Source of the DNA: Acidobacteriota bacterium | Lineage (GTDB): Bacteria > Acidobacteriota > Terriglobia > Acidiferrales > UBA7541 | Reading direction: 5' to 3' | Assembly: GCA_003223325.1 (NCBI GenBank) | Contig: QHYS01000062.1 | Coordinates: 11,618 to 59,255 of the forward strand | DNA: 47,638 nt | Part shown: piece after piece, positions 1 through 47,638 of the stretch | Layout of the letters: every line of letters begins with the position of its first letter | How positions within the stretch are numbered: the stretch's first letter is position 1 | The notes under the pieces: generated by a model | Databases searched by the model: none | The model's input: the letters and a program-made list of their open reading frames with translations, nothing else | Told to the model about the DNA's origin: nothing | Position numbers and translations under genes: made by a program

Positions 1-241
1 GAAAGCCGGATTCGTCATCTCCTATATTTCGTTATTCCCGCGGCCGACGCCGCTTCCCGGCGATGTAGGCTCATGGCTGGAAAGCTTCGCGGAAAACTTC
101 TTGCGCGCGCTGCCCCTCGCCGAGAGGGCTGCATACATCGAGGAAGTGCGGGAGGCACTGCGCCCGAAACTATGCGATACGGGCGGCAACTGGACCGGCG
201 ATTACGTTCGGCTGCGATTCGCGGCCCAGAAGCCGCGGTGA
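1..241 (+). CDS. C-terminal end of a class I SAM-dependent methyltransferase (partial)
   Basis: An open frame enters from the left edge (first full codon at base 2) and ends at TGA 239–241. About 79 residues are visible. They resemble the C-terminal part of trans-aconitate methyltransferase (Tam)-like proteins: an RPTPLPG turn, then an amphipathic helix (WLESFAENFLRALP), EEVREALRPKL, and a closing W-T-G-D-Y-V-R-L-R-F strand. The SAM-binding N-terminal half lies outside the window, so the substrate cannot be judged. It points toward mqnC, which is on the opposite strand. Family assignment is from remembered sequence similarity. Confidence 0.7.
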   Translation, partial: KAGFVISYISLFPRPTPLPGDVGSWLESFAENFLRALPLAERAAYIEEVREALRPKLCDTGGNWTGDYVRLRFAAQKPR

Positions 242-356
242 CAAATGAGACTTCTTGGGAACGAAAAAGCTCGCAGATTCCTCGTCGTCGCCACTTATCG
301 CGGTTGCCACAGCGCAAGTCCACGGTATGTGGAACTTGCGCGCTAAATTCCACAGT

Positions 357-1463
357 TCACGCGGGAAGGGCCGAATTTGCGACGGCGGCAGCCGAATCTG
401 CATGCCCGGCGACGGCTGCAAAATTTTCCTTCTTCAGGTAATAACAGCGGTAGAGCGTGTCGCGTTGCACGGGCCGATAGCCAGCATCAGAAATGATGCG
501 CCGCAATTCGGCCTCATTGGTGCGATTGCGCACGCCTGCGGCGTAGGCGACGTTTTCTTCGATCAGGATGCTGCCGACGTCGTCGGCGCCGAACTGCAAG
601 CCAATCTGGCAAATTTTGATTCCGGGGGTCAGCCAGCTCGACTGGATGTGGTCGATATTGTCTAGATAAAGCCGGCTGATGGCCAACGTCTTCAAGTAAT
701 CCGCTGCGGTCGCTTCCGGAACGCGTTTGCCGAGCGAGGTATTCTCGGGTGCAAAAATCCAGGGAATGAACGCGGTGAATCCGCCGGTGTCTTCCTGAAT
801 GCGGCGGATGCGCTCGAAATGATTGACGCGATGGCGATACTCTTCGCCGCAGCCAAACATCATCGTGGCAGTGGTGCGCAGTCCCAGCGCGTGCGCGGTG
901 CGATGCATCTGCTCCCATTCATCGGCAGTACACTTCAGGCGCGAGATGCGATGCCGGATTTCGTCGTCAAGGATTTCCGCACCGCCGCCCGGAATCGAGC
1001 CCAGGCCCGCATCGCGCAGCCGCGCGATGGTATCCCTTACGGTAAGGCCCGAGACTTCGGCGATGCAGAGCACTTCCGGCGCCGAAAAACAATGCAAGTG
1101 AATCTGCGGGAAGCTCTGCTTGATGGAGCGCAGCAGATTTTCGTAGTAGTCGATGCGCAGATCGGGATGCAGTCCGCCCTGCATGAGAATGCCGGTGCCA
1201 CCGAGGGCTATGGTCTCTTCGATTTTTTGCAGGATCGTGTCCAGTGAAAGGACGTAACCTTCCTTCGAGCCGAGCGGCCGGTAGAAGGCGCAGAAGGAGC
1301 AATATTCGGTGCAGAAATTCGTGTAGTTGATATTGCGATCGATCTGGTAGCTGGCTACGCGCGGGTCATTTTGCTTTTTGCGCAATTGATTTGCGGCCAT
1401 GCCGATGCCGATCAGGTCATAGGAACGGAAGAGATCGAGCGCTTCCTGCCGGGAGAGGCTCAT
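357..1463 (-). CDS. mqnC: Cyclic dehypoxanthinyl futalosine synthase (radical SAM)
   Basis: A radical SAM enzyme of the futalosine route to menaquinone. MqnC cyclises dehypoxanthinyl futalosine in the cytoplasm. The cluster motif is CTEYCSFCAFYR (C51, C55, C58), the CxxxCxxC form typical of MqnC/CofH relatives. GGTGILMQGGLHPDL and SIPGGGAEIL follow as SAM- and substrate-site loops. Length (368 aa) fits the family. The last ~25 residues are Ala-rich and probably dispensable. The ATG lies 5 bases after the mqnA stop, so the two are co-transcribed. MqnE, which has a different cysteine motif, is the main alternative; the EYCSFCAFYR form favours MqnC. Confidence 0.9.
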   Translation of the reverse strand: MSLSRQEALDLFRSYDLIGIGMAANQLRKKQNDPRVASYQIDRNINYTNFCTEYCSFCAFYRPLGSKEGYVLSLDTILQKIEETIALGGTGILMQGGLHPDLRIDYYENLLRSIKQSFPQIHLHCFSAPEVLCIAEVSGLTVRDTIARLRDAGLGSIPGGGAEILDDEIRHRISRLKCTADEWEQMHRTAHALGLRTTATMMFGCGEEYRHRVNHFERIRRIQEDTGGFTAFIPWIFAPENTSLGKRVPEATAADYLKTLAISRLYLDNIDHIQSSWLTPGIKICQIGLQFGADDVGSILIEENVAYAAGVRNRTNEAELRRIISDAGYRPVQRDTLYRCYYLKKENFAAVAGHADSAAAVANSALPA

Positions 1464-1467
1464 GGAT

Positions 1468-2409
1468 TCAGCGGCTTCCTTGCGCGCTCTCAGCGTGCTC
1501 GGCGACTTCTCTATGCCGGACAGCTGCGAATTCGATGGGCTTGGCTCGCGGGATTAGTCCGGTGGCGGCGCATTCACGAAAATAATGTTCGAGGCCTTCG
1601 AGATTCGCTGTGTCGAGCGAAAAATCGATGTTGTCGCGCAGATAAATTTCGACATCGCGCGGCGCCAGTTCCAGTTTCAGCGCCGCAGCTTCGGCAATCT
1701 CGCCGATACGCACGAGGCCATATTCTTTGGAAGCGAGAAAATCGGCAACCACGTCCGGAGTGATGAGTTCGCGGCATCCCACCCAAATCGCCAGAACGCA
1801 GGGCTTGCCGGTCATCTGGCGCCACTGCTCGGCAACGTCATAGACGAAAAGCGTATCGACGCCCGGGACGGGCGCCTCGTCCTTGTCAGAAAGCAAATCA
1901 CTGCCACAACATCCTTTCGCGTCCGGGGCTTTCGCTAACAGCGCATCGACCTTCAGGCGAATGCGCAGAGCCGGATCGCCGATCAGCAGGGCGGCATCGG
2001 CTTCCGCTAACATGGCCGCAGGATCCGGCGGGGCGTCGATAAATTCCGGCGCGATGCGCCAAAATCCTTTGCACAGCAGGCGCGTGAGCGCGACGGAGCT
2101 GCGCGAGTTTGTGTCCAGGGCGATGCGTTTGGCCTGTTCGATCGGTTTTTTCGCCAGCACCAGAATGCTGCGCACTTCGCGCTTGGCGGCCACGGCCATT
2201 TCCGGCAGCACCACCATGCCCTCCATGCGCTGATATTCGATGGCCGGAATGATAGCCACATCGACCTGACCAGAACGCAGCGCTTCGGCGCAAAGCGAAG
2301 GCACGGTGAAGGAGAGATTGTAGCGACCCTGAAGAGGCCCGTCGGTGAAGCCCCAAACCAGCGGCGCCGTATTCAAGAATTCGACGATCGAGATACGCAG
2401 TTTGCTCAT
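1468..2409 (-). CDS. mqnA: Chorismate dehydratase of the futalosine pathway
   Basis: MqnA removes water from chorismate to give 3-enolpyruvoyl-benzoate, the first committed step of futalosine menaquinone synthesis. The protein is a periplasmic-binding-protein-like fold without a signal peptide. It opens with LRISIVEFLNTAPLVWGF and has the usual DVAIIPAIEY, ALDTNSRSSVALTRLL and ALLIGDPAL blocks. At 313 aa it is longer than many MqnA proteins because of an insert around residues 155–180 (KGCCGSDLLSDKDEAPVPG). It is followed at once by mqnC. The pair suggests menaquinone-based respiration; the remaining mqn genes are not in the window. Confidence 0.9.
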   Translation of the reverse strand: MSKLRISIVEFLNTAPLVWGFTDGPLQGRYNLSFTVPSLCAEALRSGQVDVAIIPAIEYQRMEGMVVLPEMAVAAKREVRSILVLAKKPIEQAKRIALDTNSRSSVALTRLLCKGFWRIAPEFIDAPPDPAAMLAEADAALLIGDPALRIRLKVDALLAKAPDAKGCCGSDLLSDKDEAPVPGVDTLFVYDVAEQWRQMTGKPCVLAIWVGCRELITPDVVADFLASKEYGLVRIGEIAEAAALKLELAPRDVEIYLRDNIDFSLDTANLEGLEHYFRECAATGLIPRAKPIEFAAVRHREVAEHAESAQGSR

Positions 2410-2501
2410 GGGCTCTTTTATGCGCTGCGAGATCCCGCAGTGGCGAGACGTTCGAGCGCCGGATTACCCTCAGACTCCGGGGTCGCAATTAAGAATCGCC
2501 C

Positions 2502-2510
2502 ACTATAGCA
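2502..2510 (-). promoter_or_regulatory. Possible extended -10 promoter for mqnA-mqnC
   Basis: On the minus strand the bases read TGCTATAGT, an extended -10 (TGn plus TATAGT, five of six matches). No clear -35 is seen, as is normal for extended -10 promoters. It would leave a 5' untranslated leader of roughly 85–90 bases before the mqnA ATG. The call rests on this one motif. Confidence 0.35.
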
Positions 2511-2601
2511 CATGGGTTAAGCTCGCGATTGCCCCTGAGGTATCCAGGATGCCCGCCTGAAGGGCGCCACATCGGGAATCTCGATGGAGTAATGCCGCGT
2601 G

Positions 2602-3282
2602 TCAGCGGGTGCCTTTGTAATCGACGAAGAGGTCGGGAAATTGTTGTTTCAAAGCTGCGATCTTGGGCAAGTCGCAGATTTGAATATAGGCATGGTCCGG
2701 GTTCTTCAGTGCAAAATCCTGGTGATAGTCCTCCGCCCGGTAGAAAGCCTTCAGTGGGGTGACCTCCGTAACGATACGAGCCGGGAACACCTTGGCGGCG
2801 TCGAGCTCTGCGATGTATGCCGTGGCAATGCGCTTTTGTTTGTCATTCACGTAAAAGATCGCGGAGCGGTACGAAGTGCCGACGTCGGGTCCCTGTCGGT
2901 TGAGTTGCGTCGGATCGTGAGCCACGGAAAAAAAGATGCGAAGCAGCTGGCCATACGTGATTCTGGCAGGATCGTAGATCACTTCGACAGATTCCGCGTG
3001 GCCGGTGGTCTCGGTGATCACTTGCTGGTAAGTTGCGGTCTCGGCAGAACCGCCGGCGTAGCCCGCCGTAGTGCGGAGCACACCTTTGACGCGCTCAAAG
3101 ACGGCCTGAGTTCCCCAAAAGCAGCCGCCCGCAAACACCGCCGTCTGCATTCCTGTGGCGCCGGCGAGCGGTGCGTCCAGCTTGGCCGGAGGAATCGGCG
3201 CATTCGCCGCGTTTCCAGAAACGGCCATGATAAAGATTGTAAGGCCGAGGGTCAGAAATGGGACAAGCAGGCGGGCGGGCAT
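2602..3282 (-). CDS. msrA: Peptide methionine sulfoxide reductase A, exported form
   Basis: Reduces methionine-S-sulfoxide in proteins. The catalytic motif GGCFWG is present (nucleophile C54 from the chosen start), followed by the family blocks GYAGGS, TGHAESVEV and DVGTSYRSAIFY. The start at 3282 is chosen because GAGGAGG lies a few bases before this ATG; an upstream in-frame start has no such site. The new N-terminus (MPARLLVPFLTLGLTIFIMA) is a hydrophobic signal peptide, so the enzyme probably works in the periplasm. No msrB is fused or adjacent. The C-terminal resolving cysteines found in some MsrA proteins are not evident (the end is VDYKGTR). Confidence 0.92.
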   Translation of the reverse strand: MPARLLVPFLTLGLTIFIMAVSGNAANAPIPPAKLDAPLAGATGMQTAVFAGGCFWGTQAVFERVKGVLRTTAGYAGGSAETATYQQVITETTGHAESVEVIYDPARITYGQLLRIFFSVAHDPTQLNRQGPDVGTSYRSAIFYVNDKQKRIATAYIAELDAAKVFPARIVTEVTPLKAFYRAEDYHQDFALKNPDHAYIQICDLPKIAALKQQFPDLFVDYKGTR

Positions 3283-3351
3283 AAGGGCCTCCTCGAGTGG
3301 AATCTCTATTCCATTCTCCACTATACAGCAGGTCCGATTACGCTGGCGTCA

Positions 3352-4151
3352 CTACTCTTTCGCGGGTGTCCCCTTCCCGAGGATATGCGCGACGTCCTGG
3401 TTGTTCTCGATACAGAAGTACTCCATGATTTCGGTGTTCTGAAGCAGGGGCGATTGCCCATACATCGTGAACGGCCGGGCATAAGCGCCGGGATCGTCAA
3501 TGGTGACCTCGTAGTCTAGGTGCCCTGAATCAGGGCGCCGATAGCGCTCGATTACGTGCAGCTTCTCCGTATGCGGGTGGCCGATCCCATCAAACCAAAA
3601 CTTGTCGTTGAATCCCACTGTGTCGACGACCAGCGTGTCTCCCTGCCATGTACCTCTCGAATCGCCGAACCAAGTGGGATCCAGGTCCTTGGGGTGGCCG
3701 CTGCCGTCCAGGAAGATCTGCCGGTAGGTATGCACGTTCCCTTCGATCAGGAAGAGGATGAGCTTAGGGGTCTGGATAATCTTGAACGGAAACGGAGACT
3801 GGCGTGGGATGCCCGAGGGCAGGCAACTCGCATTCGGGTCGTCTTTCGACAGCCGCTCCCTGGTGAGCTTGATAGCCCATGGCTGTAACGGGAGCTTCTC
3901 GCCGGGTTTGAGGGCGTTCGAAATATCACCCATAAACTTGGGCTCCGGCCCCCAAAGTCCGGACAGGTCTGGCTTGCCATCGGCGACTTGGCCTTCAGGC
4001 GTTCCAGGCTGCGCATCGGTACGCCTCCGCCCGCTGGATTGACACCTGCCGGTTCAGGTTGGCCCTGGGCGAAGGCAGAGGTCACTGAGAGAACCAAAAA
4101 GATCGCCAGGGAGAGCGCAGTCAGCATGGAGCAAGCAAGATCCCTTCTCAT
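3352..4151 (-). pseudogene. Secreted DUF6152-partner protein, broken by a frameshift
   Basis: The first frame, from ATG 4151, gives a clear signal peptide (SLAIFLVLSVTSAFAQ) and a short linker. It then runs on as nonsense. The continuation is in another frame: TDAQPGTPEGQVADGKPD, LSGLWGPEPKF, then about 193 residues ending at 3352. That part has the motifs of a secreted Acidobacteria family often found beside DUF6152 genes (WFGDSRGTWQGDTLVVDT, HVIERYRR). The two frames overlap between about 4010 and 4060, so one or two bases lost or gained there would restore a protein of about 266 aa. The ATG overlaps the DUF6152 stop (ATGA) and is preceded by GGAGG, showing the gene was once coupled. Real mutation and sequencing error cannot be told apart here. 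Function is unknown. Confidence 0.7.
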
Positions 4152-4555
4152 TGGGCTCCTCCTTGCTCGGCCGCTATTCCGGCCACCATCTTCCGGCCGT
4201 CGGAGAGCGTAACGGTTCTGGCATTGGCCATCTTGGTGCCGTCTTTGGCAGGGGCGACGAATATGCTGACCTCATCGCCGACTTTGAGGATATCTCTGGT
4301 CCAGCCCAACCGCCGAAGCGCGTTGGGGCTGGCGAGTTCCAGGTTCCAATTGGTGACTTTTCCGCTCGTGTCTTTTACATCGACATAGAAACGGGCGTGA
4401 GGGTTGGTCCACTCGACTTTGGTCACCACGCCGCGCAGGGTCGTCGACTTGCTGGGATCATATTGGGCTACGAACGCATGATGAGCGACCGCGGGGATCA
4501 CGACAACGAGCAAACCAAGAACGCCGACCAACATACCGAGCTTATCTTTTCCCAT
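4148..4555 (-). CDS. DUF6152 family exported protein
   Basis: A 135-aa protein with a signal peptide (MLVGVLGLLVVVIPAVAHHA). The mature part matches DUF6152: HHAFVAQYDPSKSTTLRG, VTKVEWTNPHARFYVDV, ASPNALRRLGWTRD, and ANARTVTLSDGRKM. It looks like a small OB-like beta-barrel domain in the periplasm. Function is not known; relatives are numerous in Acidobacteria, usually beside the kind of protein encoded just downstream. GGAGG lies six to seven bases before the ATG. The stop overlaps the next gene's ATG. Confidence 0.85.
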   Translation of the reverse strand: MGKDKLGMLVGVLGLLVVVIPAVAHHAFVAQYDPSKSTTLRGVVTKVEWTNPHARFYVDVKDTSGKVTNWNLELASPNALRRLGWTRDILKVGDEVSIFVAPAKDGTKMANARTVTLSDGRKMVAGIAAEQGGAQ

Positions 4556-4687
4556 GGCACGCCTCCGGCCTCGGATTAGCTCAAAGCAAAAGTTTCAGCG
4601 CGAATTGGATTGCCGAAGTTCTTTTTGATTCGGACAATTACTCCCGGAGTTCTACTTTTGATTCTCGAGGCCCACTCTTGTACACGG

Positions 4688-4716
4688 TTATTACGATTTT
4701 CAGAGCCAATTGTCAA
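4688..4716 (-). promoter_or_regulatory. Possible sigma-70 promoter for the DUF6152 unit
   Basis: Minus strand: a perfect TTGACA (4711–4716) then 17 bases and TAATAA (4688–4693). The -35 is ideal and the -10 is weak (three of six matches). It lies in an AT-richer intergenic stretch (4556–4839) that otherwise holds no convincing gene. Start of transcription would be about 125 bases before the DUF6152 ATG. Confidence 0.35.
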
Positions 4717-4839
4717 CCAGTTTGCCGCTTTGGGCCTCTTTGGACGGGCGTTCCAGCCCGAATTGTGACCGCACAAGATAGACGTGACCCCTGAATTCTT
4801 TTGGAACAGATCTTATAAGAGAGCTAATTTCTGAAGTGG

Positions 4840-5481
4840 CTAAGGGCTTTGGCGATAGGCAATATTTAGCCCTTTTCCGATGGGTATGGTAACGGAGGAG
4901 AAGCCCACCAGGCCAGCAACAAAATTCAGGTAGTCGGCAATTTCTTCGGGATGTGAGAGAACATTATCAGCCAGCAGGAGTACATCGGGTTTAAGTTTCG
5001 GTATTAGAATCTCGAGCTGTTCGGGCGCGCTGATGCGGTCGGCATCGAAAAAGACGCAATCGAAAGGCCCTTCAAGTGTTCTAACTGTGGCGGAGGCCTC
5101 GCCCCCCAGGAGAGTTACAGAATTCAGCAGACCTGCTCGCATTAGGTTTTTGCGGGCCATTTCCAGCTTCAGGGGGTTGCGCTCGATACTCACCAGCCGG
5201 CATTTCGTTCGAGAGCACAGTGCATCCGCCAACCAAATCGTGCTGTAACCATTGGATGTACCGATCTCCAAGATGCTTTGCCGGTGGGTTGCGCGAACGA
5301 GAATATGAAGCAGAGCGGCAGTTTCTGGCTCGAGGTTCAACATCTTTCGTTTACGGTCGGTTTCGCGTTGATCATTTTCTTTGCCAAAACGCTCTATTTC
5401 GAAGAGGAGCGCAGCGAGCTCCCGGTCGAGATTCATATCGGGCTTCGCATTAGGGGAGAAGGGCACCGGCCAAATCTCCAC
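4840..5481 (-). CDS. Class I SAM-dependent O-methyltransferase
   Basis: A 213-aa protein with a Rossmann-type SAM site, ILEIGTSNGYSTIWLA (about residues 70–85), then LVSIERNPLKLEMARKNL, and FDCVFFDADR, where D residues bind metal in catechol-type O-methyltransferases. LLLADNVLSHPEEIADYL matches the family's second metal/substrate segment. It would transfer a methyl group to a small hydroxylated acceptor; the acceptor is unknown. The start shown is GTG 5481. An internal ATG at 5436 is equally possible, and neither has a strong ribosome site. It is divergent from the GlcG gene. Confidence 0.8.
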   Translation of the reverse strand: MEIWPVPFSPNAKPDMNLDRELAALLFEIERFGKENDQRETDRKRKMLNLEPETAALLHILVRATHRQSILEIGTSNGYSTIWLADALCSRTKCRLVSIERNPLKLEMARKNLMRAGLLNSVTLLGGEASATVRTLEGPFDCVFFDADRISAPEQLEILIPKLKPDVLLLADNVLSHPEEIADYLNFVAGLVGFSSVTIPIGKGLNIAYRQSP

Positions 5482-5674
5482 GGGGATGCTTCTGCAGTGA
5501 GCCAGCCTAAGGATACTACGTCATTCCTCAGCTGATGCGATGATTGCGCGCCGATTAGACTCTCTGCCCACGGATGTAGCACTTTTTCCATTCGCATAGC
5601 CTACCGCCAAGGCGAATTGACACAGCCGGCCGGGCGGAGCAAACTTGTTCGGCAAAAGGCAGGGGAGGAGAAAA

Positions 5675-6826
5675 ATGAGACTTCGTTTCGTGACATTGGG
5701 ATTGGCGGCGGCACTGATCGCGCTCGGCGGGGCGTTTGCTCAAAACGTGCCGGAGCAATTGGTCTTGAGCGGCAAAGCCGCCGAAAAGATTCAGGATTTC
5801 ACCACTATCAATCTGGCTACCGCGGAGCGCATTGCGGAGTCGTGCGAGAAGGCCGCAACCGCGCAAGGCGTGCAGATCAGCATCATGGTGCTCGATCATG
5901 ACGGCAACCATGTTTATTTTGATCGCATGGACGGTCAGGGCTATCTGAATATCATCACGGCCGACATGAAGGCGCGCACAGCGCTCATGACTCGCGCACC
6001 GAGCAAGCTGGTTATGAACCGGGTGATCCAGGATCCAAACGCGGAACTTCAGCTGATACAACTCGGCGAATTTGCGAATTCCGGCGGGCTTCCCGTCGTG
6101 GTCAACAAACAATTGATCGGCGTGGTCGGCGTCGGCGGGTCCGCGCCGCACCCGCCCGTTTGGAGCGATGAGATTTGCGGTCACAAGGCACTGGAGGAGG
6201 TGATCGGTCCGTCGGTGGCGCCGCTGGTTGAGGACCTACCGCCTCGGCAGAACCCTAATCCTGGGAATGCGCCAGTTCCGAAGTTTGCGACTGCCAACCC
6301 ACCCAAAACGGCGCTACCAGCCGAATATGTAGTCGGCGGCAAAGGCGCGGGTAACGTTTTCGACGGCAATCAGATTTCGCTGGCAGCCGCAAAGAAGATC
6401 GCCCGCGTCTGCCGCGACTGGGCGGCCTCGAAGGGCGGCACGGCGTCGATCTACGTCCTCGATAATGCCGGCGAATTCGTTCACATGGAGCGGATGGACG
6501 GCCAGATCTTCAATAACATCCGCACGGCGTTGTTGAAGGCGCAGACCTCGCTGAAGACGCGCCAGCCAACATCCATTGCGAACGCGCAGCTCAAGAACAA
6601 TCCGGCCGGGATTGCGCGGCAAACCACATATTTCAATCTCTTCACAAACTCCGGCGGCATCCCGATCGTTGTGGACGGGCAGATGATCGGCGCCGTCGGC
6701 GTGGGCGGCGGCGCGGGTGGGGGAGATGAGAATTGCGCCATCGAGGGGCTGAAGGCGACCTTCGGCGAGCACGTTACGCTGCCAGTCTATCCGACGACGG
6801 CGACCGAGGCGGGACCCCGGGGCTAA
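5675..6826 (+). CDS. Secreted protein with two GlcG/HbpS (DUF336) domains
   Basis: Signal peptide RLRFVTLGLAAALIALGGAFAQ, then two homologous domains. The first (about residues 45–175) and second (about 240–365) share the pattern TAERIAE/AAKKIAR, ISIMVLDHDGN/ASIYVLDNAGE, RMDGQ, K(A)RTAL/KAQTSL, SGGLPVV/SGGIPIV and GVVGVGGSA/GAVGVGGGA. The GlcG/HbpS family includes haem-binding sensors; the role of this tandem form is unknown. A Pro/Asn-rich linker (LPPRQNPNPGNAPVP) separates the domains. The start at 5675 is chosen for the strong GGGGAGGAG a few bases upstream and because the signal peptide begins there. About 383 aa. Confidence 0.85.
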   Translation: MRLRFVTLGLAAALIALGGAFAQNVPEQLVLSGKAAEKIQDFTTINLATAERIAESCEKAATAQGVQISIMVLDHDGNHVYFDRMDGQGYLNIITADMKARTALMTRAPSKLVMNRVIQDPNAELQLIQLGEFANSGGLPVVVNKQLIGVVGVGGSAPHPPVWSDEICGHKALEEVIGPSVAPLVEDLPPRQNPNPGNAPVPKFATANPPKTALPAEYVVGGKGAGNVFDGNQISLAAAKKIARVCRDWAASKGGTASIYVLDNAGEFVHMERMDGQIFNNIRTALLKAQTSLKTRQPTSIANAQLKNNPAGIARQTTYFNLFTNSGGIPIVVDGQMIGAVGVGGGAGGGDENCAIEGLKATFGEHVTLPVYPTTATEAGPRG

Positions 6827-6850
6827 GATCGCTGCAGCCCGTGGAAAACG

Positions 6851-6889
6851 GCGCGCGCTGGGGATCGGTTCTCTACAACTAGCGCGCGC
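6851..6889. terminator. Inverted repeat between convergent genes
   Basis: GCGCGCGCT at 6851–6859 and its exact complement AGCGCGCGC at 6881–6889 frame a 21-base loop. On the minus strand the stem is followed by CGTTTTCC, so it could end the MBL hydrolase transcript. On the plus strand only AAAAGC follows. It sits between the ends of two convergent genes, where terminators are expected. The T-tract is short. Confidence 0.45.
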
Positions 6890-6929
6890 AAAAGCTGCTG
6901 CTAGAAGAATTGACTTCCCGGACCGGAAA

Positions 6930-7904
6930 TCAGTCGGGTTCGGAGTAGAATCGCGCGACGGCATCTGCGATCCAGCCGGGATTCTCCCAGTCCGGATATT
7001 TCAGCTGAAATTCCGGCGACAGCAACTGTAGGGCCTCTTTGGAAGATTTTCCCTGAGCCTTGAGTTCGGCGACGCGTGATTGTAGTCCTTTCAGGTAAGA
7101 CTGTTCCTTGCTGACAAGTCCGGCATCACCGACCTCGCCGTGTCCTGGCACAATCGTGACCTCGAACTGATTCAAGATGGCCAGCCAATTCTTCCCGCTC
7201 GCGTCTGGGTCGGGAAAGATAGGGAAAAAGCGGTTGAGCACCACATCGCCCGTGAAGAGAACTTTATCCTCCTCGATGTAGATGGCCGTATCTCCTCGCG
7301 TGTGTGCGGGCCCGACCCAAAACAACCGAGCTTTCACTCCGCCCAAATCGAGTTTCATCTCGTGGTCGAAGAGGATATCGGGCGGACGGGGCTTGACCTC
7401 CTGCAACAGGGCTTTGATTTCTGGAGTGCGATTACTGAAATTACGTATAAATTCGGGCTGTTTGTGAACTACCTCTTCCTGCTGCACTTCGGAGCGAATT
7501 ACCCTGGCGCTTGGCGGGAACGCCTGAGCGCCCGTGACATGCTCCGGATGGAAATGCGTGGTCGTGAGATACAGATCGGCATTCTTGCTGACCTTGGCAA
7601 GTTCGCGGAGGACGACTTGTCCATTCCTCGGTCCCATGCCAGCATCCACCACCAGCGTCGCACGGCTTCCAACAATGATGCCGATATTCGGAACAAGATT
7701 CACACGCCCGTCCGGAATCACATAGACATGGTCAGATACTCGGACGGTTTTGTGTTCCTGCACCAGAGGCGCGGGTTGGCTCTGATTGTGACCGAGCGGG
7801 GCCGTCTCCTGCGCTTTGCCTGCAAGAGCGGATGCGCAGATGAGTCCGAATAACGCAACGATGAACCTAGTTGCTGACCGACGACGTTGGAGAAACGAAG
7901 CCAT
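6930..7904 (-). CDS. Exported MBL-fold metallo-hydrolase with HxHxEH motif
   Basis: A metallo-beta-lactamase-fold hydrolase of about 324 aa. The signal peptide is RFIVALFGLICASALAGKAQ. The zinc site reads THFHPEHVTG (H117, H119, E121, H122), then H in GPAHTRGDT, D in LFTGDVVLN and H in VPGHGEVG. The usual Asp of HxHxDH is Glu, as seen in some quinoprotein-relay and glyoxalase-like relatives. The start at 7904 is chosen because GAGAGGA precedes this ATG and the signal peptide begins there; the longer upstream frame is GC-rich noise. The substrate is unknown. Confidence 0.85.
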   Translation of the reverse strand: MASFLQRRRSATRFIVALFGLICASALAGKAQETAPLGHNQSQPAPLVQEHKTVRVSDHVYVIPDGRVNLVPNIGIIVGSRATLVVDAGMGPRNGQVVLRELAKVSKNADLYLTTTHFHPEHVTGAQAFPPSARVIRSEVQQEEVVHKQPEFIRNFSNRTPEIKALLQEVKPRPPDILFDHEMKLDLGGVKARLFWVGPAHTRGDTAIYIEEDKVLFTGDVVLNRFFPIFPDPDASGKNWLAILNQFEVTIVPGHGEVGDAGLVSKEQSYLKGLQSRVAELKAQGKSSKEALQLLSPEFQLKYPDWENPGWIADAVARFYSEPD

Positions 7905-8153
7905 GGATTCCTCTCGGAAGCTATAGTGAAGTGCGACTCTGGTCCGGGGGTCAGGTCGCAGTATACACCCGAGCGCCTTCGTGGACCGCAACACCGCCGG
8001 AGAGACCGGAGAGATCCCTCGCTGGCACCCCAACGCGCGCAAAACCGGCTCGCGCCGGGGACCCCGCCTCGTTCCGGTTTGTCGCTCGGACCTAGATCCT
8101 AATCGAATCGCCGCTTGACAGGGGCGGTACGGTGCGGGTAGGTTCGCGGCGCT

Positions 8154-8894
8154 ATGGACTTGGAGTACTCCTTTCCGTGGCTGGCCCTGCGTCTGACGCC
8201 CGGGCTTGGTGGCGCACGGCTGGCCGACAAGCTGCAGCGGCAATTCGGTTCACCGAAATATTCCACGCCTCGCTGACGGAGGTGGAGGCGTGTCATTTGG
8301 CGCAGCGCTGGAGCAGACGATCTTTTCGAAAGGCATTTCGCGACCGGCAAAAGGAACTGGCGCAGGTGCGCACGGCTGGCTGCCAGCTGATACATTGGGA
8401 GGAGAGCGAATATCGCAAGCGCCTGCTGGAAATTTACGCCCCGCTGCCCTTGCTCTATGTTCGCAGGAATGAGCAAGTTCTGAACTGTCATGCGATTTCT
8501 ATCGTGCGGGCGCGACGTCCGACCCCTTATGGTAATCAAATAGCGGAGCGATTGGTGCGACCTGGCCAACCACGGGCCTGATCGTTGCGAGCGGACTGGC
8601 GCGAGGGATCGACAGCTCAGCCCACCGCGGCGCCTGCGCCGACTCGTGCGGAGGGACGATCGGCGTCCTCGGTTCCCGTATCGACGTATATATTAGAAGA
8701 GAACCGAAAGCTTTTCGAGGAGGTCGAGAAGCGCGGCACCATCATCTTGCATCGAAGAGTCCGATTCACGTCGACGAACTGGTGGAATCGACAGGCTTGA
8801 GTTCTTCGGAGATGCTCGCCGCGCTGTGCGAAATGGAGATGCGTGGGATCATCCGGTAGATGCTGGGAAGCTGTTTGTGTACGTTCTTATTTAG
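8154..8894 (+). pseudogene. dprA: Decayed DNA-processing protein A gene
   Basis: Pieces of DprA (RecA loader in natural transformation) can be read in order across changing frames. The start is MDLEYSFPWLALRLTPGLGG, running into a stop after about 40 codons. Next, in another frame, come LTEVEACHLAQRW, FRDRQKELAQVRTAGC, QLIHWEESEYRKRLLEIY and AISIVRARRPTPYGNQ. Then follow ASGLARGIDSSAHRGACA, GGTIGVLGSRIDV and EENRKLFEEVEKRGTII. Most of the Rossmann core after that is missing. The winged-helix tail resumes as SPIHVDELVESTGLSSSEM and ALCEMEMRGIIR, then TAG at 8857 and a further one-base shift. Several frameshifts, a large deletion and a stop make this a genuine pseudogene. It sits directly before topA, the usual dprA–topA–xerC order. 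Confidence 0.88.
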
Positions 8895-8971
8895 TAACGA
8901 GTTTTGCTTTAGGTAGCGGAAAGGAGAGATAGTTACCCGCAAGAGGGGTTTTCAGTCTACAAAAAGGACTT

Positions 8972-11500
8972 ATGGCACGCTCACTGGTCATCGTCGAATC
9001 GCCGGCCAAGGCGAAAACGATCAACAAGTATCTGGGCCGCAATTACACGGTCAAGGCGTCCTACGGCCACGTGATGGACCTGCCCAAGAAAGAATTGGGC
9101 ATCAATATCAAGCGCGGCTTCGAGCCAACGTACGAAGTCAGTCCCGAGAAGACGCACGTCGTGGAAGGACTCCAGAGGGCGGCGCAAAAGTCCGAGGCCG
9201 TCTATCTTGCGGCCGACCCGGATCGTGAAGGCGAAGCGATCTGCGCGCACCTGGCGGAAGTTCTGAAGCCCACTATGGCCGCGAAGAACGGTTCGAATGG
9301 GGCGGGCAAGAAAAAGAAGAGGAAGCCGCGCAGGGGACAAGAGGAGACCGAGCTACGGCGGAATCATATTTTCCGGGTAATGTTCAACGAGATCACGCCG
9401 CGAGCAATTCGCGCGGCCTTCGAGCATCCCGGGGAGATCAACGAGAACCTTGTGAATGCGCAGCAGGCGCGGCGCGTGTTGGATCGCCTGGTGGGCTACA
9501 AGATTTCGCCGCTGCTGTGGGACAAGGTGCGGCGGGGCTTGTCGGCTGGACGCGTGCAAACCGTGGCGCTGCGGCTGATCGTGGAGCGAGAACGCGAGAT
9601 TCGCGCGTTCACGCCGGTGGAGTACTGGACGCTGCATGCCCAGCTTGCCGCGGCCGAGCCGCCTTCGTTCGAGGCCAAGCTCGCCAAACACAAAGGCGAA
9701 GACATCGAAGTCCATACGCAGGCGAAAGCCGACGCGATCATCGCGGCGGTAGAAAAAGCGCGTTGGCAGATTTCCGAAGTTACGCAAAAGGAGAAGCGGC
9801 GCCACCCGCAGCCGCCGTTCACGACCTCGAAGCTGCAGCAGGCGGCATACAACCGTCTGCGCTATACAGCGAAGCGCACCATGGTGCTGGCGCAGCGGCT
9901 GTATGAAGGCGTGGAACTGGGCGATGAAGGCTCGGTTGCGCTGATTACGTACATGCGCACCGATTCGGTGCGCGTGTCCAATGAGGCGTTGGGGCAGGTG
10001 CGTGAGTTGGTCGGGACGCAGTTCGGGCCGAATTACCTGCCGGAGAAGCCCAACTTCTACAAGTCGAAGAAGGAAGCGCAGGAAGCGCACGAAGCGATAC
10101 GTCCGACGGACGTGGCGCGCAAGCCTGCGGAGGTGAAGCCATTTCTGAGCGACGATCTTTTCAAGCTTTATCAGCTGATCTGGCAGCGGTTCGTGGCTTC
10201 GCAGATGGTGCCAGCGGTCTTCGACCAAACGAGCATTGACATCACTGCGGGTGACTACCTCTTCCGAGCGACCGGTTCGGTGATGAAGTTCGAAGGCCAT
10301 CTGGCGGCGTATCAAATCTCGACCGAGCGCGAAGACGATGAGGCTCCCGAAAGCGATGAAGGCCGCAGGCTGCCCCCCGTGACCGAGGGCGAAATCCTGC
10401 GGCTCGAAGCGCTTCGGCCGGAGCAGCACTTCACGGAGCCGCCGCCGCGTTATTCGGAAGCGACGCTGGTGAAGGAACTGGAAGACGATGGCATCGGGCG
10501 GCCGTCCACCTACGCGTCGATTATCTCCACGATCGTAGAGCGCGAGTACGTTAATAAGGACCAGGGGCGTTTTACGCCGACGATGCTGGGTGAAAAAGTG
10601 AGCGATCTGCTTGTGAAGAGCTTCGAGGATATTTTTGACGTGGGCTTCACGGCGCGCATGGAAGAGGAGCTCGACGAAATCGAAGAGGGCCGGCTGCGCT
10701 GGAGGGATTCGGTGAAGGAGTTCTACTCGCGCTTCGAGCAGGATCTGGAACAGGCTAAGGGCGATATGGAGTCGTATAAGGCTGGCATTCCCACGGGGCG
10801 GAAGTGCGAAAAGTGCGGCCAGGGCGAATTGCTCGAACGGATCAGCCGACTGGGATTTTTCCTGGGCTGCTCAAGATATCCGGATTGCGACTTCATCGAG
10901 GACCTTTCGCCCGAGGTCGGCGGCGAGGACGCAACGGAAACGCCCAGCTGCGATAATTGCGGACGCGAAATGGTGGTGAAGCGCGGACGCTGGGGCGCAT
11001 TCCTGGCGTGTTCGGGTTATCCGGACTGCAAGACAACGCGGCGGCTGATTTCGGGAACGCGGCGTGCTCGTCAGCCCGACGTGCCACTAAACGAGAATTG
11101 CCCCGAGTGTGGATCTCAGCTCGTGCTCAAGCATGGACGCTACGGCGAGTTCATCGGCTGCACGGGTTACCCCAAGTGCAAATTCATCCGCTCCAAGACG
11201 CTGGGCATCAACTGTCCGAAATGTGGAACGGGCGAACTTGTCGAGCGCCGGGCGAAGAAGGGACGGCGCCGCGTCTTTTACGGCTGTAACCGCTACCCGG
11301 AGTGCGATTTCACCACGCCGTATAAGCCGATTGCGGAGCCCTGCCCGAAATGCGGCGCTCCGTTTATTGTGGAGAAGCGTACTAAGACCGAGGCTGTGCG
11401 GACCTGCCTGAAGGAAGGCTGCGACTGGGAAATCGCGGCGCCGGAGTCGGAACACAAAGAAGCCGCGCCTCAAGAGGTCAGCGTATCGGGTAAGCCGTGA
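8972..11500 (+). CDS. topA: DNA topoisomerase I
   Basis: Type IA topoisomerase that relaxes negative supercoils. The Toprim domain opens with SLVIVESPAKAKTINKYLG and includes YLAADPDREGEAI (around 79–90). The catalytic tyrosine is Y327 in ITYMRTDSVRVS. GIGRPSTYASII is also present. A Lys-rich loop (GKKKKRKPRRG, about 112–122) interrupts the Toprim region. From about residue 610 there are five cysteine-pair zinc ribbons, beginning CEKCGQGELLE, CDNCGREMVV, CPECGSQLVL, CPKCGTGELV and CPKCGAPFIV. 842 aa is normal for this multi-ribbon form. AAAAAGGA precedes the ATG. Confidence 0.97.
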   Translation: MARSLVIVESPAKAKTINKYLGRNYTVKASYGHVMDLPKKELGINIKRGFEPTYEVSPEKTHVVEGLQRAAQKSEAVYLAADPDREGEAICAHLAEVLKPTMAAKNGSNGAGKKKKRKPRRGQEETELRRNHIFRVMFNEITPRAIRAAFEHPGEINENLVNAQQARRVLDRLVGYKISPLLWDKVRRGLSAGRVQTVALRLIVEREREIRAFTPVEYWTLHAQLAAAEPPSFEAKLAKHKGEDIEVHTQAKADAIIAAVEKARWQISEVTQKEKRRHPQPPFTTSKLQQAAYNRLRYTAKRTMVLAQRLYEGVELGDEGSVALITYMRTDSVRVSNEALGQVRELVGTQFGPNYLPEKPNFYKSKKEAQEAHEAIRPTDVARKPAEVKPFLSDDLFKLYQLIWQRFVASQMVPAVFDQTSIDITAGDYLFRATGSVMKFEGHLAAYQISTEREDDEAPESDEGRRLPPVTEGEILRLEALRPEQHFTEPPPRYSEATLVKELEDDGIGRPSTYASIISTIVEREYVNKDQGRFTPTMLGEKVSDLLVKSFEDIFDVGFTARMEEELDEIEEGRLRWRDSVKEFYSRFEQDLEQAKGDMESYKAGIPTGRKCEKCGQGELLERISRLGFFLGCSRYPDCDFIEDLSPEVGGEDATETPSCDNCGREMVVKRGRWGAFLACSGYPDCKTTRRLISGTRRARQPDVPLNENCPECGSQLVLKHGRYGEFIGCTGYPKCKFIRSKTLGINCPKCGTGELVERRAKKGRRRVFYGCNRYPECDFTTPYKPIAEPCPKCGAPFIVEKRTKTEAVRTCLKEGCDWEIAAPESEHKEAAPQEVSVSGKP

Positions 11501-11525
11501 GCGCTCGGCGGGCTGGAAAGAAAGA

Positions 11526-11556
11526 GAGATTCTTCGTCGCTGCGCTCCTCAGAATG
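11526..11556. repeat. Dispersed intergenic repeat copy (topA–xerC)
   Basis: GAGATTCTTCGTCGCTGCGC followed by TCCTCAGAATG. It resembles the sequence at 20225–20299 (GATTCCTCGTCG … CTCCTCGGAATGACA) and the copy at 272–289. All three are intergenic. It may be a REP-type element; no transposase is nearby. Confidence 0.45.
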
Positions 11557-11604
11557 GCACCGTGAAAAAAGCCGAGGGGCAGCGCTTGCGGGCACGGTAG
11601 AAGA

Positions 11605-12564
11605 ATGAGATCGGCGATCAAGAAGTTTCTGGCATACCTGCGTTCGGTGCGCAATGCCTCGGCGCACACCCTGCGGAATTATGGGAGCGATCTCGAACAG
11701 TTCCAAGTTTATCTTACACCGCCCGATAGCCCTCCCGTGCAGCTTACAGACATCGATCATCGCGTGATCCGGGAATATCTCGGCTATCTGCACGATCAGC
11801 ACCTGCAAAAAAGCTCCATGGCGCGCAAACTGGCGGCGCTGCGTTCGTTCCTAAAATTTTGCGCACGCGAAGGTATGGTGCGGGAAAATGCGGCGCGCCT
11901 GGTGGCTACGCCGAAGCTGCCCAAGCGCGTGCCCTCGATTCTCAGCGTCGGGGAGATGAACGCATTCCTCGACGGCCTGGCCACAGTCCCGAAACCTCAG
12001 GCGAAGCGCCGCTCGGCACGGTCTTCGGAGGCGGCGCAAGATTCGGCGCTGCTCCTCGAGCGCGACCGCGCGATTCTCGAACTGCTTTACGCTTCGGGGC
12101 TGCGCGTGAGCGAACTTACCGGTCTTAATAGAGACGACGTGGATCGCAAGAACCTGATGCTGCGGGTCATCGGCAAAGGGAACAAAGAGCGCATTATTCC
12201 CTACGGCGCGAAGGCGGAGGAAGCGTTGGGGCGCTATTGGCCGATTCGCGCCAAGTTATTGGCGCGTTCGGGGGAGGGCGCCGATGGGCGCGCCGTTTTT
12301 CTCAACCACTCGGGGCGGCGCATGGGCAACCGTTCGGTGGGGCGCGTGATGAAGAAATACGTCCGCCTGATGAACGTCAACTGGGACCTCCATCCGCATT
12401 CGCTGCGACATGCGTTTGCCACTCATCTGCTGGCGGATGGCGCGGACTTGCGCGCTATTCAGGAACTCCTGGGCCACAGCTCGCTCTCCACAACGCAGCG
12501 CTATACGCACGCCTCCATCCGGCAGCTAATGGAGGTATACGACAAAGCGCATCCGCATGCCTAG
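11605..12564 (+). CDS. xerC: Tyrosine recombinase XerC
   Basis: Site-specific recombinase that resolves chromosome dimers at dif together with XerD. The N-terminal SAM-like core-binding domain covers residues 1–100. The catalytic residues are visible: R167 (ASGLRVSEL), K191 (GKGNKER), H265 and R268 (HPHSLRHAFATHLL), H291 (LGHSSLSTTQ) and Y300 (RYTH). 319 aa is slightly longer than usual because of a linker around 130–150 (KPQAKRRSARSSEAAQD). It follows topA, as in many Acidobacteria. It is a housekeeping gene and not evidence of a mobile element. Confidence 0.93.
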   Translation: MRSAIKKFLAYLRSVRNASAHTLRNYGSDLEQFQVYLTPPDSPPVQLTDIDHRVIREYLGYLHDQHLQKSSMARKLAALRSFLKFCAREGMVRENAARLVATPKLPKRVPSILSVGEMNAFLDGLATVPKPQAKRRSARSSEAAQDSALLLERDRAILELLYASGLRVSELTGLNRDDVDRKNLMLRVIGKGNKERIIPYGAKAEEALGRYWPIRAKLLARSGEGADGRAVFLNHSGRRMGNRSVGRVMKKYVRLMNVNWDLHPHSLRHAFATHLLADGADLRAIQELLGHSSLSTTQRYTHASIRQLMEVYDKAHPHA

Positions 12565-12600
12565 ATTTAGCGCGAGGGCCAACGGAGAGCTTCGATCTCT

Positions 12601-12628
12601 TGCACCGGTTCGTCTGCACCGGTTCGTC
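12601..12628. repeat. Tandem 14-base direct repeat
   Basis: TGCACCGGTTCGTC occurs twice back to back (12601–12614 and 12615–12628) in the 230-base gap after xerC. A small inverted repeat GCCGATGC/GCATCGGC follows near 12701–12722. It could be chance duplication or a binding site; no dif-like site was recognised. Confidence 0.5.
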
Positions 12629-12796
12629 GCTCGAGAGCCCGTCCCAAAGAACGTCTAGCGTGTCAGGGAGGTCCCTCGCTCACGCTGTTCGCGTGGAACG
12701 CCGATGCTGGTCGCATCGGCGCTTTACACCGATTTAACAGGCAAACAACGGCGTCCGTGAGATAAGCTCCGGCCTTTACACAGGGGTCTCAGCAAC

Positions 12797-13657
12797 GTGA
12801 GGCGAATTTCGAGCTTTATGTTCCTGCGTGGCTTCGCTGTGCGCCACACGCGCATGTTTTTGGCCGTGGCATTGGCGCTAATTGCGGCCCCTGCAATCGA
12901 CTTCGCGCAAACCGATGAGATCCAAGTCTACGACGCGGAGATTGCCGAACCGGGCGTCGTCAACTTGATGTGGCATCAGAACTTTACGCCGAGCGGGATC
13001 AGGGAGCCGGCGTTCCCCGGCGCGATCATCTCGGATCATTCGTACAACGGCGTTCCCGAATTTGCCTTTGGAATCAGACCCTGGTTCGAGCAGGGACTTT
13101 ATATGCCAGTCTATAGCTTCTCCAGAGGGCGGGGTGCGACACTTGACAGTGTGAAACTGCGCGAACTTTTCGTCAGACCGCATGCGGGCGATCACACCTT
13201 CTTCTACGGCGTAAATTTCGAATTCAGCTACAACGCCTCGTATTGGGAAACAAGACACTTCACTTCCGAAATTCGGCCCATCGTGGGACTACATTTGCAT
13301 CCGTGGGATATCATTATTAATCCTATTCTGGATACGGACTGGACTGGGGTCAGGAACTATACCTTCGCGCCGGCGATGCGCCTCGCTTACAACCTCCCCC
13401 CGAAATGGACCTTTGCCGCCGAGCACTATACCGGGTACGGGCCGCTGCATCAGTTCTTTACCGTCAGCGACCAGTATCACGCGCTGTGGGCCGTCGTGGA
13501 TCACAATGGCAAGCTCCTGAATGTGGAAGCGGGCGTGGGGTTTGGCCTGACGCCTGCCACCGATAAAGTGACTTTGAAGCTGATGCTCTCGCGCGACCTG
13601 AATTCCCGAGGCGCCGCCTCAACGGATGACCAGAAACGGCCCGGCGCAGCGCCCTGA
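12797..13657 (+). CDS. Secreted/outer-membrane hypothetical protein
   Basis: 286 aa with a signal sequence (FLAVALALIAAPAIDFAQ). The mature part is rich in aromatic residues in alternating patterns (FAFGIRPWFEQGLYMPVYSF, TFFYGVNFEFSYNASYWETR, PIVGLHLHPWDIIINPILD). This suggests a beta-barrel similar to transporter-like or MetA-pathway outer-membrane proteins. No catalytic motif is seen. The listed start is GTG; ATG codons at 12818 and 12854 are also in frame, and the last would begin right at the signal peptide. The Ala/Pro tail is low complexity. Function is unknown. Confidence 0.65.
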   Translation: MRRISSFMFLRGFAVRHTRMFLAVALALIAAPAIDFAQTDEIQVYDAEIAEPGVVNLMWHQNFTPSGIREPAFPGAIISDHSYNGVPEFAFGIRPWFEQGLYMPVYSFSRGRGATLDSVKLRELFVRPHAGDHTFFYGVNFEFSYNASYWETRHFTSEIRPIVGLHLHPWDIIINPILDTDWTGVRNYTFAPAMRLAYNLPPKWTFAAEHYTGYGPLHQFFTVSDQYHALWAVVDHNGKLLNVEAGVGFGLTPATDKVTLKLMLSRDLNSRGAASTDDQKRPGAAP

Positions 13658-13750
13658 GTGTTTTTCGCTGCGAGCTTCCAGGTACCGCGCCTTCTCTGCT
13701 AACCTTCCCAACTATCGAGAGGATTTAATTCAAACAAGCGAGGTCTCTGC

Positions 13751-14142
13751 ATGACCACGAGCGGCTTGGTTGAATATAAAGACGCCAGCTCGGAAGTGCG
13801 CTTGGTTTTTGATGACATCGTGGCCACGCGCCAAACCGACTGGATCAATACTTGCTGGAAGGCGCTGGCGCGCGACCCGGTGACGCTCAAGCGTACGTGG
13901 GAGTCAATCAAGCTGATCATGGTGCCGGGCGCTCTGGATGCGCTGACCAAAGAGATGATCTATGTGGCCGTCAGCGTGACCATCAGTGCGGGTACGGTAT
14001 CGCCTCGCACACTGCCGCGGCGCGCAAGAAAGGCATGTCCGAAGCGATGTTCGCCGAGCTGATGGCGGCGGTGGGCATGGCGAACGAGACTAACCGGCTG
14101 GCCGCGGGCTACCAGGTGGAAATCGACGAGCAATTCAAATAG
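13751..14142 (+). pseudogene. AhpD/carboxymuconolactone decarboxylase-like gene, frameshifted
   Basis: The first frame reads normally to MIYVAVSVT and then goes wrong. The rest continues one frame over as CGYGIASHTAAARKKGMSEA and FAELMAAVGMANETNRLAAG. An A appears to be missing near 13982, where ACCAATCAGTGC would be expected and ACCATCAGTGC is found. The family's peroxidatic CxxC motif (usually C-x-Y-C-IASH) also reads CGYG, so the second cysteine is glycine (GGT for TGT). Restored, it would be about 130 aa. Family members are alkylhydroperoxidase D-like reductases. Two lesions at the active site favour real loss of function over a base-call error. Confidence 0.75.
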
Positions 14143-14236
14143 AGGCTATGGTGCGACCGCAAGGCTGGGTAGAATGCGGGGCACCGTCTGACCGGGGATC
14201 TCAACCCGCGAAGCCTCGGCGGCTGCGAGGATCAAA

Positions 14237-15316
14237 ATGAAAATGCGCAGAATTCTGATTGTTCTGCCCGTCGTGATGGCAGCTTGCTCCGTTTTCGCCG
14301 CCCGTGTGCAAGGGCAAGGCAATGCTGGAATTACTTTTACCTCGGGGCCGCTAACCAAGGGGAAGGTTTTCAATTTCGAGAAGATCACCGAGGGCGTTTA
14401 CTACGCCACGTCCACCGGCGCCATGATTACCGGCAGCAATGACGTAGTGATCGTGAACGACAATGATGTGCTGCTCGTGGATGCGGGCGTCACTCCCGCC
14501 GTGGCGCGAGCGCTTGTGCAAGACGTGAAGTTGCTCACCAATAAGCCCGTTCGCTTGGTGGTGAATACGCACTTTCATTATGACCATACCGACGGCAATT
14601 CCATTTTCGGGCCGGACGTGCAAATCATCGGGCACGAGTACATCCGCACGGCCATCTTGAACCTAGACGTGCTGCACCGAGAGCCTTTCAAAACTGCGCA
14701 AGCGAACCTACCGGACCAGATCGAGTCGCTAAAGAAGCAGATAACCGCGGAGAAGGATGCGCAACAGCGGGCGACGCTGCAGCAGCTGCTTGCAGCCACA
14801 GAGGCCGAACAGCGGCAATTCGCGGATATCAAGCCTACGCCGCCCACGATGACCTATTCGTCAAACCTGACGCTCTTTCGCGGCCAGCGCGAAATCAGGC
14901 TCCTCTTTCTCGGGCGGGGGCATACCCCAGGCGATACCGTTGTCTTATTGCCGAAGGAACGGATTGTGTGTACTGGCGACCTGATGGAGTCGCGGTTGGC
15001 GTACATGGGCGACGGCATCTTCGATGAATGGACCACCACACTCGATGCGCTGAAGAAGCTCGATTTCGACATTGTGTTGCCCGGGCACGGTGTGCCGTTC
15101 CACGAAAAATCCCTGATTACGGCGTATCAGAGTTACTTGAAGGACTTGATGACGCAAGTCGCCAAGCTGCGCGCGCAGGGACTTACCGCAGACCAAGCCG
15201 CGCAAAAGGTCGACCTTACGTCGCATAAGGCTGATTTCCCGCAGATCACCGGGCCAGGCGCGGATCTTCGAGGGATTCGGCGGATGTACCAATGGATGGA
15301 CGAGCGCCGCAAGTGA
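14237..15316 (+). CDS. Exported MBL-fold metallo-hydrolase
   Basis: 359 aa with signal peptide (ILIVLPVVMAACSVFAARVQ). The zinc motif is canonical: NTHFHYDHTDGN (H112, H114, D116, H117). Next come H in LGRGHTPGDTVV, D in CTGDLMES and H in LPGHGVPF. Between residues about 150 and 190 there is a charged Gln/Glu/Lys-rich helix pair (IESLKKQITAEKDAQQRA, LQQLLAATEAEQRQ), probably a coiled-coil hairpin inserted in the fold. A C-terminal helix (DLMTQVAKLRAQGLTADQA) matches the one in the other MBL hydrolase of the window (ELKAQGKSSKEAL). The two are paralogous subtypes. The substrate is unknown. Confidence 0.87.
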   Translation: MKMRRILIVLPVVMAACSVFAARVQGQGNAGITFTSGPLTKGKVFNFEKITEGVYYATSTGAMITGSNDVVIVNDNDVLLVDAGVTPAVARALVQDVKLLTNKPVRLVVNTHFHYDHTDGNSIFGPDVQIIGHEYIRTAILNLDVLHREPFKTAQANLPDQIESLKKQITAEKDAQQRATLQQLLAATEAEQRQFADIKPTPPTMTYSSNLTLFRGQREIRLLFLGRGHTPGDTVVLLPKERIVCTGDLMESRLAYMGDGIFDEWTTTLDALKKLDFDIVLPGHGVPFHEKSLITAYQSYLKDLMTQVAKLRAQGLTADQAAQKVDLTSHKADFPQITGPGADLRGIRRMYQWMDERRK

Positions 15317-15624
15317 GGACGAAGGCTGCGGCAGAACTTCGTGCAATCGTTTCCGATAGCTTAGAAAATCTTCGGGCGGTCTCTGAGCAAGAGGTCTTGT
15401 GCGATCGAGGTGTGGGTAAATAGGTCAAGAAGAAAATTCTCGGTCATCTTATCGACTCCGCATTCAATAACGAGCAACACTTCTTGCGTGCACGGATGAC
15501 CGAACGCTTGGTCAAGACCGTTCCGCCCGGTCGCTTGAACGCCAAATGTGCGATCGGAGATAGTGATCCCGTCACACTGGAGTTGCTGATGAATGATTAC
15601 GTCTTACACCTCGCCATCACTTGA
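15316..15624 (+). pseudogene. DinB-family (YfiT/DUF664-like) gene remnant
   Basis: One reading frame, not opened by a start codon, spells a DinB-like four-helix protein. It reads ELRAIVSDSLENLRAVSEQE, then GVGK followed by TAG at 15421 where the family has Trp, then KKKILGHLIDSAFNNEQHFL, RARMTERLV, and CAIGDSDPVTLELLMNDYVL before TGA 15622–15624. The GHLIDSA-NN motif and the IGD-EPVTLE-L-NDYV-HL ending are family hallmarks. Between them roughly 45 residues of the normal protein are missing. The premature stop plus deletion mark it as a pseudogene. It directly follows the MBL gene stop. Confidence 0.75.
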
Positions 15625-15709
15625 GCCAAATGACGAAGGGCAAGCGGTTGAGTTCGATGTCACCAAGGGCCCAAAGGGCCTGCAGGCAGCGAACGTTACC
15701 GCCCTCTAA
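15623..15709 (+). pseudogene. C-terminal fragment of a cold-shock (CspA-like) protein gene
   Basis: A short stretch reads EPNDEGQAVEFDVTKGPKGL then QAANVTAL and TAA 15707–15709. This matches the last third of CspA-type cold-shock proteins, which end in EGQ-VEFDV–GPKGLQA-NV. The RNA-binding motifs KGFGFI and VFVH and any start codon are absent upstream, where the DinB remnant lies. So only the tail survives, fused to the end of another dead gene. Confidence 0.7.
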
Positions 15710-15866
15710 TCCGAATGGCCTTACGCGAAGTGCATGATTTGGGTCGGACGATATGCCCGATCAAGATGTGCTGCTCAGTGCGTATCCGTTGATTGATTCG
15801 ACCGGCAAATCGAGAAGCAATCAGCACCGGACACCGGACGCGCAATGACGCGCAATGACGCAAACG

Positions 15867-15895
15867 TTGACGGCGCGCGAGGCGGGCTCTATAAT
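15867..15895 (+). promoter_or_regulatory. Sigma-70 promoter of rplU-rpmA
   Basis: TTGACG (15867–15872), 17-base spacer, TATAAT (15890–15895). The -10 is perfect and the -35 has five of six matches. Transcription would start about 15902, giving a leader of roughly 25 bases with GGAGGCAGG before the rplU ATG. A direct repeat CGCAATGACG lies just upstream (15841–15860). Confidence 0.8.
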
Positions 15896-15925
15896 GCTGA
15901 TTTCCCATTTGCAATCGGAGGCAGG

Positions 15926-16237
15926 ATGTACGCCGTAATCCGCAGTGGAGGCAAGCAATACCGGGTCGCGCCGGGGGAAACCGTGAAAGTGGAAACGCTG
16001 CCCGGCAAGGTGGGCGGGAAGGTTACGTTCGGCGAAGTGGTCGCCGTGAGCACAGACGACCAGAAGCTCCTGACGGGCAGAGACGCTGTGGGAGCCACAG
16101 TTACGGGCAAGATCGTGTCGCAGGGACGGCACCGGAAGCTCACGGTGCTGAAGTACAAGCGCGGCGGACAGTACAAGATCCAGCGGGGGCACCGGCAGAA
16201 TTACACGGCGGTTGAGGTTAGCGACATCGCGCTCTGA
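15926..16237 (+). CDS. rplU: 50S ribosomal protein L21
   Basis: 103 aa. MYAVIRSGGKQYRVAPGETV is the L21 signature, and KRGGQYKIQRGHRQNYTAVE the conserved end that contacts 23S rRNA. The ATG at 15926 is chosen because GGAGGCAGG sits immediately upstream and the protein then has standard length; a longer upstream frame overlaps the promoter. It is followed by rpmA after a hairpin. Confidence 0.97.
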   Translation: MYAVIRSGGKQYRVAPGETVKVETLPGKVGGKVTFGEVVAVSTDDQKLLTGRDAVGATVTGKIVSQGRHRKLTVLKYKRGGQYKIQRGHRQNYTAVEVSDIAL

Positions 16238-16244
16238 CTCTTTT

Positions 16245-16285
16245 AGCGACAAAAGCCGCGTGATTCGGAAAGGGCTTTTGTCGCT
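16245..16285 (+). promoter_or_regulatory. Perfect 13-bp hairpin between rplU and rpmA
   Basis: AGCGACAAAAGCC (16245–16257) and GGCTTTTGTCGCT (16273–16285) are exact inverse complements around a 15-base loop. No T-run follows, so it is not a simple terminator. It begins eight bases after the rplU stop and ends 30 bases before the rpmA ATG. It could be an attenuator, a processing site or a ribosomal-protein binding site balancing L21 and L27. Confidence 0.65.
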
Positions 16286-16315
16286 CGTTGGGCAAGCTTC
16301 GGAGACGGTACCCTT

Positions 16316-16648
16316 ATGGCACACAAAAAAGGCGGCGGATCGTCTGTAAACGGACGCAACTCTCCCGGACAGCGGCTGGGCGTGAAGCGTTTCGCCGGCC
16401 AGCTCGTCAATGCCGGAACCATTCTGATTCGCCAACGCGGCACGAAGCACAAGCCCGGCCTGAACGTCCGCCGCGGGAAAGACGACACGCTGTTTGCCTG
16501 CGTAACCGGCTATGTGCGCTTTCAAGACAAGGGCCGCTCGGGCCGGTTCATCAGTGTGCTGCCCCCGGAGCGCGTAGCAGAGGCCGCACAGCAGCCTGCG
16601 CCCTCCACGGCCGCAGCAACAGCCGTGGAAGCGCCTGCCGCAGATTGA
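16316..16648 (+). CDS. rpmA: 50S ribosomal protein L27
   Basis: 110 aa. The N-terminus [20 protein letters not shown] is the L27 hallmark; this end reaches the peptidyl transferase centre. [20 protein letters not shown] and [15 protein letters not shown] follow. There is no Firmicutes-type cleavable leader. The last ~25 residues are an Ala/Pro tail ([20 protein letters not shown]) beyond the normal end, probably disordered. Confidence 0.97.
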
Positions 16649-16661
16649 CCCCAGGTTCCTA

Positions 16662-16686
16662 GGCCGCGCAGAGCGCGGCCTTTCTT
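16662..16686 (+). terminator. Intrinsic terminator after rpmA
   Basis: GGCCGCG, loop CAGAG, CGCGGCC, then TTTCTT and soon CTTTT. Seven perfect GC pairs with a short T-rich tract. It would separate rplU-rpmA from obgE. Confidence 0.75.
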
Positions 16687-18146
<1,460 letters not shown>

Positions 18147-18162
18147 AAGCGGCGGAGCAAAG

Positions 18163-18888
18163 TTGAAAGCGAAGATCGCCGCCGCGAGCGGAGTGAAAAC
18201 CGCCGAAGGCCGGCGCGTGGCGCTTTTTGGCGGCACTTTCGACCCGATCCACTCGGGCCACGTGGCCGTGGCGCGCGCCGCCGAGCGGCGTTTTCACCTC
18301 GATTACGTTTTCTTTATTCCGTCCAGCCGGCCGCCGCACAAGCCGGCCGCGGAACTTTCCGCCTACGAGCACCGCTTTGCCATGGTTGCCCTGGCGTGCT
18401 CGGCCCATCCGCGGTTTGTGCCTTCGCTGGCGGAGGCGAGCGTGAATGGCGCGGGTCCGCGCGTTTTTTACTCCATTGATACGGTGCGGCGCTTCCGGCA
18501 ACAATTCAACCGGCGCGGCGACCGCATTTACTTCATGGTGGGCGCCGATTCCTTCCTGCATCTGCAAACGTGGAAGGATTACGCCCAGCTGCTGCAATTG
18601 TGCGATTTCGTGGTGGCCAATCGCCCGGGATTCCGAATTGGGGCGCTGCGTGAAGTGATACCGCCTGCGCTTCTGGCACCGGCAGCCGCAAAAGCCACCC
18701 GCGATTCGCGCGTGATTCGTCTGCGGGATACCGTTGTCTATCTGCTCGAAACCGTAGCAAGCCACGTTTCCGCGACGGACGTACGGCAGCGGGCCGAGGG
18801 GGGGCAGTCGGTCCACGGCCTTGTGCCGCCCCGCGTAGAGGAATACATTACTAAGCAGGCTCTCTACAGACGGGCCCTCTACACTTGA
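18163..18888 (+). CDS. nadD: Nicotinate-nucleotide adenylyltransferase
   Basis: Converts nicotinate mononucleotide and ATP to deamido-NAD. The nucleotidyltransferase motif is GGTFDPIHSGH with (H/T)xGH, followed by FIPSSRPPHK, YFMVGADSFLHLQTWKDY and, near the end, SATDVRQRAEGGQSVHGLVP, which fits the ISxTxxR phosphate loop. The start is set at TTG 18163 because GGAG lies just upstream and the longer frame runs into obgE; about 241 aa results. The stop overlaps the next gene (TTGA). Typical obgE-nadD-rsfS order. Confidence 0.92.
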   Translation: MKAKIAAASGVKTAEGRRVALFGGTFDPIHSGHVAVARAAERRFHLDYVFFIPSSRPPHKPAAELSAYEHRFAMVALACSAHPRFVPSLAEASVNGAGPRVFYSIDTVRRFRQQFNRRGDRIYFMVGADSFLHLQTWKDYAQLLQLCDFVVANRPGFRIGALREVIPPALLAPAAAKATRDSRVIRLRDTVVYLLETVASHVSATDVRQRAEGGQSVHGLVPPRVEEYITKQALYRRALYT

Positions 18889-19289
18889 GTACGGAAACCG
18901 TTCGCCCCGAACTGCTCTCTGCCATCGAGGCCGCCCAAAACAAGAAGGCCGGCGCGATCACTGTGTTGGACCTGACCGGCCTGAGCGCGTTCACCGATTA
19001 TTTTCTGCTGTGCACCGGATACAGCACGCCTCAGGTGGAAGCCATTAGTGATGCCGTCGAAGAAGCGCTGACGGCGCGCGGGCTGCGCCCGCAGCATCGA
19101 GAGGGACGCTCCGGCGCGGAATGGCTGCTGCTCGATTATGGCAGTTTCATCGTGCACATCCTTACCGAGCGCCTCCGCCTTTTCTACGATCTTGAGCGCC
19201 TTTGGCGCATGGGCCACCGCATTGACTTCGACGAGAGTGCGCCGGGATCGTCTGCCCCTGGGAATGCGGCCCGAGGCGTTTTGCCGTGA
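18885..19289 (+). CDS. rsfS: Ribosomal silencing factor RsfS
   Basis: Binds L14 and blocks subunit joining when nutrients are scarce. 134 aa. The RsfS core is seen as ITVLDLTGLSAFTDYFLLCT, GYSTPQVEAISDAVEEAL, and GAEWLLLDYGSFIVHI, with FYDLERLWRMGHRID close to the end. It starts at TTG inside the nadD stop and ends in GTGA overlap with the next gene, so the three are translationally coupled. Confidence 0.94.
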   Translation: MSTETVRPELLSAIEAAQNKKAGAITVLDLTGLSAFTDYFLLCTGYSTPQVEAISDAVEEALTARGLRPQHREGRSGAEWLLLDYGSFIVHILTERLRLFYDLERLWRMGHRIDFDESAPGSSAPGNAARGVLP

Positions 19290-20215
19290 GCGAAGTTCCC
19301 GTCTGGATCGCGCACGATCCCGTTTCCGAGCATGTGCGCGAAGTGGCGCTTAAGGTGGCGGAAACTTCCACGACCATCCTGATCACGGGCGAAAGCGGCA
19401 CCGGCAAAGATCAACTGGCCCGACTTATCCATGAACTGGGTCCGCGGCGCGACGCGCCTTTTCTGAAAATCGATTGCGCGAGCCTGCCGCAAGAGCTCGT
19501 GGAATCGGAGCTCTTCGGGCATGAACGAGGCGCCTTTACCGGCGCGGCCGAACGTAAATTGGGGCGTCTGGAGATGGCTGGCCCGGGAACCATCGCGCTC
19601 GATGAAGTGGCCGCGCTTTCCACTGCCATCCAGGCCAAACTCTTGCGGGTGCTCGAAGAGCGGAGTTTCGAGCGGCTGGGCGGCACGGAGACACTGAGCA
19701 TCGATGCGCGCCTAATCGCGCTCACAAACGCAGACCTGCAGCGCGCCGTCCTGGCGCGACGATTCCGCGAAGATCTATATTTCCGGCTGAGCGTCTTGGC
19801 GATTCACGTTCCCGCGCTGCGCGAACGGCGAGCGGATATCCTCCCTCTGGCCGAGCATATGCTGGCGCGGCTCGCCACGGTTCATGGGCGCGACGGCGCT
19901 GTGCTGAACGACGCGGCGCGACAGGCGCTCGAGAACTACAACTGGCCGGGGAATATTCGCGAACTAAAGAACGCCATCGAGCGCGCGATTATTTTTGGCA
20001 AGGGCACAACGCTTTTGCCCGAGGACTTGCCGGAGAGTATCCGCACGGCCGATGCGGGAGCGGTGGCGGGCATGCGGTCTCTCGAAGATATCGAACGCGA
20101 GGCGATTCAGAAAACGCTCGAAGGCACGCACTACAAGATCACGCGCGCGGCGGAAATTCTAGGTATAAGCCGCAAAACATTGCTCGACAAACGGAAGAAA
20201 TACGGGCTGCAGTAG
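19286..20215 (+). CDS. Sigma-54-dependent transcriptional activator without receiver domain
   Basis: An AAA+ activator that opens sigma-54 promoters. Walker A is GESGTGKD (35–42); the sigma-54 contact loop GAFTGA is intact (82–87). Walker B appears as TIALDEVAAL, and FREDLYFRLSVLAIHVPALR is the arginine-finger region. The C-terminal Fis-type helix-turn-helix is AAEILGISRKTLLDKRKKYG. Only about 10 residues precede the AAA+ domain, so there is no response-regulator or GAF input domain. Activity must be set by expression, another protein, or a separate signal. It overlaps rsfS by GTGA, unusual company for this class of regulator. Confidence 0.92.
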   Translation: MSEVPVWIAHDPVSEHVREVALKVAETSTTILITGESGTGKDQLARLIHELGPRRDAPFLKIDCASLPQELVESELFGHERGAFTGAAERKLGRLEMAGPGTIALDEVAALSTAIQAKLLRVLEERSFERLGGTETLSIDARLIALTNADLQRAVLARRFREDLYFRLSVLAIHVPALRERRADILPLAEHMLARLATVHGRDGAVLNDAARQALENYNWPGNIRELKNAIERAIIFGKGTTLLPEDLPESIRTADAGAVAGMRSLEDIEREAIQKTLEGTHYKITRAAEILGISRKTLLDKRKKYGLQ

Positions 20216-20224
20216 AAACCGAAA

Positions 20225-20299
20225 CGCAGATTCCTCGTCGTCCGCAGAAGCAGCGGCGACGGAAACCGGCGTAGGCGGGCTCCTCGGAATGACATTGAG
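20225..20299. repeat. Dispersed intergenic repeat copy (before rlmH)
   Basis: Begins with CGCAGATTCCTCGTCGTC (20225–20242), identical over 18 bases to 272–289, and ends with GGGCTCCTCGGAATGACA, similar to the copy after topA. Between the ends the sequence differs. Same intergenic repeat family. Confidence 0.5.
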
Positions 20300-20314
20300 G
20301 TTTTGCGCTCAGCA

Positions 20315-20746
20315 ATGCGGATTCAACTTTTATTGCTGGGGAAAACGCGGCGTCCAGAAATTCGTGAGTTGATGGATGACTACGTGGCGCGCATCCGGCG
20401 CTACGCCGAGATTGAGATCCACGAATTGCGGCCGGACTCAGCGGCGAGCCGGAAGCGCCTGGACATCGGAGCAGGCGGAGCGGTCGTGCTGCTCGATGCA
20501 GCAGGGGAAAAGCTCAGCTCACAACAATTCGCGGAATGGATCCGATCATGCCGCGATCGGAGTGCGCGTGAGCTGATCTTTTTGTGCGGCGCCGCGGAGG
20601 GATTCCCAGAGGCGCTGGCTGGACGCGCGTCGTTGCGGATTTCCCTTTCGCCACTGACGTTTTCGCACGAGCTGGCGCGCATAATGCTGACGGAGCAGAT
20701 TTACCGGGCATTCACAATTCTCGCTGGGCACCCTTACCCAAAATAG
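20315..20746 (+). CDS. rlmH: 23S rRNA (pseudouridine1915-N3)-methyltransferase
   Basis: A SPOUT methyltransferase acting on helix 69 of 70S ribosomes. 143 aa from ATG 20315. Family blocks: MRIQLLLLGKTRRPEIRELM, YVARIRRYAEIEIHEL, AVVLLDAAGEKLSSQQFA, LIFLCGAAEGFPE and LSPLTFSHELARIMLTEQIY. The usual C-terminus is HPYH(K/R); here it is HPYPK, so a His near the SAM/substrate site is Pro. The SAM loop LCGAAEGF differs slightly from the common GGPEG form. Otherwise intact. Confidence 0.9.
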   Translation: MRIQLLLLGKTRRPEIRELMDDYVARIRRYAEIEIHELRPDSAASRKRLDIGAGGAVVLLDAAGEKLSSQQFAEWIRSCRDRSARELIFLCGAAEGFPEALAGRASLRISLSPLTFSHELARIMLTEQIYRAFTILAGHPYPK

Positions 20747-20771
20747 AACCAGCCGCCTTCCGCTCTCCCCT

Positions 20772-20797
20772 GGGCAGGCCCGGGCAGGCCGGGCAGG
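20772..20797 (+). repeat. Triplicated GGGCAGG motif upstream of the sulfite reductase promoter
   Basis: GGGCAGG occurs three times in 26 bases (about 20772, 20782 and 20791), ending just before the -35 at 20806. Repeats spaced by about one helical turn next to a -35 could bind an activator. GC-rich slippage is the alternative. Confidence 0.4.
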
Positions 20798-20805
20798 AAA
20801 CAAAC

Positions 20806-20834
20806 TTGACACCGGGAGCGCCGGTGGGTAGCCT
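20806..20834 (+). promoter_or_regulatory. Promoter of the sulfite reductase leader
   Basis: Perfect TTGACA (20806–20811), 17-base spacer, TAGCCT (20829–20834; three of six matches). The expected start point, seven bases after the -10, is the A of ATG 20841, so the transcript could begin with the leader peptide's own start codon. The weak -10 would fit a promoter that needs help from an activator. Confidence 0.55.
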
Positions 20835-20840
20835 GTAGGC

Positions 20841-20906
20841 ATGGGAGAGTGGCAGATCATGTGCGCGTGTTGTTGTCGGATAACAGCGCCGCGGTGTGCC
20901 GGCTAG
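20841..20906 (+). CDS. Cysteine-rich leader peptide (candidate attenuator ORF)
   Basis: A 21-codon ORF ending at TAG 20904–20906. A second in-frame ATG (20859) gives MCACCCRITAPRCAG. Five cysteine codons occur, with three in a row (20868–20876). It lies between a TTGACA promoter and an intrinsic terminator, 94 bases before the sulfite reductase ATG. No strong Shine-Dalgarno precedes ATG 20841, which suits leaderless translation; ATG 20859 has GGGAG at longer distance. Polycysteine leaderless ORFs acting as cysteine-responsive attenuators are known from mycobacteria. Here the role is inferred from the layout. Confidence 0.65.
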   Translation: MGEWQIMCACCCRITAPRCAG

Positions 20907-20932
20907 CCCGCTCTAATTAGCTCTCATTCGAG

Positions 20933-20970
20933 CCCACCGTCGGACGCAAAATTCGGCGGTGGGTTTTTTG
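20933..20970 (+). terminator. Intrinsic terminator/attenuator before the sulfite reductase
   Basis: CCCACCGTCG (20933–20942) pairs with CGGCGGTGGG (20954–20963): ten pairs with one G-U. TTTTTTG follows at once. The reductase ATG is only about 30 bases on, so termination here would silence it. GCGGTG (20891–20896), inside the leader ORF after the Cys codons, can pair with CACCGT (20935–20940) and would break the terminator. That gives the two exclusive folds an attenuator needs. Confidence 0.8.
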
Positions 20971-20999
20971 TTAGGAATTGCAGGAAGACGAACGAGGAT

Positions 21000-23252
21000 A
21001 TGAAGGCTTCCAATTCACTGTGGCAGAAAGAGCTTGCCGGGAAAATGCCGGATGCTCTGGCCCGCGAGATCGACATTTTCGAGACCGAAATCACCCTGCG
21101 CAAGCAGGGCAAGCTAGAGGAGCGCCTGTTCGCCGAAACGCGGCTTCGCAAAGGAGTATACGGCCAGCGGTACGATAACGGTCAGAGACACGACGGCAGA
21201 AAAGTTCAGGAAATGGCTTACCCCTCCGAGTTGACGAAAGGCCTCAACACCATGTGGGATGCGCCGGGAATGCAGCGCATCAAAATTCCCGCGGGCGGAT
21301 TAAACGCCCATCAACTCGAGACTCTCGCCGAACTGGCTGAGGAATATTCCGACGGCATCGCACACGTCACTACCCGGCAGGATTTTCAGCTCCACTATGT
21401 GCACATCGACGACACGCCCAGCTTGATGCGTCGCCTCGCCGCGGCAAATATCACCACGCGCGAAGCTTGCGGAAACTCAGTGCGTAACGTCACGGCTTGC
21501 CCTTACGCGGGCGTTTGCCCGGACGAAGTATTCGATGTTACGCCGTTCGCTCGCGCGCTCTCGAAATTTTTGCTGGGCCATCCCGATTGTCAGAACTTCG
21601 GCAGAAAATTCAAACCGTCATTCAGCGGCTGCGGTCAACACGCCTGCGGCCTGGCGAGCATGCACGACCTTGGCTTGATCGCGGTACAAGGAACGGAGAA
21701 TAGAGAGAGGAAGATTGGCTTCGAAATGTACGTTGGCGGCGGCCTCGGCGCCGTCCCGTATCAGGCGAAACTCTTCGACCCGTTTGTTCCGCCCGAGGAA
21801 CTGCTGCCACTGGCGCAGGCAATTGGGCGCGTTTTCGCTAAGTACGGCGAAAAGAAAAATCGCAGCCGGGCGCGGATCAAGTTTCTGATTCAGGATCTGG
21901 GAATCGAGAAATTCCGGAAGCTCGTTTTGGAGGAGCGCAAGAACCTGCCCCCGGATCCCCGCTGGACCGAATATGTCGAGAGCGCAGCAGCATTCACGGA
22001 AGCACCTCTCAAACCGGCCGGCAATAAGCCGCTTTTGGGCTCAACGGATTTTCAGCGCTGGCTCGAGACGAACACCCGTCCGCAAAAACAAGAGGGCTAC
22101 TCCGTGATTACCATCGCCCTGCCGCTCGGCGATATTACTGCCAACCAGCTTCGGGCGCTCGCAGACGTCGCCCGGCGGTTCACAAATGAAACGATTCGCA
22201 CGACCGTGGAACAAAATATCGTGCAGCGCTGGATCAGCCAGAATGATCTCGCTGAGCTCTGGCGGGCCCTTCAGGCCGCGGGTCTTGCTTATCCCGGTGC
22301 GGAAACGATCCTGGATATCGTCACATGCCCGGGCACGGATACCTGCAAACTGGGCATCTCCTCTTCCCGGGGACTGGCGGCCGAGCTGCGCAAGAGATTA
22401 GCGGAAAAGAATTTTCAGTTCGATGAAGCCGTCCAGAATCTGCACATCAAGATCAGTGGCTGTTTCAACAGTTGCGGCCAGCATCACGTCGCCGACCTGG
22501 GATTTTACGGCGTAAGCCGCAAAATGGCGGGATACGCGGTGCCACACTTCCAAGTGGTTCTGGGCGGGGAGTGGACGCATAACGCAGCGTCATATGGCAT
22601 GCCGGTCATGGCGGTCCCCTCGAAGCACATTCCGGAGGTGGTCACGCGGCTTGTGGACCGGTACGCGGCCGGACGGAAGAACGGAGAAGCATTCAAGGAC
22701 TTCATCAAGCGGATTGGCAAAGCGGAACTGAAGAGTCTGCTGGAGGATCTGGCGCGCTCTCCCGCCGATCCAACCGATCGTTCCATCTTCACGGATTGGG
22801 GCGATCCCCGGGAGTACAGCTTGGAGGATCTCGGCGTAGGCGAATGCGCCGGAGAAGTGGTGTCGGCCGTCGATTTCGATCTCGCGGGCGCAGAAAGGGA
22901 AGTCTTTGAGGCCCAGGTGGCATGGGACAACGGCCAAGCAGACACGGCGGGAAGACTCGCCTATCAGGCGATGCTGCTCGCGGCGCGAGGCTTGGTCAAA
23001 CTCGAGTATCCGAATATCTCGCAGGATAGCGATCAGATCGTCGGCGAATTCCGGACGCGATTTTACGATACGCAGAAATTTTTCGATCCTTTCGCCGGAG
23101 GCAAATTCGCCCACTATTTGTTTGCCGCACAGCAAAGGAGCCAGCGGCCTCACACAGCCGACTCAGCGCGTTATCTGATCGACGAAGCGCACCTGTTTGT
23201 GGAGGCCGCCCACAGTTGCTATCAGCGAATGGGCAAACCGGTCGGCGTTTAG
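21000..23252 (+). CDS. Nitrite/sulfite reductase hemoprotein with C-terminal extension
   Basis: 750 aa, two-repeat siroheme/4Fe-4S reductase making sulfide from sulfite or ammonia from nitrite, probably with ferredoxin. The cluster cysteines are C443 and C449 (CPGTDTC) and C488 and C492 (SGCFNSCGQH). The N-terminal half has a mirrored set, C167 and C173 (CPYAGVC) and C211 and C216 (CGQHAC), where the family usually lacks cysteines. After about residue 625 a helical domain follows (AQVAWDNGQADTAGRLAYQA … ARYLIDEAHLFVEAAHSCY) that looks HEPN-like. Substrate choice is not certain from sequence; the cysteine-rich leader favours sulfite and cysteine synthesis. Confidence 0.88.
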   Translation: MKASNSLWQKELAGKMPDALAREIDIFETEITLRKQGKLEERLFAETRLRKGVYGQRYDNGQRHDGRKVQEMAYPSELTKGLNTMWDAPGMQRIKIPAGGLNAHQLETLAELAEEYSDGIAHVTTRQDFQLHYVHIDDTPSLMRRLAAANITTREACGNSVRNVTACPYAGVCPDEVFDVTPFARALSKFLLGHPDCQNFGRKFKPSFSGCGQHACGLASMHDLGLIAVQGTENRERKIGFEMYVGGGLGAVPYQAKLFDPFVPPEELLPLAQAIGRVFAKYGEKKNRSRARIKFLIQDLGIEKFRKLVLEERKNLPPDPRWTEYVESAAAFTEAPLKPAGNKPLLGSTDFQRWLETNTRPQKQEGYSVITIALPLGDITANQLRALADVARRFTNETIRTTVEQNIVQRWISQNDLAELWRALQAAGLAYPGAETILDIVTCPGTDTCKLGISSSRGLAAELRKRLAEKNFQFDEAVQNLHIKISGCFNSCGQHHVADLGFYGVSRKMAGYAVPHFQVVLGGEWTHNAASYGMPVMAVPSKHIPEVVTRLVDRYAAGRKNGEAFKDFIKRIGKAELKSLLEDLARSPADPTDRSIFTDWGDPREYSLEDLGVGECAGEVVSAVDFDLAGAEREVFEAQVAWDNGQADTAGRLAYQAMLLAARGLVKLEYPNISQDSDQIVGEFRTRFYDTQKFFDPFAGGKFAHYLFAAQQRSQRPHTADSARYLIDEAHLFVEAAHSCYQRMGKPVGV

Positions 23253-23267
23253 AGGCTAGTACGCGGT

Positions 23268-23855
23268 ATGGCAGTCATGCAGCTTCAGCACGTCAACGTC
23301 AAACTGTTGGTAAAAAACCCAGAGGAAGTGGACCTCGGGCCTTTGATTCCGGTGTTTCACAGTTGGATTCAAGGGCAAATTATGGAAGAACTGCTACTGG
23401 ACGTTGCCGATTACCGGCACGTTCCAGCGGGCCCGGGCGTGGTTCTGGTCGGACACCAGGCCAACTATAGCGTGGACAATACCGACGAGCACCTGGGGGT
23501 GCGTTATAACCGCAAGACCGTAGTGAACGGTAGTAATCAGGATGCCCTGCGCCAAGCGATGCGGGCGAGCCTGATTGCGTGTCAGCGGCTGGAATCCGAG
23601 CCGAGCCTCGAGGGAAAGCTGCGGTTCAACGGTCAAGAGGTCGAGTTCTTCATTAATGACCGCCTGCTCGCTCCCAATCGCGACGCCGCTCGCGAAACGT
23701 TCCATTCGGATTTCGAGACGTTCTTCGAGAAGCTGTTTCGCGGCAGCGAATATTCGCTGTCGTATACGAGCGAGCTGCGCAAACTGTTTGGTTTCTCCTT
23801 GAAGACCTCACGGGTCTTTGCTACAGCGGATCTTTTGGCGAACCTAAACGCCTGA
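23268..23855 (+). CDS. Conserved hypothetical protein downstream of sulfite reductase
   Basis: 195 aa with no signal peptide and no membrane segment. It opens MQLQHVNVKLLVKNPEEVDL, with LIPVFHSWIQGQIMEELLLD and ADYRHVPAGPGVVLVGHQAN next; these look like an alpha/beta domain. The C-terminal part is helical and charged (ETFHSDFETFFEKLFRGSEY). It starts 15 bases after the reductase stop, so it is very likely in the same transcript and under the same attenuator. I do not recognise the family. A role in reductase assembly, siroheme delivery or sulfide handling would be a guess from position only. Confidence 0.75.
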   Translation: MAVMQLQHVNVKLLVKNPEEVDLGPLIPVFHSWIQGQIMEELLLDVADYRHVPAGPGVVLVGHQANYSVDNTDEHLGVRYNRKTVVNGSNQDALRQAMRASLIACQRLESEPSLEGKLRFNGQEVEFFINDRLLAPNRDAARETFHSDFETFFEKLFRGSEYSLSYTSELRKLFGFSLKTSRVFATADLLANLNA

Positions 23856-23999
23856 CAAGCGTCACCTCCCCGTTCTTGGAGACGAGCGGACGGTTCGAGA
23901 CTTCTCCTTCCGCAAACTGCATTTGCCGTGCTTGACCTTTCGCCCACCCGCCGTCAGTATTCTTCTCTGTTCGAAGAGCAGTCATCGTTATCTCGCGCT

Positions 24000-24536
24000 A
24001 TGGCCGAACAAAAAGGTTTGCTCATTATCTATACCGGCCCGGGCAAGGGCAAGACGACTTGCGCGCTGGGCACTGGCTTTCGGGCCGTGGGTCAAGGCCT
24101 GCGTGTGCTTATGGTGCAGTTCATCAAGGGCTCCTGGCATTACGGCGAACTGGATGCGGCGGAGATGCTGGGGACAGACCATTTCGAGATTCGGGCTATG
24201 GGCCGGGGTTTTGTAAAGATTGGCGGTGCGGAGACGGATCCTGAAGACATACGGCTTTGCGAAGAGGCCTGGGAGTTTGGGCGGGCGCAAATGCAGAGCG
24301 GGCGCTACAATCTGATGATCTTCGATGAGATCAATTATGTGATCAGCTACGGCATGCTGGAGGCAGAAAAAGTGGTCGCGGCCCTGGTGGCGCGGCCTGA
24401 TGGTGTGCACGTGATCTGCACGGGCCGTAATGCACATCCGACGCTCGTGGAAGCAGCCGACCTGGTGACGGAGATGCGGGAAGTGAAGCATCCTTATACG
24501 AAGGGAATTCTCGCGCAGCGAGGAATTGATTACTGA
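24000..24536 (+). CDS. cobO: Corrinoid adenosyltransferase (CobO/CobA type)
   Basis: Adds the 5'-deoxyadenosyl group to Co(I) corrinoids for B12 coenzyme synthesis or salvage. A P-loop GPGKGKTT follows GLLIIYT. Then VLMVQFIKGSWHYGE, DLVTEMREVKHPYTKGILAQ and the end RGIDY match the family; FDEINYVISYGML holds the acidic motif. 178 aa from ATG 24000, the standard length. A GTG at 23928 would add 24 unconserved residues. No other cobalamin genes are in the window. Confidence 0.92.
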   Translation: MAEQKGLLIIYTGPGKGKTTCALGTGFRAVGQGLRVLMVQFIKGSWHYGELDAAEMLGTDHFEIRAMGRGFVKIGGAETDPEDIRLCEEAWEFGRAQMQSGRYNLMIFDEINYVISYGMLEAEKVVAALVARPDGVHVICTGRNAHPTLVEAADLVTEMREVKHPYTKGILAQRGIDY

Positions 24537-24568
24537 TCGCCGAGGTAACTGCAACCCCCAAAGGGCCT

Positions 24569-25417
24569 ATGTCCTGGTTCAAGCGCTCGAAAAAATCGAT
24601 TGAACAATCTACGCCCCCCGACGAGCGGCGCGTAAGGACGGAAGGGCTTTGGACGAAGTGCACCGGCTGCCGGGCCATCGTCTGGAAAAAAGACCTGGAG
24701 GCCAACGCCCACGTCTGCGCGAAATGCCAATACCATTTCCGCCTGAACGCGCGGCAGCGGCTGGAATTGCTGCTGGACGGGCGCTGGATCGAGCACGACG
24801 CGCAGATTGCTTCGAACGATCCCTTGCACTTTGCCGACACCCGCCCTTACGCCGAACGGCTCAAGGAAGCGCGCCGGAAGCTGAGTATGAGTGACGCCGT
24901 GCTGGCGGCGGAGGGCCTACTGGCGGGGCGGCCAGTGATCTGTTGCTCCATGGAATTTGGATTTATTGGCGGCTCGATGGGCGCGGCAGTCGGCGAGAAA
25001 GTGACGCGGGCAGTCGAGCGTTGCCTGGAGCGCAAAATGCCATTGGTGATTGTTTCCTGTTCGGGCGGCGCGCGCATGATGGAGGGCACGCTCAGCCTCA
25101 TGCAGCTGGCCAAGGTGTCGGCGGCGCTGGCGCAGCTCGATGAGGTCGGCGTCCCCTTCATTTCGGTGCTCACCGATCCCACCACGGGCGGCGTCACCGC
25201 CAGCTATGCCATGCTGGGCGATCTCAACATCGCCGAGCCCGGCGCCCTGATCGGCTTTGCCGGGCCACGGGTGATCGAGCAAACCATTCGACAGAAATTG
25301 CCGGAAGGATTCCAGCGCGCCGAATTCTTGCTGGAGCACGGATTTCTCGACGCCGTGGTGCACCGCAAAGAGCTCAAGACTTATATCGCCAACGCCCTCG
25401 ACTCCTTCCTCGCTTAG
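24569..25417 (+). CDS. accD: Acetyl-CoA carboxylase carboxyltransferase subunit beta
   Basis: 282 aa. The N-terminal zinc ribbon is C31-x2-C34 (CTGC) and C50-x2-C53 (CAKC). The crotonase-like core has FGFIGGSMGAAVGEKVTRAV, IVSCSGGARMMEGTLSLMQL, and PTTGGVTASYAMLGDLNIAE. It pairs with AccA to make malonyl-CoA; accA is not in the window. It differs from the acyl-CoA carboxylase at 34.7–40 kb, which lacks this ribbon. folC follows 16 bases later, a frequent accD-folC order. Confidence 0.96.
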   Translation: MSWFKRSKKSIEQSTPPDERRVRTEGLWTKCTGCRAIVWKKDLEANAHVCAKCQYHFRLNARQRLELLLDGRWIEHDAQIASNDPLHFADTRPYAERLKEARRKLSMSDAVLAAEGLLAGRPVICCSMEFGFIGGSMGAAVGEKVTRAVERCLERKMPLVIVSCSGGARMMEGTLSLMQLAKVSAALAQLDEVGVPFISVLTDPTTGGVTASYAMLGDLNIAEPGALIGFAGPRVIEQTIRQKLPEGFQRAEFLLEHGFLDAVVHRKELKTYIANALDSFLA

Positions 25418-25433
25418 CGCCGAAAGTCTAAAT

Positions 25434-26816
25434 ATGAACTACAACGAGTCCGTGCGATATTTGCTGGCCCTCGGACGAGAGCTGGCTTCACCGCAGCAGG
25501 CTCGGGCGGCTAAATTTGACCTGCACAATATCCACGCGATTTGCGAACGGATGGGGCATCCCGAACGCGCCTATGCTTCCGTGCACATCGCGGGAACCAA
25601 TGGCAAGGGTTCCACCGCGGCGATGGTGGCCAGCATCGTGCAAGCTGCGGGGCTGCGCTGCGGGCTCTACACTTCGCCGCATCTCTTGCGCATCAATGAG
25701 CGTATTCGCCTTGACGGCGCGGAAATTTCGGACGACCAGTTCGCGAAGTCCGTTACGCGGGTTCTTGCGGTCATCGAGGAGTTGCTAGCCTCGGGAAGAC
25801 TCGCCGCGCATCCTACGTACTTCGAGTGCGTCACGGCCATGGCTTTCGATTTCTTTGCGCGAGCGGGTACGGAAATCGCGGTCATTGAGGTGGGCTTGGG
25901 CGGGCGGCTGGATTCAACGAATGTGATTGTTCCCGAAGTAGCCGCCATTACCCAAATTGATTTCGATCACGAAAATTTTCTCGGGCATTCCATCGAAGAG
26001 ATCGCCGCGGAAAAAGCGGGTATTATCAAACCGGGAGCATGGGTGGTGGGCGCGGCGGGAAACCCGGCCGCGAGGGAAGTGATTCGGCGCCGTACAGTCG
26101 AGCAAGGGGCGCATCTGGTCGAGATCGATGAGGCCTGCCGAATCTCGCGGGTGAGTTCGGAAGACGGGCGATACCGGTTTCAAGTGGCCCTGTCGGATGA
26201 GCTCGGTGCCAAATCGATGGAAGAAATGGAAGTCAGTTTGCCGCTGGCCGGACGTTTTCAGGTGCGCAACGCGATCACAGCGATCGGAGCTGCTCGACTA
26301 CTGGCCCTGCGCGGTTTTGCCATCAACGACGGTGCTATCGTGCGCGGAATCGAATCGGTGCGCTGGCCCGGACGCCTGGAGTTATTGCAAGACAAGCCAG
26401 CTGTTTATCTCGACGGCTCGCACAATCCGGCCGGGGCGCGCGAGGTGCTGGCCTACTGGTGCGACCACCTGGCCGGCCGCCGCATTCACCTCATCTACGG
26501 TGCGATGCGCGACAAGGCCATCGATGAAGTTGCGGGACTGCTTTTTCCGCGGGCCGCAACCGTGATTTTGACCCAATCGCCGCAGCCGCGTTCGCTTTCG
26601 GCAGAGGCGCTTGCGGAAATGACCTCGCATCTTGCGCGCGCCGTGGAGGTGATCCGTGAGCCCGGCGCGGCAATCGAACGGGCCCTCGAAATCGCCGAAC
26701 CGGACGACGTGATCTTCGCGACCGGATCTCTATATCTCGTCGGAGATCTGCGCCGTCACTGGGACGCGCAATCGGGCGTGGAATACGGAGCAGCGAGGAA
26801 GACGACCACCTATTGA
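25434..26816 (+). CDS. folC: Bifunctional folylpolyglutamate/dihydrofolate synthase
   Basis: Adds glutamate to dihydropteroate and to folates. 460 aa Mur-ligase fold. The P-loop is GTNGKGST (from residue 54). SPHLLRINERIRLDG is the family's omega/folate loop; VIEVGLGGRLDSTNV and ITQIDFDHENFLGHSIEEIA give the Mg and carbamyl-Lys region. GAMRDKAIDEVA and LTQSPQPRSLSAEAL mark the C-terminal ligand domain. It follows accD closely. Confidence 0.95.
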   Translation: MNYNESVRYLLALGRELASPQQARAAKFDLHNIHAICERMGHPERAYASVHIAGTNGKGSTAAMVASIVQAAGLRCGLYTSPHLLRINERIRLDGAEISDDQFAKSVTRVLAVIEELLASGRLAAHPTYFECVTAMAFDFFARAGTEIAVIEVGLGGRLDSTNVIVPEVAAITQIDFDHENFLGHSIEEIAAEKAGIIKPGAWVVGAAGNPAAREVIRRRTVEQGAHLVEIDEACRISRVSSEDGRYRFQVALSDELGAKSMEEMEVSLPLAGRFQVRNAITAIGAARLLALRGFAINDGAIVRGIESVRWPGRLELLQDKPAVYLDGSHNPAGAREVLAYWCDHLAGRRIHLIYGAMRDKAIDEVAGLLFPRAATVILTQSPQPRSLSAEALAEMTSHLARAVEVIREPGAAIERALEIAEPDDVIFATGSLYLVGDLRRHWDAQSGVEYGAARKTTTY

Positions 26817-26839
26817 CACGTTGAAGCCGAGGAACGAGT

Positions 26840-26868
26840 TTGCCGGTAGTTCCGGCGGATGCTAGGAT
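26840..26868 (+). promoter_or_regulatory. Possible promoter of the glutamine amidotransferase-like gene
   Basis: TTGCCG (26840–26845), 17-base spacer, TAGGAT (26863–26868). The start point would be near 26875, two bases before GTG 26877. If used, it rules out ATG 26859 as the start and gives a nearly leaderless message. Confidence 0.4.
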
Positions 26869-26876
26869 ACGCTGCC

Positions 26877-27674
26877 GTGCCAGCGCAGAAAAATCATAGG
26901 CCGCGGATCGGCGTACCTTGGCGGACCGCCGTCGAGGAAATGCAGCGCAGCCGCGGCGCTTACGAGAGATACTTGCGGACGGTGCGTGCAGCGGGTGGCG
27001 AGCCGGTGGAGATCTCACTTTCGCTCACACCCGCGGCGCTGAAGAGAATGGCCGAGTCTCTTGACGGGGTGATACTGCCCGGCAGCCCTGCCGACGTGGA
27101 GCCGCGGCGCTTTGGCAGTCTGGGTCACCCGCAAAGCGCGCATCCGGATAAACGGCGCGAGCATACCGATGACGGGCTGCTCCATCACGCTCTCGCCAGG
27201 GGCAAGCCAGTATTAGCCATCTGCTACGGTGCGCAACTTCTGAATGTCCATCTGCACGGCACGCTCGTGCAGGACATTCCGAGCGAATTACCAAACCCCA
27301 TGGACCACGATGGGGGCGCCAGGCGCACCGAATCGCTTCATCGTATTCGAATCCAAAGCGGCCAGCTCGCTAAGCTGGCGGGGGGCTCGAGCGCGCGCGT
27401 AAACAGCTCGCATCACCAATCGGTGTGCAAGCCGGGGCGCGGCTTGCGTGTCGCCGCTCGCGCGCCCGACGGGGTCATCGAAGCGCTGGAGTGGACGGGC
27501 GGGCCCGGGTGGGCGTTCGGCGTGCAGTGGCATCCCGAGCGGATGCCAGACGACCCTTTTGCAGCGGCGCTGTTTCGAAAGCTGGTGAGGGAGGCACAAG
27601 GCGTGGCGGGAGAACCGAAGGCCCGCCCCCGGCGAGCACGGCGCCACCCGCGGCGGTCTAAGTCCTCGCGATGA
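26877..27674 (+). CDS. Class I glutamine amidotransferase-like hydrolase (peptidase C26)
   Basis: Gamma-glutamyl-gamma-aminobutyrate hydrolase (PuuD)-type protein, about 265 aa. The nucleophile is Cys in LAICYGAQLLNVHLHG; the base His is in GVQWHPERMPDD, with FAAALFRKLV next. DGVILPGSPADVEPRRFG and SSHHQSVCKPGRGL are family loops. It would free glutamate from gamma-glutamyl compounds, but the substrate is unproven. The start is GTG 26877 by promoter position; ATG 26859 adds six residues. The C-terminus is a basic Arg-rich tail. The stop overlaps the next gene (ATGA). Confidence 0.85.
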   Translation: MPAQKNHRPRIGVPWRTAVEEMQRSRGAYERYLRTVRAAGGEPVEISLSLTPAALKRMAESLDGVILPGSPADVEPRRFGSLGHPQSAHPDKRREHTDDGLLHHALARGKPVLAICYGAQLLNVHLHGTLVQDIPSELPNPMDHDGGARRTESLHRIRIQSGQLAKLAGGSSARVNSSHHQSVCKPGRGLRVAARAPDGVIEALEWTGGPGWAFGVQWHPERMPDDPFAAALFRKLVREAQGVAGEPKARPRRARRHPRRSKSSR

Positions 27675-28432
27675 TCTCACTGGCGGGGAAGGCTGCATTG
27701 GTGACCGGTGGCTCCCGCGGAATCGGGGCCGCGACGGTGAAGCTTTTTGCCGAGGCGGGAGCCGATGTGGTCTTCAATTTTCATGGCCATCGCGAAGCGG
27801 CCACCCAAGTTGAATTGGAGGCGCGTAAGCACGGTACGCGCATCGAATCGCTAAAAGCCAACCTTGGACGGATGGCAGAAGCGAAGAAACTTGTATCTCA
27901 TGCCGTGAGATGCTTGGGGCGGCTCGACATCGTAGTGGTGAACGCGGGCATCTGGAATGCTGAAGACGCTCCCATCGAAGCGCTGGGCGAGCGTGATTGG
28001 GATGAGATGATACGCGTGAACCTGAAAAGCGCGTACGGAGTAACGCATTATGCCGCGGCGCAAATGATCGCCCAGAAGAGCGGAAGAATCATCGTAGTCA
28101 GCTCGACGGCTGGTCAGCGCGGCGAAGCCTTCCATTCTCACTATGCCGCGAGCAAGGGCGCCGCGATCAGCTTCGTCAAGTCTGTGGCAACTGAGCTTGC
28201 GCAGTACCGCATTCTCGTGAATTGCGTTGCTCCTGGCTGGGTGGATACAGACATGTCTCGGCCCGGGCTGGCTAAGAAGGTAGGGGCAAAATTTGCCTGC
28301 GCGATTCCGCTGGGACGTGTGGGCACGCCAGCCGAGATTGCCGGGCCGATCCTCTTTTTGGCTTCCGACCTGGCAACCTTCGTGACGGGTGAAGTGCTCA
28401 ATGTAAATGGCGGGGCGGTGCTGTGCGGATGA
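27671..28432 (+). CDS. Short-chain dehydrogenase/reductase
   Basis: 253 aa, FabG-like SDR. The NAD(P) site is TGGSRGIG (12–19), then NAG at 91–93. The catalytic set is Ser in VVSSTAGQ (around 144–145), Tyr158 and Lys162 in HYAASKGAA. VAPGWVDTDM and the C-terminal VTGEVLNVNGGAVLCG fit the classical family. The substrate is not predictable. The ATG overlaps the previous stop, and the end overlaps the next gene (ATGA), making a coupled three-gene unit. Confidence 0.9.
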   Translation: MISLAGKAALVTGGSRGIGAATVKLFAEAGADVVFNFHGHREAATQVELEARKHGTRIESLKANLGRMAEAKKLVSHAVRCLGRLDIVVVNAGIWNAEDAPIEALGERDWDEMIRVNLKSAYGVTHYAAAQMIAQKSGRIIVVSSTAGQRGEAFHSHYAASKGAAISFVKSVATELAQYRILVNCVAPGWVDTDMSRPGLAKKVGAKFACAIPLGRVGTPAEIAGPILFLASDLATFVTGEVLNVNGGAVLCG

Positions 28433-29265
28433 AAACGAACAAGTCCGTGCTGGGAGTTGTGGCCTTGGTCACAGGGATAGCTGTGATGCTCCTTCTGCCT
28501 TTGGCGCGCACCCAGAACCCGGATGAAATTATGCCCGACGCCAGCGCCGCCAAAGCGAAGGCCATTCTGCAGCAAGCGATTGATGCTCTAGGCGGCGCAA
28601 CCTACTTGAACGTGCACAATTCAGACTGCACCGGCCGCTTCGCCCAATTCCAGCACTCCGGCGAGATTGGCGGTTACATCGAACTTCGCGAATACCGCGA
28701 GATGCCCGACAAGAACCGGGTGGAATACGATCCGAAGGCTTTGATCGTCGATCTCTATGCCGGGGACAAGGGCTGGACGCTCGACCGGAGCGGCGTCTCC
28801 GAGCTCCCTGCCGCGGATATGACCGACTATCACGAGCAGCTCAAGATGCAGATGGGCTATGTGCTGCGCAACCGCATGAATGACCGCGGCCTGTTTTTCC
28901 GCTACGGAGGCAGCGACGTGGTCGATTTGAAAGAGGCGGATTGGGTCGAGATCGGCGAGCAAGGACGTAACTTGCGGATCGCCGTGGGCCGCAGCGATCA
29001 CTTGCCGATCCGCTCCGTACTGCTGCAGCGTGATCCGAAAACCGGAGAGAACTCGGAGCGCAGCACGTTTTATACGAGCTATCATCTCATCGACGGCATC
29101 CAGACGCCGTTTCGTGAATCCCGGTTCCTGACCGGGCGGCAGGTCTACCAGGTATTTTGGGAGAGTTGCGGCTACAATGTCGATCTGCCGGCGGACTTTT
29201 TTACGCGGGCTTCGCTCGAGCAGCGCTTCAGTCAAGAGCACGGCAAGAACCAGAAGAAAAAATAG
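28429..29265 (+). CDS. Exported hypothetical protein, LolA-like outline
   Basis: 278 aa. The N-terminal segment SVLGVVALVTGIAVMLLLPL is a signal peptide or anchor. AKAILQQAIDALGGATYLNV resembles the start of many Acidobacteria outer-membrane lipoprotein-sorting-like proteins. A beta-rich body follows (GYIELREYREMPDKNRVEYD, LIVDLYAGDKGWTLDRSGVS, FYTSYHLIDGIQTPFRESRF). The C-terminus is Lys-rich. The ATG overlaps the SDR stop. I cannot name a function; binding of a lipid or hydrophobic ligand in the periplasm is an inference from fold outline. Confidence 0.7.
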   Translation: MKTNKSVLGVVALVTGIAVMLLLPLARTQNPDEIMPDASAAKAKAILQQAIDALGGATYLNVHNSDCTGRFAQFQHSGEIGGYIELREYREMPDKNRVEYDPKALIVDLYAGDKGWTLDRSGVSELPAADMTDYHEQLKMQMGYVLRNRMNDRGLFFRYGGSDVVDLKEADWVEIGEQGRNLRIAVGRSDHLPIRSVLLQRDPKTGENSERSTFYTSYHLIDGIQTPFRESRFLTGRQVYQVFWESCGYNVDLPADFFTRASLEQRFSQEHGKNQKKK

Positions 29266-29293
29266 GTTGTCGGCGCGCTGTTTCGGCGCGCGG

Positions 29294-29299
29294 TATAAT
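29294..29299 (+). promoter_or_regulatory. -10 element directly before hslV
   Basis: A perfect TATAAT ending six bases before the hslV ATG (29306). A start point seven bases downstream falls on that ATG, so the message would be leaderless. A GCGCGC…GCGCGC inverted repeat precedes it; the nearest -35-like TTGTCG is 21 bases away, too far for a standard spacer. Confidence 0.5.
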
Positions 29300-29305
29300 T
29301 CCTGA

Positions 29306-29857
29306 ATGCTAGCAGAGGGATTGGGCGCGCGGATACACGGCACCACAGTCTTGTGCGTGCGCCGCGATAGCAAAGTAGTGATGGCTGGTGACGGCCAAGT
29401 GACCATGGGACAACAGGTGATGAAACATACGGCGCGAAAGATTCGCCGCCTGTTCAATGATAAGGTGCTCGCAGGATTTGCGGGTTCGACCGCGGACGCT
29501 TTATCGCTTTTCGAACGATTCGAGGGCAAGCTGCAGGAGCATCACGGCAACCTGGCAAAATCGGCGGTGGAGTTGGCAAAAGAATGGCGCAAAGACCGCG
29601 CGCTTCGCCATCTCGAAGCCTTGCTGGTAGTCGCCGATACGAAGACCACGTTTGTGCTCTCTGGAGATGGCGATGTCATCGAGCCGGATGATGGAATCTG
29701 TGCCATTGGCTCGGGCGGTCCGTTTGCTCTGGCGGCGGCGCGGGCTCTGGCGAAGCACAGCAAACTGGGAGCCAAGGAGATCACGCAAGAGTCGATGCGC
29801 ATCGCCAGTGAGATTTGCATTTATACGAATAGCAGCTTCACCGTAGAAGAATTGTGA
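29306..29857 (+). CDS. hslV: ATP-dependent protease peptidase subunit HslV
   Basis: Threonine-type proteasome-like peptidase that pairs with HslU. The active Thr is T13 in [14 protein letters not shown], followed by [67 protein letters not shown] and [15 protein letters not shown] complete it. Twelve residues precede the catalytic Thr, a longer propeptide than the usual one to five. No ribosome site is seen. GTGA overlap leads into hslU. Confidence 0.95.
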
Positions 29858-31284
29858 AGTCTTCGGGACACAAGGACATGGTGATCTACCTGCCCGGGGA
29901 ACAGCGGCAACCAGAACCGGAAACGCCGCCGTCGTTCGACGAGCTGACGCCGCGGGAAATTGTGGCCGAACTCGACAAGTACATCGTCGGCCAGTCGGCG
30001 GCCAAGCGCGCGGTGGCCATTGCCCTGCGCAACCGCGTGCGCCGGCAGAAACTTTCGCCCGAGCTGGCCGAAGAAGTTCTTCCCAAAAATATTCTGATGA
30101 TCGGCCCCACGGGTGTGGGGAAAACAGAGATCGCGCGCCGCCTGGCGCGGCTGGCCGGGTGCCCGTTTGTTAAGGTGGAAGCTTCCAAGTACACCGAGGT
30201 CGGCTACGTAGGCCGCGACGTAGAATCCATGATTCGCGACTTGGTGGAGACGGCCATCGACATGGTCCGCGAGGAAAAGCTCGATGAAGTTGCCGAACGC
30301 GCGGAACAGGCTGCCGAAGAAAGGCTGCTCGATCTGCTGCTGCCGCCATCGCCTCCCCCACCCGACGGCGGCCACGCCGCGGCCGACAGCACGCGCCGAG
30401 AGACCGATCGCACACGCGACAAACTGCGCGCGCAGCTTCGCGAAGGCAAACTCGACCAACGGATGGTGGAAGTGGAAGTACGCGAGCGCTCCATGCCGGC
30501 TTTTGAAATTGTCTCTAATCAGGGCATCGAGGAGATGGATATCAACGTCAAAGACATGCTCTCCGGCTTTTTCGGCCAGCAAAAGAAAAAGAGAAAAATG
30601 ACTGTGTCGGAGGCTTTCGATTACCTGATCCAAGAAGAAGAGAACAAGCTGATCGACATGGATCACGTCACGCGCATCGCCACCGAGCGGGCCGAGCAGA
30701 TGGGCATCATCTTCATCGACGAAATCGATAAAATCGCCGGACGGGAAAGCGGTCACGGACCGGATGTCTCGCGCGAGGGCGTACAGCGGGACATCCTGCC
30801 AATCGTGGAGGGCACGACCGTCAATACCCGCTACGGGATGGTGCGCACCGATCATATCTTGTTCATTGCCGCCGGCGCGTTTCACATCACTAAGCCTTCG
30901 GATCTGATCCCCGAGTTGCAGGGCCGCCTGCCGCTGCGCGTGGAGCTGAGCGCGCTGACCGAAGAAGACTTCGTGCGCATTTTGACCGAGCCAAAAAATG
31001 CGCTGATTAAGCAGTACGTGGCCCTGCTGGAAACCGAAGGGGTCAAGCTCACTTTCAGCGACGACGCCATCGCGGGCTTGGCGCGTTTCGCGGTAATGGT
31101 CAACGAGCAGACGGAAAATATTGGCGCGCGCCGCTTGCATACCATACTCGAGCGCGTGCTCGATGAAATCTCCTTTGAGGCTCCGGAGCTAAAGAAGAAA
31201 AACGTGAAGATCGACGCTCCCTACGTGGCCAAACAGCTTGCCGAAATCGCCAAGAACCAAGACTTGAGCCGCTATATTCTCTAG
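29854..31284 (+). CDS. hslU: ATP-dependent protease ATPase subunit HslU
   Basis: AAA+ unfoldase for HslV. Walker A GPTGVGKT (84–91); the pore loop lies in [15 protein letters not shown]; Walker B is [11 protein letters not shown]. The intermediate domain (about 130–240) has a Pro/Ala-rich patch ([15 protein letters not shown]). [20 protein letters not shown] is the sensor-2 region. The conserved C-terminal tail that docks into HslV is present (LSRYIL). GTG 29854 overlaps the hslV stop; ATG 29878 with AAGG upstream is an alternative. Confidence 0.96.
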
Positions 31285-31362
31285 TTCCCGCGCCCATGAC
31301 GCCTTCCGAGCCGCCAAGGTGGAGTGGATCAGCCCCATGCCAGGCCCGAGAAGCGCGGCTTC

Positions 31363-31368
31363 TATAAT
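31363..31368 (+). promoter_or_regulatory. -10 element before the FN3 lipoprotein gene
   Basis: Perfect TATAAT at 31363–31368. The start point would be near 31375, four bases before GTG 31379. This supports GTG 31379 over the far-upstream GTG 31319. No good -35 is seen. Confidence 0.45.
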
Positions 31369-31378
31369 TCGCATCAGC

Positions 31379-32530
31379 GTGAGTCTCTTTATAGATGCCG
31401 CCTATAAATCAGCACTGCTGACCACGTTCGGAGCTTGGCTATTTGGGTGTGCCTCGCCCGATCTTCCGACCGCTCGTCACCCGGTTGTTCCGGTTCCCGT
31501 AAGCGATTTGAGTGCGCGACAGGTAGGGGATACGGTCATTCTGACTTTCACCCTGCCTGCGACCTCGACCGACCAGCAACCGCTTGCGGATATGCCCTCG
31601 GTGGAAATCTACCGGAACACGCCACAAACCACGCCTATCCCGAAACGCACGGCGAAAAACAGAAGCACGGCGCGGCTCTCCGATACCATCCCCTCCCAAA
31701 CGGTGGAGCATTACCAGAAGAACGGGCGCATCGAATTTCCAGACAAACTTGATCGGCGCGAACTGGCGGAGGAAAGTGGCACCGACCTCATCTATACGGT
31801 ACGTACCCGCGTGTCTCAGGCGAAGGCGTCGGCCGATTCCAATGCAGTTGACGTGCGGATTTATCCTGCACCCGCGCCGGTTCAAGGCCTGCGCGCCACG
31901 CTTACAGAAACGGCTTTGGTGCTCGACTGGAGCGCGGCGCAAGAAGCGCACAGCACTTCCACCGGCCCGGCTCGCGGATTTCGTATTTATCGTGCCGAGG
32001 TCGATCCGGCGACGGCCGAGGGCGCGGTTTTCGCTCCTTCCCAGGCAAAACTGATCGCGCCGCCAGAGTTGCTCGCGCAAACGACGACGACGGAGTACCG
32101 CGATACGACCTTCCAGTTTGGCCATACTTATTTCTATAGCGTTCGTCGGGTCTTGCAATTCGGCGCCGCCACTGTGGAATCGGCGGATTCCGCTCCGGCT
32201 GTTCTCACGGCCAAGGACATTTTTCCGCCGGCAGCTCCGCAGGATCTAGAAGCAGTCAGCGTGACAGCAACAAACGGAAGCTCCGCATCTGTAGAGTTGA
32301 CCTGGAGCATCAACACCGAACCGGATTTGGCCGGGTATAACGTCTACCGAAGTGAGCAGGCCGGCATGCCCGGACAGAAGCTAAATAGTGAACTCTTGCT
32401 TGCGCCGACGTTCCGTGATATGTCCGTGGTAACGGGGAGAAGTTATTTCTATCGAGTGGGAGCGGTTGATCAATCGGGAAATGAAAGCGCTCTCAGCTCG
32501 GCAGTAGAGACCCGCGTCCCTGGGCCATAG
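31379..32530 (+). CDS. Fibronectin type III-domain lipoprotein
   Basis: About 383 aa from GTG 31379. ALLTTFGAWLFGC is a lipoprotein signal with lipobox LFGC, so the mature protein starts at the lipidated Cys, followed by ASPD (Asp not directly after Cys). Three FN3-like units follow: one from about 40 (VPVPVSDLSARQVGDTVILT), one from about 180 (PAPVQGLRATLTETALVLDW) and one from about 295 (PAAPQDLEAVSVTATNG). Each has GYNVYRS/GFRIYRA- and TYFYSVR/SYFYRVGAVD-type strands. It is likely anchored at the cell surface or periplasm; ligand unknown. Confidence 0.8.
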   Translation: MSLFIDAAYKSALLTTFGAWLFGCASPDLPTARHPVVPVPVSDLSARQVGDTVILTFTLPATSTDQQPLADMPSVEIYRNTPQTTPIPKRTAKNRSTARLSDTIPSQTVEHYQKNGRIEFPDKLDRRELAEESGTDLIYTVRTRVSQAKASADSNAVDVRIYPAPAPVQGLRATLTETALVLDWSAAQEAHSTSTGPARGFRIYRAEVDPATAEGAVFAPSQAKLIAPPELLAQTTTTEYRDTTFQFGHTYFYSVRRVLQFGAATVESADSAPAVLTAKDIFPPAAPQDLEAVSVTATNGSSASVELTWSINTEPDLAGYNVYRSEQAGMPGQKLNSELLLAPTFRDMSVVTGRSYFYRVGAVDQSGNESALSSAVETRVPGP

Positions 32531-32550
32531 TTTAGCCAGGCGAGGACCCA

Positions 32551-33000
32551 TTGCCCCCTCGGCCGAAGATTACGAAGCTGCATCGATCATCCCAAGCGGC
32601 ATTGAGGCTTGGTCTGGTTATCGGTGCGGCTTTGTCAGGAGTGGCCATCGCCTGGCTGCTTATCGCAAATCGCTTGCCGGCACTCGATCGGCTGGCACTC
32701 CTAAGGAATGCCGCGGCAGGGGCACTGGTTATCGTTTTGATGCTTGTACCTGTGTATCGATTCCGAAAGTATCCTTCGCACGCTTTCACCTGCGGCCTTA
32801 CAGCATGGTCCATCTTGACGCTGATTTATGCCATTTTGCAGATCCCGTTCCCGCGGCTCGGGATGCGCATGGGTACGTTCCACTTCTTCATGTTGGGTAC
32901 GGTTCTCTTGGGCTTAGCTTCGGCGCTGATCTGGGTCACACGCCTGGTATTAACTTTATGGCAAGGGTCTGCGGTACCGGCCCGCAAGCGAGCACACTGA
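32551..33000 (+). CDS. Hypothetical four-helix membrane protein
   Basis: 149 aa. After a basic start (PPRPKITKLHR) come four hydrophobic helices: LGLVIGAALSGVAIAWLLIA, AAAGALVIVLMLVPVYRF, AWSILTLIYAILQIPF and GTVLLGLASALIWVTRLVLT. The end is basic (ARKRAH), consistent with both termini in the cytoplasm. It starts with TTG, with GAGG just upstream. No family recognised. Confidence 0.65.
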   Translation: MPPRPKITKLHRSSQAALRLGLVIGAALSGVAIAWLLIANRLPALDRLALLRNAAAGALVIVLMLVPVYRFRKYPSHAFTCGLTAWSILTLIYAILQIPFPRLGMRMGTFHFFMLGTVLLGLASALIWVTRLVLTLWQGSAVPARKRAH

Positions 33001-33140
33001 TAATCGTGTCCAATAAGGCCGCGGCGGTGACGGTTATCGGGCCGGAACAGCCCCGCAATCCCGCAGTTGCACCAGGTGTCGAACCGCGCAAAAATTGAGA
33101 CATCACAAGGCGCGGGTTGATCTGTTGGGGGTTTGCACTC

Positions 33141-33833
33141 ATGAAAATCTTCCTGGACACAGCAAACTTAGACGAGATTCGGCAAGGTGTTTCGCTCGGC
33201 GTGGTGGATGGCGTCACAACCAATCCAACGCTCGTGGCCAAAGAAAACCGGCCCTTTCGTGAGCATGTGCTGAAACTCTGCGAAATTTTGAAGGACGGGA
33301 TAGTAAACGCGGAAGTGGTCTCCACCGATACTGAGGGCATTTTGCGGGAGGCGCGGGAGATCGTCAGCTGGCATCCGAACATCGTCGTGAAAGTTCCGAT
33401 GATCGCGGATGGTGTGCGCGCCCTGAGCATACTCTCGAAGGAAGGTATTCGAGTGAATGTGACGCTGTGCTTTTCGGCGACGCAGGCGCTGTTGGTGGCT
33501 AAGGTGGGCGCGTATTTCGTGAGCCCCTTCCTTGGACGGCTGGACGATATCTCCGAAAACGGACTGACGCTCTTACGGGACATTCTGGAGATCTATCGCG
33601 CATACAACTTCACGACGCAAGTACTTGCCGCAAGCTTGCGTCATCCTATGCACGTCGTAGAGGCAGCTAAGATGGGCGCGCATATCGGCACTATGCCCTT
33701 CAAGGTCTTCCAGCAATTGTTCCAGCATCCGCTGACGGATAAGGGACTTCAAAGTTTCCTCAAAGACTGGGAGGAGGCGAGCGCGGTGCTCGGCAACATT
33801 GTCGAGCCATCCGTCCGCAAAGCCGGCCGTTGA
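33141..33833 (+). CDS. Transaldolase-family protein (fructose-6-phosphate aldolase/TalC type)
   Basis: 230 aa, the short transaldolase type. MKIFLDTANLDEIRQGVSLG, DGVTTNPTLVAKE, the Schiff-base Lys84 in IVVKVPM, VNVTLCFSATQALLVAKVGA, YFVSPFLGRLDDI and AASLRHPMHVVEAAKMGAHI are family landmarks. It transfers or releases dihydroxyacetone units in the pentose phosphate pathway. ATG 33141 is chosen because the protein then begins as relatives do; GGGGG lies upstream. TTGA overlap with the next gene. Confidence 0.92.
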   Translation: MKIFLDTANLDEIRQGVSLGVVDGVTTNPTLVAKENRPFREHVLKLCEILKDGIVNAEVVSTDTEGILREAREIVSWHPNIVVKVPMIADGVRALSILSKEGIRVNVTLCFSATQALLVAKVGAYFVSPFLGRLDDISENGLTLLRDILEIYRAYNFTTQVLAASLRHPMHVVEAAKMGAHIGTMPFKVFQQLFQHPLTDKGLQSFLKDWEEASAVLGNIVEPSVRKAGR

Positions 33834-34258
33834 GCCACGCATTGGGGAATTGGCATATCTGGGCTGTGAACGCGGCCAGTTTGGCCGTGTTAGGCGGCAC
33901 TTTTATCTCTCGGTTGCTGGGATGGTCGCCCGATCCGGATGAGATCGAGCGGCAAAGACGAGCCTACTTGAACCAAATCGGGCGCATCGTCGAAGGGCAG
34001 GTCACAGACCTAGTGGAGGTAGCCGACGATAGTGCCCGGCGCAAAGGCAGCAAGCACCCCGACGGGCGCCGCAAGCTGGTCTGCTACAGCTACTCGATTT
34101 CCGGCGTGAGCTACGAAACGGCGCAGGACATTACCAGTCTCGAAGGTCGCGCCGGGCTGGAGCGCATAATCACCGGACTTCCCGCCAGCATAAAATACGA
34201 TCCTTCCAATCCTAGCAATTCCATCCTCATCGCGGACGATTGGTCCGGCTTGCGCTGA
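33830..34258 (+). CDS. DUF3592-like membrane-anchored hypothetical protein
   Basis: 142 aa. A first helix (HIWAVNAASLAVLGGTFISR) anchors it. A soluble part then shows VEGQVTDLVEV, GRRKLVCYSYSISGVSYETA and the closing SIKYDPSNPSNSIL. Together these resemble the DUF3592 pattern of G-V, Y-V-G--Y and V-YDP-NP-. It starts at TTG within the transaldolase stop, so the two are probably co-translated. Function unknown. Confidence 0.65.
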   Translation: MSHALGNWHIWAVNAASLAVLGGTFISRLLGWSPDPDEIERQRRAYLNQIGRIVEGQVTDLVEVADDSARRKGSKHPDGRRKLVCYSYSISGVSYETAQDITSLEGRAGLERIITGLPASIKYDPSNPSNSILIADDWSGLR

Positions 34259-34264
34259 ATATTC

Positions 34265-34531
34265 GTGGGGACGTGGGCGGAAGAAGCGGACCTGAAAAAA
34301 TGGGCCGCGCTGGCGATTGTGGCCGCGCTGGCGGTGACACTCACATTGGGATCGGTCATCGTTCTGGTGGGCGCCACCATCAGCATTTCGCGAATGCCCA
34401 ATCCAGCCATGCGCGCGCTGGCTACCGTGGCGGAGTTGCTGACGGGAATGCTGTGGCTGGTCGGGACCGTTTACATTGTTACTCATCTAGCTGTGCTCAT
34501 CTTCGGCACAGACAGCTCGCCCCGCCGCTAA
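34265..34531 (+). CDS. Small two-helix membrane protein
   Basis: 88 aa starting at GTG seven bases after the previous stop. Two strong helices: AALAIVAALAVTLTLGSVIV and LTGMLWLVGTVYIVTHLAVL, with a short loop ISRMPNPAMRA. No known family. It likely works with the preceding membrane protein, on the basis of spacing only. Confidence 0.6.
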   Translation: MGTWAEEADLKKWAALAIVAALAVTLTLGSVIVLVGATISISRMPNPAMRALATVAELLTGMLWLVGTVYIVTHLAVLIFGTDSSPRR

Positions 34532-34560
34532 GGCACTACCACAACTAAACGTGGTGCCTT
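34530..34560 (+). terminator. Hairpin after the small membrane protein gene
   Basis: AAGGCAC (34530–34536) pairs with GTGCCTT (34554–34560), and CCAC with GTGG inside it across a small bulge. Only CCTAAATT follows, so it is a weak terminator. It closes the unit starting with the transaldolase, before the carboxylase genes. Confidence 0.45.
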
Positions 34561-34671
34561 CCTAAATTGGCTGCGAGGGAGAAGTGCGCGTTGAGGCTTC
34601 ATGGACGTTCATGGACCAGTTGCAGATCGTTCGAACCCTGCTAGGCTAGAATCCTACGGCGAGGCGCCTGA

Positions 34672-36240
34672 GTGGCTACCGAGGAAAAAACGCGCCAAGA
34701 AATTGAAGAGTTGCGCCGGCGCAGCGCAGCCGCGCAAGAGGGCGGAGGGGTCGCGAGGCGCGAGCGCGAGCACAAAGCGGGCAAACTTGCCGCGCGCGAA
34801 AGAATCGCCCTGCTCCTGGATGAAGGCACGTTCGAGGAACTAGACAAATTCGTCACGCATCGCTGCGAGGATTTTGGCATGGAACAGCAGCGTCCGCCCG
34901 GCGATGGATTTGTCACGGGGTTCGGCCGAATCGATGGCCGGCTGGTTTACGTGTTCGCCCAAGACTTCACCGTGTTCGGCGGATCTTTGTCAGAGGCCAA
35001 TGCTTCGAAAATCTGCAAGGTGATGGATCTGGCTATGCGCGCGGGTGCGCCGATGATCGGATTGAACGATTCCGGCGGAGCGCGCATTCAGGAAGGGGTG
35101 GCATCGCTGGCCGGCTACGCGGATATTTTTCTTCGCAACACGCTGGCCAGCGGCGTGATTCCGCAGATCAGTGCGATTCTGGGCCCTTGCGCGGGCGGCG
35201 CGGTTTATTCGCCGGCCATCACCGATTTCATTTTTATGACGGCCGAAACTTCGTACATGTTCGTCACCGGCCCCGAGGTGATCAAGACGGTCACGCACGA
35301 GGAGGTCACCAAGCACGAGCTGGGAGGTGCCATGACGCACAACGCTATCAGCGGCGTGGCGCATTTTGCCGCGCGTGACGATGCCGATTGCCTGGCCATG
35401 ATTCGCGAGTTGCTCAGTTTTTTGCCGTCGAATAATCTCGACGACCCCCCGCGGCGCGCCTGCAACGATCCTGCGGAACGCGCCGACGCTTCGCTCGATG
35501 AACTCGTCCCCACTGACGCGCGCCTGCCCTACGACATCAAGCAGGCCATTCACAGCCTCGTAGATGACCATTATTTCTTCGAAGTTCAGGAGCGCTTTGC
35601 GAAAAACCTAGTCATCGGTTTTGCGCGCCTCGACGGCAGGCCGGTGGGCATCGTCGCCAATCAGCCGGCCGTACTCTCCGGCGTGCTAGACATCAACGCT
35701 TCAGTCAAAGGTGCCCGTTTCGTGCGCTTCTGCGATGCGTTCAATATTCCGCTGATTACGTTTGAAGACGTCCCTGGCTTTCTTCCCGGCACACAGCAGG
35801 AATTTGGCGGCATTATCCGGCACGGTGCCAAGCTGCTCTTCGCTTTTGCCGAAGCCACCGTGCCCAAACTGACCGTGATCACCCGAAAGGCCTATGGCGG
35901 CGCCTATTGTGTCATGGCCAGCAAGCACATCCGCACCGATGCGAATTTCGCCTGGCCCACCGCGGAAATAGCCGTGATGGGCCCGGAAGGAGCCGTAAAC
36001 ATCGTCTACAAGCGCGAAATCGAAAGCGCGCCGCAGGCGGAGCGCGAACGGCTGCGCGAGCAAAAAGTCGCGGAGTTTCGCGCTCGCTTCGCCAATCCGT
36101 ATATCGCGGCGGAACGCGGTTACATCGATGCCGTCATCGAGCCCCGAGAGACGCGCATCCGCCTGATCACCTCCTTGCGCGCGCTGGAGACCAAGCGAGA
36201 TTCCAACCCGAAGAAGAAGCACGGCAATATCCCGCTTTAG
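34672..36240 (+). CDS. Acyl-CoA carboxylase carboxyltransferase (beta) subunit
   Basis: 522 aa, PccB/MmdA-like. The two crotonase-like halves are clear: [60 protein letters not shown], and later [27 protein letters not shown]-type helix, and [18 protein letters not shown]. It moves CO2 from carboxybiotin to propionyl- or acetyl-CoA. The end ([13 protein letters not shown]) matches KHGNIPL-ending family members. GTG start; TAGAAT lies 20 bases upstream. Its partners are the biotin carboxylase and biotin carrier at 37.9–40 kb. Confidence 0.94.
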
Positions 36241-36257
36241 GACAATCCACACTTAAA

Positions 36258-36286
36258 TTGACGACAGAAGAGCAGCTGGATATGAT
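36258..36286 (+). promoter_or_regulatory. Sigma-70 promoter of DUF1326–DUF2182
   Basis: TTGACG (36258–36263), 17-base spacer, TATGAT (36281–36286), five of six matches in each box. A start point near 36293 would leave about 30 bases of leader with GGAGGTGG before the DUF1326 ATG. The pair can therefore be expressed apart from the carboxylase beta gene upstream. Confidence 0.65.
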
Positions 36287-36323
36287 CGGCCCCGATCTTC
36301 TTCGGTCGGATCGGAGGTGGTAA

Positions 36324-36989
36324 ATGCCAGGAAAAGCGAAAGCGGAAAAGTCGCCCGCGAAAATGAATGCGGGAAAGACGCCTTTCCGCGTCAAAGCCGA
36401 GAGCATCGAAGCGTGCAACTGTCAGCACGGCTGCAACTGCCAGTTCGCCGGCTACCCCAATGAAGGCAAATGCGAATTCATCGTCGGCTACGAAGTGAAG
36501 GATGGCAAGTTCGGAAACGTGTCACTCAAGGGCGTGCGCGCGGTCGTTGCGGCCAAATACCCCAAAGCCATTCACGAAGGCCACGGTCAGGTGGTGCTAT
36601 TTGTGGATGAAAAAGCGAGTCAAGAACAAGTGAACGCTTTCGCGACGATTCTCTCCGGCAAAATGGGCGGGATGCCTTGGGAGGCGCTTGCCGGCACGAT
36701 CGAACATTTTGAGGGGCCCGTCCGCAAGCCTGTGGAAATTAGCATTGCCGGCGAACGCTCGCAAGTGCGAGTTCCCGGAGCCGTGGAATTGCGCTTGACC
36801 CCACTGCGCGACGCGGTGTCCGGGAAAGACAAAGAAGTGCACATCGTCTATCCCAAGGGCGGTTTCTTCTGGAACGACGCTAAAGTAGCTACAACAGAGA
36901 CGATGCGCGTCGAACATGGAAACTTCCGGATGGAATGGCCCAACCGCTACGCTGCCGCGGCCGAAGTCAACTGGACGAACCAAGCCTAG
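36324..36989 (+). CDS. DUF1326 domain protein
   Basis: 221 aa, cytosolic. The domain starts at FRVKAESIEACNCQHGCNCQ, a CNCxxGCNC cysteine cluster suited to metal binding, and continues CEFIVGYEVKDGKFGNVSLK, VVLFVDEKASQEQVNAFATI and the end NFRMEWPNRYAAAAEVNW. DUF1326 genes usually sit beside DUF2182 genes, as here. Function is not established. GGAGGTGG precedes the ATG. Confidence 0.9.
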   Translation: MPGKAKAEKSPAKMNAGKTPFRVKAESIEACNCQHGCNCQFAGYPNEGKCEFIVGYEVKDGKFGNVSLKGVRAVVAAKYPKAIHEGHGQVVLFVDEKASQEQVNAFATILSGKMGGMPWEALAGTIEHFEGPVRKPVEISIAGERSQVRVPGAVELRLTPLRDAVSGKDKEVHIVYPKGGFFWNDAKVATTETMRVEHGNFRMEWPNRYAAAAEVNWTNQA

Positions 36990-36993
36990 CCTT

Positions 36994-37800
36994 ATGCCCA
37001 CCACGGGCGTCGCTGCCACTTCTGCCCTCGAACGCATGATCCGCCGGGATCGGCTGATCATGGCGCTGGGGCTTCTCGCGGTCCTTGCTCTTTCGTGGAG
37101 CTATCTCGTAACCGCAAGCGCTGGTATGCGGAGCATGCTCGGCGAAGCCGAGATGCATGCGGCCATGGGAATGCCCGAAATGCAGTCTTGGACACGTGAG
37201 TTGGCTGCGCTCTTTGTTATGTGGGCCGTGATGATGGTGGGAATGATGCTGCCTTCAGCCGCGCCCCTCATTTTGTTGATACTCGCCGTATATCGTCGCC
37301 GAGACGATCGCCACACGCGCCTGAACAGTCTGTTATTCGTCACCGGTTACTTGCTGGCATGGACCGTATTCAGCCTGGCGGCTGCCTCCGGGCAAATCGC
37401 GCTCCACCGGGCGGGCCTACTCGCGGCGAATATGTCAGCTCGTTCGGGCGTCTTGACCGCAGCCATTCTTCTTATCACCGGCGTGTACCAATGGTTGCCC
37501 ATGAAGAACGCATGTCTTGTCCACTGCCGTTCACCTCTAAGTTTTCTGAGCCATCATTGGCGGGAAGGACCCGCCGGGTCGGTCCGCATGGGCTTTCTTC
37601 ACGGGCTGTTTTGCGTAGGTTGTTGCTGGGCTTTAATGACGCTCTTGTTTGTCGCCGGCGTAATGAACCTGTTGTGGGTGACTGCCATTGCCGGGTTCGT
37701 GCTCGTGGAGAAGTTGTCGCGGCAAGGATTGGTTCTCGGTCGCCTCGCCGGGATCCTCCTGATTGCCTGGGGAGCATATCTCTTCGTCCACTCTAACTAA
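36994..37800 (+). CDS. DUF2182 multi-pass membrane protein
   Basis: 268 aa, annotated in relatives as predicted metal-binding integral membrane protein. Helices: LIMALGLLAVLALSWSYLV, ELAALFVMWAVMMVGMMLPS, LLFVTGYLLAWTVFSLAAAS, VLTAAILLITGVYQWLPM, GFLHGLFCVGCCWALMTLLF, and two more at the end. MVGMMLPSAAP, KNACLVHCRSPL and GLFCVGCCW are family signatures with candidate metal-binding Met, Cys and His. It begins four bases after the DUF1326 stop. Confidence 0.9.
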   Translation: MPTTGVAATSALERMIRRDRLIMALGLLAVLALSWSYLVTASAGMRSMLGEAEMHAAMGMPEMQSWTRELAALFVMWAVMMVGMMLPSAAPLILLILAVYRRRDDRHTRLNSLLFVTGYLLAWTVFSLAAASGQIALHRAGLLAANMSARSGVLTAAILLITGVYQWLPMKNACLVHCRSPLSFLSHHWREGPAGSVRMGFLHGLFCVGCCWALMTLLFVAGVMNLLWVTAIAGFVLVEKLSRQGLVLGRLAGILLIAWGAYLFVHSN

Positions 37801-37868
37801 CTAGAGAACTTGCACCGCCAGTGGTATCCATTGCGCTCTAGAATGCACGTGCGTTCGGCTGCGGGATC

Positions 37869-39398
37869 ATGTTGAAAAAGCTGCTCATCGCCAATCGCGG
37901 GGAGATCGCGGTGCGTATTCTACGAGCCTGCCGCGACCTGGGCATTACCGGCGTAGCGGTTTACAGCGAAGTAGATCGCGCCGCGCTGCACGTGCGCATG
38001 GCCGACGAAGCCTATGATATTGGGCCAGCCCCTTCACGCGAGAGCTATTTGCGCGTCGATAAGCTCGTGGATATCGCGCGCCACGCCGGGTGCGACGCAC
38101 TCCATCCCGGATACGGCTTCCTGGCGGAGAATCCTGAACTGCCGCGTGCCTGTGCGGCGGCGGGCATCACGTTTGTGGGCCCATCGCCGGAGGCGATGGA
38201 GCAACTTGGTTCAAAGACAGCGGCCCGCGAACTTGCTTATCGGGCTGGCGTCCCGGTGGTTCCGGGGGTTCGCGAGCCGATCCCACAGCTCGAAGCAGCG
38301 CGCCGCATCGCTGGCAAGATCGGCTACCCCGTATTGCTGAAAGCCGTCGCCGGTGGCGGCGGCAAGGGCATGCGCATGGTGGCAGGCGCGAATGAACTTG
38401 CCGCCGCATGGCGCGATGCAGCCTCCGAAGCGCTCAACGCCTTTGGCGATGCGCGCGTTTACATCGAGAAATATCTGGATCGGCCGCGACACATCGAGAT
38501 GCAAATCTTCAGCGACGCATACGGGAACGTCATTTATCTCGGCGAGCGTGAATGTTCGGTCCAGCGCCGGCATCAAAAGGTGATCGAAGAAGCGCCATCG
38601 ACGTTTATGACGCCGGAATTGCGTCGGAATATGGGTGAGGCTGCGGTTCGCCTGGCGCTAGAGGCGCACTACACCAACGCGGGCACGGCTGAGTTCTTGG
38701 TGGATGGGAGCCGCCATTTTTATTTCCTTGAAGTGAATACGCGCCTGCAGGTGGAGCATCCGGTCACCGAAGCTGTCACCGGTCTCGACCTGGTCAAGCT
38801 GCAACTGCGTGTGGCTGCAGGAGAAAGATTGCCGATCACGCAGCAGGATGTGAGCTTGCGCGGGCACGCCATGGAATGCCGTATCTACGCGGAGGATCCG
38901 GAGAATCATTTCTTTCCTTCGCCGGGGCAAATCATCTCGTGGCGCACACCGCATGGGCCGGGGATTCGTCTTGACGAGGGCGTTTATTCCGGCTGGACAG
39001 TACCGGATGAATACGATCCGCTGCTAGCAAAATTGGTTGCCTGGGGCGCCGACCGCCCGGAAGCGCTGGCCCGTCTTAAGCGGGCTCTCCAAGAATTGCT
39101 AATCGAGGGAATCCGGACCAATACGGCGCTCTTCCAAAGGATTCTCGCCGACGCCGATTTCCAGAAGGGTGCAATTCACACGCGCTGGCTCGATGAGCGC
39201 CTGGCTCCTCTTTTGTCGGCCCGCGCAGCAGGCGCAGGCTCTCCCGGCGAAGCGCTCGAAATCAAAGTTGCGATGATCGCCGCCGCTCTCTGGCACCTCA
39301 ACCAAGCCAAGCCTGCGAGCGAGCACCCAGCGGAGCCCGTCTCCCGGTGGCGGGAAGACGGAAAGCGAGAACAAATTTCGCGCGCTCCTGACCGCTAA
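37869..39398 (+). CDS. Biotin carboxylase subunit of acyl-CoA carboxylase
   Basis: 509 aa, AccC/PccA-type ATP-grasp enzyme that carboxylates biotin. MLKKLLIANRGEIAVRILRA, DALHPGYGFLAENPELPRAC, the Gly-rich ATP loop AVAGGGGKGMRMV, the ATP-grasp ECSVQRRHQKVIEEAPS, and FLEVNTRLQVEHPVTEAVTG (catalytic Glu/Arg) are all intact. About 60 C-terminal residues (from LSARAAGAGSPGEALEI) lie past the usual end; the biotin domain is on a separate gene downstream. TAGAAT occurs at 37839. Confidence 0.95.
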   Translation: MLKKLLIANRGEIAVRILRACRDLGITGVAVYSEVDRAALHVRMADEAYDIGPAPSRESYLRVDKLVDIARHAGCDALHPGYGFLAENPELPRACAAAGITFVGPSPEAMEQLGSKTAARELAYRAGVPVVPGVREPIPQLEAARRIAGKIGYPVLLKAVAGGGGKGMRMVAGANELAAAWRDAASEALNAFGDARVYIEKYLDRPRHIEMQIFSDAYGNVIYLGERECSVQRRHQKVIEEAPSTFMTPELRRNMGEAAVRLALEAHYTNAGTAEFLVDGSRHFYFLEVNTRLQVEHPVTEAVTGLDLVKLQLRVAAGERLPITQQDVSLRGHAMECRIYAEDPENHFFPSPGQIISWRTPHGPGIRLDEGVYSGWTVPDEYDPLLAKLVAWGADRPEALARLKRALQELLIEGIRTNTALFQRILADADFQKGAIHTRWLDERLAPLLSARAAGAGSPGEALEIKVAMIAAALWHLNQAKPASEHPAEPVSRWREDGKREQISRAPDR

Positions 39399-39471
39399 CA
39401 AATGAAATCCCCCGCCCGCCAATTTCCGCTAATACCTGGACTCTCCGGCACACCGACCCGAGACATATGAA

Positions 39472-39981
39472 ATGAAATTGGAGGTGCGCATCGGAACGCT
39501 GGCCCGGCAGATCGAAATTCAGCGTACAGGTCCGAATCAATTTGCCATAGGCGGGGAGAACAGCCTACAGGTTGATAACAAGATCGATGCCATGGAAGTG
39601 GCTCCGAATACCTATTCGATCCTCGTGAATGGACGCGCATTCGAGGCAGTAGTCATACCCGCGGCAGAGGGAGTGCTGGTGCGTTGCGGCGGCAGGGAAT
39701 TCCGGGCCACAGTTTCCGATCCTCGCGCGTGGCGGCGCGGGCGCGGCGCGTTATTCGGAGCGGAAGGAAAGCAGCAGGTAGTGGCGCCGATGCCAGGGAA
39801 GGTGATACGCATTCTCGTGAGCGCCGGTGAAACCGTGGAGGCAAATCAAGGTCTGATCGTGGTCGAGGCGATGAAGATGCAGAATGAAATCCGGGCGCCC
39901 AAACGGGGCACAATTGACCGCATATTCATTCGCGAAGGGCAGGCGGTCTCGGCAGGCGAGCCGCTGGTCACAATCACTTGA
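39472..39981 (+). CDS. Biotin carboxyl carrier protein of acyl-CoA carboxylase
   Basis: 169 aa. The C-terminal biotinyl domain holds EAMKMQNEI with the biotinylated Lys135, preceded by VVAPMPGKVIRILVSAGETV and followed by GTIDRIFIREGQAVSAGEPL. The N-terminal half (about 1–95) is a beta-rich domain of the type found between carboxylase and biotin domains in fused PccA proteins. So here a PccA-like chain is split in two. Confidence 0.93.
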   Translation: MKLEVRIGTLARQIEIQRTGPNQFAIGGENSLQVDNKIDAMEVAPNTYSILVNGRAFEAVVIPAAEGVLVRCGGREFRATVSDPRAWRRGRGALFGAEGKQQVVAPMPGKVIRILVSAGETVEANQGLIVVEAMKMQNEIRAPKRGTIDRIFIREGQAVSAGEPLVTIT

Positions 39982-40003
39982 GCCGCGGCGAACAGTTCTC
40001 GAG

Positions 40004-41112
40004 TCAGGGCTGCGAGGGAGCAGGGACGCTTGCCGGAGCCGGCGCCGGCGCGCTAAGCGGAACAGGCGCGAGCGCGCTGCTGCCGAACTTGGGAATGGCG
40101 GGTAATTTCCCGTTCGATTCGATTACCTGCTGGGCGAGGTAATTGGTGACTTTAGCTCCGTCGCGCGCCTCAGCCATATACGCGGCTCGCAAGAGCTGCT
40201 CTTTGCGGTTCCGCAAGGTATCTCGAATGGATTGCTGCACCTGAGAATTAGAGAGTTCGCGCTGACCCGGCGCAGGATGTGGTAGCCGTCTTTGAGCGGG
40301 ATGATCGGGCTCACCTCGCCCACCTTGAGCCCGACGACGGCGCGCTTCAACGCGGGATCGCTCTGGTTCAGGGAGGATTCGGGAACGTAGCCCAGATCCC
40401 CCCCCGACGAGGCCGTGGCCGGATCTTCGGAATAGTCCATGGCCAGCTGCGTGAAATCGGCGCCGTTCGCAAGTTGCTGCAAAAGCGCCGCGGACTTGCG
40501 GCGAGCTTCCACGTCCGTCGTGGCATCGTCGTTTTTGCGATTGTGAAGCTGGGGATCTTTATGCGGGGTCACCAGAATCTGCGCGATGCGGTATTGCGTT
40601 TCGGCCACGTTGAACTGCGGCCGATTCTGATTGTAGAAATCAGAAATATCCTGATCGGTTATGGCGATTTTCGCCACGACCTCGCGGTTCAGCAGTTTTT
40701 GCACAGAGAGTTGGCGGCGAATGTCATCTTTTAGATCGTCGGTGCTCACGCCGCGATCTTTGAGCGTCTTCTGGAATTCATCTTCTGTATAAGGGCTTTT
40801 GAATTCCGTAAATTTATCCTCAACTTCGCCATCGGTGGCTTCCAGGCCCAGCTTCCTGGCACGCTGGATCAGGATGTCGTTATTAATGAGCTCATCGAGG
40901 ACGTTTAGCGTGAGGGAGAGGGCCTCCTCCTGGGATGGTGTGGGGGCCTGTGGGTTTAGACGGCTTTTGTAATATTTTTCGGCTTCGGTACGATGGATTT
41001 GATCGCCGTTGACGACCGCCCAAACGTCCGCGGTCGGCGGTGCATCATGCTTGCAACCGGCGGCGGACAGGGCTGAAAACAGAAGCGTGGCGGCGAATAC
41101 TTTTCTTACCAC
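40004..41112 (-). CDS. Peptidyl-prolyl isomerase lipoprotein (SurA/PrsA type), frameshifted near the end
   Basis: Lipoprotein signal (FAATLLFSALSAAGC) then SurA-N-like helices (VVNGDQIHRTEAEKYYKSRL, LNVLDELINNDILIQRARKL) and a parvulin domain (FTQLAMDYSEDPATASSGGD, LGYVPESSLN, PIIPLKDGYHILRRV). After HILRRVSA the first frame reads nonsense and stops at 40123. One frame over, from about 40265, the normal end continues: ELSNSQVQQSIRDTLRNRKE, LLRAAYMAEARDGAKV, to TGA at 40004. One base missing near 40265–40275 explains it. The chaperone and isomerase parts are unaffected. It is 34 bases after rpmB and likely co-transcribed. Confidence 0.82.
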
Positions 41113-41146
41113 GTCAAGACCTTACCGGAAGGATGGTTACGGCGAA

Positions 41147-41338
41147 TCAAGCTGCCTTCTTCACGCGACCCGAGCGCAGGCAATTGGTGCAGACGCGTAT
41201 CTGCTTGCGCGCGCCATTCACGAACGCGCGGACGCGACGCAGGTTGGGGTTCCAGCGGCGGCGCCGGGTATTGTTGGCGTGGCTGATCACATTTCCGTAT
41301 TGCGGGCCTTTCCCGCAAATCTGGCATCTTTGGGCCAT
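41147..41338 (-). CDS. rpmB: 50S ribosomal protein L28
   Basis: 63 aa. MAQRCQICGKGPQYGNVISH, NTRRRRWNPNLRRVRAF and CTNCLRSGRVKKAA make an L28 with two CxxC pairs (the zinc-binding form). AGGAG is six bases before the ATG. It has its own promoter and is followed by the isomerase gene. Confidence 0.96.
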   Translation of the reverse strand: MAQRCQICGKGPQYGNVISHANNTRRRRWNPNLRRVRAFVNGARKQIRVCTNCLRSGRVKKAA

Positions 41339-41367
41339 GCAAGCTCCTGCTTTGATTTGGAACAGGC

Positions 41368-41396
41368 ATTCTAGCAGAGATTTTTCGAGCGAACAA
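41368..41396 (-). promoter_or_regulatory. Sigma-70 promoter of rpmB
   Basis: Minus strand: TTGTTC (41391–41396), 17-base spacer, TAGAAT (41368–41373). Transcription would start about 25 bases before the L28 ATG. Good spacing and five of six matches at the -10. Confidence 0.6.
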
Positions 41397-41706
41397 AATC
41401 GGATATGGCGACATTGCAGCCATTAAGACACCTTTGCGTTATCCTGCTGCGCCTGACCCTCAACTTAAGATTTGTGGATAACCCAGGCCCTTGCACCAAC
41501 CCGGGGGCCAGCGCACGCCGCTTTTGCGTCGGCGGGGTCGCAAACTGCGTGACGCCGCCGGGCGAATGGAGGTAGACTTCGCTGGCGATTCCACCCTGCC
41601 CGCATCCCGAGGATGCGCCTGAAAGTTGGAGCGGGGCCGCAAACAAATTTCACACGCAGGGGATCAACTATCGGCACAGTTGGATGGTTGGTTTTCGGAG
41701 GATGAC
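41397..41706. other. Intergenic region between rpmB promoter and NHL-repeat gene
   Basis: About 310 bases. Open frames here (for example 41371–41646 on the minus strand) are rich in Arg and Ser with no recognisable motif, and I see no RNA gene. A Shine-Dalgarno (GGAGG) near the right end belongs to the NHL gene. Confidence 0.5.
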
Positions 41707-43056
41707 ATGCGAAAACTTGCTTTGATGATCGTTATCTTGGCGATCGGCGTGGGGATCGGTTTTGAGGTCTCCAATAGGCGGGCGCCAGTCGAGGGACAGG
41801 CGAAACCTGGAACAGGCTTTGCCGCCGTTCCAGGAACGCTTGGTTCGGAGGATCTCACCGGACCCTATGACGTGGTAAAGGGCTGGCCGAAAGACATCAG
41901 TACTTTGCCCGGAAACGAAAAGTGGACCTATGGCGCGGGCGAGAGCGTGTTTGCGGAAAGCCCCAATCGCATCTACATGCTTTTCCGCGGCGAGCTGCCC
42001 AAGATGGCGCCGACGAAGGCGGTCCTGCTGCCTCAACTCGGGCCCAGTATCAGCTTCCCCGTAGCAGGCTTCTGGCGTGACGCCACCGTCGCGTCTCTGC
42101 CGGGCACCGGCGGGACAGACAACAACATCTCGGAGTGGCTGACCGCCTGGGAAGGCAAAGCGCCCGACCTCGGCATCAAGGGCCCGCCCTACCGGCAGCT
42201 CGGCGTGGACGCAAAATGGGAGAACTGCCTCGTCGTCGTCGACGGCAACGGCAACATCATCGCAACCTGGAAGCAATGGGACAAGCTGTTCCGCCGTCCG
42301 CATTCGGTCTACATCAGCCCTTATGATCCGGACAAGAATGTCTGGGTGGTAGACGACAACATGCAGGTGATCTACAAGTTTACCCACGATGGCAAACAGC
42401 TCTTGCAGACCATCGGCACGCCGGAGAAAGAGGGCGCCGACGCTACTCACTTCAACCGGCCGACCTATCTCGACTGGCTGCCGGACGGCACCTTCTACGT
42501 CTCCGACGGCTACACGGGCACGCGGGTGGCGAAATTCGATAAGAACGGGAAGTTCCTCATGGATTGGGGCATCAAGGGCGGCCCGCGAGGCGGTGGCGAC
42601 AACGAACCCGTCGAGACACGGCCGGGCTATTTCAGCAACGTCCACGGAATCGCGATCGATCAGAAGACCCGTCAGGTTTTCGTAAATGACCGCAACAATC
42701 ACCGCATCCAGGTCTTCGACGAAAACGGCAAATACCTCCGCGAATGGAAGATTGATGCCAGTCCATCGAGCCTGCACCTGCTCTACATCGGCTCTGGCAA
42801 CTCCATCTGGACCTTCGACCGCACGACCAACAAGATGGTTGAGTGGGACCTGCAAGGGCACCTGCTCTACTCTTGGGGATCAATGGGAGCTTTCCCCGGC
42901 GGCCTATGGGGCGTGCACGGCGTCAGCGTGGACCAGGACGGCAACCTGTACGTGGCGGAGGTCGATGCCGGCCGCGTGCAGAAATTCACTCCCAAGCCGG
43001 GAGCCAATCCTGCGTTCATGCTCGCCAAGCCTGTCTACTCCGCCTGGAAAGACTAA
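41707..43056 (+). CDS. NHL-repeat beta-propeller protein (peptidyl-amidating-lyase-like)
   Basis: 449 aa. The N-terminus is a signal peptide or anchor (LALMIVILAIGVGIGFEVSN). Repeats of the NHL type follow: PHSVYISPYDPDKNVWVVDD, GTFYVSDGYTGTRVAKFDKN, VHGIAIDQKTRQVFVNDRNN, HRIQVFDENGKYLREW and GVHGVSVDQDGNLYVAEVDA. The arrangement is like the lyase half of peptidyl-glycine amidating monooxygenase, but many bacterial relatives have no proven activity. The start is set at ATG 41707 on GGAGG. It would act outside the cytoplasm. Confidence 0.85.
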   Translation: MRKLALMIVILAIGVGIGFEVSNRRAPVEGQAKPGTGFAAVPGTLGSEDLTGPYDVVKGWPKDISTLPGNEKWTYGAGESVFAESPNRIYMLFRGELPKMAPTKAVLLPQLGPSISFPVAGFWRDATVASLPGTGGTDNNISEWLTAWEGKAPDLGIKGPPYRQLGVDAKWENCLVVVDGNGNIIATWKQWDKLFRRPHSVYISPYDPDKNVWVVDDNMQVIYKFTHDGKQLLQTIGTPEKEGADATHFNRPTYLDWLPDGTFYVSDGYTGTRVAKFDKNGKFLMDWGIKGGPRGGGDNEPVETRPGYFSNVHGIAIDQKTRQVFVNDRNNHRIQVFDENGKYLREWKIDASPSSLHLLYIGSGNSIWTFDRTTNKMVEWDLQGHLLYSWGSMGAFPGGLWGVHGVSVDQDGNLYVAEVDAGRVQKFTPKPGANPAFMLAKPVYSAWKD

Positions 43057-43094
43057 TTCGGGCGGCTCTCACACATCAGCGGAGTGAGCTTTGT

Positions 43095-43141
43095 AGCCCA
43101 GGGCGCGCTCACACCTGCGTGAGCAGCGCCCCGGGGCTTTT
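43095..43141. terminator. Large hairpin terminator between convergent genes
   Basis: GCCC-A-GGGCGC-GCTCAC, loop ACCTGC, GTGAGC-A-GCGCCC-CGGGGC, then TTTT. The stem has about sixteen pairs with small bulges. It lies between the NHL gene and the convergent amidohydrolase gene and could serve both. Its left arm shares 17 bases with the complement of 16884–16900. Confidence 0.7.
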
Positions 43142-43172
43142 CGCCTGGACTAATTTAGCTAAGCTAGGCTTG

Positions 43173-44306
43173 CTAAGAGGCAATCCGAAGTAGTTTGCTC
43201 ATGGTGCCGCCCAGGATGGCTATGCGCTCTGCGTCGCTTAGTCCCGGCGTGCCCATGACGTGATCGACCGGCGTATTCGTCCAGGGATACGGATAATCCG
43301 TGCCCAGTCCAATGTGGTCCACGCCCACCACAGCGATCAGATGCCGCAGCGCTTCGGGCGTAAACACCAGCGAGTCCACATAGATTTGCCTCAGGTACTC
43401 GGTGGGTTTTTTCTTAAGCTTCTTGCTGCATTGAGCAGGAAACGTCACGCATCCGTGATCTAGGCGATCGGCATAGGAGGGCAAGTAGCCGCCTCCGTGA
43501 GCGGCGCAGAGTTTCAGGTTCGGGAAACGATCGAGCGTTCCTTCCATGATCATGTGCGAGAGGAAGATCGTGGTTTCCAGCGGATTCCCGATGACGTTGC
43601 CCAGCACGCCGTTTCCTTGCACTCGACTCCAGATGCCGGTCCCCATGGCGCTGTTTTGCGGATGCATGAAGACGAGGGCCTGCATCTCCTCAGCCTTGGC
43701 CCAAAATGGATCGAATTTGGGCGAGGACAACTCCTCGCCGGGGACGCTTCCTCCGATGGCCGCGCCGCGCAATCCCCAGCGCTTGATCCCTTCTTCCAAT
43801 TGTTTTGCCGCCAGATCCGGAAACTGCAGCGCCACCGAAGCGAAGGCTACAAATCTCTCCGGATTTCCTGCCTTCACCATGGCCGCAAGCTTTTCATTCT
43901 GAAAATCGATCAGCCGTGAGGCCAGATCACGATCGGCCGAATACCAGAAGGCGTTGATGCTCACCGCCTGAACGTCTATGCCCATTTCATCCATTTTCTG
44001 CAGGCGCTCCGGTCCCAGGGGTACGTCAATATTGAAATCGCTCACGCCTTGGAGCTGCCTGCCCGTAGGCGCCGGACGATTGGCGGCACGTTCCAAAGGC
44101 GTGCCCTTGAGAAAATCAGTCACTCCCGGAACATCCAAGTGACAATGCACGTCTACGGTTTTGACGCGGCGCCCCGCGACCATCACCGGCGCGTGCTTCG
44201 CCCTTTTCGCGGGCTGCTGAGCCAATCCCATGGCACCGTGGTGCGGAAACAAAGCTCCCGCGGATGCGCCCGCCAAAGCTTTTAGAAAGTGTCTACGACT
44301 CGGCAT
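43173..44306 (-). CDS. Tat-exported amidohydrolase (ACMSD-like, Amidohydro_2)
   Basis: 377 aa. Tat signal SRRHFLKALAGASAGALF. The TIM-barrel metal site reads VDVHCHLDV (HxH), then MHPQN, AAHGGGYLPSYADR and GLGTDYPYPW (Asp). The closest well-known relatives are ACMSD-type decarboxylases and 2-pyrone or gamma-resorcylate hydrolases/decarboxylases. The actual substrate is unknown. The start is ATG 44306, with AGGAGG five to six bases upstream; the GTG just before it lacks that spacing. Confidence 0.88.
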   Translation of the reverse strand: MPSRRHFLKALAGASAGALFPHHGAMGLAQQPAKRAKHAPVMVAGRRVKTVDVHCHLDVPGVTDFLKGTPLERAANRPAPTGRQLQGVSDFNIDVPLGPERLQKMDEMGIDVQAVSINAFWYSADRDLASRLIDFQNEKLAAMVKAGNPERFVAFASVALQFPDLAAKQLEEGIKRWGLRGAAIGGSVPGEELSSPKFDPFWAKAEEMQALVFMHPQNSAMGTGIWSRVQGNGVLGNVIGNPLETTIFLSHMIMEGTLDRFPNLKLCAAHGGGYLPSYADRLDHGCVTFPAQCSKKLKKKPTEYLRQIYVDSLVFTPEALRHLIAVVGVDHIGLGTDYPYPWTNTPVDHVMGTPGLSDAERIAILGGTMSKLLRIAS

Positions 44307-44406
44307 CACATCCTCCTGACTCTAATCACTAAGCAGCTGCGAACATCATCTTGGGCCTTCGCGCAAGCAAATGTATAAACGTTGAGAAGCGCACTTCCAC
44401 ATAGCT

Positions 44407-44500
44407 TCATAACACTTTGATAATCAAAATAGAAGAGGCGCGGCCTGTCGGATAGGAATTGTCGCGCCTACAGTAATTCATGACACCACGCTGCCGCAGG
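44407..44500. other. Hairpin-bearing gap before the Met/His-rich protein gene
   Basis: The 270-base gap 44307–44575 has no gene. AGGCGCG (about 44434) and CGCGCCT (about 44464) form arms around a 23-base middle. It may be a dispersed palindrome or an operator. No promoter could be assigned with confidence. Confidence 0.3.
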
Positions 44501-44575
44501 CCTGGCGATAAGTCGTCGTTGAAGTCGTTGCGGGGGCAGGTGGAGAAATTTCTGGGAGTAGAGTAGCATTCAGTC

Positions 44576-45136
44576 ATGCGTAGGATGGCAAGGCTGTTGC
44601 CGGCGCTCCTTTCGGTCGTTTTGGTGTTCGCGCCGCTTGCCGCTTCGGCTTGCGATTTATCCTGCTGGTTGCACCAGACGGACTCCCACTGCCACTCGGT
44701 GAGCTCAGCCACAGAAAATAATCAGACATCTGCTTCGTCCAAGATGGATATGAGCTCTGAGGCGGAGATGAGTTCTCACGGCATCCAATGCCACGGGGGG
44801 TCAGATTGCAGCGCGAGCGCCGGAACGCGTCCTCACTCGATGTTCGTGCAAATGGATATGATCCGCGACTCGCTCCAGGTCATGCAGAAGTTTGACGTGA
44901 GCGCCATGTTCAATTACTCAAAGAGGCTCTCCCCTTGCAGTCATGAGACCTGCAGTGAGGTCTTGGCCTCTGGGTCCGCTCCGAGCGCGAGCCGGAATCT
45001 GCCTGCTTATCTCTATTGCGCAGCGATTCATGTTTCAAGTCCCGAAGGTTTCTTGACGACGCCTCGTCCGACGGCTCCCGGAACGTCGCCCCATATCACT
45101 CTCGCCATCGATCCTCTCATAACGCTCAGGATCTAG
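44576..45136 (+). CDS. Exported Met/His/Cys-rich hypothetical protein
   Basis: 186 aa. Signal peptide LLPALLSVVLVFAPLAASAC. The mature protein has many possible metal ligands: CDLSCWLHQTDSHCHSVSS, MDMSSEAEMSSHGIQCHGGS, DC, then a helix FVQMDMIRDSLQVMQKFDVS and CSHETCSEV. This mix of Met, His and Cys suggests periplasmic copper binding, but no known family is recognised. The next gene, also with a Met/Cys-rich N-terminus, follows 110 bases later, so they may form a metal-response pair. Confidence 0.65.
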   Translation: MRRMARLLPALLSVVLVFAPLAASACDLSCWLHQTDSHCHSVSSATENNQTSASSKMDMSSEAEMSSHGIQCHGGSDCSASAGTRPHSMFVQMDMIRDSLQVMQKFDVSAMFNYSKRLSPCSHETCSEVLASGSAPSASRNLPAYLYCAAIHVSSPEGFLTTPRPTAPGTSPHITLAIDPLITLRI

Positions 45137-45246
45137 AACTCTTCTCTGCAGTCAGTGGTCGGAAGTGCGCCCCTTGACCGTGTCGTAAGCGACGGCGTGC
45201 GCACCTTCTCTCTCAACACAGAACAGAGGCTGATGCGGAGATCTTC

Positions 45247-46511
45247 ATGAAATTATTTCACAGTTTATTGTTCACGATTCTCCTTTTTCCCGTCCTGACC
45301 CGCGCACAGCAGGGTGACCAGCAACGCCAACCATGCATGCCGGGGATGAATATGCCGGGGTGCGAGGGCGCCGACCTGATAGTGATGCAGCCGCAGAATT
45401 TCTTGCAGGGGGTTGTCCGACATACGACCTCAGGCACCAGTGCGGAGCCGATTTCAACTCCTGTGCCCATGATCATGACCAGGAAGGGCCAAGATTTTTT
45501 TCGACGAATTGGTTCATGGGTATGGCCCAAAAGAAGGTCGGTCCGGGCGTTTTTACCAGCCGCGTCATGGTCAGCTTTGAACCTGCCACCGTCACCGACA
45601 GGCGCTATCCGCTGCTCTTTCAGCAGGGCGAAACCGCCTTTGGCGTTCCGATTGCCGACGGTCAGCACCCGCATGACTTCATTATGGAGGTGGCGGCGCT
45701 CTACGATTTGAAGCTCAGCGATAAGAGCCTTCTCTCATTCTATCTTGCCCCCGTGGGCGACCCTGCTATTGGCCCGACGGGATACGCTCATCGCGCTTCT
45801 GCATCCGAGGATCCGGTAGCGCCTCTGGGACACCACCAAGAAGATTCGACGCATGTCGCGGACGATGTGGTGACCCTCGGCCTCACCTATCGCATAGCGC
45901 GAATTGAGGCCTCCGGATTCCACGGTCGCGAGCCTGACGAGTTCCGCTGGGACATCGACCAGGGAAAAATCGATTCCTGGTCAACACGTTTGACGATCGA
46001 ACCGCGGAAGAATTGGGGCGCGCAGTATTCCTACGCGCGCATAAAGAGCCCGGAAGCGCTCTTCGCGGGCGAAGATCAAGAGCGCATGACGGCTTCGATC
46101 ATGTACAATCGTCCCTTCCACGAAGGGAATTTGGCCAGCACGATTCTCTGGGGCCGCACGCGCTCGCTCCAAGGCAATCCCCTTTTCAACAGTTATCTTT
46201 TCGAATCGACGATACGTTTCCGGGCGAGGAATTCCCTCTGGACTCGAATCGAAAATGCGGAACGATCAGACGAACTGATCCTAGGTGAGAATCCTTTGCC
46301 TCCCGGATTTCAGGAACGGCCGATCGGCCGGGTTCAGGCTTATACGTTCGGTTACGATCGTGACATCGAGCTCGCGTCGCATCTCGCGTCGGCCGTCGGA
46401 GCACAGGTTACAACCTACGGCGCGCCAGAGAGTCTGAAGGCCATCTACGGCTCGCGGCCAGCAGGTATCGCCGTTTTCTTGCGATTGCGGCCATCTCGCG
46501 AAGAGAAATAG
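45247..46511 (+). pseudogene. Outer-membrane-type protein gene, frameshifted
   Basis: The first frame gives a signal peptide (LLFTILLFPVLTRAQQ), a CMPGMNMPGC Met/Cys segment and TSGTSAEPISTPVPMIMTRK. It then shifts near 45485. The rest continues in another frame from FFSTNWFMGMAQKKVGPGVF through RRYPLLFQQGETAFGVPIAD, GQHPHDFIMEVAALYDLKLS and GHHQEDSTHVADDVVTLGLT to 46511, with barrel-like alternating strands. From memory, relatives have about 20 further residues at the join (a KG-WMLMFH segment), so a small deletion with frame change is likely. Function unknown; an outer-membrane barrel tied to copper handling is a guess from context. Confidence 0.65.
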
Positions 46512-46648
46512 GGCGAGACTGGTGGCGAGTATCTTGGCGGACCCGAGCGATCGATAAGCGCCGAAAGGCATGGGTGCAGTTCTCGGAACGATGGGAAAAT
46601 TCTCTAGAATCAATCGAGGTTTTACCGTGGGCGCGTAGAATTCCAATC
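46512..46648. other. Start of the gap 46512–46928
   Basis: No gene is evident in 46512–46648. The wider 417-base gap contains only the weak ORF at 46649–46858. Confidence 0.4.
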
Positions 46649-46858
46649 CTACGTTGAATCGGCGTCGCTTGGCATCAAAAGACGCCCTTCCAATTTCCCG
46701 ATCCTCGACTCAGTTTCGAACAGCATCACTGAACCTTCGGACCACTCCTGACCAGAAGCACGGTCCGCGAAGTTCACTCGACCACTTACCGGCTGTTCAT
46801 CATCTGTCCACCTGACCAGTAGTGCCCCGGCCATCGCAAGCATAACGTCTTTGCTCAC
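46649..46858 (-). CDS. Small hypothetical ORF
   Basis: 69 aa: begins MSKDVMLAMAGALLVRWTDD and continues VSGRVNFADRASGQEWSEGS, ending RLLMPSDADST. Codon use and amino-acid mix look like coding sequence, unlike the Arg/Ser-rich antisense frames elsewhere. No ribosome site is visible and no family is recognised. It could be a fragment of a larger lost gene. Confidence 0.35.
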   Translation of the reverse strand: MSKDVMLAMAGALLVRWTDDEQPVSGRVNFADRASGQEWSEGSVMLFETESRIGKLEGRLLMPSDADST

Positions 46859-46928
46859 GAAGGAGCGCCGGCGGGGGGCTCACTTAATTGCCAGCGCCAC
46901 AAAGTTCCTTTCGCGTTCAGGGGAAACA

Positions 46929-47638
46929 ATGCGTTCAACGAAAACGACAGCGAAACGAATCCGTACTTCGATGCTGGTCTTTTGTGCCGCCGTTCTCATC
47001 ATCCTTGGCCTTTTCAGAACGGCATTTACGCGTCCGGCATATACGTCCAGCAACGTGACCACGCCGACCAGAGACGTATGCGCCGGTTGTCATAGCGGCA
47101 CTGCTGCTGCTGGCGGCAGCGCGGTCGTGAACTTTCCTTCGGGCCTCACTTATACACCGGGTGTGGTGCAACACTTGAGCGTCAAAATCGCCGATCCAAC
47201 TCATACCCGAGGCGGGTACTTACTAACCGCGCGCATGGCGAACAGCGTATCCACGCAAGCGGGAAGCTTCACGGCTACCGACGCCAACAGCGCCGTCTTT
47301 ACGAAGGGCACGATCCAAGACATGGACGCGGTCAACTTTGCAACCTTGACCTGGAACTTTGATTGGAACCCTCCCGCGGCAGGTTCTGGCAATGTGAATT
47401 TCTATTTGATTGGGTATGCCACCGGTAATCCAGGTGGCTGCTGCAATGGCAACGGTGCTTACCTATCGACCGCCACTTTGACCCCAGGGGCCGCAGCACC
47501 TGACTTCAGTCTCTCCGCGTCGCCAAGTAGCCTGACCATCGCTCAGGGATCCAATGGCTCCAGCACCATCAGCGTCGTTCCCCAGAACGGCTTTAACGGA
47601 AGCGTTGCTTTGTCAGCATCTGGCCTGCCGAGTGGCGT
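46929..47638 (+). CDS. Exported CxxCH protein with Reeler/anchor-V-like and Ig-like domains (partial)
   Basis: The frame starts at ATG 46929 and is open to the right edge (236 codons). A signal segment (SMLVFCAAVLIILGLFRTAF) is followed by DVCAGCHSGTAAAGGSAVVN with one haem c-type CxxCH. FPSGLTYTPGVVQHLSVKIA resembles the start of choice-of-anchor V/Reelin-like domains. After a Gly/Asn-rich linker with GGCCNGNG, a unit DFSLSASPSSLTIAQGSNGS-STISVVPQNGFNGSVALSAS begins. That is a repeat type common in Acidobacteria surface proteins, and more copies probably lie beyond the window. Confidence 0.78.
   Translation, partial: MRSTKTTAKRIRTSMLVFCAAVLIILGLFRTAFTRPAYTSSNVTTPTRDVCAGCHSGTAAAGGSAVVNFPSGLTYTPGVVQHLSVKIADPTHTRGGYLLTARMANSVSTQAGSFTATDANSAVFTKGTIQDMDAVNFATLTWNFDWNPPAAGSGNVNFYLIGYATGNPGGCCNGNGAYLSTATLTPGAAAPDFSLSASPSSLTIAQGSNGSSTISVVPQNGFNGSVALSASGLPSG

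Follow-up and report, generated by a model that had tools for sequence, protein, structure and literature searches.

The window, which is the whole stretch of DNA analysed here (47,638 nt), belongs to a 6.1-Mb draft genome whose nearest relatives are metagenome-assembled genomes of Acidobacteriota. The locus of interest, on contig C4 of that genome, lies on the forward strand between rlmH, which ends at position 20746, and a gene for a 750-amino acid reductase of the NirA/SIR family. A –35 element (TTGACA, 20806 to 20811) is located 60 nt past the end of rlmH and is followed, after a 17-nt spacer, by a –10 element (TAGCCT, 20829 to 20834). The latter matches the consensus weakly, at only three of six positions, and a plain consensus scan of the window did not report this promoter. 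We consider the promoter call to be supported because the arrangement TTGACA-17-TAGCCT-ATG is identical in L010, a 93%-identical relative, and because the layouts of most other leaders are alike. An ATG at 20841, six nt after the –10 element and thus at the expected start of transcription, opens an ORF of 21 codons (20841 to 20906) that encodes MGEWQIMCACCCRITAPRCAG and ends with a TAG at 20904 to 20906. Five of its codons specify Cys, three of them consecutively. The sensor Cys codons occupy 20862 to 20876 (TGC at 20862 and TGT at 20868, 20871, and 20874), and the fifth (TGT 20895) lies beyond the main run. The ORF is probably leaderless, its start appearing to coincide with the 5' end of the mRNA or to lie only a few bases from it; this inference rests on sequence, without 5'-end data, and strict leaderless initiation is the least certain step of the mechanism proposed below.

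Downstream of the Cys run we identified RNA segments with alternative partners. Region 2, the 5' strand of a candidate antiterminator (GCGCCGCGGTGTGCCGG, 20886 to 20902), begins approximately 9 nt past the run and ends just ahead of the stop codon. Region 3 (20928 to 20947) may pair either with region 2, forming the antiterminator (2:3), or with region 4, forming an intrinsic terminator hairpin (3:4, 20930 to 20966) with the U tract TTTTTT (20964 to 20969). A candidate Shine-Dalgarno sequence of the reductase gene, GAGG (20994 to 20997), lies outside all leader helices and precedes the reductase ATG at 21000. The preliminary description of this locus had named both promoter elements, the ATG at 20841, the five Cys codons, the stop codon, the hairpin, the U tract, and the reductase start, and all of these were confirmed base for base.

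The reductase gene (21000 to 23252) encodes NIR_SIR domains according to Pfam, whereas no NCBIfam model scored above its own cut-off, the NirA family being the best match. The closest solved structure is that of NirA of Mycobacterium tuberculosis, an enzyme that is a sulfite reductase despite its name. The window reductase contains the lysine pattern KFK at a position occupied by KYK in the M. tuberculosis enzyme and by KWN in plant nitrite reductase. KFK is the pattern expected of a sulfite reductase, and this inference from sequence, together with the cysteine leader, favours sulfite reductase and disfavours nitrite reductase as the identity of the enzyme. Just 3' of the reductase stop codon is an ORF for 195 amino acids (23268 to 23855) for which neither Pfam nor NCBIfam gave a match; from its position, it is likely to belong to the reductase operon and to be co-regulated.

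Folding of the terminator (20930 to 20966) yielded –23.9 kcal/mol (z = –5.9), and none of 200 shuffled sequences was equally stable. The hairpin has up to 15 pairs rather than the ten counted in the preliminary description. Similarly, the six pairs between GCGGTG (20891 to 20896) and CACCGT in the left arm of the terminator, which had been taken as the antiterminator, held as the core of a longer helix. Complementarity between region 2 and the left arm was –23.9 against –15.2 in shuffles (p = 0.007). The 2:3 and 3:4 structures were predicted to be equally stable, at –24.4 kcal/mol each. With a ribosome on any of Cys codons 1 to 4, folding predicted that 2:3 forms ahead of the synthesis of region 4. 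When the ribosome was placed at the stop codon, only the 3:4 terminator was left, and in the free leader the ORF folded on itself and the terminator formed. Both the GAGG and the start codon of the reductase gene were predicted to be open in every fold, with or without the leader. Region 2 of the window deviates from the consensus of its relatives in that several of 10 consensus pairs are broken, and its pairing with region 3 depends on a helix that is shifted and bulged. A 1:2 hairpin, between region 1 and region 2, was not significant in the window (p = 0.44) and was significant in 26 of 88 leaders.

For comparison, reductases of relatives were collected by scans of genome contigs, of the order, and of 399 genomes of the class, with 60 upstream stretches in addition. 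At least four Cys codons within seven were found in 39 of 127 upstream regions read in the sense direction, compared with one in the antisense direction and a mean of 0.65 in shuffles. The Cys run, the antiterminator segment, and the terminator were retained ahead of the reductase gene in several lineages of Acidobacteriota. Such leaders preceded reductases of 70 to 93% identity as well as a second family that is only approximately 40% identical (L025 to L038), and they were also present ahead of the reductases of L064, L072 (assigned to Proteobacteria), and L078 (Rhodothermia). Each leader contained three to seven clustered Cys codons, and apart from the run the peptides had little in common, varying in both sequence and length. 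A strong U-tailed hairpin was found in nearly all Cys-positive leaders, 28 to 103 nt (mostly 50 to 90 nt) past the run. The spacing between hairpin and gene ranged from 16 to 143 nt among relatives, and the U tract was nearly always kept. The element was absent from several relatives of the reductase, including L013 of the same genus. Four loci without a polycysteine leader (L046, L047, L048, and L085) instead shared a conserved stretch, GCAGTTC..CGGTGGATTTGTTATTCT, just ahead of the reductase gene, which might be a different regulatory site.

The Cys codons of the leaders differed in usage from those of the genes they precede, with 207 TGT and 85 TGC (71% TGT of 292) in leaders and 41 TGT and 420 TGC (9% TGT of 461) in the reductase genes. 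Use of a rare codon might sharpen the response, or TGT might prevent the run from forming structure; the data favour neither possibility over the other. In a genus with the second sulfite reductase family (g2, L026 to L038), the end of the leader peptide, SGQRSFRT, was nearly invariant and coincided with RNA region 2, and selection may act here on the peptide or on the RNA.

The geometry of promoter and start codon was also shared. A good –35/–10 pair followed by an in-frame ATG or GTG 3 to 14 nt past the –10 element was present in 51 of 88 leaders, compared with 0.05 in shuffled upstream sequences. Distances of 6 to 8 nt and of 12 nt were the most common. Inferred from this geometry, messages of the 6- to 8-nt group, to which the window belongs, would be leaderless, and those of the 12-nt group would have a leader of approximately 5 bases.

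In 36 of 53 reductase leaders, region 2 was more complementary to the left arm of the terminator than were dinucleotide shuffles, and the same was true of 28 of 35 leaders found with covariance models (described below), mostly those of other genes. Region 2 mostly began 6 to 12 nt after the Cys run and usually ended at or before the stop codon. Given this position, a ribosome stalled on the Cys codons would leave region 2 free, and one at the stop codon would cover it. The most common form of region 2 in reductase-type leaders was CCGGCG-U-GUGG, with CCAC-CGUCGG as its partner, and the cysD and rhodanese types had a CUCUGGCG-like region 2 with CGCCAGAG as partner. Covariation of the 2:3 helix in close reductase leaders alone was merely suggestive (three pairs, reached in 12 of 500 shuffles), and we therefore added leaders of other genes. 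In the resulting set of 34 leaders, 83% of cells were paired and 28 cells were doubly changed, compared with 11.7 expected, a value that none of 500 shuffles reached; sliding the partner reduced pairing from 83% to 36 to 57%. The 3:4 terminator helix showed five doubly changed pairs (0 of 500 shuffles). It should be borne in mind that p-values pooled over leaders ignore the relatedness of the sequences.

Two covariance models were constructed, one from the reductase leaders and a second widened with the matches of the first. Given that both models contain the Cys run, the presence of a run in their matches is not independent evidence, whereas the presence of sulfur genes downstream is. In the source genome, the element also precedes cysD (leader ...CRQMCCCLCCKS...), the gene for the siroheme synthase CysG (...CACCSVSS...), a rhodanese gene, and a gene for a PF03601 (YeiH-type) membrane protein. 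Targets in relatives included a sulfate-binding protein, TauE/SafE, and a sulfonate-type substrate-binding protein, and further CysD, CysG, CysH, rhodaneses, additional sulfite reductases, a pyridine-nucleotide oxidoreductase resembling sulfide:quinone reductase, a 1-Cys peroxiredoxin, and outer-membrane receptors. Genes immediately after the element were thus mostly sulfur-related. The preliminary description had been confined to one gene; its extension to a regulon, with the same device ahead of other sulfur genes of the source genome, is supported by these matches. The leaders appear to constitute a phylum-wide cysteine "ribulon" in Acidobacteriota that acts by transcription termination, with both termination and the response to cysteine being inferred. 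The term ribulon was reportedly coined by the mycobacterial authors for a regulon run by ribosomes.

Several individual matches deserve separate mention. A weaker Cys cluster, GCSCRCRQPFSGAWRRMK, was found in the source genome (G000:C338:5898-6024, L244) ahead of a gene for a 320-amino acid protein without a Pfam match. Polycysteine leaders preceded the 1-Cys peroxiredoxin gene in one family (f11; L234, L259 to L261, L263, L265, L268, and L269), and to our knowledge no link between Cys-tRNA and peroxide defence is known elsewhere. In genus g12 (L210, L212, and L214), such leaders preceded genes for large beta-barrel receptors of the outer membrane whose plug is carboxypeptidase-like; these receptors might take up sulfur compounds. 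Short ORFs rich in Thr, Ser, and Ile rather than Cys, accompanied by the same type of terminator, preceded the aspartokinase gene in L218, L220, L221, L225, and L227 and are likely to represent a threonine attenuator in Acidobacteriota. In L262 (1501 to 1615), a leader ORF with a Trp/Tyr run, MTTTNYNSRTINAAWYWWSV..., and a terminator preceded the DAHP synthase gene, likely as an attenuator responsive to aromatic amino acids. On the minus strand of L276, the gene for a PLP enzyme of Cys/Met metabolism was preceded by a terminator and a leader rich in Met and Cys, MKMKCNGTGTLVYMCCMAMPM..., and this leader may sense methionine.

The window very likely contains a transcription attenuator of the trp/his kind that is ribosome-mediated and responds to cysteine, and translation of its leader would start at the 5' end of the mRNA or within a few bases of it. 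The ORF, its Cys codons, their conservation, the covarying alternative pairing, the terminator, the promoter-start geometry, and the nature of the downstream genes are shown by sequence. Leaderless initiation, stalling, termination, and the response to cysteine are inferred, there being no transcript, ribosome, or cysteine data. In the proposed mechanism, transcription would start at or next to the ATG at 20841, and a ribosome would load directly on this codon. When Cys-tRNA is scarce, the ribosome would stall on the Cys codons at 20862 to 20876, leaving region 2 (20886 to 20902) free to capture region 3 (20928 to 20947) before region 4 is made, and transcription would read through into the reductase gene. 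When cysteine is ample, the ribosome would reach the stop codon at 20904 and cover region 2, so that 3:4 forms and transcription terminates at approximately 20969. In the absence of translation, the leader would fold on itself and the terminator would form. With several operons for the uptake, reduction, and handling of sulfur each carrying its own copy, the shared supply of Cys-tRNA would regulate the whole regulon. The preliminary description had proposed this sequence of stalling and antitermination, stating that it would be refuted if relatives lacked the short ORF or its Cys codons and calling for covarying terminator and antiterminator pairs. The idea survived this examination in that Cys runs, antiterminator, and terminator were conserved and covariation was found. 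Its claim of a leaderless ORF fits the promoter-start geometry, which is compatible with a leaderless or near-leaderless message, although initiation itself remains inferred.

Among alternative explanations, one that leaves attenuation unchanged remains possible: the ORF might be translated with a leader of approximately 4 to 8 nt or from the upstream rlmH transcript. In many relatives the start codon lies 11 to 14 nt past the –10 element, which would leave a leader of approximately 4 to 7 nt, and rlmH ends (20746) only 60 nt before the promoter. Against a short leader, the distance is 6 to 7 nt in the window, L010, L024, and several others, placing the expected start on the ATG, and a transcript starting there has no room for a Shine-Dalgarno sequence.

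Translational attenuation as reported for mycobacteria, in which stalling would expose the ribosome-binding site of the reductase gene without termination, is unlikely. In its favour, the leaderless polycysteine ORFs of M. smegmatis have been described as acting on downstream translation (Canestrari et al. 2020, by its title; PMC9031893; PMC13236596). Occlusion of the reductase ribosome-binding site is nevertheless disfavoured by folding, with GAGG and ATG predicted to be unpaired whether or not the leader is present. In addition, the distance from hairpin to gene varies widely while the U tract is nearly always kept, and Seliverstov et al. (2005, PMC1262725) noted the absence of terminator hairpins from the leaders of mycobacteria.

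Still less likely is that the short ORF is made for the sake of a Cys-rich peptide, for example one that binds metals or thiols, with the hairpin merely ending the upstream transcript. Conservation of the ORF and the nearly invariant SGQRSFRT terminus in g2 would be consistent with such a role. Because little besides the Cys run is conserved, however, a functional peptide is improbable; the g2 tail coincides with region 2, regions 2 and 3 covary, and the element lies just ahead of a gene that is mostly a sulfur gene. A chance Cys-rich frame beside an ordinary terminator, for which it can be said that the TGTTGYTGY run is common in the source genome (214 places), is all but excluded by the comparison with relatives, namely by conservation, covariation, promoter geometry, and the sulfur-gene regulon.

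A bolder reading of the cysteine attenuator is that sulfur assimilation in Acidobacteriota operates without a dedicated sensor protein. Leaderless, TGT-rich ORFs with covarying antiterminators and terminators would occur throughout the phylum and allow Cys-tRNA to regulate a dozen kinds of operon at the level of transcription. The system would be the counterpart of the translational system of mycobacteria, from which it would probably have arisen independently, and its layout would have been reused for Thr (aspartokinase) and for Trp/Tyr (DAHP synthase). Taken jointly, we lean slightly toward these propositions.

According to Naville and Gautheret (PMC2965389), hardly any of the attenuators predicted in Acidobacteria had an assigned function, and in the literature searched, which left most subscription journals out of scope, we found no assigned attenuator of this kind for Acidobacteria. 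Rfam gave no match at the gathering score for the window and none at E values up to 1 for the leader. Against this near-absence of assigned functions (PMC2965389), the present element is a predicted acidobacterial attenuator for which the signal, the mechanism, and the regulon are clear. With it, cysteine-regulated genes of a soil phylum that is abundant and poorly tractable can be located and annotated, unknown ones such as those for outer-membrane receptors, YeiH-type transporters, and peroxiredoxins among them, and the prediction is directly testable.

The trp, his, and thr attenuators of proteobacteria follow a 1:2, 2:3, 3:4 scheme, and their leader peptides normally start from a Shine-Dalgarno sequence on a longer leader. 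The window shares with the trp/his type clustered codons for the product of the regulated pathway, an intrinsic terminator before the gene, and an excluding antiterminator that overlaps the end of the leader ORF. It differs in that the start codon probably lies at the 5' end or close to it, the amino acid is cysteine, and the target is sulfur assimilation. For the uORFC-8-2 motif, which precedes cysS in Rhodobacterales, Brewer et al. (2021, PMC8632094) proposed ribosome-mediated attenuation in response to Cys-tRNA; the motif likewise combines a short ORF that contains Cys codons with RNA stems and a terminator ending in a U run. That motif has two Cys codons and a single target, cysS, in one order of Alphaproteobacteria, whereas each acidobacterial leader has a cluster of three to seven Cys codons, the target operons are many, and the start is near-leaderless.

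There is also a likeness to mycobacteria. Seliverstov et al. (2005, PMC1262725) predicted leader peptides for cysteine, unaccompanied by terminators, in Mycobacterium, Propionibacterium, and Bifidobacterium, and leaderless attenuators were shown in M. smegmatis (Canestrari et al. 2020, Mol Microbiol, via PMC9031893 and PMC13236596). In mycobacteria, leaderless ORFs with a Cys run precede several sulfur operons of one genome, as do the probably leaderless ORFs of the source genome, and ribosome stalling is likewise inferred to report on Cys-tRNA. The mycobacterial leaders belong to a different phylum, lack a terminator hairpin (PMC1262725), and are described as acting on translation, whereas the window has an intrinsic terminator with a covarying antiterminator and a ribosome-binding site that is predicted to be open, for which a transcriptional output is predicted. 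The likeness to mycobacteria drawn in the preliminary description therefore held for the probably leaderless polycysteine ORF and failed at the output step, given that folding of the leader is not predicted to close the ribosome-binding site of the reductase gene; output by exposure of this site without a terminator is not what the window exhibits. Leaderless polycysteine sensing is thus suggested not to be peculiar to mycobacteria and to be coupled here to a different output, termination. Ribosome-mediated sensing of cysteine is already known elsewhere, and what appears to be new, as inferred from sequence, is the joining of leaderless-type polycysteine sensing to intrinsic termination.
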